This document shows, piece by piece, positions 1 through 60,333 of a stretch of 60,333 nucleotides of DNA (position 1 is the first letter of the stretch; every line of letters starts with the position of its first letter). Position numbers and translations under genes: made by a program. The notes under the pieces are model-generated. The model made no database searches and was not told where the DNA came from. It saw nothing but the letters and a program-made list of their open reading frames with translations. This DNA comes from Actinomycetota bacterium (GTDB lineage: Bacteria > Actinomycetota > Geothermincolia > Geothermincolales > RBG-13-55-18): contig JABLXL010000028.1 in assembly GCA_013178005.1 (NCBI GenBank), positions 2,501-62,833 of the forward strand, in the 5' to 3' direction.

Positions 1-112
1 GCGTATGGAGTGGGACCGGTCTTGCGGCTGCCTACGGGTGCGGGGGAGATCGCCGGGCCAAGCAGCCCAAGTAAAGCATGCCCGCGATGCCTATGGAGGG
101 ATGTGCCCAGTT

Positions 113-175
113 GCATGAATGCGGACGCAAATTTTCATCCTCTGCGAAAAATGTCCAGTCTGGATACAATCAACC
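113..175. repeat. Left arm of a 63-bp imperfect inverted repeat
   Basis: Read as its reverse complement, this segment aligns without gaps to 897-959, with about 46 of 63 positions identical, including both ends (GGTTGATTG and ATTCATGC). The two arms point toward each other and enclose the small DUF2892 gene at 356-556. The arms are too diverged for a recent insertion sequence. They may be relics of a mobile unit or members of a dispersed intergenic repeat family. Confidence 0.6.
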
Positions 176-235
176 TTTCGGCCCACATGCAATTGGGCGT
201 CCTGCAAAATGCTGTTCGGCGTTAAGGATGAATGC

Positions 236-342
236 AGTGTTGCACCCTTGGGCTCCCGCCTCGAAGCGCCCACATCACCGGAACCGAGCCCCTTGAGCCA
301 GGTCCAAGTGTTGCACCCTTGGACTCCCGCCTCGAAGCGCCC
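236..342 (+). repeat. 36-bp direct repeat pair (236-271 and 307-342)
   Basis: Two 36-bp copies beginning AGTGTTGCACCCTTGG, differing at one position, are separated by 35 bp. They lie in non-coding DNA beyond the 3' end of the leftward DUF2892 gene. No hairpin and T-run combination is evident. Confidence 0.7.
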
Positions 343-355
343 TTGGACGCGTGGC

Positions 356-556
356 CTAGATGGGCTTGCCGACGGTATTTACCTTCATGAGCTTATAAAG
401 CGGGCAGTAACCCGAGGCCACCGAGGAAAGGATCATCCCTGCGTTCAGGGCGGCGACCACCCCCAGCTTTCCCTGCTTCTTCCACGCGAGATGGAGAAGG
501 AAGACGGCGAGAAATGCCCTGCCTATCCTGTCGAGAATGCCCACGTTCTGCTGCAA
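356..556 (-). CDS. DUF2892 / YgaP-like small inner-membrane protein
   Basis: A 66-residue protein with the family's marks: an N-terminal QQNVGxxDRI segment, two short hydrophobic stretches, and a GYCPLYKLMKVNT ending that matches the usual GxCPLYxLxGxNT. The family is a two-helix membrane domain, found alone or attached to rhodanese domains as in YgaP; its biochemical role is not established. I place the start at the TTG at 556 because GGAGGT lies 7 nt upstream. The ATG at 562 is only one base from that ribosome site, although it is in frame. The gene stands alone between repeats, flanked by inverted-repeat arms at 113-175 and 897-959, with no operon partner. Confidence 0.7.
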   Translation of the reverse strand: MQQNVGILDRIGRAFLAVFLLHLAWKKQGKLGVVAALNAGMILSSVASGYCPLYKLMKVNTVGKPI

Positions 557-586
557 CACCATCACCTCCGTTGCGTTTCGGGCGTG

Positions 587-735
587 TCGCCCATCGGCGC
601 GCGGGGCGCACTCCATAAATTGCCCGAAGTCAATCGCCCGCACGGTATCGCCCATCGGCGTGCGGGACGCATGTCCCCGCCCGGGAATCCAGGAGCTTCA
701 TAACTGTATCGCCCATCGGCGCGCGGGACGCACTC
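587..735 (+). repeat. Three-copy direct repeat with exact 61-bp period
   Basis: Copies of about 26 bp starting TCGCCCATCGGCG occur at 587, 648 and 709, exactly 61 bp apart, and the third is followed by ACTCATCCG as in the first. The roughly 35-bp sequences between the copies are unrelated. The geometry resembles a CRISPR array, but there are only three copies, they are degenerate (1-4 mismatches), and no cas gene is in the window. Confidence 0.65.
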
Positions 736-896
736 ATCCGCCATCCACGATTGAAGTTATCCCCTCCGGGGCGTATAGGTCAACGGCAGGGTTGGCCAGA
801 ATGGGACGTAATGCGATGCCTGCCGGATAGCGACATCGATTCGTCATGGACACTGAATTGCGTCAAGCCGGACACCCGATTGTGTGTAAGCTGGAC

Positions 897-959
897 GGTT
901 GATTGCGTCCAAGCTGGGCACTTCTCATGGAGGACACAAATGGGTGTCCGGATTCATGC
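897..959. repeat. Right arm of the 63-bp imperfect inverted repeat
   Basis: Partner of 113-175 (about 46/63 identical when one arm is reverse-complemented). It ends about 315 bp before the TPR gene start at 1274. Confidence 0.6.
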
Positions 960-1273
960 AAATGAGCAACCAGATCGTATGCTCGGGGCTAACCATTCTT
1001 TCGTCTTGTCCGATTTGCCCATCCGGCCGGTATCGTGGAGCGGCTTTGAGCTCTCGACCCGGTAAGGCGGTTGCCGAAAGCATGTGGCGCCGATGAGAGC
1101 GTGCCTGGGTTTGTTACAATGGGAGAAAAGCCGGTCACGTTGAGACGCATGCATGCGAAGATCCATGACATGGATAAACGGTGTGCGATGCCGGCGGAGA
1201 TGCATGCGGCGGGGCCGGGCTTTGTGGGAGTGATTGTGCTATGCGGGGCGGTGAGGAAGTTTCTGAGAGGCAC

Positions 1274-2449
1274 ATGAGGGTCGCGCTGTTCCAGTTTTCC
1301 GCCAACGCCACGGGGAAGGTCGCGGCGGTCTTCGAGCACCTCCTCGCGCTTTACCTCACCAACGGGCTGGAAAGGGCGGCGCGCCTGGAGGTGGTGGACC
1401 TGCACCCACCCGCTCGCGAGGGCGAGGTTCTCTCCCTGGTGGCCTCCCACGACGCGGAGGACGTAAGGGCGGCCGCGGAACGCGTCTCCGCCGACATATG
1501 CCTCTGGGGAGACCTGCATTTCGGGCCGGAGGGGGAGTACATGATCACCGAGGTGAAGGTGTCCCTGATGATGGGCTTGGCGGGGGCGGAGTCCGAGGTT
1601 CGCCGCGCCGACTTCGTATTCGGCGGGCTGCGTGGAGACGCGAGGAGCGGCGAGATCGAACTGGACCTCTCCGCCCTGGAGGACATGGTGGAGGAGATGC
1701 TCCTGGCCGTGGCGGGCTTCGCAAGCCTCGACGAGTCCTCCCTTGACCTTTGCAGGATAGGGGACGGCATGCCCCGAGCCGACGGAGCCGCGGTCTATTT
1801 CATCTACGCTTTGCGCATGGTCACGGATCCCGCCATGAAGCTGAGGTTCTACCTCAAGGCCATCGCCGCGGACCCCTACTTTCCCCTCGCCTACACCAAC
1901 GCCGCCCAGTTATTGCTGGGAGAAAGAAAGCATGGCGAGGCGTTGAAATTGCTCCTCAGGGCCGAGGCGCGACTGAAGGGCGGGGAGTTCGAGCCCGACA
2001 TCCTGAACCTCGCCGGGGTCGCCACCATGCACATGGGCATGTGGGACGACGCGGTTAGGTTGTGGGAGCGGTCCCTGGAGCTGAGCCCGGGACACGTGGA
2101 GACGCTCTGCAACCTGGCGGCCGCGTACGCCATGCGGGAGCTCTACGATGAGGCCGAGGAGTGTTACCGCGCCGCGCTTTCCAGCAGGAACGACTACCCG
2201 TTGGCGTGGTTTTCCCTGGGAAGGCTGCAGGCGCGCCGCGGCATGCACGAGGAAGCCGAGGCCTCCATGCGGCGCTACATCGAGCTCTGCCCCGGCGACC
2301 CCTGGGCTTATTACATCCTGGGCACGAGCCTCTCCCGGCAGGGGAGAGAGGCGGAGGCGGAGTTCTCCCTGGGCAAGGCGGCGCAGCTCGACCCCGACGG
2401 CGAAGCCGGAGCCCTGGCCAGGCGCGAGCTCGAGGAACTCAGGGGCTGA
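1274..2449 (+). CDS. Tetratricopeptide-repeat protein with an unassigned N-terminal domain
   Basis: A 391-residue protein in two parts. Residues 1-150 form an alpha/beta-looking domain. It contains ADICLWGDLHF followed by a beta-rich segment, a pattern loosely like the N-terminal domain of TolB/FlgO-type or cyclase-associated TPR proteins; I cannot name it. Residues about 200-385 carry at least five TPR units with the W/LG/Y/A/P spacing, for example NLAAAYAMRELYDEAEECY and SLGRLQARRGMHEEAEASM. There is no signal peptide or membrane segment, so it is probably a cytoplasmic scaffold. The frame is open further upstream to 1181. I chose the ATG at 1274 because a GAGAGG lies just before it and the preceding residues are Cys/Gly-rich and look non-coding. 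It converges on the leftward crotonase gene 36 bp downstream. Confidence 0.7.
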   Translation: MRVALFQFSANATGKVAAVFEHLLALYLTNGLERAARLEVVDLHPPAREGEVLSLVASHDAEDVRAAAERVSADICLWGDLHFGPEGEYMITEVKVSLMMGLAGAESEVRRADFVFGGLRGDARSGEIELDLSALEDMVEEMLLAVAGFASLDESSLDLCRIGDGMPRADGAAVYFIYALRMVTDPAMKLRFYLKAIAADPYFPLAYTNAAQLLLGERKHGEALKLLLRAEARLKGGEFEPDILNLAGVATMHMGMWDDAVRLWERSLELSPGHVETLCNLAAAYAMRELYDEAEECYRAALSSRNDYPLAWFSLGRLQARRGMHEEAEASMRRYIELCPGDPWAYYILGTSLSRQGREAEAEFSLGKAAQLDPDGEAGALARRELEELRG

Positions 2450-2485
2450 GGCCGCGATACGTTGCCGGCTCGGCCGGATCCCCTA

Positions 2486-3274
2486 TCAACGTCCCTTGAA
2501 TTGGGGCTTGCGGTTCTCCGCCAGGGCTTGTATGGCTTCCCTGTGGTCCTCGGACACCAGGCACAGCGTCTGGGCTATGGCCTCGAACTCCAGCGCCGTC
2601 TCCGGGTCGGAATCCCAGCAACGGTTGATGACCTGCTTGGCCAGGGCGATCCCGAGGATGGGCCCTTCCGCCAGCCTGCGGGCGAGCTTGAGCGCCTCCG
2701 GCAGCACCTGGTCCTTGGGGACCACGTGCTCCACCATGCCGATGCGGTATGCCTCCGCGGCGTCTATGGTGTCGCCGGTGAGGATGAGCTCTTTCGCGTA
2801 GCCGTTGCCCACGAGGCGAGCCAGGCGCTTGCAGGCACCGAGGTCAGGTATGATCCCGAACTTTATCTCCATGAGGTTGAACTTGGCGTCCTCGGAAGCG
2901 ATGCGGATGTCGCATGCGAGCATGATCTCCATGGCCCCCCCGAAGGCAAGCCCGTTCACCGCGGCGATCACAGGCTTGTCCATCATCTCATAGGCGAGAT
3001 AAGTGCCCTGGACTTCCTTGAGGAAGGCGTGTATCTGAAGGGCGCTGAGCTGCATGAGGCCGGCGAAGCTTCCCAGGTCCAGGCCGCTGGAGAAGGATTT
3101 ACCCGCCCCGGTCATGACCACCGCCCTCACCTCGGGATCGTTCTGCAACTCCTTGGCGGCGACGCCAAGCTCCACGAACATGGCCTGGTTCATGGCGTTA
3201 TGCGTCTCGGGGCGGTTCAGCGTGAGGACGGCAACCCCGCCCTCTCTCTCGATGCTTAGCGTTTCGTAGTCCAT
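2486..3274 (-). CDS. Enoyl-CoA hydratase/isomerase (crotonase) family protein
   Basis: 262 residues, a normal single-domain crotonase length. Visible hallmarks are the oxyanion-hole strand AGKSFSSGLDLGSF, the second hole NGLAFGGAMEIMLACD, and both acidic positions of true hydratases: the Glu in FNLMEIKFGIIPDLG and the Glu in YAKELILTGD. A 2-enoyl-CoA hydratase activity is therefore plausible, although substrates cannot be read from sequence. An ATG start with GGAGGGAG about 8 nt upstream is clear. It lies 33 bp downstream of the ABC permease on the same strand and could be co-transcribed, but no functional link is evident. Other crotonase activities (isomerase, 1,4-dihydroxynaphthoyl-CoA synthase-like) cannot be excluded. 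Confidence 0.85.
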   Translation of the reverse strand: MDYETLSIEREGGVAVLTLNRPETHNAMNQAMFVELGVAAKELQNDPEVRAVVMTGAGKSFSSGLDLGSFAGLMQLSALQIHAFLKEVQGTYLAYEMMDKPVIAAVNGLAFGGAMEIMLACDIRIASEDAKFNLMEIKFGIIPDLGACKRLARLVGNGYAKELILTGDTIDAAEAYRIGMVEHVVPKDQVLPEALKLARRLAEGPILGIALAKQVINRCWDSDPETALEFEAIAQTLCLVSEDHREAIQALAENRKPQFKGR

Positions 3275-3306
3275 CTGTTTCTCCCTCCTTGTCCGATGGT
3301 CGTGGA

Positions 3307-4113
3307 TCAGTTCACGATATCCTTTCTCTGCAGGGCCAACACCGACAGGGTCGCGAAGATTATTGCTACGGGAAGATGGTATGCGACACCGGTCCAGGAG
3401 AATCCCCCCGAGGTCATGGTGGCATAGGGGTCATAGTAGTGGAAAGGCAGGCCGTGGTCCAGTATGCGGAAAACCGTCCAGTTGTTCGCGAGGAAATTCA
3501 CCAGGTAGGACGCGGCGAACAGGGTCACGCCCACCGCGTAGACCTGTCCCACCCCCTTCAGGGCACAGGACGCGAAAAGGCAGGCACCGCCGAGCCCGAG
3601 GTTCAACAGGAACACGGAAGCCGCGAATTCAAGTTGTCCCGCGTAGGATATGTCGATGTTCAGGAAGAAGGAAACGATCATCACCGTGCCCACCGCGACC
3701 AAGGTCAACAAGGCCACTCCGGCCGTCAGGGCGACGAAAGAGGTGATCGCGTAATCTCTTCGCTCTATGGGATGAGAGAGGAGGATCTCGAGGGTGCCGT
3801 TTTCGCGTGCCCTGGCCACGCAGAAAGCGGCGAAGGAGAAAGCGAAGGCGGCGATGATGAGGGGGAGGAAGAGTTGGTAATACTCCAGGGTGATATAGCC
3901 CTCCGCCCTCAGGATGTTGATTTCGTGCCCCCCGAAAAGGTTTTTCAGGGTGTCCGGGAACTGCCCCCAGTAATCGGAAAAGGCCTCAATACCTGAAACG
4001 GTGGGGTAAAGCGAGGTGATAAGGCCTCCCCAGGCTATAAGGCCCAAGCAGAAATAGAGGATGCTCCTCCTTTTTGCCTTGAGTTCATAGCGCAGCAGCT
4101 CAAGGTGAATCAT
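3307..4113 (-). CDS. ABC-2 type transporter permease
   Basis: 268 residues with about six hydrophobic segments: one near the N-terminus (ILYFCLGLIAWGGLITSLY), four in the middle and one at the C-terminus. Charged cytosolic loops include ARARENGTLEILLSHPIERR, which matches the conserved loop of ABC-2 permeases (ENGTLE...P). The gene overlaps the upstream ATPase gene by 14 bp, so the two form a translationally coupled exporter or membrane-remodelling pair. The substrate is unknown; drug, bacteriocin or lipid export are typical for this subfamily. Confidence 0.85.
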   Translation of the reverse strand: MIHLELLRYELKAKRRSILYFCLGLIAWGGLITSLYPTVSGIEAFSDYWGQFPDTLKNLFGGHEINILRAEGYITLEYYQLFLPLIIAAFAFSFAAFCVARARENGTLEILLSHPIERRDYAITSFVALTAGVALLTLVAVGTVMIVSFFLNIDISYAGQLEFAASVFLLNLGLGGACLFASCALKGVGQVYAVGVTLFAASYLVNFLANNWTVFRILDHGLPFHYYDPYATMTSGGFSWTGVAYHLPVAIIFATLSVLALQRKDIVN

Positions 4114-5008
4114 CGGCCTCGTCCCGGTAGAATTCGAGGAATATCTCCTCCAGGCTGGCGTGGTTTACCTGCAGGTCCTCGATGGGGAGCCGCGACAGCT
4201 CCTTCACGAAAGCATCCATCTCGCCCCTGATGTCGGCGCGAAAACGCAATCCGTTCACTCTTTGCACGGTGGCGCTCGCAAAGCGCGGGATACCCCCCCG
4301 TGGTTCCTCCGCCAGGGTGAACTCGGCATGGCGCAGCTTTTTCCTCGCCAGTTCGGCGACGTCCTCGACCGCCACAAGTTTGCCCTTGCGAATGATGGCG
4401 ACGCGATCGCATACCTGCTCCATCTCGGGCAGGATGTGCGAGGAAACGAAAATGGTGCGCCCACGCTGCTTGAACTCCCTGCAGAGCGCATAGAAGCTGT
4501 GCCTTATCAGGGGATCCAACGCCGAGGTGGGTTCGTCGAGGATGAGCATCTCGGGGTCATGCATGAAAGCCTGGATAATGGCGAGTTTCTGACGGTTGCC
4601 CGAGGAATACTCCGATACTTTCCTGGACGGGTCGAGTTCGAAGCGGTCCAGGAGTTCCTTCAACATGCCGCTTGCCTGCTTGCCTCGAAAGGAGGCCAGG
4701 AGATTGAGGGTTTCCTCGCCCGTGAGGTGTTCGAAGAGCCTGACCTCTCCGGGAATGTAGCCGACACGCCGGCGAATATCCAGCGATTGCCGCACCATAT
4801 CCAACCCCAGGATCTCCGCGCTTCCCGAGGTTGGGCGGAGCAGACCAACCAGAAGCCTCAGCGTGGTGGTCTTGCCCGCGCCGTTGGGGCCGAGAAAGCC
4901 GAAGATCTCTCCCGGACGGACCTGGATATCAAGGCCGTTTATACCGATATGGCGACCGTAATACTTGGTGAGCCCGCGCGTTTCAAGTGCGTAGACGCTC
5001 ATAAACAC
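4100..5008 (-). CDS. ABC transporter ATP-binding protein (ABC-2 exporter class)
   Basis: 302 residues. The Walker A is GPNGAGKTTT (about residue 40) and the Walker B is LILDEPTSALDP. The signature sits in VSEYSSGNRQKLAIIQAF, with SSGN replacing the more common LSGG, as in other CcmA/NatA-like exporters. The switch His is in FVSSHILPEMEQ. A C-terminal domain of about 90 residues follows, typical of two-gene exporters. The frame opens with GTG at 5008; an ATG two codons later (5002) is an equally good start, and no strong ribosome site separates them. It is paired with the overlapping permease gene downstream. Confidence 0.88.
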   Translation of the reverse strand: MFMSVYALETRGLTKYYGRHIGINGLDIQVRPGEIFGFLGPNGAGKTTTLRLLVGLLRPTSGSAEILGLDMVRQSLDIRRRVGYIPGEVRLFEHLTGEETLNLLASFRGKQASGMLKELLDRFELDPSRKVSEYSSGNRQKLAIIQAFMHDPEMLILDEPTSALDPLIRHSFYALCREFKQRGRTIFVSSHILPEMEQVCDRVAIIRKGKLVAVEDVAELARKKLRHAEFTLAEEPRGGIPRFASATVQRVNGLRFRADIRGEMDAFVKELSRLPIEDLQVNHASLEEIFLEFYRDEADDSP

Positions 5009-5189
5009 TTTTTATATCACCACTACCAGGAGTAAGCAAAATCTCTCGCTCGCGGGGTGGCTTCCCGTGATCGCCGGCCACTCGTCGGGAAACAGTGTAA
5101 CCGGTAGGCGCAGACGCGGAATAAAGAAGGAGCGGGAGGCCGGGATCCGCGGCTTCATGGGAAGGCGCGGGAAGCGGGCGCGCCAAGGT

Positions 5190-5198
5190 TGCTATAAT
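5190..5198 (+). promoter_or_regulatory. Extended -10 promoter element (TGCTATAAT)
   Basis: TGC directly precedes a perfect TATAAT (5193-5198), an extended -10 arrangement. No recognisable -35 lies 17 bp upstream. A start point about 7 nt downstream would fall at the ribosome site of the FmdB gene, giving a very short leader. Confidence 0.4.
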
Positions 5199-5218
5199 GT
5201 ATCCCGGAGGTGAGCGCT

Positions 5219-5482
5219 TTGCCGATATACGAGTACAGGTGCACGGAATGTGGGCATGCCTTCGACCTCATACAGCCCATGGACGCGGAGCGCGTGGCGG
5301 ACTGCGAGTGCTGTGGCGCGCAGGCCAAGAGGGTTTTCAGTCCGCGTATCGCCATAAGGTACGAGGGCTGGGGTTTCAATGCCACCGACAAGCTCCTCCC
5401 CGAGAGCAGCAGGGTCAAGAGGGATTTCAAGCAGCTTCGCGAGAAGGCGGAGCAGATCATGGACGACGACTTCACGCCCTGA
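5219..5482 (+). CDS. FmdB-family zinc-ribbon protein
   Basis: 87 residues. The N-terminus, MPIYEYRCTECGHAF, is the standard opening of FmdB/CxxC_CxxC_SSSS regulatory zinc ribbons, with a second CECCG knuckle giving a CxxC...CxxC site. The remainder is a charged helix. The family was named for a putative regulator of formamidase expression, and its molecular role is still vague. I start it at the TTG at 5219, 8 nt after GGAGG. The GTG at 5210 overlaps that ribosome site and would add three residues not seen in the family. It appears monocistronic, and the downstream radical SAM gene is convergent. Confidence 0.82.
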   Translation: MPIYEYRCTECGHAFDLIQPMDAERVADCECCGAQAKRVFSPRIAIRYEGWGFNATDKLLPESSRVKRDFKQLREKAEQIMDDDFTP

Positions 5483-5677
5483 AAGCGGCTTCCCCGGCCG
5501 CGGGGAGCGGTTGGCCCTGTATCACGCGTTGCCGGCGCTCTCCGGCATTCATTGAGTGACGGGCGCCGGAAAGAGGATTAGGGATTTCAGCTTGGCGGCG
5601 CGGGGCGCGCAGGCCGGTTATCCGTAAGATGCGATAGCGCCGCCATGGGTCGCACCTCGTTTTCCTCGCTCCCTTGG

Positions 5678-7396
5678 CTATATCCATCCCATGAGTATGC
5701 GGAGTATGTTGAAGCGCCTGAACCTGCTCCCCACCACCGGCCAGGTGAGTTCCTCCTTGGGCATGTGCAGCTCCCCGAATAGCTTCCTCGCCTCGCGGCG
5801 CAGCTTTTCCAGCTCTGCGCGGCGTCTGGAGGCGTCCTCTATGGCCATGACGTCGTCCACCAGCTTGAGCAGGGACAGGGTGTCTCGGATACGGCGATCG
5901 TTGCGCGCCGCGAAGGAGGGCGAGATGAGACCGTTGTTCTCCTTGATGGCGTTCAAGGTCAGCAATGCCTCGTAGGTGACGTCCACGATCTCCTGCCTCG
6001 ACATCCATCGCGTCTCGTATCCAAGCATATCCCTCCAGTGGGGCGAAAGGGACGCGTGGGCGAATTCCTCCAGGGTGTGGTGGATGATGCGGTACCCGTA
6101 GCGGTCCGGTTCCCGGTGGTAGATGCATTCGGGGTCTATGAAAGGGGCGAGGGGGCCTATGGAAGGATTCACGCGCGGCCCAAAGCGACGCAGGAGCTCG
6201 CCGCAGTACTCCACGGTCTCCATGACCGAGTCACGGTCCTGCCCGGGAAGGCCGATCATGAAGAAGACGTCGAACTTGTCACAGCCGCTGTCCAGCGCCC
6301 AGGAGATGCAGCGCTCCAGCTCTTCGTTGGTGTAAGGTTTGCCGATAACCTCCCGTATTCCCTCGTCGTGCGTTTCCGGCGAGATCTGGAAGTCGTAGTT
6401 GTCGAAGCTCGACGCCACGCGCTCGAAATAATCGCGTGGGGCGGGGGAGAAGAGCTCCAGCACGAGGTGGTTCCTGAAATTTATGTGGCTGATGAGCTCC
6501 AGCGTGCGCAGTGCGTAATCTGCGCCGCCCTGCAAAAGGTCCCCGACCACAAAGATAGGGGCGGTGGTGAACCTGGTTATCAGCTCCACGTCGTAGGCTA
6601 TGCGCTCCGGCGAGCGGAAAGCGGGTTTCTCCCTCCCGCAGAGCCGCGAAAGCGCGCTGTTCGACCCGCCGCAGAAAGCGCAATCACGGGTGCATCCGCG
6701 GCAAGTGAGCACCATGGTGACGGGGTATCTCCACCAGTTCCAGAAAGCGCGCAGGCTCTTGTAGTCCCCGTACTTGAAGGCCGACCTTATCATGTACCTG
6801 TAGTTGTCCCCCAGGTATTCCAGGCTGGCGGGAAGGTAGGAGAGAGGGTTCTCGATCACCGGCCCCCCCGGTCCCTTGCAGGTGAGATTGGGGATTTCCA
6901 GGGGAGAGCCCCCATGCAGGATGGACTCCATGAGGCGGCGAAGCGGCTCTTCGGTGGAATCTCCCCTCACCACGTAGTCCACGAAGGGGTAGGAGATAAG
7001 CTCGCGGTGGAAGAAGGTGGCGGAGTAACCGCCCATGATGATCGGCTTGGCGGGGTGGATCTCCTTGAGCATGCGGGCGACCTCCAGGGCACCCTGGGCG
7101 TGGGTGAGCCAGTGCAGGTCGACGCCGAAGGCGGCGGGATCCAGCCGCGATAAGAAACCCGGCACGTCGAAGCGGTCGTCCTCGAGCATGCGCTGTGCGA
7201 GGTTCACCACCCGGGTGTTGATGCCCCCGCGCTCGAGATATTCCCCCAGGTAGGTGAAGCCGATGGGGTAGAGCTCGAAAACGGGCGTGGAAGGCACGAG
7301 GTCGCTGATGGGGCTGGGGACGATGGTGAGGCGGCGAAAGTCATAGACGCTCGGGGGATGCAGGAGAACAAGATCAGGCTTTGCGAACAACATCAT
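5678..7396 (-). CDS. Radical SAM protein with N-terminal cobalamin-binding-like domain
   Basis: 572 residues. An N-terminal Rossmann-like B12-binding-type domain (about residues 8-170, including FELYPIGFTYLGEYLERGG and KPIIMGGYSATFF) precedes a radical SAM core. The 4Fe-4S ligands are in CTRDCAFC (C235, C239, C242), followed by a TIM-barrel-type region and a long helical tail rich in Arg/Glu. The canonical DxHxxG cobalamin motif is not evident, so B12 binding is uncertain. The layout resembles the Ta0216-type B12/radical SAM family. The substrate is unknown. Two adjacent ATG codons (7396 and 7393) follow GAGGTGGG and either may initiate; the frame stays open to a TTG at 7426 with no ribosome site. 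It stands alone between the convergent FmdB gene and the MerR gene upstream. Confidence 0.8.
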   Translation of the reverse strand: MMLFAKPDLVLLHPPSVYDFRRLTIVPSPISDLVPSTPVFELYPIGFTYLGEYLERGGINTRVVNLAQRMLEDDRFDVPGFLSRLDPAAFGVDLHWLTHAQGALEVARMLKEIHPAKPIIMGGYSATFFHRELISYPFVDYVVRGDSTEEPLRRLMESILHGGSPLEIPNLTCKGPGGPVIENPLSYLPASLEYLGDNYRYMIRSAFKYGDYKSLRAFWNWWRYPVTMVLTCRGCTRDCAFCGGSNSALSRLCGREKPAFRSPERIAYDVELITRFTTAPIFVVGDLLQGGADYALRTLELISHINFRNHLVLELFSPAPRDYFERVASSFDNYDFQISPETHDEGIREVIGKPYTNEELERCISWALDSGCDKFDVFFMIGLPGQDRDSVMETVEYCGELLRRFGPRVNPSIGPLAPFIDPECIYHREPDRYGYRIIHHTLEEFAHASLSPHWRDMLGYETRWMSRQEIVDVTYEALLTLNAIKENNGLISPSFAARNDRRIRDTLSLLKLVDDVMAIEDASRRRAELEKLRREARKLFGELHMPKEELTWPVVGSRFRRFNILRILMGWI

Positions 7397-7589
7397 CCCA
7401 CCTCGGTCCCACCTCGTCGAAACCAACGATTAAAAAGAATGATAGACGCCGCCTTGCGGCCAGGCAAGGCAAGAATGCGGATGGCCCGGAAGGGCGGCGA
7501 CCGGGCGGCATCATGGGGCCGATAATGGCTCTGGGGGGTTGCAGGCTTAACGGTCAGAGACCAGGCATATGTCGTCCGGGGAGGCGCCC

Positions 7590-8042
7590 TCAGGCCATGA
7601 GTCGGCCCAGGAAATCCTCCCGGTCCCTGGTCATCTCGAGGAGGCGGGAGGAGAGCTCCTCGGTGATGCCGTCCACGGCGATGCAGAATGCCACCTGCCC
7701 CCTGCGCAGGGTATCCAGGATGCTGGCTGCGCTTTCGCAGATCTCGAAGATGGTGGAGCCGTCGGTGACCAGCTTGCACTCGGCGAGGGGGCGCGAAAAG
7801 TCGGTATGTTCGCGCAGGTAATGGAGGGTCCTGCGGATCTTCTGCAAGGAGATGCCCCGTTGCAGCATGGCTACTATGGTCCTTAGCTCCACCAGGTTGC
7901 GGAAGTCGTAACGATCCCTCCTGGCGCCACCGGAGGTGAACTCCACTTCCGCCGGCTGCACCAGGCCGGTGTTCTTCCAGTATCGCAACTGGCGCCGCGT
8001 GCAGCCGGACAGGCATGCGGCCTGTTCCGCGTTAAAGGTCAT
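7590..8042 (-). CDS. MerR-family transcriptional regulator
   Basis: 150 residues. An N-terminal winged helix-turn-helix (FNAEQAACLSGCTRRQLRYW, then NTGLVQPA) is typical of MerR proteins. It is followed by a dimerisation helix (MLQRGISLQKIRRTLHYLRE) and a C-terminal region with GSTIFEI and AFCIAVDGITEEL, which may be an effector domain. The ATG at 8042 has GGGGAGGG about 5 nt upstream; the open frame reaching back to 8147 runs through probable promoter DNA. It is divergent from the DUF1015 gene across a 380-bp gap, so it may regulate itself or that gene. Confidence 0.8.
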   Translation of the reverse strand: MTFNAEQAACLSGCTRRQLRYWKNTGLVQPAEVEFTSGGARRDRYDFRNLVELRTIVAMLQRGISLQKIRRTLHYLREHTDFSRPLAECKLVTDGSTIFEICESAASILDTLRRGQVAFCIAVDGITEELSSRLLEMTRDREDFLGRLMA

Positions 8043-8118
8043 TCGGCCCTCCCCAGGGCGCAAGGACAAGCAATGGATGCCGAGTGTTACGAGGGTTTCT
8101 CTGCTATCGGCATCACTA

Positions 8119-8147
8119 TTTTTAATACAATCCGGGGCCCTTCGCAA
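8119..8147 (-). promoter_or_regulatory. Candidate promoter of the MerR gene
   Basis: On the minus strand TTGCGA (8142-8147) and TAAAAA (8119-8124) are spaced by 17 bp, each matching 4 of 6 consensus positions. This gives a leader of about 70 nt. Confidence 0.35.
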
Positions 8148-8339
8148 GGGCTTGGGTGAAATTCGCGGACTTTTTCAGACAGGCATCGACGCCGCCCCTT
8201 GCCCGTGTTCGCCGGTAGCCTATCGGGCGTGACGGGATACTCTGCCGTTTCTTTTAGTATTTTGCCTGATTAAGTGGTCTGTGAGACCGTTCTGCCTTCT
8301 TGAAAAGAAAAGCATGCTCCCAAACAGGAACGCCTCGCA

Positions 8340-8368
8340 TATACAAGGTGGCGGGCTTTGGATATAAT
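8340..8368 (+). promoter_or_regulatory. Candidate promoter of the DUF1015 gene
   Basis: TATACA (8340-8345) and a perfect TATAAT (8363-8368) are separated by 17 bp, and the TTG start lies 55 bp downstream. A short dyad, GGTCT-GTG-AGACC (8276-8288), lies about 50 bp upstream in the gap shared with the divergent MerR gene and could be an operator. Confidence 0.5.
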
Positions 8369-8422
8369 GTTCACTCAAGCGAAGCCTTCCCGACCATAAA
8401 TGGTAAATAATGGGAGGTTATC

Positions 8423-9736
8423 TTGCGGGAAACCATGATCAGGCCGTTGCGGGGAACGCTCTACGCCTGTGAGAAAGTGGGCGAAATGGAGCGGGTTATC
8501 GCTCCCCCTTACGACGTGATCGACGAGGCAGCGAAGCTGACCCTGCTGGAGCGCTCCCCCTACAATATCGTCAGGTTGATCCTTCCCCAACCTGGAGGCG
8601 CGCGGGAATTCTGGACCGATTCCGCCGCCCTGTTCTCACGCTGGAAGGAGGACGAGGTGCTGGTGGTGGACGAGGGACCTTGCATATACGTGTACCGCCA
8701 GACCTATGGGCACCCCACGCAAGGCCTCCTCAGCCGCACGGGATTTCTCGCAGCCGTGAGGTGCGTTGATTTCGAAGACGGAGTGATCCTTCCCCACGAG
8801 AGGACCTTTCCCCGCACCCGGTCGGAGCGGCTCGAGCTGTTGCGCGCTTGCAAGGCCAACTTCAGCCAGGTGTTCATGGTCTTCCGTGATGGCGAGGGGG
8901 AAGTCCAGGAATTGATGGAAAAGGCGGTTTCCACCCCCCCGGCACTCGCCTTCGAAGATTACGACGGGGTGAGGCATGAGCTTTGGAGATTGAGAAGCGG
9001 GGCGGGAGCGGAGGAGGTGTGTCGGCGCATGGAGGGCAGAAAGCTCATCATCGCGGATGGCCACCACCGTTACGAGACCGCCCTGGCATACGGCAGGGAG
9101 GATGCCGCGGCCAGTGAGGCAGGGCACCCTCGCGGATTCGTGTCCGCGGTGCTCTTCCGCTCCGAGGAACCGGGGCTACTCGTGCTTCCCGTGCATAGGG
9201 TGTTGAGGAGGTGTCCCCTGGACTCTCGCGAGCTGGTCCGCAGGCTCGAGAGAGCTTTCCTGGTGGAGAGGATCGGCGACGTCGCGAGGGAAGGATGCGG
9301 AGGAGAACGGCTCTCCGGCTACCTTGAGGGCGCGGACTCGACCGCCTTCATAATGCTCACGCGAAAGGACGCCTTCCGAATGGAGCTTAAAGACGAAATC
9401 GATATTTCGCCGAGGCCGGGTAAAGGTGGAAGCGAGAGATGGAGACGCCTGGACGTCAACGTGCTCCAGTCGCTGGTCTTCGAAGAGGCCATGGGAGTTG
9501 ACGCCGCGGAGATGGCCGAGGCGGGCGTCCTGCGCTTTGCGCCCTGGGAGGAAAGCGTCTTCTCCGCGCTGGAGAACGGCGAGGCGGAGGCGGCGTTTCT
9601 CCTGCGAGCCACCACCATGGACGAGATATGGGCGATAGCGGAGGGCGGGGAGCGCATGCCGCACAAGAGCTCCTACTTCCATCCCAAGCTGCCTTCCGGC
9701 CTGGTGATCTACGACCACGAGACGGCTTTCCGGTGA
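8423..9736 (+). CDS. DUF1015 family protein
   Basis: 437 residues, the normal length for DUF1015. Recognisable blocks are the opening IRPLRG followed by VIAPPYDVID, then ILPHERTFPRTRSERLELL, the highly conserved IADGHHRYETALAY, and a C-terminal FHPKLPSGLV. Related proteins belong to the ParB/sulfiredoxin-like fold, some of whose members are serine kinases; that function is only a possibility here. The TTG at 8423 is placed 6 nt after GGGAGG; an ATG four codons later would also give the conserved MIRPLRG. It has its own promoter and no gene in the same operon. Confidence 0.82.
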   Translation: MRETMIRPLRGTLYACEKVGEMERVIAPPYDVIDEAAKLTLLERSPYNIVRLILPQPGGAREFWTDSAALFSRWKEDEVLVVDEGPCIYVYRQTYGHPTQGLLSRTGFLAAVRCVDFEDGVILPHERTFPRTRSERLELLRACKANFSQVFMVFRDGEGEVQELMEKAVSTPPALAFEDYDGVRHELWRLRSGAGAEEVCRRMEGRKLIIADGHHRYETALAYGREDAAASEAGHPRGFVSAVLFRSEEPGLLVLPVHRVLRRCPLDSRELVRRLERAFLVERIGDVAREGCGGERLSGYLEGADSTAFIMLTRKDAFRMELKDEIDISPRPGKGGSERWRRLDVNVLQSLVFEEAMGVDAAEMAEAGVLRFAPWEESVFSALENGEAEAAFLLRATTMDEIWAIAEGGERMPHKSSYFHPKLPSGLVIYDHETAFR

Positions 9737-9997
9737 TGGCACGGAGGCGTTCAGGACCTGCGAAAGCCCTTCGCTGCCCGTCACCATGGCGGGGTTTGCT
9801 TTCCGAGAAAAGTCCGTAGACGCCTTGGTTTCCGGGCTTTCCGGGTCGCCGGAACGAGGGTGCGAGACGGAAGCGGGAAAGGAAAGCATGGCGTGGAAGG
9901 CTAACCCATCATCATGATAAACGTATATTAAGACGACGAATGGGCAACCCAGGGGCTTGATCCAGGCGAAATGGCAAAGAGGTTCCGTTTTCGGTAG

Positions 9998-10016
9998 TGT
10001 TAACCTATACTTAACA
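9998..10016 (+). promoter_or_regulatory. Palindrome TGTTAA-N7-TTAACA over the -10 of the fused regulator
   Basis: A perfect 6-bp inverted repeat with a 7-bp centre encloses TATACT (10006-10011), and the ATG begins two bases beyond it at 10018. A transcript starting 7 nt after the -10 would begin at or next to the start codon, so the message is probably leaderless. No ribosome site is present. The palindrome is well placed for autoregulation. The -35 region (near 9983) is poor. Confidence 0.55.
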
Positions 10017-10017
10017 T

Positions 10018-10947
10018 ATGTCTGAAAAACCGGGAGGGAGAAGGAGCAGAGGGAAGGAGCCCGCGCGGGAAAACCTCATGAAGGTCTCGCAGGTCTCGCG
10101 GGCTACCGGCGTTTCCACCTCGGCGATAAATTACTACGTGCGCATAGGGCTGTTGCCTCCGCCGGTGAAAACCCACAGGAACATGGCCTATTACGATCCC
10201 TCATATGTCCAGATGATAAATTACATACGCCGCCTCCAGGTGCAGAAACACCTGCCTCTGGAGAAGATCAAGGAGATAATGGCGGCCAAGGTGAAGATAT
10301 GGCGGGAGATGGGCGCGGAGCCGGGGAGGCTTGCGGGTGAGATATTCGGCGAGGAGGCGGGGGAGGGACAGGGAGAGACCCCCGATGTCCGCGACAGGAT
10401 CATGCGCGCGGCGAGCAGGCTCTTCATGGGGAAAGGCTATTACGACACCACCCTGGAGGATATCATCGAACTGGCGAAGGTCTCCCTGGGCGAGTTTCAC
10501 CAGTATTACTCCGGCAAGGAAGACCTCCTGCTGGACCTGGCGGAGGAGGGGGTGCGCGTTTTCCGCAAGCGGGTCTCGGAGGAGATCGCCGCGGTCCCCG
10601 ACATGCTGGAGCGCATTCGCATCGCGATCCCCGTGGCTTTCCAGGTGATCGTGGAGAACCGCGAGATATACACCCTTTACCTCGAGGACTCGGTGCTCTC
10701 GGATACGCCTTACGAGCGCAAGCTCTCGCAGATAATCTCCATCATCACCAACGATCTCAGGGTCACCCTGAGCCGGGGCATCAAGGAGGGCTCCATCAGG
10801 AAGCTGCACCCGGACATCGCGGCCTACGCCATCATCGGCCAACTGGTGAGGCTGGCCAACTACTGGATGGAGGACCCCCTGAAGCACAACATGGAGGAGA
10901 TAACCCGGGAGGCGGTGGAGTTCGTCACCCGCGCCCTGAAGCCATGA
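10018..10947 (+). CDS. MerR-TetR fused transcriptional regulator
   Basis: 309 residues with two DNA-binding modules. Residues about 21-90 are a MerR-type winged helix (MKVSQVSRATGVSTSAINYY, then VRIGLLPPPVK). Residues about 122-172 are a TetR-type helix-turn-helix (IMRAASRLFMGKGYYDTT, then FHQYYSGKEDLLLDL). A helical TetR-like ligand/dimerisation domain fills the rest (to about 305). The two heads are joined by an acidic Gly/Glu linker (GEEAGEGQGE). The two domains make it unlikely that this is a simple member of either family. The start is set by the probable leaderless promoter; an internal ATG (residue 21) would give the MerR domain alone an ordinary start. It is convergent with the ATC-hydrolase-like gene. 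Confidence 0.85.
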   Translation: MSEKPGGRRSRGKEPARENLMKVSQVSRATGVSTSAINYYVRIGLLPPPVKTHRNMAYYDPSYVQMINYIRRLQVQKHLPLEKIKEIMAAKVKIWREMGAEPGRLAGEIFGEEAGEGQGETPDVRDRIMRAASRLFMGKGYYDTTLEDIIELAKVSLGEFHQYYSGKEDLLLDLAEEGVRVFRKRVSEEIAAVPDMLERIRIAIPVAFQVIVENREIYTLYLEDSVLSDTPYERKLSQIISIITNDLRVTLSRGIKEGSIRKLHPDIAAYAIIGQLVRLANYWMEDPLKHNMEEITREAVEFVTRALKP

Positions 10948-10974
10948 GGCGCGCGACCCAGGCGCTTAGCCGGA

Positions 10975-11469
10975 TCAGGGCCCGCGGCTTATCACCCATT
11001 CGCAGTGGGCATCTCCGCGAGGGAGCGAGCGCGTGATCTCGAAAGCGAGGCCGGGGTCGACGGCCTGGAGCCAATCGCGGAAGATGGTGTTGTCCACGAA
11101 CTCGCAGGGGACGTGCTTCTCCCGGCCGGAGCGCGAAAGGTTGTCCCACCAGGAACAGCGCAGCACGCGAAAGACTATGGCCCTTTCTCCCACCTCGCCC
11201 TCGCACTCCGTCCCGTCGACGCGGCAGAGGGTCTCCAGCAGGAAGTTCACCGTCTCAAGGTCCATGGGGCGTCCGTCTCCGATGGCGATGCCCTTCATGC
11301 GGGCGAGCCTCTTCAGGAGCACCCTGCCGTAGGCCTTCCACACCTCGAGGTCGAGGTCCAGAGCGGCCTCGAACCCAAAGCGTTTCTCCACCTCCATGAA
11401 CCACAGGCCGTCTATGGCGGTAAGCGCGCCTAGGCGCAGTTCCTCGATCTCCTCGCGCTCTGCCTGCAT
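10975..11469 (-). CDS. DUF6125 / L-2-amino-thiazoline-4-carboxylate hydrolase-like protein
   Basis: 164 residues. It opens with a helical GLWFMEVEKRFGFEAALDLD and ends with conserved-looking Cys and acidic positions (VLRCSWW, CEFVDNTIF, GDAHCEWVI). This arrangement resembles the ATC-hydrolase/DUF6125 group, often seen in anaerobic bacteria and of unproven function in most cases. It is soluble, with no signal. The ATG has GGAGGTGAC 6-9 nt upstream. The start is followed upstream by a 700-bp repeat-containing gap. Family assignment is from remembered pattern only. Confidence 0.55.
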   Translation of the reverse strand: MQAEREEIEELRLGALTAIDGLWFMEVEKRFGFEAALDLDLEVWKAYGRVLLKRLARMKGIAIGDGRPMDLETVNFLLETLCRVDGTECEGEVGERAIVFRVLRCSWWDNLSRSGREKHVPCEFVDNTIFRDWLQAVDPGLAFEITRSLPRGDAHCEWVISRGP

Positions 11470-12165
11470 CTCGCGTCACCTCCGTGGTCCGGAACGATAC
11501 GGCAAGGGTCCGTAGGTCCAAGGGGCCGGTTTCCCCGGCCCTCAAGGGCCATGATAGCATCGGGATGGCGTAAGGAAAACGAGGATGCCACGGGGGCATG
11601 AGCGGGCGCCCTTGGTGGCGAGGCATGCATGGTTTTTCCTGTGGAGAAACCGGTAGCCGGGGAGCGGGTGCCGCCGAGGGCATAAACAACCGGGAACGGA
11701 CACATGTGCATGACGCGGGAATGATGGCGAGGCATGCATGGTTCTTCCGTGGAGGAGCCAGCGGCTGGTGAAGGAGTGCCGCTCCTGGCATAAACTGTCA
11801 AGCCCTGGCAACTGCTCGAGGCGCGGGAACAGGCTATGCGCCAGGCGAAGGTTATGCGGAAAGCGGTGTGACAACATATGGGCGGGAGTCTTCGGGACAT
11901 CCCCGGCATGGCGGCGCGTTCGCACCTGACACGGATAGATCTTGATGCATGGCGCGCCGCCTGGGCCGCGAGCGGGTGTGCTCGCCCTGTCATCCCTCAG
12001 GTCGAATCGAGAACGGAGTCGGCCGGCAAGCTCTCCGCGTCCCGGGTTTATAATAGGGGCGACGCATGGCGGCATCCTTGTCGCCATGGTTCAAAGGGAG
12101 GGGTTTTCACATCGGCACGTGAATCCACGTTGCCGGCTTGGGTGCGGATTCTGGAGCGGAGGGTA
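11470..12165. other. Intergenic region between divergent genes, with direct repeats
   Basis: About 700 bp with no supported gene. It contains a direct repeat (11615-11689 and 11723-11795) and a TATAAT at 12049-12054 about 110 bp ahead of the oxidoreductase operon. No matching -35 is visible for that element. Overlapping minus-strand open frames here have no ribosome site and read through both repeats. Confidence 0.5.
11615..11795 (+). repeat. About 74-bp degenerate direct repeat pair
   Basis: Copies at 11615-11689 and 11723-11795 share GGCGAGGCATGCATGGTT, then TTCC, GTGGAG, a CGG-CTGG/AGCCGG stretch, GAGTGCCG or GGGTGCCG, and the ending GGCATAAAC. They are offset by 108 bp. Confidence 0.6.
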
Positions 12166-12492
12166 ATGGGCGATAAGGAGAATCCCGGCGGCAGGGTTGG
12201 GCGCCACCCGGTGTTGGATAAATTCACGGGGGGGCGCGAAGTCGTCATCTTCGTGGACGGAGAACCTCTGAGCGCGCGGGAGGGGGAACCGGTTGCGGCG
12301 GCGCTCTATGCCGCGGGCAGGAGGGTGACCCGTTACGCGAGGCACACCGGGGAACCCCGGGGCCCGTTCTGCATGATCGGCCTTTGCGCAGAGTGCTGCA
12401 TGACCGTGGACGGGGTCTCGAACGTGCGCACCTGCCGCATTCCGGTAAGGGAGGGAATGCGGGTCGATACCCCTGAGAGGAGCTCGGGGTGA
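12166..12492 (+). CDS. [2Fe-2S] small subunit of an HcnA/opine-oxidase-type dehydrogenase
   Basis: 108 residues. Four Cys ligands fit the C-x4-C-x2-C-x12-C pattern of the 2Fe-2S_4 family (C69, C74, C77, C90, in GPFCMIGLCAECCM ... VRTC). The N-terminal part (VVIFVDGEPLSAREGEPVAAAL) is the usual ferredoxin-like strand-loop-helix. These proteins are the electron-transfer subunits of hydrogen cyanide synthase (HcnA), opine oxidase, D-hydroxyproline dehydrogenase and the archaeal multi-subunit proline dehydrogenase. The start at 12166 lies 9 nt after GGAG; the frame is open much further upstream without a ribosome site. The stop overlaps the GTG of the next gene (GTGA). Confidence 0.82.
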   Translation: MGDKENPGGRVGRHPVLDKFTGGREVVIFVDGEPLSAREGEPVAAALYAAGRRVTRYARHTGEPRGPFCMIGLCAECCMTVDGVSNVRTCRIPVREGMRVDTPERSSG

Positions 12493-13562
12493 GCCTGCCC
12501 CTGGAGGAGAGGGAGATGGCGGTGGTGGGCTGCGGTCCCGCCGGTTTATGCGCAGCCATAACCGCGGCGAAAACCGGTGCCGACGTGGTGGTGTTGGACG
12601 AGAACGATCGCGCCGGTGGGCAGCTGATCAAGCAGATCCACCGCTTTTTCGGTTCGCGGCGCCATGGTGCCGGTAAACGCGGTTACGAGATCGCCGGGGA
12701 GCTGGAGCGTGAGAGCGAGGCCGCGGGCGTGGAAATGCGTCTTGGCAACACGGTGCTGGGCCTCTTCCCGGGAGGCGAGATGATGGTCGAAGACCGCGAC
12801 GGCGTTTACGTGTTAAGGGCGCGCGCGGTGGTGGTGGCCACGGGCGCCTCGGAGAAGGGGCTGGCTTTCCCGGGCTGGACGCTTCCGGGGGTCATGGGAG
12901 CGGGAGCCGCGCAGACCCTGGTCAACCTGCACGGCGTCCTGCCGGGAAGGCGGGTGCTCATGGTGGGTGCGGGAAACGTCGGCCTTATCGTGAGCTACCA
13001 GTTGCTGCAGGCCGGGGCGGAGGTGGTGGGCATCCTGGACGTGTCCGAACGCGTGGGAGGCTACGAGGTGCACCGCCTGAGGGTTCAGAGGGAGGGCGTG
13101 CCTTTCTACCTGGGCCACAGGGTGGTGCAAGCCCGGGGCCGGTATGGCGTCGAGGAAGTGTCGGTGGAGGAGGTGGGAGGGGCATCGCGTAAGGTTTTCC
13201 GGGCGGACGCGGTATGCCTGGCGGTGGGCCTTTCCCCCCTGGCGGAGCTGGCGGCGATGTGCGGGTGCAGGATGGTCTACAGCCGGGAGCTGGGAGGCTT
13301 CATGCCCTGGCACGACGGCGATATGCGCACCGACCAGCCCGGCGTTTACGTGGCCGGAGACGCGGCCGGGGTGGAGGAGGCCTCAGTGGCCATGGAGGAG
13401 GGCAGGATGGCGGGACTCTCGGCCGCCGAGGACCTCGGGGCCATGGGCCGGAAGGAAGCGGAGAGGGCTAAAGACGAGGTAAGGCGCTTCCTGTGGGAGC
13501 TTCGAGGTGGCCCCTACGGCGAGGCGAAACGAAGAGCCAAGGAGAGCGTGCATTGCGCGTGA
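12489..13562 (+). CDS. FAD/NAD(P)-binding subunit (HcnB-like) of an amine/imino-acid dehydrogenase
   Basis: 357 residues. The first dinucleotide fold is MAVVGCGPAGLCAAITAAK with DENDRAGGQLIKQ, the GGQL signature of HcnB/opine oxidase alpha subunits. A second nucleotide-binding fold starts at RVLMVGAGNVGLIVSYQLL. A terminal FAD motif is in GVYVAGDAAGVEEASVAMEEG. It is shorter than HcnB because the C-terminal Cys-rich (BFD-like) domain is on a separate protein encoded next. It presumably shuttles electrons between the substrate-oxidising FAD subunit and an acceptor. GTG start in a GTGA overlap with the upstream gene; it ends in GTGA with the next. Confidence 0.83.
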   Translation: MSLPLEEREMAVVGCGPAGLCAAITAAKTGADVVVLDENDRAGGQLIKQIHRFFGSRRHGAGKRGYEIAGELERESEAAGVEMRLGNTVLGLFPGGEMMVEDRDGVYVLRARAVVVATGASEKGLAFPGWTLPGVMGAGAAQTLVNLHGVLPGRRVLMVGAGNVGLIVSYQLLQAGAEVVGILDVSERVGGYEVHRLRVQREGVPFYLGHRVVQARGRYGVEEVSVEEVGGASRKVFRADAVCLAVGLSPLAELAAMCGCRMVYSRELGGFMPWHDGDMRTDQPGVYVAGDAAGVEEASVAMEEGRMAGLSAAEDLGAMGRKEAERAKDEVRRFLWELRGGPYGEAKRRAKESVHCA

Positions 13563-14344
13563 GCGGAAGGAAAGAGGGCGGGGAAACGCGCGTCGACCCC
13601 TGGTCGCAGGCCTGGGAGCGGGCTGCGGCGGGAGCGGTGGCGGTGGTGGACTGCGGGGAACGGATACCCTGTAACCCTTGCGAGGAGGCGTGCACCAGGG
13701 GAGCCATCGAGGTGGGGGAAGATATCTGCGCGCCGCCGCGCTTCGACCCCGGGCTCTGCGACGGGTGCGGGAGGTGCGTGGCCATGTGCCCGGGAATGGC
13801 GGTTTTTCTCCTCGATCGTTCCGTGGGGAACGGCAGGGCAAGGGTCACGGTTCCTTACGAGATGGGAGAAGAGATGCGCGCAGGCCGCGAGGTCTGGGCC
13901 ATGGACGGGGAAGGCAAGCCGCTCGGCAAGGCCAGGGTGGTGGGAGCGAAAAAGAGAGGGGGGCGCGCGGGAACGACCCTGGTGACGGTGGAGGTCGACG
14001 AGGGATGGGCGCTAAAGGTGAGGGGCGTGAGAGACCGACTAATCACCTTGGAGGCACCGCTCGAGGCGGAAGCGGAGCCGTTGAAGGAATATCCCCTCTG
14101 CCGGTGCGAGGAGGTGAGCGGTCCCCGCGTGGGGGAGGTGGCCGCGGAGTTCGCTTCCCTGCGATCACTGCGGCGTTTTTCCCGTGTAGGGCTGGGATAT
14201 TGCCAGGGCAGATTCTGCCAGGACATGCTGCGGGAGCGGCTGGCTCGGGCAAGGGAGATGGAGGAGGGAGAGGTAGGGACCTTCAGGGTGCGCCCGCCAG
14301 TGAGGCCGGTGAAACTGGGAAAGTTAGGGGGAGAAGATGCCTGA
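13553..14344 (+). CDS. Ferredoxin/BFD-like iron-sulfur subunit of the same dehydrogenase
   Basis: 263 residues. Two 4Fe-4S sites are visible: C34, C40, C43, C47 in CGERIPCNPCEEACT, and C69, C72, C75, C79 in CDGCGRCVAMCPG. A middle beta-domain follows (about 85-180). The C-terminal region (CRCEEVSG and LGYCQGRFCQDM) matches the BFD-like [2Fe-2S] domain found fused to HcnB-type proteins elsewhere. It looks like the electron-wire subunit, giving the complex a ferredoxin-type exit. The TTG at 13553 has AAGGAGAG at 8-nt spacing; a GTG at 13559 overlapping the previous stop is an alternative. It overlaps the next gene by 8 bp. Confidence 0.78.
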   Translation: MRVSGRKEGGETRVDPWSQAWERAAAGAVAVVDCGERIPCNPCEEACTRGAIEVGEDICAPPRFDPGLCDGCGRCVAMCPGMAVFLLDRSVGNGRARVTVPYEMGEEMRAGREVWAMDGEGKPLGKARVVGAKKRGGRAGTTLVTVEVDEGWALKVRGVRDRLITLEAPLEAEAEPLKEYPLCRCEEVSGPRVGEVAAEFASLRSLRRFSRVGLGYCQGRFCQDMLRERLARAREMEEGEVGTFRVRPPVRPVKLGKLGGEDA

Positions 14345-15509
14345 GGTACTGAGTTCGGAAGTGGTGATCATAGGGGGCGGCGTGATCGGAGCCGCGGCCG
14401 CCTATTACCTCTGCAAGGAGGGCGCCGAGGTTATGATAGTCGAGGAGGATGACCTCGCGGCCGGCGCTTCCGGCGCCTGCGACGGGTTCATCTCCCTGCA
14501 GACCAAGCAACCGGGCGTGCATCTCGAGCTGGCGCGCGAGAGCTCGGCGCTCTTCCCCTCCCTCGCGGAGGAGCTCGACGACGACATAGAATACAGTCCC
14601 TGTGGGGGCATAATGCTGGCGACCACGGCGGAGCAGTTGAAGGAGCTCAAGGCGCGGGCCAAGAAGATGAAGGCCGCGGGGCTCGAGGTGGAGACGCTCT
14701 CCCCGTCGGACCTGAAATCCCGCCTCCCCGAGGTGGGTAAGGACGTCAAAGGAGCCTCCTATTGCGCGCAGGACGCCCAGGTCAACCCCATAGCCCTGAC
14801 CCTGGGGCTCGCCCACAAGGCGCAGGAGATGGGAGCCACCATACTGAGGGGGACCAAGGTGGAGAACATCGTGGTCACCAACAACCGCGTGCGGGAGGTC
14901 CACACCTCGAGCGGAAGCATACACTCGAGGCGCGTGGTCTGCGCGGCGGGAACGGGCTCGAACCGGATCGGGAAAATGATCATCGTGGACATTCCGGTGA
15001 TGCCGCAGCGCGGCCAGATCCTGGTCACCGAGCCCAGGGAGAAGATGCTGGACGTTATCCTTTGCGGCGCGGAGTACCTGGGGACCAAGGGAAACATCGC
15101 GGAGCTCCTGCCCCAAGACGAGGAGGCGGCGAAGCTCGGCCTGGGTTTCACCGCGGAGCAGACCGCCAGCGGCAACTTCCTTCTGGGCAGCACGCGCGAG
15201 TTCGCGGGAGCCGACGCCGCCACCACCCCGGAGGCCATCAACGCCATCGCCAAGAACGCCATGTATTACCTGCCCTGGATAAAGGAGCTGGACGTCATAC
15301 GCTCCTTCGCCGGTCTGCGCCCGTGTTCCCCGGACGGCCTTCCCATCCTCGGGACCGTGAAGGGGGTGAAGGGATTCTTCATCGCCACTGGCCATTCCGG
15401 CGACGGCATCTGCCTGGCGCCCATCACCGGCAAGCTCATAAGCGAGCTGGTGCTGGACGGCGAGACCAGCCTGGATATCGAACCCCTATCCCTCTATCGC
15501 TTCAAGTGA
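14337..15509 (+). CDS. FAD-dependent oxidoreductase (DAO family; HcnC / proline dehydrogenase beta-like)
   Basis: 390 residues. The N-terminal FAD fold is VVIIGGGVIGAAAAYYLCKEG, followed by AAGASGACDGFISLQTKQ, where DAO-family enzymes bind flavin. A central substrate domain comes next, and the end has SFAGLRPCSPDGLPILG and GHSGDGICLAPITGKL, the signature of glycine oxidase, sarcosine oxidase beta and HcnC. This is the catalytic subunit oxidising an amino or imino acid (proline, D-hydroxyproline, glycine or an opine); the exact substrate is not readable. ATG start overlapping the ferredoxin subunit. It is last in the operon, followed after 3 bp by an 18-bp palindrome. Confidence 0.85.
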   Translation: MPEVLSSEVVIIGGGVIGAAAAYYLCKEGAEVMIVEEDDLAAGASGACDGFISLQTKQPGVHLELARESSALFPSLAEELDDDIEYSPCGGIMLATTAEQLKELKARAKKMKAAGLEVETLSPSDLKSRLPEVGKDVKGASYCAQDAQVNPIALTLGLAHKAQEMGATILRGTKVENIVVTNNRVREVHTSSGSIHSRRVVCAAGTGSNRIGKMIIVDIPVMPQRGQILVTEPREKMLDVILCGAEYLGTKGNIAELLPQDEEAAKLGLGFTAEQTASGNFLLGSTREFAGADAATTPEAINAIAKNAMYYLPWIKELDVIRSFAGLRPCSPDGLPILGTVKGVKGFFIATGHSGDGICLAPITGKLISELVLDGETSLDIEPLSLYRFK

Positions 15510-15512
15510 GGG

Positions 15513-15530
15513 GAAACCCCGCGGGGTTTC
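15513..15530 (+). terminator. Perfect 18-bp palindrome after the oxidoreductase operon
   Basis: GAAACCCCG followed directly by CGGGGTTTC. It sits just after the last gene of the operon, where a terminator is expected, but there is no T-run on either side, so intrinsic termination is doubtful. Confidence 0.4.
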
Positions 15531-15694
15531 GTTCCCGCTCACGGGAAGCGGAAGGACCGGGCGCCCCGCGGAGGCGGGCAAAGTCCCGGGCGCGTGCGGA
15601 GGCGCATGAGCGCATGTGAAAAAAGGGGATAAGGACCGAGCGGCGAACGCTCGCAGGTGCCGCCGCGGTTATGGTTGCGCCGCAGCGTCTCATC

Positions 15695-15700
15695 TATAAT
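15695..15700 (+). promoter_or_regulatory. -10 element (TATAAT) of the radical SAM gene
   Basis: A perfect TATAAT 34 bp ahead of the TTG at 15734. The -35 region is weak: TTGCGC at 15675-15680 has only a 14-bp spacer. The leader would be about 27 nt and include GAGGAGG. Confidence 0.4.
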
Positions 15701-15733
15701 CGTAATGACGGCGAGCCCGCGAGGAGGAATTTC

Positions 15734-17254
15734 TTGAAGATACTGTTCGTTTACCCGGATTATAAGGTGAACCTGGACCCCCGGGACGGGCGCATGCTGG
15801 GGGTGGAGGAAGGCGGCTGGTACATGGAGGGCGTGGCAAGCCTGTCCGCCGTCCTCAAGCAAGCCGGGCACGAAGTCTCCCTCTACCACCTCACTTCCCC
15901 GGCCGGGAGGGAGGAGTTCCAGGGAGAGCTGCGCCGGCAGGCGCCCGACCTCATGGGCTTCGTGACCATGACCCGGGAGTACCCTCAAGTCAAGGAGTAC
16001 GTGTTATGGGCGAAGGATGCCGTCGAGTCGCCGGTTATATGCGGCAGCTATCATCCCACCACCCTGCCGGAAGAGGTGATCGCCACCGAAGGGGTGGACA
16101 TGCTCTGCAGGGGAGAGGGAGAGGCGGCGATGCTGGAATTGGTGGGAAAAATGGACGTGGGGGAGGACTACCGCGATGTTGAGAGCATCTGGGTGCGCGA
16201 CGGTGACGCCGTGCGCCGCAACCCCGTGAGGCCGCTCATCGAGGACATTGACACGCTCCCCCTCCCCGATTTCGGCATCTTCGATTTTCGCAAGCTGCTG
16301 TCGACGCGGATCAACACCGGGGTGGTCATCCTCTCACGCGGCTGCCCCTATAGCTGCACCTACTGTTCCAACAAGAGGATGCGCGACATCTATCCAAATA
16401 AGAGCCGTTATTCCCGCTTTCATAGCCCCGAGTACAGCATCGAGTACCTCAAGAAGCTGCTCGCCACCTATCCTAGCATCGAGTACCTGAACTTCCGCGA
16501 CGACATCCTTCCCTGGAAGGGCGGGTGGCTGGAGCGCTTCACCGAGCTCTACCGGAGGGAGATAGGCCTTCCCTTCATCTGCAACTACCGCGCCAACCTG
16601 GTCACCCCGGAGATCGTGCGTATGTTGCGCGACGCGGGTTGCTACCAGATGTTCTTCGGGGTGGAGAGCGGAAACGACTACATACGCAACCAGGTGCTCA
16701 ACCGCCACATGAGCCGGGAGAAGATCGAGCAGGCCTTCGACGCCTGCCGGGAGGTGGGCATCAAGACCGTCGCCTACAACATGGTGGGGTTGCCCTACGA
16801 GGACAAATCAAGGGTCCTGGATACCATCAAGCTCAACGCCCGTATCCGCGCCGACCATTCCTTGAGCCCGGTATATTACCCGTATCCCGACACGCCCCTC
16901 TTCGAGACCGCGGTGCGCGAGGGATGGGTGCCGGCCGTGTATGACTACCGTGAGGACCGCTACGTTGACCAGCCCACCCTCCCTCGCGAGCAGCTCTACT
17001 TCGCCCGCTACTATTTCCGGACTTTCGTGAGGATCTATCGTGGGTTGGAACGGCTTCCCGCTCCGTTAAGGGAGAGGCTTGAATGGGTGGTCGACAAGTG
17101 TTTCGTGAGCCCGCGCCTTCCCCACCAAGCACTGGTCAAGGCGGCGAGGGGGAGCGAGGCGGCGCGAGACGGGACTAAGGAGTTCATGCGGAAGCGCTTC
17201 CCGCGCCTGTATCTTTGGGTAAGGGACCGCGTGCGGGGAGTGAGAAGGGGATGA
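15734..17254 (+). CDS. B12-binding-type radical SAM protein
   Basis: 506 residues. An N-terminal cobalamin-domain-like fold (KILFVYPDYK ... GVASLSAVLKQAGHEVSLYH, with GSYHPTTLPEE in place of DxHxxG) is followed by the radical SAM core with C204, C208, C211 in SRGCPYSCTYCSNKRM. SAM-binding elements include the acidic FRDDILPWKGGW and GVESGNDYIRNQVL. This is the BchE-like class used for methylations and rearrangements of lipids, antibiotics or pigments. The substrate is unknown. TTG start 7 nt after GAGGAGG; the frame extends upstream through the promoter only. No partner gene shares its operon. It is a different subfamily from the radical SAM protein at 5678-7396. Confidence 0.85.
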   Translation: MKILFVYPDYKVNLDPRDGRMLGVEEGGWYMEGVASLSAVLKQAGHEVSLYHLTSPAGREEFQGELRRQAPDLMGFVTMTREYPQVKEYVLWAKDAVESPVICGSYHPTTLPEEVIATEGVDMLCRGEGEAAMLELVGKMDVGEDYRDVESIWVRDGDAVRRNPVRPLIEDIDTLPLPDFGIFDFRKLLSTRINTGVVILSRGCPYSCTYCSNKRMRDIYPNKSRYSRFHSPEYSIEYLKKLLATYPSIEYLNFRDDILPWKGGWLERFTELYRREIGLPFICNYRANLVTPEIVRMLRDAGCYQMFFGVESGNDYIRNQVLNRHMSREKIEQAFDACREVGIKTVAYNMVGLPYEDKSRVLDTIKLNARIRADHSLSPVYYPYPDTPLFETAVREGWVPAVYDYREDRYVDQPTLPREQLYFARYYFRTFVRIYRGLERLPAPLRERLEWVVDKCFVSPRLPHQALVKAARGSEAARDGTKEFMRKRFPRLYLWVRDRVRGVRRG

Positions 17255-17346
17255 AGGAGGCGTGCCTCATGCCAGCAGGACGTGAAGCGCGCCCGTGGCG
17301 GCGGCCTTGACCTGGTCGAGGCTGCCGGGAGTGAAGAAGGCGAGCG

Positions 17347-18474
17347 ATGCCGGATTGCGTCAGCTGCGGAAGACAGATCCCTCCCGGGAAGCTCTTCTGC
17401 GACGAATGCTACCTGAGGATGAAGGGCAGGATGGGCCCGAAGAAAGGGCGCGACCCGTCCCGGAAGTCGGAGGCACACGCGACCTCACGCCAAGCCCCGG
17501 CCGCGACGCGCGCTGACGGGACAGAGCCCCCTCAGACCGTCGTCGCCCTTGAGGGCGACCGGGCCGCGCAAGGCGGTGGCGCGAGGGCAGGCCTCACCCC
17601 GGCTTCGCAGAAAAAGGTCGTCTCCATGAGGCCGCGGATCGAGAAATCGGCGAAGGAGAAAGCAAAGAGCGCAAAGAAATTCACCATAACCATCACCTTC
17701 AGCGAAAAGACCTATGAGCGCCTGGCGAGGGCGAGGGCCAGGTTGAAGCGCGGGGAAGGGAAGAAGGCAAAGGAAGCCGCCGTGGAGGCCGTTCCAGCCG
17801 GAACGCCGGCGGCGCCCCGGAAGAGGAGGAAAAGGAGGGGCCCCTACGGCAGGCCGTTGCTGCGGGCGGTGGAAAACTCTGGGAAACACGAGCCCGAGGC
17901 GAGAAAGGGGTTGATAGGGGTGTTGCTCCATCGCCGGCGTGCCTGGGACAGGGGGGATTACTTTTCCGCCGTCGCCGCCACCTGTGGAACGGCGATGATC
18001 CTGGCCTTTTCCTTTCTGGCGTGGGTGAAGCTGAGCTGGGTCTCGCAGGGTGGGTCCTCCCTGCTGACGGTGGGGGTGAAGGGCACGGAACTGGGAGCGC
18101 CCGTGTACGTGATCATGGCGCTTGCCGCCCTCGCCTGGAGCTACATGGTGGCGACGGCGCTATTGGGAGGGGAGAGGTTGAAGATGGATTTTGGGGTGGT
18201 GCTCCTGCTGGCCGGGCTGGTGATCATCCCCCTTATCTTCGTGGCGCTGTCAGACAACAAGGAGGTCTACGACGCCGCCATGCGCATCCTGGGCAGGAAG
18301 GGTACCTTCATACCCATCGAGGCCACCGGGTACGAGAGGAATACCTCATGGCCCGCCTATCTCATGGTCCTGTCCGGGCTCGCTCTCTCCTTCTCGGGGC
18401 TGACGAGGCTCTCGGAGCGCCGGACGGTTGCGGTGCCGAGGGAAAAACCGGAAAGGGACAGGGGAGCTTCGTGA
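17347..18474 (+). CDS. Zinc-ribbon membrane protein of unknown function
   Basis: 375 residues. The N-terminus has an MPDCVSCGRQIPPGKLFCDEC zinc ribbon (CxxC-x11-CxxC). A basic, low-complexity linker of about 170 residues follows (Lys/Arg/Ala-rich, including KKFTITITFSEKTYERL). The C-terminal half has four to five hydrophobic helices (AATCGTAMILAFSFLAWV, VYVIMALAALAWSYMVATAL, FGVVLLLAGLVIIPLIFVAL and a last one near YLMVLSGLALSFSG). The design resembles zinc-ribbon plus membrane proteins common in Actinobacteria, with no named function. ATG start with GAAGG upstream. Its stop overlaps the start of the TPR gene. Confidence 0.7.
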   Translation: MPDCVSCGRQIPPGKLFCDECYLRMKGRMGPKKGRDPSRKSEAHATSRQAPAATRADGTEPPQTVVALEGDRAAQGGGARAGLTPASQKKVVSMRPRIEKSAKEKAKSAKKFTITITFSEKTYERLARARARLKRGEGKKAKEAAVEAVPAGTPAAPRKRRKRRGPYGRPLLRAVENSGKHEPEARKGLIGVLLHRRRAWDRGDYFSAVAATCGTAMILAFSFLAWVKLSWVSQGGSSLLTVGVKGTELGAPVYVIMALAALAWSYMVATALLGGERLKMDFGVVLLLAGLVIIPLIFVALSDNKEVYDAAMRILGRKGTFIPIEATGYERNTSWPAYLMVLSGLALSFSGLTRLSERRTVAVPREKPERDRGAS

Positions 18475-18866
18475 TGGAAGACGCGTACCGGTTGCTGTCC
18501 GAGGCGAGGGTGCTGCTGGACGAGCGAAAGCACCTGGCCGCCGCCGCCTTGCTGGAAAGGGCGAAGACACTCGAGCCGGGGCGCGGCTCCATAGTGGAGG
18601 CGCTGGGCATCGCCTACTACAACAGCGGGCGCCACGAATTGGCGATGCGGGAGTTCGAGGAGGCCTTGGAGATCGACCCCACCAACCATTTCGCGCGCTA
18701 CGGACTAAGCCGCTGCCTGCGCAGCGCAGGACGGCTGGAGCATGCCATCGGCCAGGTCAAGCTGGCCCTGGCCATGGCTCCCGAGGTGGAGATGTATGGA
18801 AACGCGCTCAAGCGCTACCGGAGCGAGCTGGGTTCGGGCGATTCCGGGCGGGGAAGCGAGGCCTGA
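18474..18866 (+). CDS. Small tetratricopeptide-repeat protein
   Basis: 130 residues with three TPR-like units (YRLLSEARVLLDERKHLAAA, ALGIAYYNSGRHELAMREFE, GLSRCLRSAGRLEHAIGQVK). It has no signal or other domain and is likely a protein-interaction adaptor. The ATG overlaps the stop of the zinc-ribbon membrane gene (TGATG), indicating coupled translation, and the HAD phosphatase starts 6 bp after its stop. Confidence 0.75.
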   Translation: MEDAYRLLSEARVLLDERKHLAAAALLERAKTLEPGRGSIVEALGIAYYNSGRHELAMREFEEALEIDPTNHFARYGLSRCLRSAGRLEHAIGQVKLALAMAPEVEMYGNALKRYRSELGSGDSGRGSEA

Positions 18867-18872
18867 GGCGGC

Positions 18873-19661
18873 ATGGCGAGGATCGACCCCTACCAGGCCC
18901 TGTTCATGGACATGGACGGCGTTATATACCTCGACCGGGAGCCCATCCCCGGCGCCGTGGAGTTCGTGAATGCCGCACGCGCCGCGGGCAAGCGCCTGCT
19001 TTTTCTCACCAATAACTCCAGGCTCTCGCGCCGCCAGTACCGCGATAAGCTGTCTGGAATGGGAGTGAAGGTGACCGAGGAGGAGATCCTTACCTCGGCC
19101 ACGGCCACGGCGGATTTCATCGCGGAAAACTACGACACGGAAGGGAAGAGCGTCTACGTCATCGGGGGTTGGGGGCTGGAGGAGGAACTGGGGCGGACCG
19201 GTCTTGCCTTGCTGGAAGGAGAGGAGGGTAGGAAGGCGGACTTCGTGGTGGTCGGTTGGGACACGGAACTCACCTACGACAAGCTGCGCATAGCTTGCCT
19301 CGCCCTGTATGGAGGCGCCGTCTTCGTGGGCACAAACGCAGACGCTACTTTTCCCGCGCCGGATGGGCTCTGGCCGGGTGCGGGGTCCATCCTGGCGGCG
19401 CTGGAGAAGGCGGCGGGCCGGGAGGCGCTGGTGGTGGGAAAGCCCAATCCCTACATGCTTGAGATGGCCTTGGGCAGGGCGGGAAGCCGGGCGGACGCCA
19501 CCTTGATGATCGGGGACCGCCTTGAGACGGACGTGCTGGGAGGTTGGAGGGCGGGACTCGATACCTGCCTGGTGCTCACGGGCGTGGCTCGCAGGGAGGA
19601 CCTGGAAGGTTTCAGCCCGCGCCCGGACATGGTGGTCGATAGCCTGCGGGAGCTGTTGTGA
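18873..19661 (+). CDS. HAD-IIA (NagD-like) phosphatase
   Basis: 262 residues. Motif I DMDGVIYLD, motif II FLTNNSRLSRRQY, motif III in VVGKPNPYM and motif IV MIGDRLETDVLGG, with the large C2 cap between motifs II and III, define the NagD/4-nitrophenylphosphatase group of HAD hydrolases. They dephosphorylate small metabolites such as nucleotides, sugar phosphates and phosphoglycolate. The specific substrate cannot be assigned. ATG start; its TGA overlaps the GTG of the methyltransferase gene (GTGA). Confidence 0.88.
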   Translation: MARIDPYQALFMDMDGVIYLDREPIPGAVEFVNAARAAGKRLLFLTNNSRLSRRQYRDKLSGMGVKVTEEEILTSATATADFIAENYDTEGKSVYVIGGWGLEEELGRTGLALLEGEEGRKADFVVVGWDTELTYDKLRIACLALYGGAVFVGTNADATFPAPDGLWPGAGSILAALEKAAGREALVVGKPNPYMLEMALGRAGSRADATLMIGDRLETDVLGGWRAGLDTCLVLTGVARREDLEGFSPRPDMVVDSLRELL

Positions 19662-20380
19662 GGGGAACAGGGCCAAAGGAATGGACGGAGGAGCTTTTCC
19701 GCAGGTGGGTGCCGTCTGGACCGGACGCCCACACCACCTACCTGCACCTCGCGCGGCTTCACTGTCCCCCCGGGGGTCGGGTGGCGGATCTGGGTTGCGG
19801 GGAGGAGGACTTCCTGTTCTGCCTAAAGGACCTTGCGGGCGAAATCGTGGGCGTGGATGCGAGGCCGGCGGGAGGGCGCTATGGACGATATATCCAGGCG
19901 GACCTGGAGGGTGAGCTTCCCCTGGAGCCGGGAAGTGTGGATCTGGCGGCGTGCAAGTTCGTCATAGAGCACCTGGAGGATCCGGGAAGATTCATGCGCA
20001 GAGCGCGGGAGGCGCTGGCCCCGGGAGGCGCGCTCCTCATCCTGACCGCCAACGTCCTCTACTATCCCTATGCGGCGAACCTCGTGCTGTCGAAGTTGCT
20101 TCCACAGGAGACGCGCATGCGCCTCGTGGGGCGCCTGAGCGGAAGGGACCGCGGTGAGATCTTCCCGGTCCGCTACCGGTGCAACACTCCCCGGGCCATG
20201 CACAAAGCTCTGGAAGGCGCGGGTTACGAGGTGCTTCATCTGCGCACCTATCCGGATTTTCTGGTAAGCGCCCTGAGCCGCCCCCTGGGGGCGCTCGCGG
20301 TGGCCTACGAGAAGGCCGTCTCTTGGTTAGGTCTCGAGGGCGCGGGAGGGTTCATGGTGGCGCTGGGACGCCGGGAGTGA
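19658..20380 (+). CDS. Class I SAM-dependent methyltransferase
   Basis: 240 residues. The SAM-binding motif I is RVADLGCGEEDFLFCL and motif II is IVGVDARPAGG. An acidic loop and the post-I segment (SVDLAACKFVIEHLEDPGRF, then REALAPGGALLILTAN) match Methyltransf_11/UbiE-like proteins. A C-terminal hydrophobic stretch (LVSALSRPLGALAVAYEKAV) may touch membrane or lipid. The substrate is unknown; such proteins often act on glycolipids or quinones. GTG start in a GTGA overlap with the HAD gene, so the two are coupled. Confidence 0.82.
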   Translation: MRGTGPKEWTEELFRRWVPSGPDAHTTYLHLARLHCPPGGRVADLGCGEEDFLFCLKDLAGEIVGVDARPAGGRYGRYIQADLEGELPLEPGSVDLAACKFVIEHLEDPGRFMRRAREALAPGGALLILTANVLYYPYAANLVLSKLLPQETRMRLVGRLSGRDRGEIFPVRYRCNTPRAMHKALEGAGYEVLHLRTYPDFLVSALSRPLGALAVAYEKAVSWLGLEGAGGFMVALGRRE

Positions 20381-20521
20381 GGGATAAGAAGAGACGATGT
20401 TGTTTTCCTCGACGTACACAGAGATATTTCCTGAGGGAGGAAAAGGGATTATGACTCCCTCCTCCATATGCGTCCATGAGCTCCGTTCGCCGCGGTCGGG
20501 CTCGAGGGAGGGGAAGGGCTA

Positions 20522-21307
20522 GTGCTGCCCCTCTTCGACCGCAATCCCGCCCGCAGGGTGCCAGTCGTGACCCTGACCATCATCTTCGCCAACTTCGCCG
20601 TGTTCCTGTTCATGCTCACCCTCTCGGCCTCGCGTTACGACGCCTTCATATATCGGTACTCCGTGGTTCCCTGGGAGATAGTCCACGCGGCTCCCTTGCC
20701 CTTCCCTGCGCTGGAGCAGATCTTCTCCGGACCGGTGCCGGACGTTTCCGGAAAGATCGTCTACCTCTCCCTCTTCACCTCCCTGTTCCTGCACGAGGGA
20801 TGGCTGCATATCCTGGGCAACATGCTTTTTCTCTGGGTGTTCGGCAACAACGTGGAGGACGTCATGGGCCACCTGGGTTTCGCGGCGTTTTACCTCTTCT
20901 GTGGTTTGTTTGGAACCCTTGTCCACGTGGCCGTATACCCCCAGAGCTTCAATCTCCTGTTGGGGGCGAGTGGCGCCATTTCCGGCGTGCTGGGGGCATA
21001 CCTGATCCTTTATCCCAGGGCTTGGATATTCACCTGGGTGATCATCTTCATCATCCCCGTGCCCGCCTTCCTGGTCATAGGCGTCTGGATAGTCCTGCAG
21101 GTGGCGCAGGGCTTGACCTCGGTTGGGATGGGCGCCGGAGGCACGGCCTGGTTCGCGCACTTGGGCGGGGTGGCCATGGGGTTGATAGTGACCGCTGCGT
21201 TTTACCCCCTGCTGCGCCGGAGGAGGGATGCACTTGCCCTATCGGCGGAGGAACACTGGTGGAGGCGGGGTGGTCCGACCGGGGGCGGGGAAGGAGACCT
21301 TTTCTAG
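20522..21307 (+). CDS. Rhomboid-family intramembrane serine protease
   Basis: 261 residues with six or seven hydrophobic helices. Catalytic elements are visible: the HEGWLHILGNMLFLWVFG region with the conserved His/Asn of helix 2, the nucleophile in LLGASGAISGVLGAY (GxSG), and the catalytic His in FAHLGGVAMG. The protein should cleave transmembrane substrates in the plane of the membrane. GTG start with GGGAGGGGAAGGG upstream. It converges on the M23 peptidase gene, and a GGCCCCG/CGGGGCC hairpin lies 23 bp after the stop. Confidence 0.9.
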   Translation: MLPLFDRNPARRVPVVTLTIIFANFAVFLFMLTLSASRYDAFIYRYSVVPWEIVHAAPLPFPALEQIFSGPVPDVSGKIVYLSLFTSLFLHEGWLHILGNMLFLWVFGNNVEDVMGHLGFAAFYLFCGLFGTLVHVAVYPQSFNLLLGASGAISGVLGAYLILYPRAWIFTWVIIFIIPVPAFLVIGVWIVLQVAQGLTSVGMGAGGTAWFAHLGGVAMGLIVTAAFYPLLRRRRDALALSAEEHWWRRGGPTGGGEGDLF

Positions 21308-21330
21308 CTCTTGCCGGTCAGTCTGGGGTT

Positions 21331-21350
21331 GGCCCCGTGCCAGCGGGGCC
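21331..21350. terminator. Candidate hairpin between convergent rhomboid and M23 genes
   Basis: GGCCCCG, a 6-nt loop, then CGGGGCC. There is no T-run, so intrinsic termination is uncertain, but the position between two converging genes fits. Confidence 0.35.
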
Positions 21351-21498
21351 GGACGGGTACTCACTTGAGAAACGCGTAAAAACATCTCATGTGCGTCCTA
21401 GGCAAGAGGGCGAAATTCAACCGATGCCGTCGCTATGCCACGCGACTGGTTAAAGGGTCTTATGCACGTCCCCGGCGATGGCACGGGAAGGCGCATGG

Positions 21499-22548
21499 CT
21501 ATTTGTCCGCAGCGAGGAGGATGGGGTAGGGGTTAATGGCCGCTCCGCCGCCGGGGTGGATCTCGAAATGCAGGTGTGGAGGCCCACCCACGGCATTGCC
21601 GGTGTCTCCCACGTAGCCGATCACCGTGCCGGCGGCCACGTGTCCCGTGGCCCCGAAGCGTTGCAGGTGCATGTAGTAATAGACGTTGCCGTCATCACCC
21701 GCCAGGCGCACATATAGGCCTGCGTTCTTCCCCTCGCCCTGGTTGACGGTGCCCGAAACGCATGCCACACAGGGGGTGCCCATGGCCGCGAAGACGTCGC
21801 ATCCCTGGTGCAGGTGGCCGCGGCGGGGGGCGTGCCAGTCGTTGGTAAAGGAATGGGGGCCTTTTACGGGAAAGATGAAGTTGCCGATGGGAGTCATCCT
21901 GGGGGTCCCGCCGCCGCCCGACTGGGCGAGCAACTCAAGTATCTCCTTGTTGACCGCCTCGAGGTATTTCTGCTGTTCCTGGAGGGAGGCCTCCATGGCC
22001 TGGCGCTTGGCGTTCACCGACCCCACCAGCTGCATCTGGCGGGCCTCCTGCTCCTCGAGGGTCCTCTGTCGCTGTCCTATCTCGTCCCGCAGGCGCTTCA
22101 TCTCGCGGAAGATCTCGTTGTCGCGGCTGCCGATATAGGTGAAGAAGTCGTAGCGGGACAGGAGGTCGTCGAGGCTGGTAGCCTCGATGAGCACCTCAAG
22201 GGAGGTTATCTCCCCCGATTTATAAATGGAGCGCAGACGCTCGTTGAGGATGGTGCGCGCGCGCTTGTAATCGGCTTGGGCCTTCTCCAGCGCGAGCCGG
22301 TTCTCCTCCACCTGGGCGCGGATGAGCTCGTACTCGTTCACCGCCAGGGTGTATTCCTGGGCCAGCCGCTGGGACTCTGCCTTCATGCTCTCGATCTGGC
22401 GGCGCACGCGCTCCGCCTCCGCCTGCTTCTCCTCCAGGGTGGCCGCCCCGGCATGGAAGGGAATGGCGCACAGGACCATAAGGCAGATAACCGCCGAAAA
22501 GGCGACGCGCAAATTCCTGGATCTCGCGGACAAAGCGCCTCCTGTCAT
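21499..22548 (-). CDS. M23 (LytM-type) murein endopeptidase with coiled coil, EnvC-like
   Basis: 349 residues. A signal peptide (RVAFSAVICLMVLCAIPFHA, cleavage after HAGA) leads to a long coiled coil (about 40-210, Glu/Gln/Arg-rich). A LytM domain follows, with zinc ligands in RGHLHQGCDVFA and PPHLHFEI and the HLQRF catalytic-His loop, so the peptidase looks active, unlike many EnvC proteins. It acts on cell-wall peptides outside the membrane. Two starts fit: ATG at 22548, or the TTG at 22533 that follows AGGAGG. The open frame back to 22659 crosses probable promoter sequence. Convergent with the rhomboid gene. Confidence 0.87.
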   Translation of the reverse strand: MTGGALSARSRNLRVAFSAVICLMVLCAIPFHAGAATLEEKQAEAERVRRQIESMKAESQRLAQEYTLAVNEYELIRAQVEENRLALEKAQADYKRARTILNERLRSIYKSGEITSLEVLIEATSLDDLLSRYDFFTYIGSRDNEIFREMKRLRDEIGQRQRTLEEQEARQMQLVGSVNAKRQAMEASLQEQQKYLEAVNKEILELLAQSGGGGTPRMTPIGNFIFPVKGPHSFTNDWHAPRRGHLHQGCDVFAAMGTPCVACVSGTVNQGEGKNAGLYVRLAGDDGNVYYYMHLQRFGATGHVAAGTVIGYVGDTGNAVGGPPHLHFEIHPGGGAAINPYPILLAADK

Positions 22549-22987
22549 CCCTTTAAGCGGGAACCCCCGGCCCGCTTTCCACAGGGACAATATAACATAT
22601 CCCCGCACATCATATATTTCCGCCACGCCTCTAAGCGTCCCGTAAGACGCGGCGCCCATGCTTCACGGTTCCGGCGCGCATTCGCTATCTACGCTTACCA
22701 ACCGACGCGCTTCGCCCGAAATGCTCGGCGCAAGCCTCTTTGGACCGTCGCGTCGCGGCGTCTTGCCGCCCGTTTCGCCGCCCGATATCGGCCTATTACA
22801 TTATCGACGTCCCCGTGATTTAATATAACCATTGTTATTAGAGCATTTTATAGTTGATAATGTCAAATAAAGTTAACTATGGATACGAAAGGCGTAGCCC
22901 CGCTTCTGCTAAAATCGATGGCGTGGCCGGGCCGCGCATGGAGGCGGGCTACCTGGGCTTCGGCCCGTGGGACAAAGGGGCGTCGCG
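22549..22987. other. Divergent promoter region with an AT-rich island
   Basis: No gene. About 22815-22885 is strikingly AT-rich against its neighbours. It includes an ATAGTT ... AACTAT dyad (22850-22880) with an internal GTTAAC. The stretch probably holds the promoters of the divergent M23 and ABC operons. Confidence 0.5.
22832..22861 (+). promoter_or_regulatory. Candidate promoter of the second ABC exporter operon
   Basis: TTGTTA (22832-22837) and GATAAT (22856-22861) with an 18-bp spacer, 127 bp ahead of the GTG start. The AT-rich dyad 22850-22880 overlaps the -10 and start point and could be an operator. Confidence 0.4.
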
Positions 22988-23899
22988 GTGATATCCCTGC
23001 TCGGAGTGGATAAAGAATACGACGGGCTTCGCGCCCTTTCCGGGGTTAGCCTCTCCATCGAGGAGGGGGAGATTTTCGGGCTTATCGGGCCCAACGGAGC
23101 GGGCAAGACCACCCTCATCCGCATCCTTTCCGGGCGGATGGACCCGACACGGGGAGAGATATTATTCCAGGGCGAAAAGGTGGAAGCGAGGCACCCGGGC
23201 TACCGGTCGAGAATCGGCCTTGTCCCCCAGGACCCCGCCTGCTACGGACGCCTTACCGCGCGCGAGAACCTGGGATTGATGGCGAGGCTTTACGGGATGG
23301 GACGGGAGGAGGCCGTCCCTAGGGTGGAGGAACTGCTCTCGTGGTCCGGCCTCATGGAGCACGCCGACAGGCAGGCGCGCCATTTCTCCCGCGGCATGCT
23401 GCAGCGTCTCAGCCTGGCCATGGGCATGGTGCACTCGCCCCCCGTCATCTTCATGGACGAGCCCACCTCGGGGCTTGACCCCGAGGCCCGCAGTTCCCTC
23501 TGGGAGCTCATCTCCCGCCTCTCCGGGGAGGGGAAGACGGTCCTGGTCACCACCCACAACATGGAGGAAGCAGACCATATCTGCTCACGTATCGCCATCC
23601 TCGTGAAGGGCCGCGTCAGGGAGGTGGGGAGTCCGCGCGAGATAAAGGGACTGCTGGGCGCCGACCGGCTGGAGCTGCGCCTGGAGAACGGGGCCGAAGG
23701 CGCACTCTCCTCCGTGTGCGGCCGCCTGGGGCTGGCGTGGAGGAGAGAGGGAGACCTTTACGTGGTCACCGGAGAAAATATCCCCGGAAAGCTGCCCGAG
23801 GTCGCCTCGGGGCTGGCCGGCTCCCTGCGGGACCTGCACTACCGCGAGGTCACCCTGGAGGACGCCTTTCTCCGCTTTATGCGGGAGGTGGGGGAATGA
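22988..23899 (+). CDS. ABC transporter ATP-binding protein
   Basis: 303 residues. The Walker A is GLIGPNGAGKTTLIRIL (about residue 37), the signature is in HFSRGMLQRLSLAMGM, the Walker B is IFMDEPTSGLDPEA and the switch His is in LVTTHNMEEAD. A C-terminal domain of about 80 residues is typical of drug/lipid exporter ATPases (DrrA/CcmA type). Start chosen at the GTG at 22988, 6 nt after AAAGGGG; the frame is open seven codons further up to an ATG lacking a ribosome site. Its stop overlaps the permease ATG (ATGA), so the two are coupled. Confidence 0.9.
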   Translation: MISLLGVDKEYDGLRALSGVSLSIEEGEIFGLIGPNGAGKTTLIRILSGRMDPTRGEILFQGEKVEARHPGYRSRIGLVPQDPACYGRLTARENLGLMARLYGMGREEAVPRVEELLSWSGLMEHADRQARHFSRGMLQRLSLAMGMVHSPPVIFMDEPTSGLDPEARSSLWELISRLSGEGKTVLVTTHNMEEADHICSRIAILVKGRVREVGSPREIKGLLGADRLELRLENGAEGALSSVCGRLGLAWRREGDLYVVTGENIPGKLPEVASGLAGSLRDLHYREVTLEDAFLRFMREVGE

Positions 23900-25590
23900 G
23901 GGGATGGACGGCCCTTTTTATAAAGGACGGAAAGCTCATCCTCCGCAACCGGCTGCTACTGGTTGTGCTGGTGATATACCCTTTCCTCATCATGGGGATC
24001 ATGGGGGCGGCGTTCTATGACGCGGGCCGCCCCGTACCCCTGGGGCTGGTCGATCTGGACCGGGCTGAGGAGGGCGGGATCGCCTGGTTGGGGGCGACCA
24101 CGGACGAAGTCCCGGCGCTGGAGAGGCGTTTTCGCTACCGGGCCGTGCGTGTGGAGGAATTCGGGAGTTGCGAAGAGGCCGAGGAGGCGCTGTCCACGGG
24201 GCGGGCCAGCATGGTCTTAGCAATCATGACGGATGGCGAGTCCCCGCGCTGGCTGGGGGCGGACCTCACGGCTGACCAGGTGGAGCTTACCCTGGAGGAC
24301 GTGCGCGAGGCCTCGTCAATGCGGGATTACTCCTCTTTTCAGGAGGCACTCGAGCCGCGCGGCGGAGAGCGGAACGATCTGGTACTGGCCCTGCGCGAAA
24401 AGGAATACCCCCACATAGGGGAGAGCATCTGGCTGGATAAAGAGAGCTACGACGCCTCCGGGCTCATCATGCGCTTCTCCTCCGGGGTGGCCGAGGTGAC
24501 GGAGTACGAAAGCGAGGAGGAGGCGCGCGAGGCGCTGGCGCGGGGCGGGATCGACGCGGTGATAGTGCTCCCCCGGGCCTTCGTGTACCGGCTCAAGGCG
24601 CTCAACGAAACGGCGATCGTGCCGGTGATCATCGACCAGTCCAACCTGGTGAAGGCGGAGTTCGCGGAGACGAGCATCCGCGGCTTCCTCTCGCGCGTGA
24701 AGGACGGGGTGGCGGAGGAGAAGATGCGGGCGGTTGTGGCCGGGCTTTACGTGCTGGTGACCGGGGGCGATTTCTTCGGCACCGAGGTGGTGGGACTGGG
24801 ACAGATAAGGGAAAACCTGGAAACCATTAAAGGAGCCCTCGCCGACCGGCCTGAGCTTGCGGAGCTCGTGGAGGGGGGCATCGACCTGGCGACCACGGTG
24901 ATAGAGGATATCGAGGAGGCGGCCGACTACCTGAAGGGCACAGCCCTGCCCGTGGAGCTGGACATATCATCGACCGCGGGGAGGACGCTCTCCGCCAAGG
25001 ACGCCGCTGTGCCCGCCCTCATCGCCCTCTCCATACTCTGGACCGGGGTGCTCTGCGGGGCCATCCTCATGGTGGTTGAGGACGAGGAGGGCATGCGGGA
25101 GAGGATCGCACTTACCGAGACCGGCCCCCTGGCCCTGGTGGGGTCCAAGCTGCTGCTGGCCACGGTGGTCGTCTTCGCGCAATCGGCGGTCATGCTGGTG
25201 TTGGCGGTGGCGGCCTTCGGGGTATTCGCCTCCAACGCGCTCCTCGCCCTGCTGGTGATAGCAGCCGCCTCCTTCTCGTGCATAGGGATAGGGCTGGTCA
25301 TCGCCGCCTTCGCCCGCCAGGTGGCCGCGGCGGTGATCATGAGCGTGCTGGTGAGCTTCCCGTTGATATTCATGACCGGAGCGGTCTACCCCCTTTCCCA
25401 GATGCCCTCCTTCATGCAATGGCTGGCGCACGCTGTGCCCCTCACCTATGCCATAGACGCGCTTTCCGGCGTTATGCTGAGGGGGGAGGGCCTCGCGGAC
25501 GTGGCGGGGAGGGTGGGCATCCTGCTGGCGTTCGGGGTGGGGCTGCTGGCGGCGGGGTCCATGCTGGCGCGCCGCAGGGATGCCGGATGA
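23896..25590 (+). CDS. ABC-2 family permease with a large extracytoplasmic domain
   Basis: 564 residues. One N-terminal helix (LLLVVLVIYPFLIMGIMGAA) precedes about 300 residues of soluble, probably external, domain. A C-terminal block of five to six helices follows (ALIALSILWTGVLCGAILMV, then VVFAQSAVMLVLAVAAFGVF and others), ending with ARRRDAG. This is the YhgE/Pip or ABC2_membrane_3 arrangement. The MTGAVYPLSQMPSFMQWLAH stretch is the conserved pre-terminal loop. It partners the upstream ATPase (ATGA overlap) and likely exports a drug, lipid or peptide. Confidence 0.85.
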   Translation: MRGWTALFIKDGKLILRNRLLLVVLVIYPFLIMGIMGAAFYDAGRPVPLGLVDLDRAEEGGIAWLGATTDEVPALERRFRYRAVRVEEFGSCEEAEEALSTGRASMVLAIMTDGESPRWLGADLTADQVELTLEDVREASSMRDYSSFQEALEPRGGERNDLVLALREKEYPHIGESIWLDKESYDASGLIMRFSSGVAEVTEYESEEEAREALARGGIDAVIVLPRAFVYRLKALNETAIVPVIIDQSNLVKAEFAETSIRGFLSRVKDGVAEEKMRAVVAGLYVLVTGGDFFGTEVVGLGQIRENLETIKGALADRPELAELVEGGIDLATTVIEDIEEAADYLKGTALPVELDISSTAGRTLSAKDAAVPALIALSILWTGVLCGAILMVVEDEEGMRERIALTETGPLALVGSKLLLATVVVFAQSAVMLVLAVAAFGVFASNALLALLVIAAASFSCIGIGLVIAAFARQVAAAVIMSVLVSFPLIFMTGAVYPLSQMPSFMQWLAHAVPLTYAIDALSGVMLRGEGLADVAGRVGILLAFGVGLLAAGSMLARRRDAG

Positions 25591-25678
25591 GGCCGGATAG
25601 GCCCTTGTGGCCCGCGTTAGCGGGCGTTCCATGTGTTAAAATTACCCTGGATTCAGGCGGTGGAAAGAGGGGAGAGCC

Positions 25679-26977
25679 ATGGATTATTTCAACCCGGTGG
25701 AGATCATGGAGCGCTCCGAGCTTGAGGAGCTCAAGCTGCGCAGGCTGCGGGAAACGGTGGAACGCCTTTACCGCCAGGTCCCGTTCTATAGAAGCAAGCT
25801 CGACGAGGCCGGGTTCGAGCCGGGGGACCTGCGCGGACTCGAGGACCTGGAAAAACTTCCCTTCACAACCAAGGACGACCTGCGCGATAACTACCCCTTC
25901 GGGCTCTTCGCCGTGCCCATGCGGGATATTGTGAGGATCCACGCCTCCAGCGGAACCACTGGGAAGCCCACCGTGGTGGGGTATACCGCGAACGATATCA
26001 GGACGTGGGCGGACCTGGTGGCGCGCACCATCGTCGCCGCCGGGGGCACCCCCGAAGACATCGTGCACGTGGCCTACGGTTACGGCCTCTTCACCGGGGG
26101 ACTTGGGCTGCATTACGGGGCGGAGATGCTGGGCGCCACCGCCCTCCCCATGTCGGGGGGAAACACCAAGCGGCAGGTCCGCCTCATGGTGGACTTCGGG
26201 AGCACCATCCTCTGCTGCACGCCTTCCTATGCCCTGAACATCGCGGAGGTGATGCGAGAGATGGAGGTGCCACGTGAACAGGTGAAACTGAAGTCGGCCA
26301 TCCTTGGCGCCGAGCCGTGGTCGGACGAGATGCGCCGTCAGATAGAGGAAGAGCTATCCCTCTCCGCGCACGACATATACGGGCTCTCCGAGGTCGTGGG
26401 CCCGGGAGTCTCCATCGAGTGCGCCGAGAAAAAGGGCCTGCATGTCTTCGAGGACTGCTTCATCCCGGAGATCATAGACCCCGGGAGCGGGAAGGTGCTG
26501 CCGCCGGGGGAGAAGGGGGAGCTCGTCTTCACCAACATCAACAAGGAGGGCCTGGCGCTGCTCCGCTACCGCACCCGCGACATATCGCGCCTCATGGTGG
26601 AGGAGTGCCCGTGCGGTCGCACCCACGTGCGCATGGAGCGGATCACGGGGCGCACCGACGACATGCTTATCATCCGCGGCGTGAACGTCTTCCCCTCCCA
26701 GGTGGAGATGGTGCTCATGCAGATCCCCGGGCTCAGCCCGCATTACCAGCTCGTGGTGGACAGGGTCGACAACCTCGACATCCTTGAGGTACAGGTCGAG
26801 GTTTCGCCACAGGTTTTCTCGGACGAGATCAAGCGGCTGGAGGAGCTGGAACGGAGGATCCGCGACGAGGTCCAGAGCTACCTCGGGGTGGGGGTGAAGG
26901 TCCGCCTCATGGAGCCGCGTTCCATCCAGCGCAGCGAGGGCAAGGCGGTGAGGGTCATCGACAGGCGGAAGATATAG
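25679..26977 (+). CDS. Phenylacetate-CoA ligase family protein (PaaK-like)
   Basis: 432 residues, normal for the family. The AMP-binding P-loop is [16 protein letters not shown]. Further blocks are [28 protein letters not shown], a TRDIS adenylate-binding segment and the C-terminal [20 protein letters not shown]. It should activate an aryl acid (phenylacetate or an indole/hydroxyphenyl analogue) to its CoA thioester with ATP. ATG start with GAAAGAGGGGAG upstream. The ACT-domain gene follows after 12 bp, a pairing common in anaerobes that degrade aromatic amino acids via aryl-acetates. Confidence 0.9.
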
Positions 26978-26989
26978 GAGGTAGCGGAG

Positions 26990-27421
26990 TTGAAGGTAAG
27001 ACAGGTCTCCATATTCCTCGAGAACAAATCCGGCCGCCTGTACGAGGTGTGCAGGTGCCTGGCGGAGGCGGGGGTTAACATCAGGGCCCTCTCCGTGGCT
27101 GAGACCGCCGACTACGGCGTGCTGCGCCTCATAGTCAACGACCCCGACGCCGCCATGCGGGCGGTGAGCGAGGGCGGTTTCACGGTGAGCGAGACCGAGG
27201 TCATAGCGGTAGAGGTGCCCGACGAGCCGGGGGGCTTGGCGGGGGTGCTCGCTCCCCTCTACGACGCCAACGTGAATATCGAGTACATATACTGCTTCGT
27301 GGAGAAGAGCGGGAGCAGCGCCATCGTGGTCTTCCGCGTGGAGCGGATCGACGCCGCCATCAGGGCGCTTCAGGACGGTGGCTACAAGGTGATGCGCGAG
27401 GAAGACGTGTACCGGATCTAG
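26990..27421 (+). CDS. Tandem ACT-domain protein
   Basis: 143 residues containing two ACT folds (about 1-68 and 70-140). Characteristic segments are VSIFLENKSGRLYEVCRCLA, VNIRALSVAE, then VEVPDEPGGLAGVLAPLYD and VNIEYIYCFV. Such proteins bind amino acids and commonly accompany aryl-CoA ligases, suggesting a sensor or allosteric partner for aromatic amino acids. TTG start 7 nt after GGAGGT. Same operon as the ligase upstream. Confidence 0.85.
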   Translation: MKVRQVSIFLENKSGRLYEVCRCLAEAGVNIRALSVAETADYGVLRLIVNDPDAAMRAVSEGGFTVSETEVIAVEVPDEPGGLAGVLAPLYDANVNIEYIYCFVEKSGSSAIVVFRVERIDAAIRALQDGGYKVMREEDVYRI

Positions 27422-27442
27422 GCGAAGCGAAAGGGGAGGGAA

Positions 27443-27862
27443 GTGCCCGTCTACACCACCACCCTAGAGTTCTCCACCCATGGAGATTCCGAGATCGTCG
27501 ATATCACCGAGCGCGTCCAGGAGGAGGTGTCGCGCACCCCCCTCACCAACGGCTTGGTGACGGTGTTCGTCCCGGGCTCCACCGGGGGAGTGATCACCCT
27601 GGAGCACGAGCCCGGCCTGGTGCGCGACCTGAAGGAGGCTTTCGAGCGCCTGGTTCCCCGCGACCATCCCTACCATCACGACCGGGCGTGGCGCGACGGC
27701 AACGGCCATTCCCACGTGCGCGCCTCCCTCGTGGGCCCGTCCCTCTCCGTGCCCTTGCGCGAGGGCAAGCTTGCCCTGGGCACCTGGCAGCAGATAGCCT
27801 TCGTGGATTTCGACAACCGCTCCAGGCGTAGGGTACTCATCGTGCAGGTCATGGGCGACTGA
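27443..27862 (+). CDS. YjbQ family protein (secondary thiamine-phosphate synthase-like)
   Basis: 139 residues, the normal UPF0047/YjbQ length. Conserved blocks are GLVTVFVPGSTGGVITLEHEPG, with the following HDRAWRDGNGHSHVRASLVGPS containing the histidine/aspartate cluster. The C-terminal LGTWQQIAFVDFDNRSRRR is typical. Some members can form thiamine phosphate weakly; the physiological function is not settled. GTG start after GGGGAGGGA, 21 bp after the ACT gene, so probably the third gene of that operon. Confidence 0.85.
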   Translation: MPVYTTTLEFSTHGDSEIVDITERVQEEVSRTPLTNGLVTVFVPGSTGGVITLEHEPGLVRDLKEAFERLVPRDHPYHHDRAWRDGNGHSHVRASLVGPSLSVPLREGKLALGTWQQIAFVDFDNRSRRRVLIVQVMGD

Positions 27863-27998
27863 GGAGGGGGAGGAAGAGATATCCCGGGAAGAGAGAGGCG
27901 GGAAGGTCGCAGGTCGCGGACGTTCCAGCAAGGGCGGTAGGGCGTCCCGTGCCTCCCAAGCATATTTCTGGGCATGGACCATCCCCTTCTACGTATCC

Positions 27999-28427
27999 AT
28001 GACCCTTTTTTACCGCTTCTTGTTGTACGGCTACGTCAAGGGGGTCCTCGACCGGCAGTTGATGGGACTTTCCCGCACCATGGGCGTGGCCGCTTCGCTC
28101 GCCGCCTATCTCCTCATCCTGTGCGTGCCCCCGTTCCTGCTGGCGCGGCGCAATCCCTACCACCCCATCTGGAGCGGCCTGGAGTGCCTGTCGATCTACG
28201 CGCTCGCGGCGGTCGTCATCGGCTCGCTCTGCGCGGTTTTCGCGCAAGATGGGTGGGGGGCGCTGGACGCGATCGTGGCGGGCGGGGAAGCGTGGGCGAC
28301 GGCGGGTTACGCGATCCTCATGATGGCCATGTTCCTGGGCGCGGGAAAGGCAGGGAGCGTGGGCGCTTCGGCCAGGGCCCGCACCTCGAGAAAAAGCGGA
28401 GGAGACGCTGGCGGTGCAGGTGGCTGA
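27999..28427 (+). CDS. Small membrane protein of unknown function (possibly N-terminally longer)
   Basis: 142 residues from ATG 27999, with three hydrophobic helices (VAASLAAYLLILCVPPFLLA, LECLSIYALAAVVIGSLCAVF, TAGYAILMMAMFLGAG) and a Gly/Arg-rich tail. The ATG has no ribosome site. The same frame is open upstream to the preceding stop and reads a basic stretch plus a hydrophobic YFWAWTIPFYVSM that completes a first helix. A GGAGG at 27869-27873 sits 5 nt before an ATA codon at 27879, so a rare AUA start could give a 182-residue, four-helix protein. I recognise no family. Confidence 0.5.
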   Translation: MTLFYRFLLYGYVKGVLDRQLMGLSRTMGVAASLAAYLLILCVPPFLLARRNPYHPIWSGLECLSIYALAAVVIGSLCAVFAQDGWGALDAIVAGGEAWATAGYAILMMAMFLGAGKAGSVGASARARTSRKSGGDAGGAGG

Positions 28428-28549
28428 GGGAGCCATTGTTTGTTCCTTCATGCTGAACGGGTCCATGCCGGTGCCATGATGCGCTTGACGGGCAGCGGAT
28501 AGAGGGGGCGACCCACCCTGGAGATTGCTTCATTACTTGAGGGTGAGGC

Positions 28550-29797
28550 TCATTCCAGGCCGCCGCGGTCGATCCCGTCGATGACCGCGATCACGAAATC
28601 CAGGGCTACCCTCAAGGAGCGGGGATCGACGTTATCGCAATCGTCCTTCGCCCACCTCCAGAAGCGGGGATAGCGGGTTTCTTCCCAGGAGCGCACGGTT
28701 ACGGCACGGTGCCCACGGGAGATGAGCTGGAAACCCTCTCCAAGGTAAAGGGCGTTTTTTCTGAAACCTGAGCCGTGGTGGACGTGAGTCTCGCATACGC
28801 GCTTCACCACCCCGGTGAGTCGCCGGTTGGCGCGGAAACCCACCAACCTTCCCTCACGCTTGAAGCAGACCGGAAATCCCCTCCCCACCCCCTCAACCAC
28901 GATGAAGTACGCGTCTTTGAGCTCGCGGCGGTGCTTCCGTGCCAGGCGGCGCACCCCCAGCCCTCCGGCATCGGAAGCCCCGGTGGCCGCTATCCAGAGA
29001 TCCACGTGGTGGGGCTTTCGGCGGGAATATACTCTCGACGCCTCGATGAGAAGGGCAAGGCCGGAGGCGTTGTCGTTGCCGCCCGGGGTGGGCTGACCCG
29101 CCACCGCCTTGCCGAAGAGCGATAGGCCGGCGAGAAGCGGCGGAACGGCGAGCGCGAGGCCAAGGCGCCAGAAGAAGTCGAGGATATTGCGGTCCATGCT
29201 GAGGAGGAATCCTCCGTAGGCCACCGTGAAGAGCATGAACAGGGCGGCATGGCACAGGAAGACCAAGATGAGGGCGGGGCGGTGGAGTTCCATGAGCGCG
29301 GGGCGGTAATAGAAGGAAGAGCGAGGTGAGTCCAGGTGGGCGACCAGGACCACCTTGTATTTGGGCTCACGCAGTGGCTCGATGCGGGCGCATAGGTTCC
29401 GTGAAGTGCGGCGGGGAAGAAACAAAGCAAGAGGGTTACGCCCGAATTCACCGCATAGGTAGAGCAGGAATCCCAGGCAAATCATCAAGTAAGAGAGATG
29501 GCTGTTCACGGGGAAGAGCGCGACGCCCGCCGCGGCAATCAAGTGGGGAGCCATCCTGGCCCACGCGCAGTTATCGGGGGTCCGAAACTCCATACTCTCG
29601 ACGGAAAGCCCCGCGGCCTCGATCTCCCTCTGCACGAAGCGGGCGGCGGCGAGCTCTCCCTTGCTCCCCGGTGGTCGTGACCCGATGTCCTCCGTCAGGT
29701 GCCTTACCAAGCGGGCCAGACCCCCCCTAGGACTAGTCTGGCGGGTCTCCTTCTTGGCGCCTATGGTGTGAAAGAGCACGGGCTTGTTTCCGTCCAA
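28550..29797 (-). CDS. M28-type metallopeptidase-like membrane protein
   Basis: 415 residues. A soluble N-terminal segment is followed by two adjacent helices (APHLIAAAGVALFPV, LSYLMICLGFLLYLCGEFG). A peptidase-like domain then has VVLVAHLDS (first zinc His) and GGNDNASGLAL (bridging Asp). Two further helices are inserted between them (LILVFLCHAALFMLFTVAYG and LGLALAVPPLLAGLSLFG). The usual catalytic Glu-Glu is replaced by SD in TGASDAGGLG, and the next zinc Asp by Glu in VVEGVG, so catalytic activity is uncertain. The TTG at 29797 follows GGAG by 5 nt. The frame is open to a GTG at 29869, but that lies inside a hairpin and has no ribosome site. Confidence 0.7.
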   Translation of the reverse strand: MDGNKPVLFHTIGAKKETRQTSPRGGLARLVRHLTEDIGSRPPGSKGELAAARFVQREIEAAGLSVESMEFRTPDNCAWARMAPHLIAAAGVALFPVNSHLSYLMICLGFLLYLCGEFGRNPLALFLPRRTSRNLCARIEPLREPKYKVVLVAHLDSPRSSFYYRPALMELHRPALILVFLCHAALFMLFTVAYGGFLLSMDRNILDFFWRLGLALAVPPLLAGLSLFGKAVAGQPTPGGNDNASGLALLIEASRVYSRRKPHHVDLWIAATGASDAGGLGVRRLARKHRRELKDAYFIVVEGVGRGFPVCFKREGRLVGFRANRRLTGVVKRVCETHVHHGSGFRKNALYLGEGFQLISRGHRAVTVRSWEETRYPRFWRWAKDDCDNVDPRSLRVALDFVIAVIDGIDRGGLE

Positions 29798-29844
29798 ATC
29801 ATCTCCGTTTTCGGATGGCCAGGAACCGCTTGAGACCGGAAAGA

Positions 29845-29881
29845 CCCGCCGTTCGCCTACGGGCGCCACGGCGGCGGGTCG
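29845..29881. other. GC-rich hairpin upstream of the M28-like gene
   Basis: GACCCGCCG and CGGCGGGTC form a 9-bp stem about 50 bp ahead of the TTG, just after TATAGT on the minus strand. It could shape the leader of that gene. No T-run follows within 3 nt on either strand beyond CTTTCC. Confidence 0.35.
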
Positions 29882-30298
29882 AAAACATCATACTATATTT
29901 CAACGCCCGGGAAGGTGCTCCCTGCCCGGGAAAACAGGGAGCCCATGGCTGACAACATACCCTTCTCGGAGGAGGCGGCGGTCTTGGGGCGGCTTGCCCG
30001 ACGGAGGCCATAGGTGGCTTGCCCGCCTCGCCCTCGAGGGGAAACGCGCTTGGTCGTTGGAGCCTTTTCGATCAGATGGACTCCGATGCCACAACGTTTC
30101 GCAAGGTGCTTCTCGGGCTGACAACAAGAAAATAGCGCCATCATCTTAGCGAAACAAGCAGCAATTTGAGGAAAAAGGGTTTATCTCCCGGATGTTCGAT
30201 CTGAGTCATATGGGGCCACATTCGATCACGGAAGCAAGAGAGATGGGTGAGGTAGTCAGTAAGGCGTATGGCATGGTCTTCCGAGGTCGTGGTCGCCC

Positions 30299-30327
30299 TT
30301 GCGGGAGTCGGTAGGGGCGGATAGAAT
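30299..30327 (+). promoter_or_regulatory. Candidate promoter of the dxs operon
   Basis: TTGCGG (30299-30304) and TAGAAT (30322-30327) are 17 bp apart. Transcription would begin near 30334, only about 10 nt before the hairpin at 30344. Confidence 0.3.
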
Positions 30328-30343
30328 CCAATTATGAGATAAC

Positions 30344-30388
30344 GGGCCGCCGGGGTACAGGGGACGAACCCCGCCGCCCTTGTTTTTT
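30344..30388 (+). terminator. Terminator-like leader hairpin ahead of xseB/dxs
   Basis: GGGCCGC and GCCGCCC form an outer stem with one mismatch. Inside it, GGGG-ACGAA-CCCC forms a second stem, and TTGTTTTTT follows. It lies upstream, not downstream, of a rightward gene, so it may attenuate the operon. The neighbouring upstream gene is on the other strand. Confidence 0.5.
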
Positions 30389-30415
30389 AAAGGCTGCGTT
30401 GCTTGGAAGGTGATC

Positions 30416-30595
30416 ATGGAAAAGGAAGACGGTGCGGTTCACCGCGAGGTCGACGGCGAGGGCGAACTGGATATGGTGGAGAGGGCAGTGGCTGAACTAC
30501 GCGAGGACCCGGAGAGAGAAGACGCCCTGGACCTCCTGGAGCAAGCGGTCAAGGGGTTGGAAGAGGCGGGAAACAAGCTGGAGGAAGAGGGATGA
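30416..30595 (+). CDS. xseB: Short exodeoxyribonuclease VII small-subunit-like protein
   Basis: 59 residues, acidic and helical. LDMVERAVAELREDPEREDALDLLEQAVKGLEEAGNKLEEEG (given here only as a pattern: an LE..V..L..(P)..AL.L.E..V..L.E...L.E heptad arrangement) resembles XseB. Confidence 0.5.
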   Translation: MEKEDGAVHREVDGEGELDMVERAVAELREDPEREDALDLLEQAVKGLEEAGNKLEEEG

Positions 30596-32478
30596 GCGGG
30601 ACGCCGCTGCTCGATGACCTCACCGGACCCCATGACCTGCGAAAGTTGGACAGGGGAGAGCTGGAGCGCCTCGCGGAAGAACTGCGGCAGGTGATCGTGG
30701 AGACCACCGCCAGGTGCGGCGGGCACCTGGCGCCCAGCCTGGGGGTGGTAGAGCTCACCATCGCGTTGCACCGCGTTTTCGACAGCCCGCGGGATCGCAT
30801 CATATGGGATGTCGGCCACCAGGCGTATGCTCACAAGCTGCTCACCGGAAGGAGGGAGGGGTTCAGACGGCTTCGCCGCTCGGACGGGTGCAGTGGATTT
30901 CCACGCCGCGAGGAGAGTCCGCATGACGTCAACAACCCCGGACATTCCAGCACCTCTATCAGCTATGCCCTGGGGCTGGCCATAGCGCGCGACCTGCGCG
31001 GCGAGGACCACCACGTGATCGCCGTGGTGGGGGACGGGGCGCTCACGGGGGGGTTGGCGTTCGAGGCCCTGAACCAGGCTGGGCACTTGAAGAAGGACCT
31101 CATCATCGTGTTGAACGACAACGGCATGTCCATATCCCGCAACGTGGGCGCGCTCTCCGCCTACCTGACCCAGCTCAGGTTGAATCCCAGGTACGCCAGG
31201 ATGAAGGACGAGGTGAAGGAGATCATAGAGAGCGTGCCGGTGGTGGGCGTCCATACCGATCGCCTTATACGCTCCTTCAAGGAAAGGTTGAAGAACTTTC
31301 TCATACCGGAGTTCATATTCGAGGAGCTCGGCATCCAGTACGTGGGCCCCGTGAACGGACATGATATCCAGGCCATAGAGCGCGACTTGACGCTGGCGAA
31401 AACGGCGGAGGGCCCCATCCTCATCCACGTGCTGACCGAGAAGGGCAGGGGATATGCGCCCGCGGAACGGGACCCCGATCTCTTCCACGGCGTGGGCCCC
31501 TTCGACCCGGAAAGCGGCAAGGTCCTTGGCTCCGGCGGCCCGCCTTCCTATACGGAGGTCTTTGGGAGGGTTATGTGCGGGATGGCGCGCGTGGAGCCAC
31601 GGCTGATGGCCATAACCGCCGCCATGAAACTGGGGACGGGGCTGGACGACTTTGCGCGCCTTTTTCCGCGGCGCTTCTTCGATGTGGGAATTGCGGAGCA
31701 GCACGCCGTGACCCTGGCGGCAGGCCTGGCCCTGGGCGGGTATCGCCCGGTGGTCTCCATCTATTCCACCTTCCTGCAGAGGGCGGTGGACCAGCTCTCC
31801 CAGGAGGTGTGTCTGCAGAACCTGCCGGTTATCTTCACCCTCGACCGAGCCGGGCTGGTGGGGGAGGACGGCCCCACCCACCACGGATGCTTCGACCTCA
31901 CCTACCTGCGCATGTTGCCAAACATGACCGTGCTGGCGCCGGCCGACCAGGAGGAGCTGCGGGACATGTTGTGGGCGGCCCTGAAGCTGGAGGGTCCAGT
32001 GGCCATAAGGTACCCGAGGGGGGCGGGGCCTTCCCGCGAGGTAGGGGATGAACCCCGCGCCATGGAGTTGGGAAAGGCTTGCCCGTTGAGGGAGGGCTCC
32101 GACGTCTGTCTCCTGGCTGTGGGCAGGATGGTGGGGGTGGCAATGGAGGCGGCGGAGACCCTTTCGGACGAGGGCATTGAGGCCGCCGTCATCAACGCCC
32201 GCAGCGTCAAGCCCATTGATGAGGCAGCGGTGGAGGAATGGGGGAGACGATGCCCGCTGCTGGTAACCCTGGAGGAGAACGTGCTCGCGGGGGGGTTTGG
32301 AGAGGGGGTGTCCTCCTTCGCCCAAAAAGCCGGACTGCCTTGCCGGGTGGTGAGCATCGGGCTTCCCGACACATATGTCGGGCATGGGGAGGTGGAGGAG
32401 CTCTTCCGCCGCCACGGCATGGATTCCGCCTCGGTGGCGGAGAGGGTGAGGGAGTCTCTGAAGGGTACCGGGGATTGA
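30592..32478 (+). CDS. dxs: 1-deoxy-D-xylulose-5-phosphate synthase
   Basis: 628 residues, full length. It condenses pyruvate and glyceraldehyde 3-phosphate to DXP, the first step of the non-mevalonate isoprenoid pathway, with thiamine diphosphate and Mg. Visible marks are GGHLAPSLGVVELTIALH with its active-site His, the TPP motif VGDGALTGGLAFEALNQ ending in IIVLNDNGMSIS, the second-domain FDVGIAEQHAVTLAAGLA, and DRAGLVGEDGPTHHG. ATG start in an ATGA overlap with the upstream small gene, so translation is coupled. No ispA or xseA is present between them. Confidence 0.96.
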   Translation: MSGTPLLDDLTGPHDLRKLDRGELERLAEELRQVIVETTARCGGHLAPSLGVVELTIALHRVFDSPRDRIIWDVGHQAYAHKLLTGRREGFRRLRRSDGCSGFPRREESPHDVNNPGHSSTSISYALGLAIARDLRGEDHHVIAVVGDGALTGGLAFEALNQAGHLKKDLIIVLNDNGMSISRNVGALSAYLTQLRLNPRYARMKDEVKEIIESVPVVGVHTDRLIRSFKERLKNFLIPEFIFEELGIQYVGPVNGHDIQAIERDLTLAKTAEGPILIHVLTEKGRGYAPAERDPDLFHGVGPFDPESGKVLGSGGPPSYTEVFGRVMCGMARVEPRLMAITAAMKLGTGLDDFARLFPRRFFDVGIAEQHAVTLAAGLALGGYRPVVSIYSTFLQRAVDQLSQEVCLQNLPVIFTLDRAGLVGEDGPTHHGCFDLTYLRMLPNMTVLAPADQEELRDMLWAALKLEGPVAIRYPRGAGPSREVGDEPRAMELGKACPLREGSDVCLLAVGRMVGVAMEAAETLSDEGIEAAVINARSVKPIDEAAVEEWGRRCPLLVTLEENVLAGGFGEGVSSFAQKAGLPCRVVSIGLPDTYVGHGEVEELFRRHGMDSASVAERVRESLKGTGD

Positions 32479-32635
32479 GGTATCAGGGCTTTCATCGTTC
32501 CTTCAACCGCTCTTTTCGGTGAGGGAGAAGCTTAAGAATTCCAGGTGTTGAGAGACATCATGATCCTGTTGTTTGCGAAGGGGCGGGTATGCCCTCCGCC
32601 GTCGATCGCGGGGAGCTGTTGCAGCGGGGCTTGGG

Positions 32636-33445
32636 ATGAAGCGGCTTGACCAGTGGCTCGTAGACGAGGGTTATTACCCATCCCGTGAGCGCGCAAGGCT
32701 GGCCATCATGGCGGGAGAGGTGAGCGTCGAGGGAAAAGGGAAGATCCTCAAGGCAGGCACCAGGATCGGGCCGGGCGATCGCGTGGCAGTTGCCGTCAAG
32801 CCGCGGTTCGTGTCACGGGGCGGTGATAAACTCGACGGAGTGCTGGAGCGCTGGGGAATGGAGGTGGAAGGCCGCCTGGTGCTGGACGTGGGCGCGTCCA
32901 CGGGAGGTTTCACCCACTGCCTCCTCGAAAGGGGGGCCGCGCGCGTTATCTCCCTTGACGTCGGGAAGGGGCAGTTACACTGGGATCTGCGCAACGACCC
33001 CAGGGTGACGGTGATGGAGAAGACCAACGTGCGTCACGTACGCAGGGAGGACCTGCCCTTCGTGCCCGAACTGGTTCTGGCGGACCTCTCCTTCATATCC
33101 CTGCGCCTGGTATTGCCGGTGTTGCGGGAGCTCATGGAGGAGAAGGGAGAGTTGATAGCGCTCATCAAACCGCAGTTCGAGGCGGGCAGGGGCAAGGTGG
33201 GCAAGAAGGGCGTGGTCAGGGATCCCGGTGTGCACCTGGAGGTGCTGGAGGAGGTCGGGCGGACGGCGGCCGCATGCGGTTTCGAGCTGCTGGAGATCGC
33301 CCCCTCGCCGTTGCGCGGAGCTGAGGGCAATATGGAATATTTTGCCTGGTGGCGGAGGGCAGGAGAGCGGGCGCACTTCCCGCTCGAGGCGGTGGAGAAG
33401 GCGGTGAAAGAGGCATGGGATCGGGCTTCGAGAACATCGCGTTGA
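32636..33445 (+). CDS. tlyA: TlyA-family rRNA 2'-O-methyltransferase / haemolysin-like protein
   Basis: 269 residues. An N-terminal S4 RNA-binding domain (MKRLDQWLVDEGYYPSRERA, then VSVEGKGKILKAGTRI) is joined to an FtsJ-like methyltransferase. Its SAM motif is VLDVGASTGGFTHCLLERGA, followed by KPQFEAGRGKVGKKGVVRDP, which includes the family's catalytic Lys. TlyA methylates ribose 2'-O positions in 16S and 23S rRNA and affects capreomycin sensitivity. The ATG at 32636 gives the standard TlyA start; the open frame upstream lacks the S4 pattern. It overlaps the NAD kinase gene by 31 bp. Confidence 0.92.
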   Translation: MKRLDQWLVDEGYYPSRERARLAIMAGEVSVEGKGKILKAGTRIGPGDRVAVAVKPRFVSRGGDKLDGVLERWGMEVEGRLVLDVGASTGGFTHCLLERGAARVISLDVGKGQLHWDLRNDPRVTVMEKTNVRHVRREDLPFVPELVLADLSFISLRLVLPVLRELMEEKGELIALIKPQFEAGRGKVGKKGVVRDPGVHLEVLEEVGRTAAACGFELLEIAPSPLRGAEGNMEYFAWWRRAGERAHFPLEAVEKAVKEAWDRASRTSR

Positions 33446-34290
33446 TGCCACACGTGCACAAGGAGGAAGCGCTACGGGCGACCCGGGAGCTGGCGCGCTG
33501 GCTGGAGGCCGCGGGAGCGTCGGTGCGTGTGCTGCGCGATGACTCCGTGCACCTCGGCGAAGGGTTCCGCGGCGTGGAGATGGATGAGCTGGTGAGCGGG
33601 CTGGACCTGGTGGTCTCTTTGGGAGGTGACGGCTCCATGTTGCGCGCCGCGGCGGTGGCCTTCGCCGCGGATGTGCCCGTGGTGGGAGTGAACCTGGGGA
33701 AAAAGGGGTTTCTCACCGCCATAGAGGCGGATGGCATGAACGAGGGAATCGAGGACATCCTCGCGGGGCGTTATGTGGTGCAGGAGCGCATGATGCTGGA
33801 GTGCCTGCTGCCGGGAGAGGAGGCACGGCATTACGCCCTCAACGAGGTGGTGGTGGGCAAGCGCGAGCTGCAGAGGATGATACGCCTGGAGGTGGACATC
33901 GACGGCGTATATTACCATTATTTCTCAGGGGACGGCATTATTTTCTCCACGCCCACGGGATCGACGGCCTATTCCCTCTCCTCGGGTGGCCCCATCGTGG
34001 ACCCCCTGCTGGAATGCATCATCCTCACCCCCATCTGCAGCCACTCGCTCATGGACCGTTCGGTGGTGGTGTCGCCGGATAGAGTGGTGGAAATAAGGGT
34101 CGAGGCAGGAAGGGTCATGCCATCCGTTTCCCTGGACGGCAGGGAGGAGGTTGCCCTGCCGGAAGGCGGCGGGATCACGGTAAGGAGGGCGGAGCGGCGA
34201 CTGAAGATGATAAAAAAGGCCGGATACTCCTTTTTCTCGTTGCTGCGCGAGAAATTCGATTTTCCGCTCGGAGACAGGCGGGAGCCGTGA
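33415..34290 (+). CDS. nadK: NAD kinase
   Basis: 291 residues. It phosphorylates NAD to NADP. The GGDG motif is in VVSLGGDGSMLRAA, followed by VVGVNLGKKGFLTAIE, the NE motif in ALNEVVVGKRE, and the beta-domain DGIIFSTPTGSTAYSLSSGGP. The ATG at 33415 overlaps the end of tlyA and has AAAGAGG just before it; upstream codons in frame belong to the tlyA region. The order dxs-tlyA-nadK-recN is a conserved Gram-positive arrangement. Confidence 0.95.
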   Translation: MGSGFENIALMPHVHKEEALRATRELARWLEAAGASVRVLRDDSVHLGEGFRGVEMDELVSGLDLVVSLGGDGSMLRAAAVAFAADVPVVGVNLGKKGFLTAIEADGMNEGIEDILAGRYVVQERMMLECLLPGEEARHYALNEVVVGKRELQRMIRLEVDIDGVYYHYFSGDGIIFSTPTGSTAYSLSSGGPIVDPLLECIILTPICSHSLMDRSVVVSPDRVVEIRVEAGRVMPSVSLDGREEVALPEGGGITVRRAERRLKMIKKAGYSFFSLLREKFDFPLGDRREP

Positions 34291-34309
34291 GGGATCCAGA
34301 AGGTGCGTG

Positions 34310-36004
34310 ATGCTTAGGGAGATGCGCGTCAGGAACCTCGCGCTGGTCGAGGAAGCGGTCCTGGAATTCGGCCCGGGTCTCAATGTGCTCACCGGCGAAA
34401 CCGGCGCAGGGAAGACGGTGCTGGTGGAAGCCCTTTCCCTGCTGCTGGGGGGCAGGGGGGACAGCGGCATGGTAAGGGACGGCGCGGAGAGGATGGAGCT
34501 CGAGGCAGCCTTCGACATCGGGGAACACCACGAGTTGCGCCGGCTGGTAGAATCGGAGGACCTGGCCACGGAGGAAAGCGACGAGCTTGTGTTGCGCAGG
34601 GTGATGGGCGCGGACGGCAAAAGCAGGTGCTACGTCAACGGCAGGTTAAGCACCGTGGGCACCCTGGCCCGTATCGGGGATTACCTGGTGGATATCCACG
34701 GCCAGCATGAACACCAGCGGCTGCTGCGCCAATCGACCCACCTGGAGTACCTGGACGAATACGGCGGCCCCGAGCACCTGGAGCTCCTCGAAGCCTATAG
34801 TTGCCATTACGCTGCATGGCGGGAGGCAGCGAAAGCCCTGGAGAGGGCGGACATGGACGAGGCGGAAAGGCTGCGGGAGATCGACCTCCTCCGCTTCCAG
34901 GTGCGGGAGATCGAGGCGGTGAAGCCCGAGGAGGGCGAGATGGAAGGGCTGCTGCGCGAGAGGAAGCGCATGCAGAACCGCGAGGAGCTCTTCTCCGCCG
35001 CGCGGCTTGCCCATGAGCTTCTGGTGGGGGACGGAGGGGAGGGAGCAGTCGACCGGCTGGGCGAAGCTGAGGCAGCGCTACTCAGGGTGTCCTCCATGGA
35101 CGAGGAGCCGGCGCAATGGTGCCGGCGCCTGCGGGAAGGGCAGGAAGAGTTAATGGAGCTGGCTCGCGCCATGCACGATTTCGCGGAAGCCCTGGAATTC
35201 GAGCCCGGCCGTCTCGAGGAGGTGGAGTCGCGGCTGCACGCCCTCGCTGACCTTGCGCGGAAGTACGGGGGGGAAACCGCGGCGGTGCTTGAGCACCTTG
35301 AGCGTTCGCGCAGGCGGCTCGAGGAGCTGGAGAACCTCGACGCCCGCAGGGAGGAGCTCAAGGAGGAGAACGAAAGAGCCCTTGCCGCGGCGCTCAAGGC
35401 GGCGGAGGAAATCAGCTCCTCGCGCAGGAAACTGGCGCTCAGCCTGACCCGCGAGACCAACCGCGAGTTGGAGGAGCTCAACATGGCGGGGATGCGCTTC
35501 AGGGTGCACTGGGAGGAGGAGGCGGAATTGGGGATCACGGGCATGGACAGGATCGAGTTCCAGGTGTCCCCGGGCAAGGGTCTTCCCTACCGGTCCCTGG
35601 GCCGTATCGCATCCGGCGGAGAGCTTTCCCGCATCACCCTAGCCTTGAAGTTGGCCCTGGCGCGAGCCGATGCCGTCCCCACCCTGGTCTTCGACGAGGT
35701 GGACGCGGGGATTGGCGGCACCACCGCCGACGTCCTGGCGGAAAAACTCGCCCGTATCTCCGCTTACCACCAGGTATTCTCCATCACCCACCTTCCGCAG
35801 ATCGCGGCCCGCTCGGACACGCACCTGGCGGTGAGCAAGCGTGAGGCCGGCGGCAAGGTCAGGACCGAGGTGAGGCTTCTGGGGTCGGAGGAGCGACTGG
35901 ACGAGCTGGTGCGCATGCTGGGTGGGGAGGAGGCCACCGCCCGTCGCCATGCCCGGGCGATCTTGAAGGCGGGGTCGTCGCGGAGGGCGCGCGAGGCCGA
36001 CTGA
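34310..36004 (+). CDS. recN: DNA repair protein RecN
   Basis: 564 residues, typical of this SMC-like ATPase that acts at double-strand breaks. The Walker A is in LTGETGAGKTVLVEAL, then a DIHGQHEHQRLL Q-loop segment, two long coiled-coil arms around residues 150-370, the signature GRIASGGELSRITLALKLAL and the Walker B TLVFDEVDAGIGG. Both GTG 34307 and ATG 34310 are in frame; the ATG is 6-7 nt after AGAAGG. It is the last gene of the dxs operon. Confidence 0.95.
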   Translation: MLREMRVRNLALVEEAVLEFGPGLNVLTGETGAGKTVLVEALSLLLGGRGDSGMVRDGAERMELEAAFDIGEHHELRRLVESEDLATEESDELVLRRVMGADGKSRCYVNGRLSTVGTLARIGDYLVDIHGQHEHQRLLRQSTHLEYLDEYGGPEHLELLEAYSCHYAAWREAAKALERADMDEAERLREIDLLRFQVREIEAVKPEEGEMEGLLRERKRMQNREELFSAARLAHELLVGDGGEGAVDRLGEAEAALLRVSSMDEEPAQWCRRLREGQEELMELARAMHDFAEALEFEPGRLEEVESRLHALADLARKYGGETAAVLEHLERSRRRLEELENLDARREELKEENERALAAALKAAEEISSSRRKLALSLTRETNRELEELNMAGMRFRVHWEEEAELGITGMDRIEFQVSPGKGLPYRSLGRIASGGELSRITLALKLALARADAVPTLVFDEVDAGIGGTTADVLAEKLARISAYHQVFSITHLPQIAARSDTHLAVSKREAGGKVRTEVRLLGSEERLDELVRMLGGEEATARRHARAILKAGSSRRAREAD

Positions 36005-36246
36005 GGAGGCCGCCCGGTTTCGGGTCCGCCGTGGAGTGGAAGCGGAGACACCGCAAGGCCTTGAAAGCGCCTTTCGTTTGGAGAGGGCGGGAAACAACCC
36101 TCCCGGTCCAGGCAAAGCAGGCGGAATGGGCGTGGCAAAGACGTTTGCTTCCAATCCCCGGGAGGAGGGTGGGGATACGGAGCCAGTCTATGTCGACGCG
36201 GAACGGACATGGTGATTGAGACAAAGGTAATCCATCGTGAGGCGAG

Positions 36247-36276
36247 TTGAAGCAGGGAGGCGCCCTGGGCTATACT
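36247..36276 (+). promoter_or_regulatory. Promoter of the pyrG leader transcript
   Basis: TTGAAG (36247-36252) and TATACT (36271-36276) with an 18-bp spacer. The predicted start is near 36283. Confidence 0.5.
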
Positions 36277-36282
36277 GTACGC

Positions 36283-36397
36283 GTAGGAATACGGCGGTGA
36301 TGAGAACGGGAGGTGACCGGCTATAGACGAGCCGGAGGAATCCCGAGTGAGAAACCAGGACGGAATCCCTGACCGGTAGGGATTCCGTCTCTTTATA
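36283..36397 (+). ncRNA. Putative 115-nt leader RNA or small RNA upstream of pyrG
   Basis: Bounded by the promoter ending at 36276 and the terminator ending about 36397. It contains a CCGGCT/AGCCGG hairpin (about 36318-36335) and two identical GGAATCCC segments, at 36337-36344 and at 36362-36369. Either can pair with GGGATTCC in the terminator 3' arm (36379-36386). Pairing of the first copy would break the terminator, so an attenuation switch controlling CTP synthesis is possible. It matches no riboswitch class I can recall. Confidence 0.45.
36359..36397 (+). terminator. Strong intrinsic terminator upstream of pyrG
   Basis: A perfect 12-bp stem, GACGGAATCCCT with AGGGATTCCGTC, a 7-nt loop, followed by TCTCTTTAT. 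It precedes pyrG by about 160 bp. Confidence 0.75.
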
Positions 36398-36553
36398 GAG
36401 AATTAAGATAAAGGCTGTGGCCGTGCTATATACGTGAAAGACTAGGGGCATGATCGCAGCCGTCGCGCTTAGCGAATGCCGTTATCGCAGGTGCGTGGAG
36501 CCGCCCTGGGGTCCGGGGTCAAAGGAAGCTATGGAGACGGGAGGTATGAAGTG

Positions 36554-38194
36554 ATGCCGGTGAAGTACATTTTCGTGACGGGGGGCGTGTCGTCCTCGCT
36601 GGGTAAAGGGATCACGGCGGCATCCATCGGCAGGCTCCTCAAGTCACGTGGCCTGAAGGTGACCATGCAAAAAATGGACCCTTATATCAACGTGGACCCC
36701 GGCACCATGAACCCCTTCCAGCACGGTGAAGTGTTCGTGACCGACGACGGCACCGAGACCGACCTCGACCTGGGCCATTACGAGCGCTTCGTCGATGAGC
36801 ACCTGGGAAGGGAGAATAACGTAACCACCGGCAGCGTCTACTGGTCCATCATCTCCAGGGAGCGCAAGGGGGAGTTTCTCGGCGGCACGGTGCAGGTAAT
36901 CCCCCACGTGACCAACGAGATAAAGGAACGCATCCTCCGGCTCACGCGCTCCAGTGAGGTGGACGTGGTGATCACCGAGATCGGTGGGACGGTGGGGGAC
37001 ATCGAGAGCCTCCCCTACCTGGAGGCCATCCGCCAGTTCAAGAAAGACGTGGGCCCGGAGAACGTCATGTACATCCACGTCAGCCTGGTTCCCTACCTGG
37101 AGACAACCAAGGAGATGAAGACCAAGCCCACCCAGCATAGCGTGAAGGAGCTCCGCTCCATGGGTATCCAACCCGACGCCATCGTATGTCGCTCCAAGGA
37201 GCCCATCGGCGTGGACCTCAAGGACAAGATATCCCTGCTCTGCGATATCGACATCGAGGGCGTGATCTCCGCCCCTACCGCCGATTGCATCTACGAGGTG
37301 CCGCTGCTGCTGCACGCGGAGGGCCTGGGCGATTACGTTGCGAAGCACCTTGGCCTGGAGGGGCATGAGGAGGACCTCTCGGACTGGGAGGAGATGGTGC
37401 GAAGGATAAAGTCCGCCGCCGAGAGGGTGAGCATAGGGGTGGTGGGGAAATATGTGGACCTCTCCGATGCCTACCTGTCCATTATCGAGAGCTTGCAGCA
37501 CGGCGGGTACGCCCACGGAGCGCGGGTGGAAATCTCCTGGATAGCCTCGGACGACATCACCAGGGAGAACGCCGGCGAGCTGCTCTCCGGCCTCGACGGC
37601 ATCCTCATACCGGGCGGCTTCGGGGTGCGCGGCGTCGACGGCAAGGTGGAGGCCATCCGCTACGCGCGCGAGAACCGCGTGCCCTTTTTCGGCATCTGCC
37701 TTGGTTTGCAGTGCGCGGTTATAGAGACGGCCAGGAACCTGTGCGGCCTGGAGAAGGCCAACAGCTCGGAGTTCGACCCTGCCACGCCCCATCCGGTCAT
37801 CGACCTGTTGCCCGGGCAGCGAGACGTGGACGAGATGGGGGGCACCATGCGGCTGGGGCTGTATCCCTGCAAGCTGCAGGAAGGCAGCCTCGCCCATTCC
37901 TGCTACGGCGAGGAGGTTATCTACGAGCGCCACCGCCACCGTTACGAGGTGAACAACCATTACCGCAGCCAGCTGCAGGAGGCTGGACTGATCTTCTCCG
38001 GCCTTTCGCCGGACGGCAGGCTGGTGGAGATCATCGAGCGCAGAGACCATCCCTGGTTCCTGGCCGGACAGTTCCACCCGGAGTTCAAGTCCCGTCCCAA
38101 CCGTCCCCATCCCCTGTTCAGGGATTTCGTGGGCGCCGCCCTGGAGCGCAAGGCGGAGATGGAGGGGAAGCCGGACCTCAAGGTCGTGGGCTGA
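36554..38194 (+). CDS. pyrG: CTP synthase
   Basis: 546 residues, full length. The N-terminal synthetase domain opens with [17 protein letters not shown] (P-loop), followed by [20 protein letters not shown]. The C-terminal class I glutamine amidotransferase has the nucleophile Cys in [14 protein letters not shown] and the His/Glu pair near [11 protein letters not shown]. It makes CTP from UTP, glutamine and ATP. The ATG at 36554 lies 9 nt after GGGAGG; the open frame starting at 36476 is shorter on evidence. A terminator and possible attenuator upstream suggest pyrimidine-dependent control. Confidence 0.96.
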
Positions 38195-38240
38195 CTCCCG
38201 GCGCGGAGCAAGCGGCGGCACGCGAAGGAGGGGAGCAGAG

Positions 38241-39365
38241 ATGGAGAGGGTGCTCAAGACCTTCCTCGACCTGGCGGCGATCGATAGCGAGACTTACCAC
38301 GAGGGGGAGCTTGCCGCCTACGTTTCCAGGGCGGCGCGCGAGGCGGGGTTCGAGCCCTACATGGACAACGCCGGAAAGGCGATAGGGGGAGAGGTCGGGA
38401 ATCTCTATATCGGACTGCCTGCGCGAGGGGTGGACGCGCCTCCCCTGATCTTCAGTTCCCATATGGATACCGTCTCGCCCGGTAAGGGCGTGGAGCCGGT
38501 GTTCCAGGGCGAGAGGATTGTCTCGGGAGGGAAAACCATCCTGGGAGCGGACTGCAAGGCCGGGGTCGCCGTCATCATCGAGCTCATGTTCCTCTCCGCG
38601 GAGGGTAAACTTCAGCATGGCCCCTTGGAAATGCTGCTCACGGTGGCGGAGGAAAAACAGCTCCAAGGAGTGCGGCACCTGGAAAAGGACCGGCTTAAGG
38701 CCGGACACGCCTTCGTGCTCGACGGCGAAGGGGGCGTGGGCACCATCGTCAACGCCTCGCCCACCCAGGACAACCTGGAATTCGTCTTCCACGGCAAGGC
38801 GGCGCATGCGGGAGTGGAACCGGAGAAGGGGAAAAACGCTATTTTCGGAGCGGCCTGGGCCATAAGTCTCATGCGCCTGGGGCGCATCGACAGCGAGACC
38901 ACCGCCAACATAGGGATCATCAGGGGAGGAAGGGCGGTGAACATAGTGCCCGACCGGGTGGTGGTGGAAGGGGAGGTGCGCTCCCACGATCCGAAGAAGC
39001 TGGATGAGCAGAGGAAGTCCATGGTAAAGGCGGCCCTGGAGGCCGAGGGGGCGGTAGGGGTCGGAGTGGAGGTGAAGGTGGAACGCGCCTACGAAGGTTA
39101 TCGCATCGATGCGGGGGATCCGTTGGTGTTACTTGCGCGCGAGGCGGGGAAGGCCATGGGGCTGAAGATGGAGCTCAAGTCCTCGGGGGGCGGGAGCGAC
39201 GCCAACTTTCTCAATGCCTTGGGCATCAAGTCCCTCGTCCTCAGTATGGGAGCGAGGGAACCCCACACCACCCACGAATACCTGGAGGCGCGCGACTTGC
39301 CCAGGCTGGTGAGGCTGTGCTCGGAGATAGCCGCTTCCGCGGGAAGGCTGAGGATGGCGCGATGA
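38241..39365 (+). CDS. M20-family peptidase, PepT-like
   Basis: 374 residues. Metal-binding blocks are FSSHMDTVSPGKGVEP (HxD), LGADCKAGVAVIIELM (bridging Asp), the Glu pair in LTVAEEKQLQGV, and the late His in REPHTTHEYLE. A dimerisation/lid domain lies between about 180 and 290. The TIGR01883-type PepT-like proteins cut small peptides, probably tripeptides. ATG start with AAGGAGGGGAG. Its stop overlaps the NUDIX ATG (ATGA), so it leads the operon PepT-like-NUDIX-ald-xerD. Confidence 0.9.
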   Translation: MERVLKTFLDLAAIDSETYHEGELAAYVSRAAREAGFEPYMDNAGKAIGGEVGNLYIGLPARGVDAPPLIFSSHMDTVSPGKGVEPVFQGERIVSGGKTILGADCKAGVAVIIELMFLSAEGKLQHGPLEMLLTVAEEKQLQGVRHLEKDRLKAGHAFVLDGEGGVGTIVNASPTQDNLEFVFHGKAAHAGVEPEKGKNAIFGAAWAISLMRLGRIDSETTANIGIIRGGRAVNIVPDRVVVEGEVRSHDPKKLDEQRKSMVKAALEAEGAVGVGVEVKVERAYEGYRIDAGDPLVLLAREAGKAMGLKMELKSSGGGSDANFLNALGIKSLVLSMGAREPHTTHEYLEARDLPRLVRLCSEIAASAGRLRMAR

Positions 39366-39931
39366 AGGACAAGGGCGACGAGCTCCTGGAGAGAGAGGCC
39401 ATTTTCGAGGGCAAGGTGGTAAGGCTCTACCTCGACCGGGTGCGCCTGCCGGACGGCAGGGAGGCGGAGAGGGAGGTGGTGCTGCACCGCGGAGCCGTGG
39501 GCATGGTGGCGCTGGACGAGGAGGAGAGGGTCTTCCTGGTGAGGCAGTACCGGCACGCCACCGGGGAGCACCTGGTGGAGATACCCGCCGGCAAACTCGA
39601 CGCGGGGGAAGACCCCATGGAATGCGCGCGCCGGGAGCTCCTGGAGGAAGTGGGGTGCGCGGCGGAGAGCTGGACTAAACTGGCCTCCTTCTATACCTCG
39701 CCGGGATTCAGCGACGAAGTATTGCACCTTTACCTCGCGCGCGGGTTGACCTACGGCGAGTCGTCTCCTGACGATGACGAGTTCCTGGAGGTTATGCGCG
39801 TGCCCCTGGAAGAGGCCTTGGAGATGGTGGCCCGGGGGCGGATAAGGGACTCCAAGACGGTGGCGGGCATCGCCCTGGCCTCCCTGCACCTGGCGGGGAG
39901 GTATCCGCCGGCGGGAGGTGGGGACGCGTGA
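39362..39931 (+). CDS. NUDIX hydrolase, ADP-ribose pyrophosphatase-like
   Basis: 189 residues. The Nudix box GKLDAGEDPMECARRELLEEVG fits G-x5-E-x7-REL-x2-E-x-G. The preceding VFLVRQYRHATGEHLVEIPAG is characteristic of ADP-ribose pyrophosphatases, and the GLTYGESSPDDDEFLEV segment is shared with NudF types. It hydrolyses ADP-ribose to AMP and ribose 5-phosphate. ATG in ATGA overlap with the peptidase gene; GTGA overlap with alanine dehydrogenase downstream. Confidence 0.9.
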   Translation: MKDKGDELLEREAIFEGKVVRLYLDRVRLPDGREAEREVVLHRGAVGMVALDEEERVFLVRQYRHATGEHLVEIPAGKLDAGEDPMECARRELLEEVGCAAESWTKLASFYTSPGFSDEVLHLYLARGLTYGESSPDDDEFLEVMRVPLEEALEMVARGRIRDSKTVAGIALASLHLAGRYPPAGGGDA

Positions 39932-41076
39932 TCGTCGGGGTTCCCAGGGAGATCCTGGACCAGGAATACCGCGTGGCGCTGACGCCCCAGGGAGCCCACG
40001 AGCTCTGCGCGGAGGGCCACAGGGTGCTGGTGGAGGAGGGGGCCGGTGAAGGCTCGAGCATCTCCGACGGCGATTACCGCAGGGCGGGAGCGGTGCTGGT
40101 TCCGGCCGCGGAGGACGTATATGGGGAGAGCGAGCTCGTCCTCAAGGTCAAGGAACCCCAACCCGGCGAATTTAGCATGCTGAAGGAAGGGCTCATCGTC
40201 TTCACCTACCTCCACCTGGCCGCGCATCGCGAGCTGACCGAGGAGCTCATGCGCCGGCGGGTGGCTGCGGTCGCCTACGAGACCGTGCAGCGCCCGGACG
40301 GCAGCCTCCCCCTCCTCGCGCCCATGAGCGAGGTGGCGGGGCGAATGGCGCCCCAACTGGGGGCTCACTACCTGGAGAAGATGAACGGCGGCAGGGGCAT
40401 GCTTTTGGGCGGGGCCACGGGAGTTCCTCCCGCGAACGTGGTCATCCTGGGGGCGGGAATCGTGGGCTCGCATTCCGCCATCCTGGCGACGGGCATGGAC
40501 GCCCATGTCATCGTGATGGACAAAGCCCTGGATCGCCTCAGGTACCTGGAACACATCCTGCACGGTCGCGTGACCACCATGGTCTCCAACAAGATGAACG
40601 TGATGGAGATGGTGAGCGACGCGGACCTGGTGATCGGGGCGGTGCTCATCCCCGGGGCGAGGGTGCCCGTGCTGGTGGACGAGGATACGGTGCGGGAGAT
40701 GAGGCCTGGCTCGGTGGTGGTGGACGTTGACATCGACCAGGGGGGGTGCATCACCACTGCGCGTCCCACCACCCACTCCAGCCCGGTGTACGTGGAGCAC
40801 GACGTGCTGCATTACTGCGTGGGGAACATCCCCGGCATCGTCCCGCGCACCTCTACCTTCGCCCTTACCAACGTCACCCTCCCCTATGCCCAGGCGATCG
40901 CGGGGCTGGGTTTGACGGAGGCGGCGAGGCGGGACCCGAGCCTGGCCGCGGGGATCAACGTCATCGAGGGGCGGGTGACCTCGGAGCCGGTGGCCAGGGC
41001 TCACGGGATGGAATACGAGAGGCTGGAGAACGTCGTTCCCATAGGGCTGCCGGAAGAACGCTTTTTCGGCGTGTGA
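39928..41076 (+). CDS. ald: Alanine dehydrogenase
   Basis: 382 residues. It interconverts L-alanine and pyruvate with NAD. The start VGVPREILDQEYRVALTP is the family opening, with the substrate Lys in LVLKVKEPQPGEF and His in YLHLAAHRELTEEL. The NAD fold is NVVILGAGIVGSHSAILATG. The C-terminal HYCVGNIPGIVPRTSTFALTN is diagnostic. GTG start in overlap with the NUDIX stop. The xerD start is 5 bp after the stop, so the genes are probably co-transcribed. Confidence 0.94.
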   Translation: MIVGVPREILDQEYRVALTPQGAHELCAEGHRVLVEEGAGEGSSISDGDYRRAGAVLVPAAEDVYGESELVLKVKEPQPGEFSMLKEGLIVFTYLHLAAHRELTEELMRRRVAAVAYETVQRPDGSLPLLAPMSEVAGRMAPQLGAHYLEKMNGGRGMLLGGATGVPPANVVILGAGIVGSHSAILATGMDAHVIVMDKALDRLRYLEHILHGRVTTMVSNKMNVMEMVSDADLVIGAVLIPGARVPVLVDEDTVREMRPGSVVVDVDIDQGGCITTARPTTHSSPVYVEHDVLHYCVGNIPGIVPRTSTFALTNVTLPYAQAIAGLGLTEAARRDPSLAAGINVIEGRVTSEPVARAHGMEYERLENVVPIGLPEERFFGV

Positions 41077-41081
41077 GGGCC

Positions 41082-42029
41082 ATGGGGGAGCTGAGGAAGC
41101 GAGAGGGCCGGGGAGACGACGCCGATGCGGGAGGCGCCTGGAAATCCCTGCTTTCGGAATACCTTGTGTTCATCGGGGTGCAGAGGGGGCTTTCCCCGCG
41201 TACGGTGGAGGCCTACCGCAGGGACCTGGAGAGATGGATCGCCTTCGCCGCCGAGCGGGGAAGGAATTCGCCCGGCGAGGTGCAGAGGGAAGATCTCACC
41301 GTTTTCCTGGAGGAGCTGCGCTCGAGCGGGCTTTCCGCGAGATCAGTGGCCAGGGCTGTGGCCAGCTTGAGGGGGTTCCAGCGCTTCATCCTGGAGGAGG
41401 GGGGATCGCCGGGGTATCCGGCCGCCCTGGAATTGGCGGTGCCAAGGCATGTCCGTCCCCTGCCCCGCGTGCTCTCCAGGGAGGAAGCTGCCAGGCTGCT
41501 CGACCAACCGATCTCCCGAGATCCGGCGGGACTGCGCGACAAGGCCATCCTGGAGACCCTTTACGGCACCGGCATCCGCGTTTCGGAGCTGACAGGCCTG
41601 GACCTTGAGGACCTGGACCTGGTGGAGATGGAGATGCGCGTGATGGGCAAGGGATCGCGGGAGCGGGTGGTGCCGGTAGGCGAATCGGCCGCCCGCGCCA
41701 TCAGGGATTACCTGGCCCATGGGCGCGGTAAGCTCTCGCCGCGCCCGGGCCAGCGGGCGCTTTTCCTCAACGCCAGGGGAGGGAGGCTGACCCGCCAGGG
41801 CGCCTGGGGATTGGTAAGGAAGTACGCCGCCAGGGTGGGCCTGGCGGAGCGCATGACCCCCCACACCCTGCGCCACAGCTACGCGACCCACCTACTTGAG
41901 AGCGGAGCCGACCTGAGGCATATACAGGAGCTCCTGGGCCATGCCAGCGTGAGCACCACACAGGTATACACCCACGTGAGCAGCGCTAGGCTCAAGGAGG
42001 TGTACCTCAAGGCGCATCCCCGCGCTTGA
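41082..42029 (+). CDS. xerD: Tyrosine recombinase XerD
   Basis: 315 residues. A core-binding SAM-like domain (about 20-105, SEYLVFIGVQRGLSPRTVEA) precedes the catalytic domain, which has every active-site residue: Arg in TGIRVSELTGL, Lys in GKGSRERVV, and His-x-x-Arg, His and Tyr in TPHTLRHSYATHLL, ELLGHASVSTTQVYTHV. It resolves chromosome dimers at dif with a XerC partner not in this window. ATG at 41082; the GTG at 41073 is an alternative. No intrinsic terminator follows; a repeat-rich gap does. Confidence 0.92.
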   Translation: MGELRKREGRGDDADAGGAWKSLLSEYLVFIGVQRGLSPRTVEAYRRDLERWIAFAAERGRNSPGEVQREDLTVFLEELRSSGLSARSVARAVASLRGFQRFILEEGGSPGYPAALELAVPRHVRPLPRVLSREEAARLLDQPISRDPAGLRDKAILETLYGTGIRVSELTGLDLEDLDLVEMEMRVMGKGSRERVVPVGESAARAIRDYLAHGRGKLSPRPGQRALFLNARGGRLTRQGAWGLVRKYAARVGLAERMTPHTLRHSYATHLLESGADLRHIQELLGHASVSTTQVYTHVSSARLKEVYLKAHPRA

Positions 42030-42325
42030 GGGGGTCACACGCACGCGGGGTCGTATCTTGACTTTTTCCTCGCTCTGCTTGCAGGCTTCGCTCGTTGGAT
42101 TGCCTTTTTCAGGCCGGGAGGATTGATCGACTCGTCTCCGTGGCAACGAGGAGTTCTATCATCACTTTATTGCTTTGCTCAAGAAAGGGCTCTCCGCCGC
42201 AAAGCACGGGCAATACGCTTCGCCTCTTATTCTCAACCCCATACCCTGAGCTTAACCACCGCTTATTTCCAGGCCAGCGACGAGACCGATCTTGTTCAAT
42301 AACCAAACTTCCGGGAGAAGTAACA

Positions 42326-42738
42326 TCATCCTTAATATGTCTGCCGTTCATCTTCTTAGCTCACCAGAGAAAGCAGCCTTATAACCGCTTGAATTGGCCG
42401 ATAGCCCTGGCCCCCGGGTTTTATGCCCATGGCCAGCCTTGACCCCAAGGCCTTGCATAATCCTAAGTATGTCTGCCGCTTATCTGCTTAACGCAACAGA
42501 AAAACAGCCTTATAGCCGCTTGAATTGGCCGATGGCCAGCCTTGACCCCAAGGCCCTTGCATAATCCTAAGTATGTCTGCCGCTTATCTGCTTAACGCAA
42601 CAGAAAAACAGCCTTATAGCCGCTTGAATTGGCCGATGGCCAGCCTTGACCCCAAGGCCTTGTCTAGCCGCTTGAATTGGCCGATGGCCAGCCTTGACCC
42701 CAAGGCCTTGTCCGATGGCCAACCCTGATCCCCAGGCC
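42326..42738 (+). repeat. Tandem array, about 104-bp unit, two near-identical plus diverged and truncated copies
   Basis: Near-identical units lie at 42452-42555 and 42556-42658 (they differ by one inserted C). A diverged copy precedes them (about 42326-42451), sharing TATGTCTGCCG and GCTTGAATTGGCCGATAG. Truncated copies follow at 42659-42711 and 42712-42738. Each unit ends in a short hairpin, GCCTTG-ACCC-CAAGGC. The units contain no long shared reading frame. Confidence 0.75.
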
Positions 42739-43114
42739 CGGGAGAAGGACCATATATAATAATGGGAGGAAAGCGAGGGCGGCATGTCGACGGGGCGCAT
42801 ACCGTCCGTATCTTGTTCGCATGCCCCGGGTTCGACTGTTATTAAACGAAGGAATATGGGAATATTGCGAGTAACCAATTATGGGGAAGCCTCTAGCGCA
42901 GGCGACTTGTCCTGCGCCACATGGAGGAACGGAAGAGGAATGGCTCGTAGAGCGCTGAGAGTGGCTAATTCCAGAATCGTGTGCGCGACCTAGAGATGAT
43001 CGGTCCCGGAAAAGGGCGGGCGCAAGGCGGCGCCGGCAAGCATGCATAGAGCCCATCCAAGAACCGATTTTATAAAAGGCGACGGTATCAACAGGAATAG
43101 AAAGGGAGGTGATA

Positions 43115-43132
43115 GATGGTACTCAAGGGTTG
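43115..43132 (+). CDS. Five-codon mini-ORF in the radical SAM leader
   Basis: ATG-GTA-CTC-AAG-GGT-TGA (MVLKG) is preceded by GGGAGGTGATAG at optimal distance, better than many real starts here. It ends 29 nt before the ATG of the radical SAM gene, which has its own GGAGG. It could be a regulatory leader peptide that tunes initiation of the downstream gene, or simply fortuitous. Confidence 0.3.
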
Positions 43133-43161
43133 AAACAGCGGAGGGAAAGGAGGTGAAAGGA

Positions 43162-44514
43162 ATGCCGGACGTATCGATGATCAGGGATTACGCGATTAAG
43201 AAGACCATTAATGGCTTAATCTTCGTTCTTCCCAATATCCCCGACGACAAGCTGCTCTCCTTCGCGGAGAAGTTCGTGAGCGGCGTGAAATGGCCTGACG
43301 GGCAGGAGTTCCTGCGCTCCCTGATCCTTCAGATCAAGAACCGCCTGCCCGACCTGCACAAGAACGTGCGCCGCGGGGCCATCAATTTCCTCACCGACGC
43401 ACTGTTCTATAAGGCCAGGTTGAGGGAGGCGTTCGAGAAGGAGCACGGCTTCAGCCCGCCGCTTCTTTTGGTAATAAGCCCTACCATGCGCTGCAACCTC
43501 AAGTGCGTGGGATGCTACGCGGGCATGTATTCAAAGAAAGACGATCTGCCCGTGGAGGTCCTGGATCGCGTACTCACCGAGGCCAAGGAGATGGGCATCT
43601 ATTTCATCGTCATCTCCGGCGGCGAGCCCTTCTCCTACAAGCCTCTGTTGGGCATATGCGAAAAGCATCGGGATGTCACCTTCCAGGTCTACACCAACGG
43701 CACCCTGATCGACCGCGGGCTGGCGGGAAGGATCGCGGAGCTCGGCAACGTCATTCCCTGCATCTCGGTGGAGGGATACGGCGAGGAGACCGACGCCAGG
43801 CGCGGCAAGGGCGTCTACGACAAGGTGCTGCGGGCCATGGATAATCTGAAGGAAGCCAGGGCCCTTTATGGGTTCTCGGCCACGGTGACCCGATTCAACT
43901 CGGACCTCCTCACCAGCGAGGACTTCGTGGACTACTACATGGACGAAAAGGGGTGTTTCATCGGCTGGTACTTCCAGTACATGCCCATCGGCACCCGCCC
44001 CTCCTTGGAGCTTATGACCACCCCGGAGCAGCGCATCCAGCGCCTGGAGCGCGTCACGCGCATGCGCAAGGAGAAACGGGCGCTGATCTCCGATTTCTGG
44101 TGCGACGGGCCTTTGGTGGGGGGCTGCCTGGCTGCGGGTCGCCAGTACCTGCACATCAACCAGAACGGGGACGTGGAGCCCTGCGTGTTCGTGCACTTTG
44201 CGGTGGACAACATAAAGGAGAAGTCCCTGACACAAGTGCTGGAGTCGGATTTCTTCCGCTCCATCCGCGAGCGCGCCCCCTACCATCCGAACCTGCTCCG
44301 CCCCTGCATGGTCATCGACCATCCCTACGTGCTCAGGGAGTGCGTGGAGAAATGCGGGGCTCGTCCCACCCACCCGGAGGCGGAGGGCATCATCACCGAC
44401 CTCGCCCCCGACCTCGACCGTTACGGGGAGGAGTACGGGCGCCTGGCCGATCCCATATGGGAGGAACGGTACCAGGATACGGCGGTGGAAGTGAAGAGGC
44501 TGCATTCCGCCTGA
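43162..44514 (+). CDS. Radical SAM/SPASM-type protein
   Basis: 450 residues. The first 100 residues form a helical lead (DKLLSFAEKFVSGVKWPDGQ). The radical SAM cluster is C111, C115, C118 in SPTMRCNLKCVGCYAG, followed by VISGGEPFSYKPLL and VYTNGTLIDRG. The C-terminal part has CDGPLVGGCLAAGRQYLHIN, NGDVEPCVFVHFAVDN and a Cys pair near LRPCM and CVEKCG, as in SPASM auxiliary-cluster proteins. It resembles peptide-modifying or hopanoid-type enzymes but no substrate can be read. ATG at 43162 follows AAAGGAGGTG. Monocistronic, with a terminator 18 bp after its stop. Confidence 0.85.
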   Translation: MPDVSMIRDYAIKKTINGLIFVLPNIPDDKLLSFAEKFVSGVKWPDGQEFLRSLILQIKNRLPDLHKNVRRGAINFLTDALFYKARLREAFEKEHGFSPPLLLVISPTMRCNLKCVGCYAGMYSKKDDLPVEVLDRVLTEAKEMGIYFIVISGGEPFSYKPLLGICEKHRDVTFQVYTNGTLIDRGLAGRIAELGNVIPCISVEGYGEETDARRGKGVYDKVLRAMDNLKEARALYGFSATVTRFNSDLLTSEDFVDYYMDEKGCFIGWYFQYMPIGTRPSLELMTTPEQRIQRLERVTRMRKEKRALISDFWCDGPLVGGCLAAGRQYLHINQNGDVEPCVFVHFAVDNIKEKSLTQVLESDFFRSIRERAPYHPNLLRPCMVIDHPYVLRECVEKCGARPTHPEAEGIITDLAPDLDRYGEEYGRLADPIWEERYQDTAVEVKRLHSA

Positions 44515-44531
44515 AAGGGAGACGACCCGAA

Positions 44532-44570
44532 AAGACGGGCCGCCTGGGCGCGGCCCGTCTTCTATATTGC
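44532..44570 (+). terminator. Intrinsic terminator of the radical SAM gene
   Basis: A perfect 12-bp stem, AAGACGGGCCGC with GCGGCCCGTCTT, a 6-nt CTGGGC loop, then a TCTATATTGCT tail, right after the stop at 44514. Confidence 0.8.
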
Positions 44571-44749
44571 TCCATATCACTGCGCGACCCTGTCGCTTCC
44601 ATGCACAGGCTTTTTCCAGGACGTATCCTTCCTGTGGTAGTGTTCGGGACGATCGCCAACGAGGTTGCGGCAACGAGTTGTTGCCGTGGTCTCCCGGCTC
44701 TCCGTTACCAGAAGATATGACTTTGCTACCGAGGTGCTGAAAACCGGGT

Positions 44750-44895
44750 CGCAACGGGGCCTGGCCAAGGGATTTTCGCCTACGCGCGCGGGCAGATCGT
44801 GGAAGAACGACACGAAATAGTCACAAAGACATATCGCAACGGGGCCTGGCCAAGGGATTTTCGCCTACGCGCGCGGGCAGATCGTGGAAGAACGA
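44750..44895 (+). repeat. Exact 61-bp direct repeat, 85-bp offset
   Basis: CGCAACGGGGCCTGGCCAAG and the following 41 bases are identical at 44750-44810 and 44835-44895, separated by 24 bp (CACGAAATAGTC...). No open frame spans them. This is the least decayed duplication in the window, so it is either recent or constrained. Confidence 0.8.
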
Positions 44896-44986
44896 TATGA
44901 AAGCCCACAGAGCGCATACCATGCCTTGGATATGGCCACGGATTTTCACGCTTTCCGGTATACGGAAGCGGTAGCGAAAGGGCTTG

Positions 44987-45081
44987 GCAACAATCCAACG
45001 ATGGTCATCGCGGTCCCAACCTCCAGCCAGAGGCGGCGCGAGTGCTCGCAGAGCACTTGCAACAATCCAACGATCGTCATC
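44987..45081 (+). repeat. Short direct repeat, 72-bp offset
   Basis: GCAACAATCCAACGAT(G/C)GTCATC occurs at 44987-45009 and 45059-45081, in non-coding DNA. Confidence 0.6.
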
Positions 45082-45197
45082 AAGGCCTCAACCGTATGGT
45101 TGATGATCACAAGACGACGGAAAGTCGAGAATGGGCTTGCCTTCAACGACAAACACACCCGGCAGTCTCATGGATGTCTTCGAGGAAGGGGGTAGGG

Positions 45198-45422
45198 ATG
45201 ATGCCCGCCGATTGCCGCCGTTGTGGGAGCGCGGGGTCCGTGGAGTTCGGGATGTGCCAGGTATGCTACCATGACCATGCGCGCGATATCGCCGCGCGCG
45301 GCAGGGAGGGGGACTCCCCGTCTCGTGCGGACGGTGCTCGCGTTACCGAGCGCGCCGATCCCATTTCCGATACCCGGGTCCCTATCGTGGGCATGCTGGA
45401 GGAGGCCGCCCTTACCGCATAA
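45198..45422 (+). CDS. Small zinc-ribbon protein
   Basis: 74 residues. The only recognisable feature is an N-terminal ribbon, CRRCGSAGSVEFGMCQVC, a CxxC-x10-CxxC site. The remainder is acidic and lacks known motifs. A GAGGAAGGGGG lies 5-8 nt upstream of the paired ATG codons (45198, 45201). The frame is open upstream to 45042 but without a ribosome site. A segment of its 3' end (45351-45395) reappears after the stop at 45451-45495. It stands alone among repeats. It may be a real small gene or decaying DNA. Confidence 0.4.
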   Translation: MMPADCRRCGSAGSVEFGMCQVCYHDHARDIAARGREGDSPSRADGARVTERADPISDTRVPIVGMLEEAALTA

Positions 45423-45495
45423 GCCTCCCGAGGCGCCTGCCGCGGCGTAACGCGCCGATCCCATCTCAAATACCCGGGTCCCTGTCGTGGGCATG
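45351..45495 (+). repeat. Gene-tail duplication after the small zinc-ribbon gene
   Basis: CGCGCCGATCCCAT through GTGGGCATGC is present at 45351-45395, inside the coding frame, and at 45451-45495, beyond the stop, with about 40 of 45 positions identical and a 100-bp offset. Confidence 0.65.
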
Positions 45496-46090
45496 CGCCA
45501 TGACTCATTTTATGGGGGAGCGAGAGGAGGCTGCCCTCTCCACTTGAATCTCCCGTGGCATTCCTGGCTGGATGTCCCGCGGCCTCCCCACGTCTCCCAT
45601 CCCAATGCTTTAGGCCATAACAGGCACCTCCAGTGACGCATTTCGCTGCATCAAGCCCGAATACGAATATAATCATGACTTGGTGGGGAAAACACGCCTG
45701 CCCGTATCGCCGAATGCCCTCGGTTGTCCGGGAAAGTGCGAGCGGATCGCCGAATGTGGCATATGGTTCCTAGGAAAGAAGGCTGGGCTGTCATCGCAAG
45801 AGGCCGTGTTTTATATGTACCCAGCGGTCGCCTTCCTTCCCCACATCGAACCGCGATGCCGCCGGCGCGGAGAACGTGCATACGCGGGAGCTTGGAAAGA
45901 GCGGGCAGAGCGCACCCCTGTATATAGCTTCTCGCGACGAAGCCTGGGCTATCCTCGTGAGGCGCTATGCTTTTTATGTCCCCAGCGGTCGTCTTCCTTC
46001 CCCGCATCGAGCAGCGTCGCCGAAGACGTGGAAAACGTGCCTAAGTGGAGACTCGGGAAGGCCAAATAGGAGGGCAAAGCGAATGATAGA
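45423..46090. other. Repeat-filled gap before the hypothetical gene at 46091
   Basis: No gene supported on either strand. It holds the tail copy (45451) and a long degenerate duplication (45748-45879 and 45899-46040). Confidence 0.5.
45748..46040 (+). repeat. Degenerate direct repeat of about 100-130 bp
   Basis: 45780-45879 and 45941-46040 share CTGGGCT, TTTATAT/TTTATGT, CCAGCGGTCG, CTTCCTTCCCC, ATCGA and a GAAAACGTGC/GAGAACGTGC ending. Weaker similarity extends 30 bp upstream. The offset is about 161 bp. Confidence 0.6.
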
Positions 46091-46100
46091 ATGGTCGTAG
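46083..46100 (+). CDS. Five-codon mini-ORF overlapping the next gene's start
   Basis: ATG-ATA-GAA-TGG-TCG-TAG (MIEWS) lies 8 nt after AGGAGGG. It overlaps the ATG at 46091, which is 16 nt from that ribosome site. Translation of the mini-ORF may couple to, or compete with, the downstream gene. Confidence 0.3.
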   Translation: MIEWS

Positions 46101-47089
46101 GGTTCGGCTTTAAGGTCGGGGGCGAGATGGAGTTCATGGTCTTCGGCGAGGGATGGTTGAGGGATATCCTCGGCGCCGCCGGCGTGCCCGGCGAGACGAA
46201 GGAGAAGGTAAGGCGGAGGCTGTCCTCGCCTGCCGGAATGGAGGGGGGCGGCCTGGTGGAGGAATGGAAGGTCATCGACCGCCTCTTGAAAAAGGGAAGG
46301 ACGGGCGAGGCGTTGGAGCGGGCCATGGGCACCGTTGCCAGGACGGCCGAAGACCTGCGGGAACTCCTGGGCGACGGGGCCGACACGATTGAAAGGCCGT
46401 TCAGCCCCTTCCTGGTCAAGGGCAAGGAAGTCAGGGCGGTGTTGCATCCCAGGGAGGATATCGACCGCCTGGCTCGTTCCGGCGACGAGTTCGACATGAT
46501 TCGCGCCCTGGAGCTGATCAACGACGCGCGGCGCCTCCTTGCCAGCTGGGGCGCGGAAGTATGGGGGAAGAGGCCGCTTAAGTTGATTCCCCGCCTGGAG
46601 GAGGACGTGGATGGCTTGCGGCGGACGCAGGCGGAGCTTCCGGAAGAGGACGAATACCTCGAGGTGGACCCCGAAAAGGAGATTGAGCTGGCCGACCGTT
46701 TCGCCACCATGGCCACGCGTTTCGCCCAGGATCTCCTACGCCTGCATATCCTGAACGCGGGCAACCCCGAGGTGCGCCTGCGCTTCTCGCTCCTCTGGAA
46801 CAACGTCGCCCAGCTGGAGGAGGACGGCGACGTGCAGGCTGCCGCCCTCGAGGCCCTTCAGGTGCTGGAGGAGGCATTTGAGCTTGCCGGCATGGGCGGC
46901 GGGGAGACCCTGGAGAAGGTGGACATGCTTTACGGGGTCTTCAGCGACGCCGAGGAGTTGAGGAGCGCTGTGAACAGCCTCTCGAACATTTCCAGCGACG
47001 GCGGGACGATCGCGAGCAGGGAGGAAGGTCGAGCTTATATCGAAGCCATCCGCAGGGCCCTGGCCGACATGGGCCTGGAGCCGGTGTGA
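46091..47089 (+). CDS. Conserved-looking hypothetical protein
   Basis: 332 residues, acidic, predominantly helical, soluble, without recognisable motifs. Segments such as RALELINDARRLLASWGAEV and FATMATRFAQDLLRLHILNA suggest helical-bundle packing. The most probable starts are ATG 46091 and ATG 46127; the latter has GGGGGCGAG just before it. It precedes the tRNA nucleotidyltransferase fusion by 28 bp on the same strand and may be co-transcribed. I do not recognise a family. Confidence 0.6.
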   Translation: MVVGFGFKVGGEMEFMVFGEGWLRDILGAAGVPGETKEKVRRRLSSPAGMEGGGLVEEWKVIDRLLKKGRTGEALERAMGTVARTAEDLRELLGDGADTIERPFSPFLVKGKEVRAVLHPREDIDRLARSGDEFDMIRALELINDARRLLASWGAEVWGKRPLKLIPRLEEDVDGLRRTQAELPEEDEYLEVDPEKEIELADRFATMATRFAQDLLRLHILNAGNPEVRLRFSLLWNNVAQLEEDGDVQAAALEALQVLEEAFELAGMGGGETLEKVDMLYGVFSDAEELRSAVNSLSNISSDGGTIASREEGRAYIEAIRRALADMGLEPV

Positions 47090-47117
47090 CTTCCCCCACC
47101 GGGCCGGCGCCCGGGGG

Positions 47118-49823
47118 ATGAGAACGATGGCCGCAAGCCCGGGGCCACGCGAAGCGGCGACCGGAGGCGAGGCGGAGATCGCCGGAGGCAGGTTGGAGGT
47201 TATCCTCGGTCACGTCAACGTGGATTTCGACGCCCTGGCTTCCATGGTGGCGGCGAAGAAGCTCTATCCCGAGGCGGTGATGGTCTTCGCCGGGTCGGTG
47301 AACCGCAACGTGCGTGAGTTCATCTCACTGCACGGCGACGTCCTCGAATTCATGGACCCGCGCGCGCTGGACGCGGAGGCCATCGACCGGCTCATCGTGG
47401 TCGACAACCGCATCGCCGACCGGCTGGGCGAGTTCAAGGACCTGCCCGGGCGTCCCGGGGTGGAGGTATTCGTTTACGACCACCACCCCCCTTCGCCGCA
47501 CGACATGCGGGACGTGAAAGACTATGGCGAGGAGGTAGGGGCCACCACCACCGTCCTGTTGAAGATAATCAGGCGCAAGGGCATATCCATAACTCCCTTC
47601 GAGGCCACCCTGTTCGCCCTGGGCATCCACGAGGACACGGGATCGCTGACCTTCGCGGGGACCACCTACGACGACGCCGACGCCCTGGCCTATCTCATGC
47701 GCGAGGGCGCCAACCTCAACGTCATCGCGCATTTCCTGGGCCCCTCGCTCACCCCGAACCAGCACGAGTTGATGAAGAGGCTCCTGGCCGGCCTGGAGAC
47801 CATCAGGGTGAGGGGCCTGCTGGTGGCCGTGGCCAAGGCGAGGATGGAGGAGTACGTGGAGGGCGCCTCCGTCATCGCGGGCAAGCTCGCGGAGCTGGAG
47901 AACCTGGACGTCATCTTCACCCTGAGCGAGATGCAGGGGCGGGTGGTGGTGGTAGGGATTTCCAGGTTGAGCCAGGTCGACGTGAACGAGGTTTTGGCCG
48001 GCCTGGGCGGAGGCGGGCATTCCAAGGCGGGGTCGGCGGTGATGAAGGGCGTGACCCTGGGGGAGGCGGAGAAGAGGCTCCGGGCGGAGCTGGAGAAGAA
48101 AGTGCGGCCGCTGGTGACCGCGGGCGAGATAATGAGCGGACCGGTGAGGATCATAAGCGAGGACACCTCCATCGCGGAGGCGTCGCGCCGCATGCAACGC
48201 ACGGGACACACCGCTTTCCCGGTGGTGGACGGCGACGGCAAGCTGGTGGGGATCATCTCGCGCAAGGACCTGGACAAGGCGGGGCACCACGGGCTGGGGC
48301 ACGCGCCCGTCAAGGGCTTCATGGCCCGCGACCTGATAAGCGTCACCGAGGAGACGTCCCTGCTGGAGATACAGGAGCTGATGGCCGCCAACGCCATCGG
48401 TAGGCTTCCGGTGGTGAGGGGCGATAAAGTGGTCGGCATCGTCACCCGCAAGGACGTCCTCAGGGCACTGCATGGAAGCAATTACCTCCGGGGATTCGCG
48501 CCCACGGGCCGCGCGGCGGGTTTGACGCGATCGGAAGTTATCGACCTCATCGGGCGCAGCCTGCCCGGGGAAGTGCAGGGACTCCTGCGCGCGCTGTCGC
48601 GGGTAGCAGAGGAGGGAGGGTACGAGGTTTACCTGGTGGGCGGCGTGGTGCGGGATCTATTGCTGGGTTATCCCAACCTGGACCTCGACGTAGTGGTGGA
48701 GGGAGACGGCATCGCCTTCGCGCGCCTTCTCGCCGGGGAGCTCAAAGCCAGGGTGAGGAGCCACCGCAAGTTCGGCACCGCGGTGGTCATCCTGCCCACG
48801 GGGCGAAGGATAGACGTGGCCTCGGCGCGCACCGAGTACTACGAGCGTCCGGCAGCCCTGCCCACGGTGGAGATGTCCTCCATACGGCAGGACCTCTTCA
48901 GGAGGGATTTCACCATCAACACCATGGCGGTGGCCTTGAGCGGCGGACGCTTCGGAGAGCTGCTAGACTATTTCGGCGGATTGCGGGACCTGGAGAGGCG
49001 GCAGGTGCGCATCCTCCACAACCTCAGCTTCGTGGAGGACCCCACGCGCATCTTCCGCGCCGTGCGCTTCGAGCAGCGGTACGGGTTCCAGCTGGAGCAC
49101 CAGACGGAGATACTCGCGCGGCGGGCGGTGGAGATGGAGATCGTGGGGAAGCTCACCAACGCGAGGGTCCGGGACGAGCTCATAGACATCTTCTCCGAGC
49201 CCTGCCCACTGCCCTTCAAGGCCGTCGAGCGGTTGCAGGACCTGGGTGCCTTGAGGACCCTGCACCCCGACCTCGAGGTCACCAAGGCGATGAAGGAGAG
49301 GTACCGTAGGCTGGAGAGGCACATCTCTAAGGCCATGGGGCTCGCGGGGGAGGGCGCGAAGAAGTGGATCCCCTCCCTGGCGGCCATGCTGGAGGAGCTT
49401 CCGGAACGCGAGGCGGAGAAGTGGTGCCACCAGATGCGTTTCCGGCGCGAGGACGTGGAGGCGTTGATGCAATGCCTGGAGAAGGTGCCGGGCATCGTCG
49501 GGGCCCTGGACGGCGAAAAACTCTCGCCCAGCGAGATCGCGGGTTTCCTTGACCCCCTGAGCGCGGAAGCCTTAGCATATCTCTATGTGCTCGGGGGACC
49601 GGGCGCGCGGAAGAGCGTGGAGAACTACGTGAGGAAATGGAAGGATATCCCACTGGAGATAAGCGGGCATGACCTCTCGGCCATGGGGCTGAAGCCCTCG
49701 CGTAAGTACGCCGAGATCCTGGCGCGGGTGCGAGACGAAAAACTGGACGGCAAGGTAAAGGGCCGCGAGGAGGAGCTGGCCCTGGCCCGGCGGCTGGCCT
49801 TCGGCGGGCGCGGGAATGGGTGA
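47118..49823 (+). CDS. DHH-CBS-tRNA nucleotidyltransferase fusion
   Basis: 901 residues with, in order: a DHH phosphoesterase domain (about 28-325; HVNVDFDALAS, VFVYDHHPPSPHD and a C-terminal GGGGHSKAGS DHHA1 motif); two CBS domains (about 333-455; AGEIMSGPVRIISEDTSIAE and ARDLISVTEETSLLE); and a class II polyA-polymerase/CCA domain (about 490-890; VYLVGGVVRDLLLGYPNLDL with the DLDVVV metal-binding pair, and RRDFTINTMAV). Related fusions add C or A to tRNA 3' ends, in bacteria that split CC- and A-adding activity. The DHH part may be a nanoRNase or ligand-binding unit. Start GTG/ATG choice is open; the N-terminal 27 residues are poorly conserved-looking. Confidence 0.88.
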   Translation: MRTMAASPGPREAATGGEAEIAGGRLEVILGHVNVDFDALASMVAAKKLYPEAVMVFAGSVNRNVREFISLHGDVLEFMDPRALDAEAIDRLIVVDNRIADRLGEFKDLPGRPGVEVFVYDHHPPSPHDMRDVKDYGEEVGATTTVLLKIIRRKGISITPFEATLFALGIHEDTGSLTFAGTTYDDADALAYLMREGANLNVIAHFLGPSLTPNQHELMKRLLAGLETIRVRGLLVAVAKARMEEYVEGASVIAGKLAELENLDVIFTLSEMQGRVVVVGISRLSQVDVNEVLAGLGGGGHSKAGSAVMKGVTLGEAEKRLRAELEKKVRPLVTAGEIMSGPVRIISEDTSIAEASRRMQRTGHTAFPVVDGDGKLVGIISRKDLDKAGHHGLGHAPVKGFMARDLISVTEETSLLEIQELMAANAIGRLPVVRGDKVVGIVTRKDVLRALHGSNYLRGFAPTGRAAGLTRSEVIDLIGRSLPGEVQGLLRALSRVAEEGGYEVYLVGGVVRDLLLGYPNLDLDVVVEGDGIAFARLLAGELKARVRSHRKFGTAVVILPTGRRIDVASARTEYYERPAALPTVEMSSIRQDLFRRDFTINTMAVALSGGRFGELLDYFGGLRDLERRQVRILHNLSFVEDPTRIFRAVRFEQRYGFQLEHQTEILARRAVEMEIVGKLTNARVRDELIDIFSEPCPLPFKAVERLQDLGALRTLHPDLEVTKAMKERYRRLERHISKAMGLAGEGAKKWIPSLAAMLEELPEREAEKWCHQMRFRREDVEALMQCLEKVPGIVGALDGEKLSPSEIAGFLDPLSAEALAYLYVLGGPGARKSVENYVRKWKDIPLEISGHDLSAMGLKPSRKYAEILARVRDEKLDGKVKGREEELALARRLAFGGRGNG

Positions 49824-49902
49824 AGCCGGCAACGCAAGTCGGTCTCGAGAACGGAAAGCAACGCCTCCCCGGACGACGGCGGGATAAAGGAAGTCGGTAA
49901 GC

Positions 49903-50559
49903 ATGAATAATTTCGAGCGCGCCATATACATGCTGGTGGGCCTGATCATCGGGGTCATCGTGCACGAGTACATGCACGGCTACGTGGCGTACCGCATGGG
50001 GGACACCACGGCGAAGAGGGCGGGGCGGCTCACCCTTGACCCCCTGGCGCACATCGATCCCTTCGGGACGTTGATCCTGCCGGGAATACTGCTGCTCATG
50101 AGCATCATGGGCTACGGGACCTTCATCATCGGGTACGCCAAGCCGGTTCCCATCAACCCCTTCCTTTTCCGCAAGCCCAGGGGGATTATCTGGGTGTCGC
50201 TGGCGGGGCCCCTCTCCAACCTCGGTCTGGGTGTGGTCTTCATCGGCCTTATACGCCTGTTGTTGACCTTCGACGGTGGAGCGGTGCTCGACAAGATGAT
50301 ATACACCTGTCTTTTCATCGCCTATATCAACATCCTCCTCTTTGTCTTCAACCTCATACCCATTCCTCCCCTGGACGGCTCGAGGGTGGTGGGTTATTTC
50401 CTGCGCGGAGAGGCCCGGCGTATCTACCAGTCCCTTGAACCCTACGGTTTCTTCATCGTGCTCCTGCTGGTGATGACCTTCGGGTTCCTCCTCTCCAGCG
50501 CCGTGGGGGGCGTGGCCAACCTCATCACGCGCCTCTTCGGCCTGGGGAGCATCTTCTAA
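49903..50559 (+). CDS. Site-2 protease family (M50) membrane metalloprotease
   Basis: 218 residues with five to six helices. The zinc motif is in VIVHEYMHGYVAY (HExxH), and the third ligand is in IPPLDGSRVVGYF (the NxxPxxxxDG-type motif, here NLIPIPPLDG). The two match the compact group III S2P/SpoIVFB-like proteases. It cleaves membrane proteins inside the bilayer; targets unknown. ATG start with AAGGAAG upstream. The HD gene starts 17 bp after the stop. Confidence 0.9.
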   Translation: MNNFERAIYMLVGLIIGVIVHEYMHGYVAYRMGDTTAKRAGRLTLDPLAHIDPFGTLILPGILLLMSIMGYGTFIIGYAKPVPINPFLFRKPRGIIWVSLAGPLSNLGLGVVFIGLIRLLLTFDGGAVLDKMIYTCLFIAYINILLFVFNLIPIPPLDGSRVVGYFLRGEARRIYQSLEPYGFFIVLLLVMTFGFLLSSAVGGVANLITRLFGLGSIF

Positions 50560-50576
50560 ACCGGGGTGCGCGGGGC

Positions 50577-51119
50577 GTGAACACCTGGCGCAACCTGCCG
50601 GGAAAGGCGTATGTGGCGGCGGCCGCCCTCCATCCCCGTCTGCGCGCGAGGGCCGATAAGGCGGCGAAGGTCCTCTCTCGGGAAGAGCGAGAGCTCTTCC
50701 TGTCCATGAAGCGCTATGACCTCGCCCATTCCCTGGCCGTGGCCGACCGCGTGCGCGACGACCCATTTCTCTACCGCGCGGCACTCCTGCACGATGCTGG
50801 AAAGCTTCCCTCGGAGCTGGGCCTGGGCACGCGCTGGCTCTTCACCGCCCTGGAGCTTGCGGCCCCCGGACTGTTGCGCCGGCTGTGCGGGGCGGTGGAG
50901 GAAAAGGCAGAGGGGGATGGGCCAATGGAACGCGTGCGTAGCCTGCCACGGGGTATCCGGAGAGGACTTTACGTGCAGGCCCATCACGGCGAGATCGCGG
51001 CCGAACTTCTTCGGGCCTGGGGAAGCGAGGACGAGATGGTGCGACTGGTGGAGGAGCACCAGCACACGCCGCGGGACGCGAGAGCGAGGAGGCTGCGCGA
51101 CGCGGACGACGCCCTCTGA
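50577..51119 (+). CDS. HD-domain phosphohydrolase-like protein
   Basis: 180 residues. Metal-binding elements of the HD superfamily are visible: a His in YDLAHSLAVADRV, the HD pair in ALLHDAGKLPSEL, a His pair in VQAHHGEIAAELL and an Asp in RRLRDADDAL. It is a small stand-alone HD protein, likely hydrolysing a nucleotide. GTG start in a GCGGGGCGTGAAC context, ahead of the trpS promoter gap. Confidence 0.75.
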   Translation: MNTWRNLPGKAYVAAAALHPRLRARADKAAKVLSREERELFLSMKRYDLAHSLAVADRVRDDPFLYRAALLHDAGKLPSELGLGTRWLFTALELAAPGLLRRLCGAVEEKAEGDGPMERVRSLPRGIRRGLYVQAHHGEIAAELLRAWGSEDEMVRLVEEHQHTPRDARARRLRDADDAL

Positions 51120-51470
51120 CCGGGCCGCGGAAAACGACGCCGGCCGGCTCAACCCCCCTCTGAAAACCAACCTTGCCGGCCGGGATGCGAGAAGTATCCG
51201 CTGGACGCACCATCCCTTGGGCCCGGGAAGAGGGCGGCACAACCGGCGCTTGAGGCCGGGGGCCTGGATGCTGCATGCAGGCGGGCCGCTTATCTTTGTA
51301 GAATAATGAGACCGGGAGGTTGAGTGGGACGGCCCCGAAGGGCAACGGCGGCGAGTGAGCGGAAAAGTCGGTAGAAAGGGCGATTCGGGGCCGACCTGGA
51401 GGTGGGATGGCTGGCTTGATAAGGGAAGAAGACGGGAGTCGTAAGTGGAAAGAACGGGAGAGGAGAGGGA
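51120..51470. other. trpS upstream region
   Basis: About 350 bp. CCGGCCGG occurs twice, at about 51142 and 51175, and can form a hairpin around a CT/CA-rich loop. A TAGAAT at about 51299 could be a -10. I see no T-box specifier or GGGTGGNACCGCG sequence, so a T-box is not supported. Confidence 0.4.
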
Positions 51471-52451
51471 TTGAGAAAGAGAATACTGACCGGGTATCGT
51501 CCGACGGGAAAGCTCCACCTGGGCAACCTGCACGGAAACCTCAAGCGCATGATCGAGCTGCAGGAGGAGGCGGAGTGCTTCTTCTTCATCGCCGACTGGC
51601 ACGCCCTGACCACCGACTACCAGGACCCCTCGCGCCTGCGCGCCTACACCGAGGACATGGTGCTGGACTGGCTCGCGGCGGGCATCGACCCCGGCAAGGC
51701 CGCCATATACCGCCAGTCCGATCTGCCGGAGGTGGCGGAGTTCCACCTCTACCTCTCACTTATCACCCCCCTGGGCTGGCTGGAGAGGGTTCCTTCCTTC
51801 AAGGAGCAGCAGGAGCAGCTGCGGAACAAGGACATCTCCACCCACGGCTTCCTGGGCTATCCAGTGCTGCAGGCGGCGGACATCCTCATCGTGCGCGCGG
51901 ACGGGGTGCCGGTGGGAGAGGACCAGCTTCCCCACCTTGAGCTCACGCGGGAGATCGTGCGGCGCTTCAACTTCCTGTACGGCGAGACCTTCGGGGAGCC
52001 GCAGTCGCTGCTCTCGCCCAGCCCGCGCATACCGGGCACCGACGGGCGTAAGATGAGCAAGAGCTACGGCAACTATATCTCCCTGACCGATCCGCCGGAC
52101 GAGGTCAGGAGGAAGACGCTCTCCATGATCACCGACCCCGCGCGGCGCACGCGCAAGGATCCCGGCGACCCGGAGAAGTGCAGCGCGTTCCAGCTCCACA
52201 AGGCGTACAGCGCGGACGTGCTCGATAATATCGCGGAGAAATGCCGCACCGCCGCCAGGGGTTGCGTGGAATGCAAGACCATGCTGGCGGAGAGGATAGT
52301 GGAATCCCTGCTTCCCTTCCAGGAGCGTCGCCGGGAGATGGAGAGCAAGCCGGGTTATGCGTGGGAGGTCATGCGCGAGGGCCTGGAGAGAGTAAAGCCC
52401 ATCGCGAGCGAGGTGGTGCGCGAGGTCAGGGAGCGCATGGGCATAGATTGA
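51471..52451 (+). CDS. trpS: Tryptophanyl-tRNA synthetase
   Basis: 326 residues. The HIGH-like motif is in GKLHLGNLHGNL and the KMSKS is in GTDGRKMSKSYGNYI. Characteristic tryptophan-pocket segments are FIADWHALTTDY and EDQLPHLELTREIVRRFN. It charges tRNA-Trp. TTG start after GGAGAGGAGAGGG; MRKRILTGYRPTGKL fits the family opening. ScpA starts 9 bp after the stop, so it may be co-transcribed with the condensin genes. Confidence 0.95.
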   Translation: MRKRILTGYRPTGKLHLGNLHGNLKRMIELQEEAECFFFIADWHALTTDYQDPSRLRAYTEDMVLDWLAAGIDPGKAAIYRQSDLPEVAEFHLYLSLITPLGWLERVPSFKEQQEQLRNKDISTHGFLGYPVLQAADILIVRADGVPVGEDQLPHLELTREIVRRFNFLYGETFGEPQSLLSPSPRIPGTDGRKMSKSYGNYISLTDPPDEVRRKTLSMITDPARRTRKDPGDPEKCSAFQLHKAYSADVLDNIAEKCRTAARGCVECKTMLAERIVESLLPFQERRREMESKPGYAWEVMREGLERVKPIASEVVREVRERMGID

Positions 52452-52460
52452 GGGGTTGGA

Positions 52461-53195
52461 TTGCCTTACCAGGTCAAGCTGCCGGTATTCGAGGGGCCGT
52501 TCGATCTCCTCCTGCACCTCATCGGGCGGAAGGAGATAGACATCTACGAGGTCTCCATCGCGGAGATCACCGACGAGTACCTGGCCTACATCGAGACCAT
52601 GCGCGACCTCGACCTGGAGGTGGCGACGGAGTTCCTCCTCATCGCGGCGACTCTGCTCAAGCTGAAATCCGATTCCCTGCTTCCGGCGCCGGAAAAGGAG
52701 GTCGAGGAGCTCGGGCCCCAGGAGCTGCGCGAGGAGCTGCTATGGAGGCTGGTGGAGTACCAGAAGTTCCGCAACGCGGCCACGGAGCTGGCGGCGAGGA
52801 TGGAGCGCGAGGAGAGGTATTATTACCGCCAAGTGGACCTGGAGGAGCCCTTCCGCGACCTTGTGCCCGACGCGCTGCGCGGGCTGACCTTGGAGATGCT
52901 GGTGGAGAAGGCGCGGGAGCTGGTGGAGACAGAGGACGAGGTGGAAGTGGGCTATATCGCCCCCATACGCGTCAACGTGGAGGATTTCATCGACAGGGTG
53001 AGGAAGGCGCTGGGGGGCGAAGGCCGCACCAGCTTTCGAGAGCTCACCCGGGAATGCGCGTTGCGCATCGAGGTGATAGCCTTCTTCATCGCCCTCCTCG
53101 AGCTCTTCAAGCGCGAGGAGATAGACCTGCGCCAGGCCACGCGTTTCGGCGATATCGAGGTTTACGCACTCAGGGAGGACGGGGATGGAGATTAA
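52461..53195 (+). CDS. scpA: Segregation and condensation protein A
   Basis: 244 residues. The kleisin N-terminus VKLPVFEGPFDLLLHLIGRK and IDIYEVSIAEITDEYLAYI is diagnostic, with LLIAATLLKLKSDSLLP and a C-terminal winged-helix segment (VIAFFIALLELFKREEIDL). It links the SMC heads. TTG start after GAGGGGTTGGA. It overlaps scpB by 11 bp, the normal arrangement. Confidence 0.95.
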   Translation: MPYQVKLPVFEGPFDLLLHLIGRKEIDIYEVSIAEITDEYLAYIETMRDLDLEVATEFLLIAATLLKLKSDSLLPAPEKEVEELGPQELREELLWRLVEYQKFRNAATELAARMEREERYYYRQVDLEEPFRDLVPDALRGLTLEMLVEKARELVETEDEVEVGYIAPIRVNVEDFIDRVRKALGGEGRTSFRELTRECALRIEVIAFFIALLELFKREEIDLRQATRFGDIEVYALREDGDGD

Positions 53196-54297
53196 ACCCA
53201 TAGGAGGGGCCATCTGGAGGACCGGAGCGGGGCAGGATGACATCCGGGAGATGGAGGAGGTCAAGGGGGCCCTGGAGGCGCTGCTCTTCGTGGCCGATGA
53301 ACCCCTCACCCCCCGCAGGCTGGCGGAGGCGCTGGAGTGCGACGAGGGCAAGGTGCTCTCCGCGCTGCAGGAACTGAGGGACGAATACGTGCGCTATAAC
53401 CGCGGCATGCAGCTGCGCGAGGTGGGTGGAGGGTGGCGCATGCATACCCACCCCGCCTACGCGGCACAGATAGAGAGGCTGCTCCTATCCTCGCGGCGCG
53501 CCAGGTTGACCCGCGCCGCGGTGGAAACCCTGGCCATCATCGCCTACATGCAGCCCATCACCCGCGGCCAGGTGGCCAACCTCAGGGGGGTGCAATCGGA
53601 AAACATGGTAAAAGCCCTGGAGGAGATGGGGCTGGTGGCTGAGGCCGGCAAGGAAAAGGCTCCGGGGGGACCGGCCTTGTACGTGACCACCGAGAAGTTC
53701 CTGGAGCGCTTCGGCCTGAACAGCCTGGATGACCTCCCGCCCCTGGAGGACTTCCAGCCCGACGCGGAGACGGTCGACCGCATCGCGCGCTCGCTTTCCG
53801 GCCAGACGGAGCCGGACGCGGACGCCGTTCCAGGACCCGGAGAGGCGATGGCGGATGGCTTGGGGGCGCGGGGATATTCGGGAGATACCGACGAGTTGAT
53901 GCCGCGCGCGGAAGCGGGTCAAAGCTCGCAACCCCGCCCGACCGGAATGGTGCCGGATTATGCGGATGAGGTGATGCCTCGCGTTGGAACGGATCAAGGA
54001 GAGCAAACACAACAACCGGGAACGGCCATTGAGGATCACGACGGGGTTATGCCGCGCGCGGAAGCGGGTCAAGCCCCGCAACCCCGCCCGAACGGAATGG
54101 TGCCGGACGAAAGGGATGAGGGGACATCCACGATCGGAACGGACACGGAAGAAGGCGGCGATATCGAAACCGGGACATCTCCCGAGCCGTGTCCCAACCA
54201 TGTTCCGCATCCGCAGGATTACGTGGATGAGGCTGCTCCGGATATCGAAGCGGACACGGAGGGCGGAGGCGATGACGAAGGCAGGGACGTGTCCTGA
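53185..54297 (+). CDS. scpB: Segregation and condensation protein B with a long repetitive C-terminal tail
   Basis: 370 residues, against about 190-200 in typical ScpB. Residues 25-190 are the two winged helices (ALEALLFVADEPLTPRRLAE and TLAIIAYMQPITRGQVANLR, then GRPxxY-like LYVTTEKFLERFGLNSLDDLP). The remaining 170 residues are acidic and disordered-looking, and contain two near-identical copies of MPRAEAGQ.xQPRPxGMVPD. The ATG start follows scpA with an 11-bp overlap. The core is enough for condensin assembly; the tail is an oddity of this genome. Confidence 0.92.
   Translation: MEIKPIGGAIWRTGAGQDDIREMEEVKGALEALLFVADEPLTPRRLAEALECDEGKVLSALQELRDEYVRYNRGMQLREVGGGWRMHTHPAYAAQIERLLLSSRRARLTRAAVETLAIIAYMQPITRGQVANLRGVQSENMVKALEEMGLVAEAGKEKAPGGPALYVTTEKFLERFGLNSLDDLPPLEDFQPDAETVDRIARSLSGQTEPDADAVPGPGEAMADGLGARGYSGDTDELMPRAEAGQSSQPRPTGMVPDYADEVMPRVGTDQGEQTQQPGTAIEDHDGVMPRAEAGQAPQPRPNGMVPDERDEGTSTIGTDTEEGGDIETGTSPEPCPNHVPHPQDYVDEAAPDIEADTEGGGDDEGRDVS
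53897..54108 (+). repeat. In-frame direct repeat in the scpB tail
   Basis: ATGCCGCGCGCGGAAGCGGG and about 40 further bases occur at 53897-53955 and 54049-54107, about 90% identical and offset by 152 bp. The offset is not a multiple of three, yet both copies are read in the same frame because the intervening stretch compensates; an unrelated DEVMPRVG variant sits between them. Confidence 0.55.
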
Positions 54298-54470
54298 GCC
54301 GCTTACCAAGCTGAGGTTACTGTCATTAGACGACGAACGGCCTCGTGAGTTGTACAAAGTCATGTCGTTCAAAGGCGGTTTAATGGCGGGGGCAAGGCCG
54401 CTCTTGGTTGTGAGCTAGCGGCGGCTCGGCGATAACCCCGTTCTTTATCTGAGAGGGTACTGGATCACAG

Positions 54471-55181
54471 GTGGGTTCGGAGGAGAGGCTCCAGAAGGTC
54501 CTGGCGGCGGCGGGGTTAGGATCGCGACGCCGCTGCGAGGAGATCATCTCCGCAGGAAGGGTGAGCGTCAACGGGCGGACGGCTTCGCTCGGGGACCGCG
54601 TTGACCCGGAGCGCGACGAGATCAGCGTGGACGGTGTTCCCATCGACCCCAAGGTGGAGAAGAAATACCTCCTGCTCAACAAACCCCCCGGCTACGTCAC
54701 CACGGTGAGGGACACCAGGGGGAGGCCCACGGTCATGGATCTGGTGAAGGGAGAAGGCAGGTTGTTTCCAGTTGGGCGGCTCGACCTTGAAACCCGCGGC
54801 TTGCTCTTGCTGACCAACGACGGTTATCTCGCCCACCGCGTCATGCACCCCAGCTACGCCATCGACAAGACCTACCTGGTCACCGTGGAGGGACGGCTGG
54901 GGCGCCGGGGGCTGGCGCAGCTGCGTGAAGGGGTGCCGCTGGAGGAGGGGGTCACCGCGCCCGCCCGGGTGCGGGTGCTGGAGAACCACGGAGGCCGCTG
55001 CGTGCTGGAGATGACCATACACGAAGGGCGCAAGCGACAGGTGCGGAGGATGTGTGCGGCGGTGGGGCTGCGGGTCACCGACCTGGTGCGCATAAGGCTG
55101 GGGCACCTCGACCTCAAGGGGGTGGAGGAGGGGAGCTACCGTGTGCTTTCGCGCGAGGAAGTGGAACCCTTCCTCGCATGA
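54471..55181 (+). CDS. rluB: Large-subunit rRNA pseudouridine synthase, RluB/RsuA family
   Basis: 236 residues. An N-terminal S4 domain (RLQKVLAAAGLGSRRRCEEI, SVNGRTASLGD) is followed by the RsuA/RluB catalytic core with the Asp in VGRLDLETRGLLLLTNDG and the RMCAAVGLRVTDLVRIRLG C-terminal segment. It isomerises a uridine in 23S (or 16S) rRNA. GTG start at 54471. It sits 173 bp after scpB, the usual neighbour. Confidence 0.93.
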   Translation: MGSEERLQKVLAAAGLGSRRRCEEIISAGRVSVNGRTASLGDRVDPERDEISVDGVPIDPKVEKKYLLLNKPPGYVTTVRDTRGRPTVMDLVKGEGRLFPVGRLDLETRGLLLLTNDGYLAHRVMHPSYAIDKTYLVTVEGRLGRRGLAQLREGVPLEEGVTAPARVRVLENHGGRCVLEMTIHEGRKRQVRRMCAAVGLRVTDLVRIRLGHLDLKGVEEGSYRVLSREEVEPFLA

Positions 55182-55234
55182 TTCTTCACGTATATATCAG
55201 GGCGAACCGATAAAGGGATTTTCGATAACCATGA

Positions 55235-55262
55235 TTGCCTGAATGCGGGCATATGGTAAACT
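55235..55262 (+). promoter_or_regulatory. Candidate promoter of the aroH gene
   Basis: TTGCCT (55235-55240) and TAAACT (55257-55262) with a 16-bp spacer. The start point would fall just upstream of AAAAAGGAGG. Confidence 0.35.
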
Positions 55263-55286
55263 TTATTTCTAAAAAGGAGGATGGAA

Positions 55287-55649
55287 ATGCAGTTAAGGGC
55301 TTTGCGCGGCGCGATAATCTGCAAGGAGAACACCAAGGAGGAGATCACCGAGAAGTCGGCGGAGCTTTTGCGGGAGATGATCAAGCGCAACGAGATACGG
55401 CCGGAGGACATCGTGGACATCATCTTCACCGCCACCGAGGACCTGACGGCGGAGTTCCCCGCCGCGGCTGCCCGCCACATAGGGCTCACCCACGTGCCCC
55501 TGCTTTGCGCGCGCGAGCTCTCCATTGAGGATTCTCCCCAGCGCTGCATAAGGGTCCTCATGCATTTCTACACCAGAAAACATCCGCACGAGCTGCGCCA
55601 CCCCTATCTGGAGGGGGCGCGCCAGCTGAGGACGGACCTCCCCGAATGA
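55287..55649 (+). CDS. aroH: Monofunctional chorismate mutase, AroH class
   Basis: 120 residues. MQLRALRGAIICKENTKEEI has the AroH opening with its active-site Arg, followed by IFTATEDLTAEFPAAAARHIG, PLLCARELSI and RVLMHFYTR. It converts chorismate to prephenate. The ATG at 55287 has a 6-nt spacing from GGAGG; the ATG at 55281 touches the ribosome site. A terminator lies 85 bp after the stop. Confidence 0.92.
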   Translation: MQLRALRGAIICKENTKEEITEKSAELLREMIKRNEIRPEDIVDIIFTATEDLTAEFPAAAARHIGLTHVPLLCARELSIEDSPQRCIRVLMHFYTRKHPHELRHPYLEGARQLRTDLPE

Positions 55650-55733
55650 AACTGGCAGCGCCTCACAGGAGAATAAGGAAGGAAGGTTAAGGTCGAGAGA
55701 TAACGGGAAGTTTCCGGACGAGAAAGGGGAGTT

Positions 55734-55757
55734 CGAGCCGGGGCTCGGGCTTTTTTT
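55734..55757 (+). terminator. Intrinsic terminator after aroH
   Basis: CGAGCC and GGCTCG with a 2-nt loop, then GGC and a run of seven T followed by ATTTT. The stem is short but the T-run is the best in the window. Confidence 0.6.
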
Positions 55758-55776
55758 ATTTTGGTATTTTTACCCT

Positions 55777-55957
55777 GAAGGCGGGAGGAAGCATGAGACT
55801 GTTTTAAGGCTGGAGGAGCTCGAGAAGTGGTGCAAACCCTTGGTGGAAATCCTGAAGGCGGGAGGAAGCATGAGACTGCTAAACGGCTGGAGGAGCTCGA
55901 GGAGTGGTGCAAACCCTTGGTGGAAGCCCTGCAGGCGGGAGCAAGCACGAGATTGTT
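55777..55957 (+). repeat. 77-bp tandem repeat, 2.4 copies
   Basis: Copies begin at 55777, 55854 and 55931 (truncated). Units contain GCGGGAGGAAGCATGAGACTG, TGGAGGAGCTCGAG and AACCCTTGGTGGAA. A unit can be read as an amphipathic peptide, LEELExWCKPLVE, but the 77-bp period shifts the frame each time, so it does not encode a repeat protein. Confidence 0.75.
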
Positions 55958-56176
55958 TTGCGGCGCATGAAAGCGGCATGGGGTCAAAGTTTGGGATACC
56001 CGGCAAACGGCGCCATTCGGATTCGTTGCATGTATTAGATATGGAAAAACTAGTATTAAAAGACGATACTCATACCCATTCCGAAAGCGTTTTCAGAGCA
56101 GGGATTAATCGGGAACAGGCGGTTATGGAGGTGTAGGTAAAAGGCGGATTGACCGTCGCTGAGTTCAGGGAAGGAT

Positions 56177-57202
56177 GTGGTGAAATTGGTTATCGTCATG
56201 CGCGAGGGCGCCAGCGAGGCGGAGATAGCCGAGATCGTGGAGCTGCTCCACAAGGTGGGGGCGGAGGCCCACGTGTCAAAAGGGGAGTTCCGCACCGTCA
56301 TCGGGGTGATAGGGGACCGGGAGAGGGTCATGCAGATGCCCTTCGAGGCTTACCCGGCCGTGGAGCGGGTGGTCCCCATCATGAAGCCGTACAAGCTGGT
56401 GAGCCGGGAATTCCAGGACGAGCCGACGGTAATCCGGGTGGGCGAGGCAGAGATAGGCGGGGGCGGATTCGCCGTCATCGCGGGTCCGTGTTCGGTGGAG
56501 AGCGAAGCGCAGGTGCTGGAGGCGGCGCGAGCCGCGAAACAGGCCGGAGCCTCGCTTTTCCGCGGCGGAGCCTTCAAGCCGCGCACCTCTCCCTACAGTT
56601 TCCAGGGTCTTGGAGAGGAGGGGCTGGCCATGCTCGCCCGGGCGCGCGAGGAGACTGGACTCCCGGTGGTGACCGAGGTCCTGGACGTCAGGGATATCGA
56701 GCTGGTCTCCAGGTACGCGGACGTGTTGCAGGTGGGAGCGCGCAACATGCAGAACTTCCTCATGCTCAAGGAGCTGGGGAGGCAGGGCAAGCCGGTGCTG
56801 CTCAAGCGCGGCATGAGCTCGACGGTGGAGGAATGGCTCATGGCGGCGGAATACATCCTCAAGGAAGGCAACCGCCGCGTCATCCTCTGCGAGCGCGGCA
56901 TCCGCACCTTCGAGACCTCCACCCGCAATACCCTGGACATCTCGGCGATCCCGGCGGTGAAGAACGCCTCTCACCTGCCTGTGATCGTCGATCCCAGCCA
57001 TGCCACCGGGGTGCGGGAGCTGGTGCCACCGCTGTGCATGGCGGCCCTGGCCGCGGGAGCCGACGGGGTGATGGTGGAGATGCACCCGAGGCCGAAGGAG
57101 GCGCTATGCGACGGCTCGCAGTCGTTGACCGTGGACGGCTTTGGGGAGATGATGGATGAGCTGAAGGCCCTGGCCGCGTTCTTGGCCGGCAGACGAGGAT
57201 AG
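56177..57202 (+). CDS. aroF: 3-deoxy-7-phosphoheptulonate (DAHP) synthase, type I-beta with N-terminal ferredoxin-like domain
   Basis: 341 residues. An N-terminal FL/ACT-like domain (about 1-75: KLVIVMREGASEAEIAEIVE) precedes the barrel, with AGPCSVESE, GGAFKPRTSPYSFQG, QVGARNMQNF and VDPSHATG. This is the Thermotoga/Bacillus architecture, often feedback regulated through the extra domain. It condenses phosphoenolpyruvate and erythrose 4-phosphate, the first shikimate step. GTG at 56177 (56180 is an equally possible start). The tyrA gene begins 14 bp after the stop. Confidence 0.94.
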   Translation: MVKLVIVMREGASEAEIAEIVELLHKVGAEAHVSKGEFRTVIGVIGDRERVMQMPFEAYPAVERVVPIMKPYKLVSREFQDEPTVIRVGEAEIGGGGFAVIAGPCSVESEAQVLEAARAAKQAGASLFRGGAFKPRTSPYSFQGLGEEGLAMLARAREETGLPVVTEVLDVRDIELVSRYADVLQVGARNMQNFLMLKELGRQGKPVLLKRGMSSTVEEWLMAAEYILKEGNRRVILCERGIRTFETSTRNTLDISAIPAVKNASHLPVIVDPSHATGVRELVPPLCMAALAAGADGVMVEMHPRPKEALCDGSQSLTVDGFGEMMDELKALAAFLAGRRG

Positions 57203-57216
57203 CGAAAGGAGCTCGC

Positions 57217-58344
57217 TTGAGCGGGGAAAGAACCTTCCGGCGCGCGGGGATCCTGGGCACAGGCCTCATCGGGGGCTCCCTGGGGATGGCGCTGCGGAAG
57301 CGCGGACTGGTGGAGGAGGTCCTGGGCTTCGACCGCGACGCCTCCATGCTGGAGAAGGCGTTGCGTTGCGGCGCGGTGGACGCCGCCGTGGCGGGCGCAG
57401 AGGAACTCGCCCGAGCGTGCGACCTCGTTTTCATCGCTGTGCCCGTTAGGTCCATACCTGGCGCCATGCGGGACCTGGCTCCTCACGTGAACGCCGGCAC
57501 GGTGGTCAGCGACGTGGGCTCGGTCAAGGGCTCGGTGGCGAGGGCCGCGCAGGAGCTTCTCGGCCACGGGTGCCACTTCATCGGAGGGCACCCCCTGGCG
57601 GGTTCGGAACAGAGGGGGGTGGAGTTCGCGGACCCCGACCTCTTCCGCGACGCCTACTACGTGCTCACGCCGGGAAGAGACTGCGACGCGGACGCCTATG
57701 CCAGGCTAAACGCCCTGCTCAGCGCCATGGGGGCCAGGGTCATCGCCATGGAACCCGAGCAACACGACCGGGCAGTCTCGGTGATCAGCCACCTCCCTCA
57801 CGTGCTGGCCTCCTCCCTCATGAACTTCGCCCTCGACCGCGCCGACGAGTACCCCTTGCTGCGTCTCGCGGCGGGGGGGTTCAGGGACATGACCCGTATC
57901 GCCGCCTCCCACGCGGGCCTTTGGCTGGACATCCTCATGGAGAACCGCGAAGCGTTGGGCGAGACCCTGCGCGCCTTCACGGAGGCGTTGCGAGGAGTTG
58001 AGGATATGCTTGGGGGGGTGAGCGAGGAGGAGCTCTCGGCCTGGCTGGAGCGCGCGCGGGGCGGTCGGCAGAACCTGGCGCCCGCACTGCGAGAATCCCT
58101 ACAGGAGCTGTACAGCCTGGTCATGCCGGTGGAGGACCGCCCGGGGGTGATCAGCGAGGTCACCCTGGCGGTGGGCGAGGAGGGCATCAATATCGACGAC
58201 ATCGAGCTGGTGCACCCCCTGGAGAGCGGCAGCGGCCTGCTCAGGCTCTCGGTCAGGGGCGGGGAGGCGGCGCAGCGTGCCGCCGAAGCCCTCAGGGACC
58301 GGGGATACCGGGTCAGCGTAAGCAAGTCCCTGGGAGGGGAATGA
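57217..58344 (+). CDS. tyrA: Prephenate dehydrogenase with C-terminal ACT domain
   Basis: 375 residues. NAD-binding start AGILGTGLIGGSLGMALRK, then GGHPLAGSEQRGVEFA, the catalytic His/Gln region EQHDRAVSVISHLPHV, and a C-terminal ACT domain (about 295-370: DRPGVISEVTLAVGEEGINI). It oxidatively decarboxylates prephenate to 4-hydroxyphenylpyruvate; the ACT part suggests tyrosine feedback. TTG start 6 nt after AAAGGAG. The last codons and 3' flank are tandemly repeated beyond the stop. Confidence 0.94.
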   Translation: MSGERTFRRAGILGTGLIGGSLGMALRKRGLVEEVLGFDRDASMLEKALRCGAVDAAVAGAEELARACDLVFIAVPVRSIPGAMRDLAPHVNAGTVVSDVGSVKGSVARAAQELLGHGCHFIGGHPLAGSEQRGVEFADPDLFRDAYYVLTPGRDCDADAYARLNALLSAMGARVIAMEPEQHDRAVSVISHLPHVLASSLMNFALDRADEYPLLRLAAGGFRDMTRIAASHAGLWLDILMENREALGETLRAFTEALRGVEDMLGGVSEEELSAWLERARGGRQNLAPALRESLQELYSLVMPVEDRPGVISEVTLAVGEEGINIDDIELVHPLESGSGLLRLSVRGGEAAQRAAEALRDRGYRVSVSKSLGGE

Positions 58345-58483
58345 GGCCGTGTCGGGGGAAGCGACCGACCCGGCGAGGGGTGGCCGAAGCCCTCAGGGAC
58401 TGGGGATACCGGGTCAGCGTGAGCAAGTCCCTGGGAGGGGAATGAGGCCGTGTCGGGGGAAGCGACCGACCCGTCGAAGGGAG
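58282..58483 (+). repeat. 101-bp tandem duplication of the tyrA tail
   Basis: 58282-58382 covers the last 20 codons of tyrA, its stop and 38 bp of flank. 58383-58483 repeats it with only a few changes (ACC/ACT, GTA/GTG, CCGGCG/CCGTCG). The repeat even carries the stop codon, so the second copy is untranslated tail. A local slippage or unequal exchange product. Confidence 0.85.
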
Positions 58484-58619
58484 GCCAGGCAGTGAAGAGC
58501 GAGTCTTGGGCGAGAGGTTTCCCGCGCTCACGGTCGCGATTGGAGCGAAAGGGAGCAGCCGCGTGAGCATCCTGCGGATGACTTAACGCCTGGGTCAGGA
58601 GGGCAAGGAGGTCAACGAG

Positions 58620-59900
58620 GTGGAGATGGTCTTTAACGGCGTGTCAAGGGGCTTGCGGGGTGAAACGCGAGTCCCGCCCGATAAGTCGATATCGCACCGC
58701 GCGGCCATCTTGGGCGCCATGGCCGAGGGTGTGACCACGGCCAGCCCCTTCCTGCGTTCCGGAGATTGCATGTCCACCCTTTCCTGCCTCAGGGCTCTTG
58801 GAGTCGGCCTGGAGCTGGAGGGCGACACGCTGCGCGTGGAGGGCAAGGGAGTAAGCGCTTGGCGCGAGCCGGAGGGCTGGCTGGACGCGGGAAATTCCGC
58901 GACCACCATGCGCCTGCTCGCGGGTGCGCTGTCAGGTATTCCCATCCGTTGCGAGATCCGCGGCGACGCGTCGCTTTCGCGCCGGCCCATGGCCCGTATC
59001 GTGGAACCCTTGCGCGCCATGGGGGCCGAGGTGGAGGCGGTGGGGGAGGGGAATCGCCCGCCCCTGGTGATACGCGGGGGCGGCCTTAAGGGCATAGATT
59101 ACGCCATGCCCGTGGACAGCGCGCAGTTGAAGTCTGCCCTTCTCCTCGCGGGGCTGCAGGCCGAGGGGGAGACGCGGGTGCGGGGCGGCAAGACCTCGCG
59201 CGACCACACCGAGAGGATGCTCGCGCTGATGGGGGCGGACATATGGTTCGAGGAGGATGCCGTGGCCGTCAGGCGTTCCACGCTCGAGGGCCATGAGATC
59301 AGGATACCCGGTGATATCTCCAGCGCCTCTTTCCTGCTGGCGGCGGCAGCCCTTGTGCCGGGCTCGCGGCTCGTGCTTCGCGACGTGGGGCTGAACCCCA
59401 CGCGTGCCGGCTTCCTTTCCGTGCTCAACTCCATGGGAGCCCTGGTGATGGAGTCCTCGTACCGCGAGACGGACAACGAGCCGCGTGGAGACCTGGAGGC
59501 GGCGAGCGCCGAACTCGCGGGCGTGGAGGTGGATGGTTGGCGTATCCCGGCCATGATCGACGAGGTGCCCCTGCTCGCGGTCCTGGGGTGCCGCGCGAAG
59601 GGGGAGACGGTGGTCAGGGGGGCGGGGGAGCTGCGGGTAAAGGAGAGCGACCGCATCGCGGCTATATGCGCGGAGCTTATCCGGATGGGGGGCAGGCTGG
59701 AGGAGCTCGAGGACGGCTTCGTGGTCCACGGACCCGCCAAACTCGTTGGCGCCCGCGTCGACTCCCACGGGGACCACCGCATCGCCATGGCCCTGGCGGT
59801 GGCGGCGCTGTGCGCCGAGGGGGAGACGGTGATATCCGGCTGGGAGTGCGTGGACATCTCCTTCCCGGGTTTCGCCGAGCTACTGAGGACACTGATCTGA
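58620..59900 (+). CDS. aroA: 5-enolpyruvylshikimate-3-phosphate synthase
   Basis: 426 residues. RVPPDKSISHRAAILGAMAEG carries the substrate Lys, then DAGNSATTMRLLAGALSG, RGDASLSRRPM, IPVDSAQLKSALLLAGLQ-like, and RVKESDRIAAICAELIRMG with HGDHRIAMALAVAALCAEG. It is the sixth shikimate step. GTG start with AAGGAGG at 8-nt spacing. The usual downstream cmk gene does not follow; a partial copy of the aroA tail and a transposase start do. Confidence 0.95.
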   Translation: MEMVFNGVSRGLRGETRVPPDKSISHRAAILGAMAEGVTTASPFLRSGDCMSTLSCLRALGVGLELEGDTLRVEGKGVSAWREPEGWLDAGNSATTMRLLAGALSGIPIRCEIRGDASLSRRPMARIVEPLRAMGAEVEAVGEGNRPPLVIRGGGLKGIDYAMPVDSAQLKSALLLAGLQAEGETRVRGGKTSRDHTERMLALMGADIWFEEDAVAVRRSTLEGHEIRIPGDISSASFLLAAAALVPGSRLVLRDVGLNPTRAGFLSVLNSMGALVMESSYRETDNEPRGDLEAASAELAGVEVDGWRIPAMIDEVPLLAVLGCRAKGETVVRGAGELRVKESDRIAAICAELIRMGGRLEELEDGFVVHGPAKLVGARVDSHGDHRIAMALAVAALCAEGETVISGWECVDISFPGFAELLRTLI

Positions 59901-60022
59901 AACCCTTTGCATACGGGCCGGTTTCGTTCCCAGCGGCCCCATCGACTGCCTCTTGCCCCCGCTCTCATTTATAGCCTTGGCGGTGCGGCGCTATGCGCCG
60001 AGGGGGAGACGGTGATATCCGG
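59798..60022 (+). repeat. Partial copy of the aroA tail downstream of aroA
   Basis: 59798-59839 (inside aroA, encoding ALCAEGETVISG) recurs at 59981-60022 with about 39 of 42 positions identical, 183 bp downstream. The copy is not attached to an intact gene. Confidence 0.8.
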
Positions 60023-60268
60023 TAGGGAGCAGGCATTCGGAGATGCCATTACCGCAGCAGCTGCCATCGAATGTTTGGTTCACCACTCCATCATTCTTGA
60101 CTCATCTTCTACAGTTGACCCCCTATTTTGACCCCTTTCGCGTGTAAAACTCCAGGTAGATAGATTCTGGCTTGCGAAACGCGCTGAAATGTAGTGCCAC
60201 GTATAAAGGGAGTAATTAGGCTAATAGGTCTTGTAATAGGCATAATAACATGGTAAGTTAGTAGTGAT
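59901..60268. other. Gap between aroA and the transposase-like frame
   Basis: About 370 bp. It contains the aroA-tail copy and two closely spaced TTGACCCC motifs (60115 and 60130), which could be transposon-end or promoter sequence. GC drops sharply from about 60130, consistent with an inserted element. Confidence 0.45.
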
Positions 60269-60333
60269 ATGTTCATCCGTGAGAAGACCGTCCAAGGCCG
60301 TACCTACCTCCAGGTGGTGGAGAACTACCGGGA
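60269..60333 (+). CDS. Start of a transposase-like gene (cut by the window edge)
   Basis: Twenty-one codons are visible, MFIREKTVQGRTYLQVVENY and one more. This opening is typical of IS4-superfamily/IS1634-like transposases (MFIRxKxVxGRTYYQ). The rest lies outside the window. The lower GC of the preceding 130 bp fits an insertion sequence. Neither the terminal inverted repeat nor a target duplication can be confirmed. Confidence 0.55.
   Translation, partial: MFIREKTVQGRTYLQVVENYR

Follow-up and report, generated by a model that had tools for sequence, protein, structure and literature searches.

Promoter, leader and terminator of pyrG in an actinobacterial order: a probable transcription attenuator that may be relieved by leader translation

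Introduction

What does a terminator-like hairpin do between the promoter of pyrG and its coding region? The question arises in the window, the whole stretch of 60,333 nucleotides of Actinomycetota DNA that was analysed, where the gene for CTP synthase lies behind such an arrangement. Two ways of controlling pyrimidine genes in their leaders offer themselves for comparison. In Escherichia coli pyrBI, relief of a terminator by the ribosome is established (PMC5021804); for Bacillus subtilis pyrG, and probably for Streptococcus agalactiae pyrG, control involves added G residues (PMC4448216). A preliminary description of the locus considered CTP-responsive attenuation of another kind, or else a small RNA of about 115 nt. 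The overall explanation favoured here, with a probability of roughly 0.5, is an attenuator of pyrG that is relieved by translation of the leader, low CTP being the presumed signal.

The relatives compared are 17 order-level genomes, namely 15 from the family of the window and one each from two other families of the same order (f2 and f3). Genera within the family are labelled g1 to g6, and individual loci carry L-numbers. Statistics on the leader motif are based on 13 family members from five genera; the two g3 genomes do not have the motif. Judged by pyrG, the closest named genomes are those of Candidatus Solincola, together with Actinomycetota MAGs, and Candidatus Geothermincola represents a sister family.

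A conserved unit upstream of pyrG

The features of the locus are collected in Table 1. Taken on its own, the promoter is weak evidence, as it matches at 9 of 12 positions and 0.5 such sites are expected by chance per 3.5 kb. The same −10 hexamer, TATACT, with a TTG-initial −35-like element 17–18 nt before it, occurs in the same place in 17 of 17 relatives, which bears out the promoter-like pair of the preliminary description. The predicted transcription start in the window is at about 36283. Each of the 17 genomes also has a leader and an intrinsic terminator between this promoter and pyrG, the arrangement that an attenuator of the pyrBI type requires.

Table 1. Features of the pyrG leader region (window coordinates).
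Feature	Position	Strand	Details
Promoter TTGAAG-18-TATACT	36247..36276	+	−35 36247-36252; 18-nt spacer; −10 36271-36276
Leader hairpin P1 enclosing P2	36307..36345	+	minimum free energy fold
P1 arms	CGGGA 36307-36311 / TCCCG 36341-36345	+	
P2 arms	CCGGCT 36317-36322 / AGCCGG 36330-36335	+	
Extended Shine-Dalgarno sequence GGAGGTGA	36309..36316	+	best-conserved leader element
Candidate leader peptide frame	36323..36379	+	AUA start, 18 codons, TAG in terminator loop
GGAATCCC copy 1, previously proposed antiterminator arm	36337..36344	+	3' side of P1; not conserved
Intrinsic terminator	36359..36397	+	perfect 12-bp stem 36359-36370/36378-36389; U-tract to 36397
pyrG (CTP synthase), controlled gene	36554..38194	+	SD GGAGG 36540-36544

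When the 556-nt intergenic region is used as a query, alignments within the family cover query positions 256–399 (window 36260–36403) and leave the flanks unaligned; sequence conservation thus runs from the −10 box to just beyond the terminator and then ends. The adjoining gene is pyrG at every family locus found. A covariance model (R1), searched against 396 genomes of the phylum, gave strong matches only in the family of the window and in f3, and the weak matches inspected elsewhere are not at pyrG. Among the loci examined in three other families of the same class (f4, f5 and f7), none showed a comparable pyrG leader, and no second good copy of the leader, sought as a repeated element, was found in the genome. 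Rfam 15 yielded no match, either at the gathering score for the window or at E ≤ 10 for the leader, which agrees with the earlier impression that the leader carries no known riboswitch signature.

In the window, pyrG starts 164 nt past the terminator stem, close to the 160 bp first noted. In eight relatives (from g2, g5, g6, f2 and f3) only 54–66 nt lie between the end of the hairpin and the pyrG start codon. This leaves little room for another promoter, so that transcription has to pass the hairpin to reach pyrG. The promoter–leader–terminator unit at pyrG is real, and it very probably acts as a conserved transcription attenuator of this gene in the order. Of the two functions envisaged in the preliminary description, attenuation is much the likelier; the short spacers speak against a small RNA.

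Further upstream, the stretch between recN and the pyrG promoter (window 36005–36246, 240 nt) holds several inverted repeats. Its folding is barely above that of shuffled sequences (z −1.25), and alignment of the intergenic query found no conservation of this stretch in relatives.

The terminator and the proposed two-copy switch

The perfect 12-bp stem of the terminator is confirmed, and its arms GGAATCCC/GGGATTCC are invariant in all 13 family members. Compensatory changes are seen in L034, where the A–U pair at the base of the stem becomes G–C, in f3, where the outer G–C is replaced by A–U, and in f2, where an inner A–U is replaced by G–C; the terminator of g3 is an unrelated hairpin. The U-tract of the window, TCTTTATA, is weaker than the TCTTTTTA of most relatives, and a simple terminator scan reported the window hairpin on the minus strand only.

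The preliminary description drew attention to two identical GGAATCCC segments, which are indeed present, the second at 36362–36369, and proposed that pairing of the first copy with the 3' arm of the stem would prevent termination. In the genome of the window this pairing does exceed that of shuffled leaders (p ~0.003). Across the relatives, a clear excess over shuffled leaders is confined to g1 (p 0.003 to 0.05) and L035; the pairing is marginal in L032 and f3 and absent in g4, g5, f2 and g3, and an antiterminator of this kind common to the family was therefore rejected. Copy 1 is intact in three of 13 family members, mutated (to TGAATCCC or GTCATCCC) in four and absent from six, and no pair of the helix between copy 1 and the 3' arm is altered on both sides. 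The two-copy switch fails the covariation test because copy 1 is not conserved and shows no compensatory change. Pairing of the leader with the 5' arm of the terminator, the other way to form an antiterminator, never went beyond chance.

The terminator was also considered as an element shared with other loci and dismissed as such, the remaining exact matches lying in coding frames or in one lone hairpin in genome G014. On contig 95 of G014 (L134:291–318) there is a second GGAATCCC/GGGATTCC hairpin with no pyrG behind it. It comes after a gene end that resembles the gene end 5' of pyrG in the same genome, and perhaps represents a duplicated segment.

An extended Shine-Dalgarno sequence with an AUH start

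The most conserved element of the leader, which the preliminary description missed, is a Shine-Dalgarno (SD) sequence followed by AU(A/C/U), or AUH. The family alignment gives the motif G(A/G)GGTGA(C/G)CGG-NN-AT(A/C/T); the start-like codon is ATA in 11 of the 13 carriers, ATC in one and ATT in one, and in all 13 it lies 9 nt past GGAGG. A pattern search of the draft genome did not recover the 3' end of 16S rRNA; the anti-SD sequence is assumed to be that of the usual 16S tail, to which GGAGGTGA is complementary. The same GGAGGTGA precedes ordinary genes in the window, at 43162 (+) and 11469 (−), in the latter case with an identical nine-base spacing to the start. A search with the exact motif pattern recovered pyrG in ten family genomes and seven scattered matches elsewhere.

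In 13 of 13 members a frame beginning at the AUH codon stays open as far as the terminator loop or beyond the hairpin, compared with 5/13 for a GUG inside the SD sequence and 1/13 for AUH+1. That GUG, with its VTGY/VSGH frame, was rejected as a start: in 8/13 the frame stops short of the hairpin, and the frame lacks a separate conserved SD sequence. The distance from AUH to the terminator arm is 35–39 nt in 12/13. By shuffling, the product of the per-sequence probabilities for all 13 frames being open is ~0.0015 if they are independent and ~0.03 for six representative lineages; with these modest values, and three frames looked at, the statistic is suggestive only. Relatives without the motif also have frames that cross the hairpin, with starts at AUG on the predicted +1 position in both genomes of g3, at SD–AUG in f3 and at SD–UUG in f2. 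An open frame after an SD sequence or at the predicted 5' end is accordingly found in 17/17 relatives, and 13 of these begin with AUH. On sequence grounds the frame is a candidate for translation. The peptide differs between genera and gives no coding signature, which fits a system that needs only the act of translation.

Two other occurrences of related sequences were noted. At window 43105–43164 there is a tandem pair of GGAGGTGA sites, the first followed by a five-codon frame (ATG GTA CTC AAG GGT TGA) and the second by the start of a radical-SAM-like gene; a tiny upstream frame before this gene is possible. A stretch of ~235 bp is nearly identical in two genomes of one genus (G097 and G275) in different surroundings (L156 ~1328–1565, plus strand, and L157, minus strand). 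It ends in GAGGTGAGCGGTTATAGAAGAAG, which is similar to the pyrG leader motif, is not at pyrG, has no Rfam match and is possibly a mobile repeat.

Proposed mode of action

A strong ribosome-binding site combined with an unusual start codon suggests that a translating ribosome probably decides whether pyrG is read. Involvement of the ribosome in attenuation is given slightly less than even odds, and sensing of CTP through polymerase pausing is a more tentative proposal. Transcripts would begin at the TATACT promoter and, unless something intervened, would tend to end at the hairpin ~115 nt on. A ribosome would load on the extended SD sequence and initiate slowly at AUA, AUC or AUU; once it enters the terminator stem, the stem would be unable to form. 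Scarce CTP would make RNA polymerase pause at C residues (those of UCCC, both in the leader and in the 5' arm of the terminator); this delay would let the slow-starting ribosome load and draw level, so that pyrG is read. In g1, g2 and g6, the P1/P2 hairpin encloses both SD and AUA and probably competes with ribosome loading. The UCCC pause-like sequence is absent in g3. Three features are left unexplained by this model: the conservation of the terminator arms, which goes beyond the needs of a plain terminator; the TA preceding GGGATTCC, retained in L034, L027 and f3 although it has no partner there; and a conserved AGAAT-like sequence directly after the U-tract.

AUH starts are weak, and the AUA of g1, g2 and g6 sits inside a stable hairpin. 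In Staphylococcus aureus, AUA and AUU starts (infC, ccpN, cvfC1) have extended SD sequences, as established experimentally, and the non-AUG sites tested there reach about 10–30% of AUG activity (PMC13009471). The likeness to infC, ccpN, cvfC1 and citZ lies in an extended SD sequence with AUA or AUU that is kept among related species, and in reduced initiation; those sites start protein genes, whereas the present one opens a short frame in the leader, ahead of a terminator (PMC13009471). A further refinement, in which the AUH start rescued by an extended SD sequence serves as a slow kinetic timer that loads in time only under low-CTP pausing, is doubtful.

Alternative explanations

A riboswitch, in which P1/P2 and a GGUGA internal loop form a ribosome-free aptamer for CTP or perhaps another nucleotide, is unlikely. 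The 115-nt leader folds better than 200 of 200 shuffles (z −3.97) into a stable two-stem structure beside the terminator, its non-helical bases are highly conserved, and P2 exceeds chance in g1, g2 and g6. It does so only there, and P2 was rejected as a family-wide structure for that reason; P1 and P2 are broken in most g4 and g5 cells of the alignment, although SD–AUH is kept in them. Five of the six P2 pairs show no two-sided change. A covarying aptamer structure common to the members, by which a new riboswitch would be recognised, was not found, and the missing family-wide antiterminator and Rfam match also count against an aptamer.

Less probable again is a protein that causes or prevents termination by binding to either the GRGGUGASCGG element or the terminator. 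Conservation of both elements in sequence rather than structure would suit such a protein, and so would the unpaired but conserved TA preceding GGGATTCC. However, the first element is exactly an extended SD sequence, correctly spaced from a codon that resembles a start; no protein is known as a candidate, and the PyrR elements of Rfam gave no match.

A stand-alone small RNA of ~115 nt acting in trans would have its own promoter and terminator, and a terminated leader may well accumulate, but this is very unlikely for a unit that always lies directly 5' of pyrG, as little as 54–66 nt away in the eight relatives above, with a single good copy in the genome. Attenuation of the Bacillus type, through CTP-sensitive addition of G residues to the 5' end, can practically be discounted: gene and promoter–terminator layout are the same, and the pyrimidine-rich UCCC of the 5' arm continues into the loop of L031 and L034, yet the start regions are variable in the alignment, with no GGGC and no conserved G-run followed by C, just as the preliminary description had noted for GGGC slippage.

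Relation to known pyrG leaders and other systems

The leader translation favoured here has its nearest counterpart in pyrBI of E. coli, another pyrimidine gene, where the pyrL leader frame extends into an intrinsic terminator and a ribosome that follows closely suppresses termination (PMC5021804). By analogy the pyrG leader may work like pyrBI, with the differences that the gene is pyrG, that CTP would take the place of UTP, that the start is mostly non-AUG and that a long U-run pause region is lacking. With the slippage attenuators of Bacillus and Streptococcus pyrG it shares a terminator in the leader and an expected response to CTP (PMC4448216); here, in contrast, there is no GGGC start, and sensing would take place downstream of initiation. 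The uORF candidates of ilvB and fthC described in PMC11109978 likewise combine a hairpin leader, a purine-rich SD sequence and a uORF reaching the terminator, but have AUG starts and a logic of amino-acid codons or initiator tRNA, and belong to unrelated genes.

The same source cites a pyrG-associated motif as an example whose exact mechanism is non-trivial to predict; the present leader may overlap this motif (PMC11109978, Supplementary Figure S5). Several pyrG leaders of Clostridia (L064:2829-2910, L065:2804-2887, L075:2868-2949, L076:2797-2858, L077:2813-2897 and L081:2740-2800) share a hairpin GCACCC/GGGTGC-CCTG and a terminator GGTCACCC/GGGGTGACC. In these leaders, which have no Rfam match, an antiterminator can form, as a longer or a shorter helix, between GGGTGCCCT(GCC) and (GGT)AGGTCACCC; the leaders might be the published motif. 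In three other Actinomycetota MAGs (L071, L073 and L079), a shared GCTTGGGACGACTTCCCCCC ... GGGG(G)GTCGTC lies within ~150 nt 5' of pyrG; one G-run is close to a possible start, and a C-run could pair with a later G-run. This is possibly yet another type of pyrG leader.

Implications

In Firmicutes, pyrG is known to be controlled by slippage attenuation, and a deep actinobacterial order seems to own a separate attenuator of this gene. The leaders of pyrG are more diverse than the catalogues suggest, since Clostridia have a different, uncatalogued leader with terminator and antiterminator. Within the present order, an AUA, AUC or AUU leader start is kept in every one of the motif carriers, across five genera; if the proposed mechanism is confirmed, a metabolite sensor would owe part of its working to the very weakness of a start codon.
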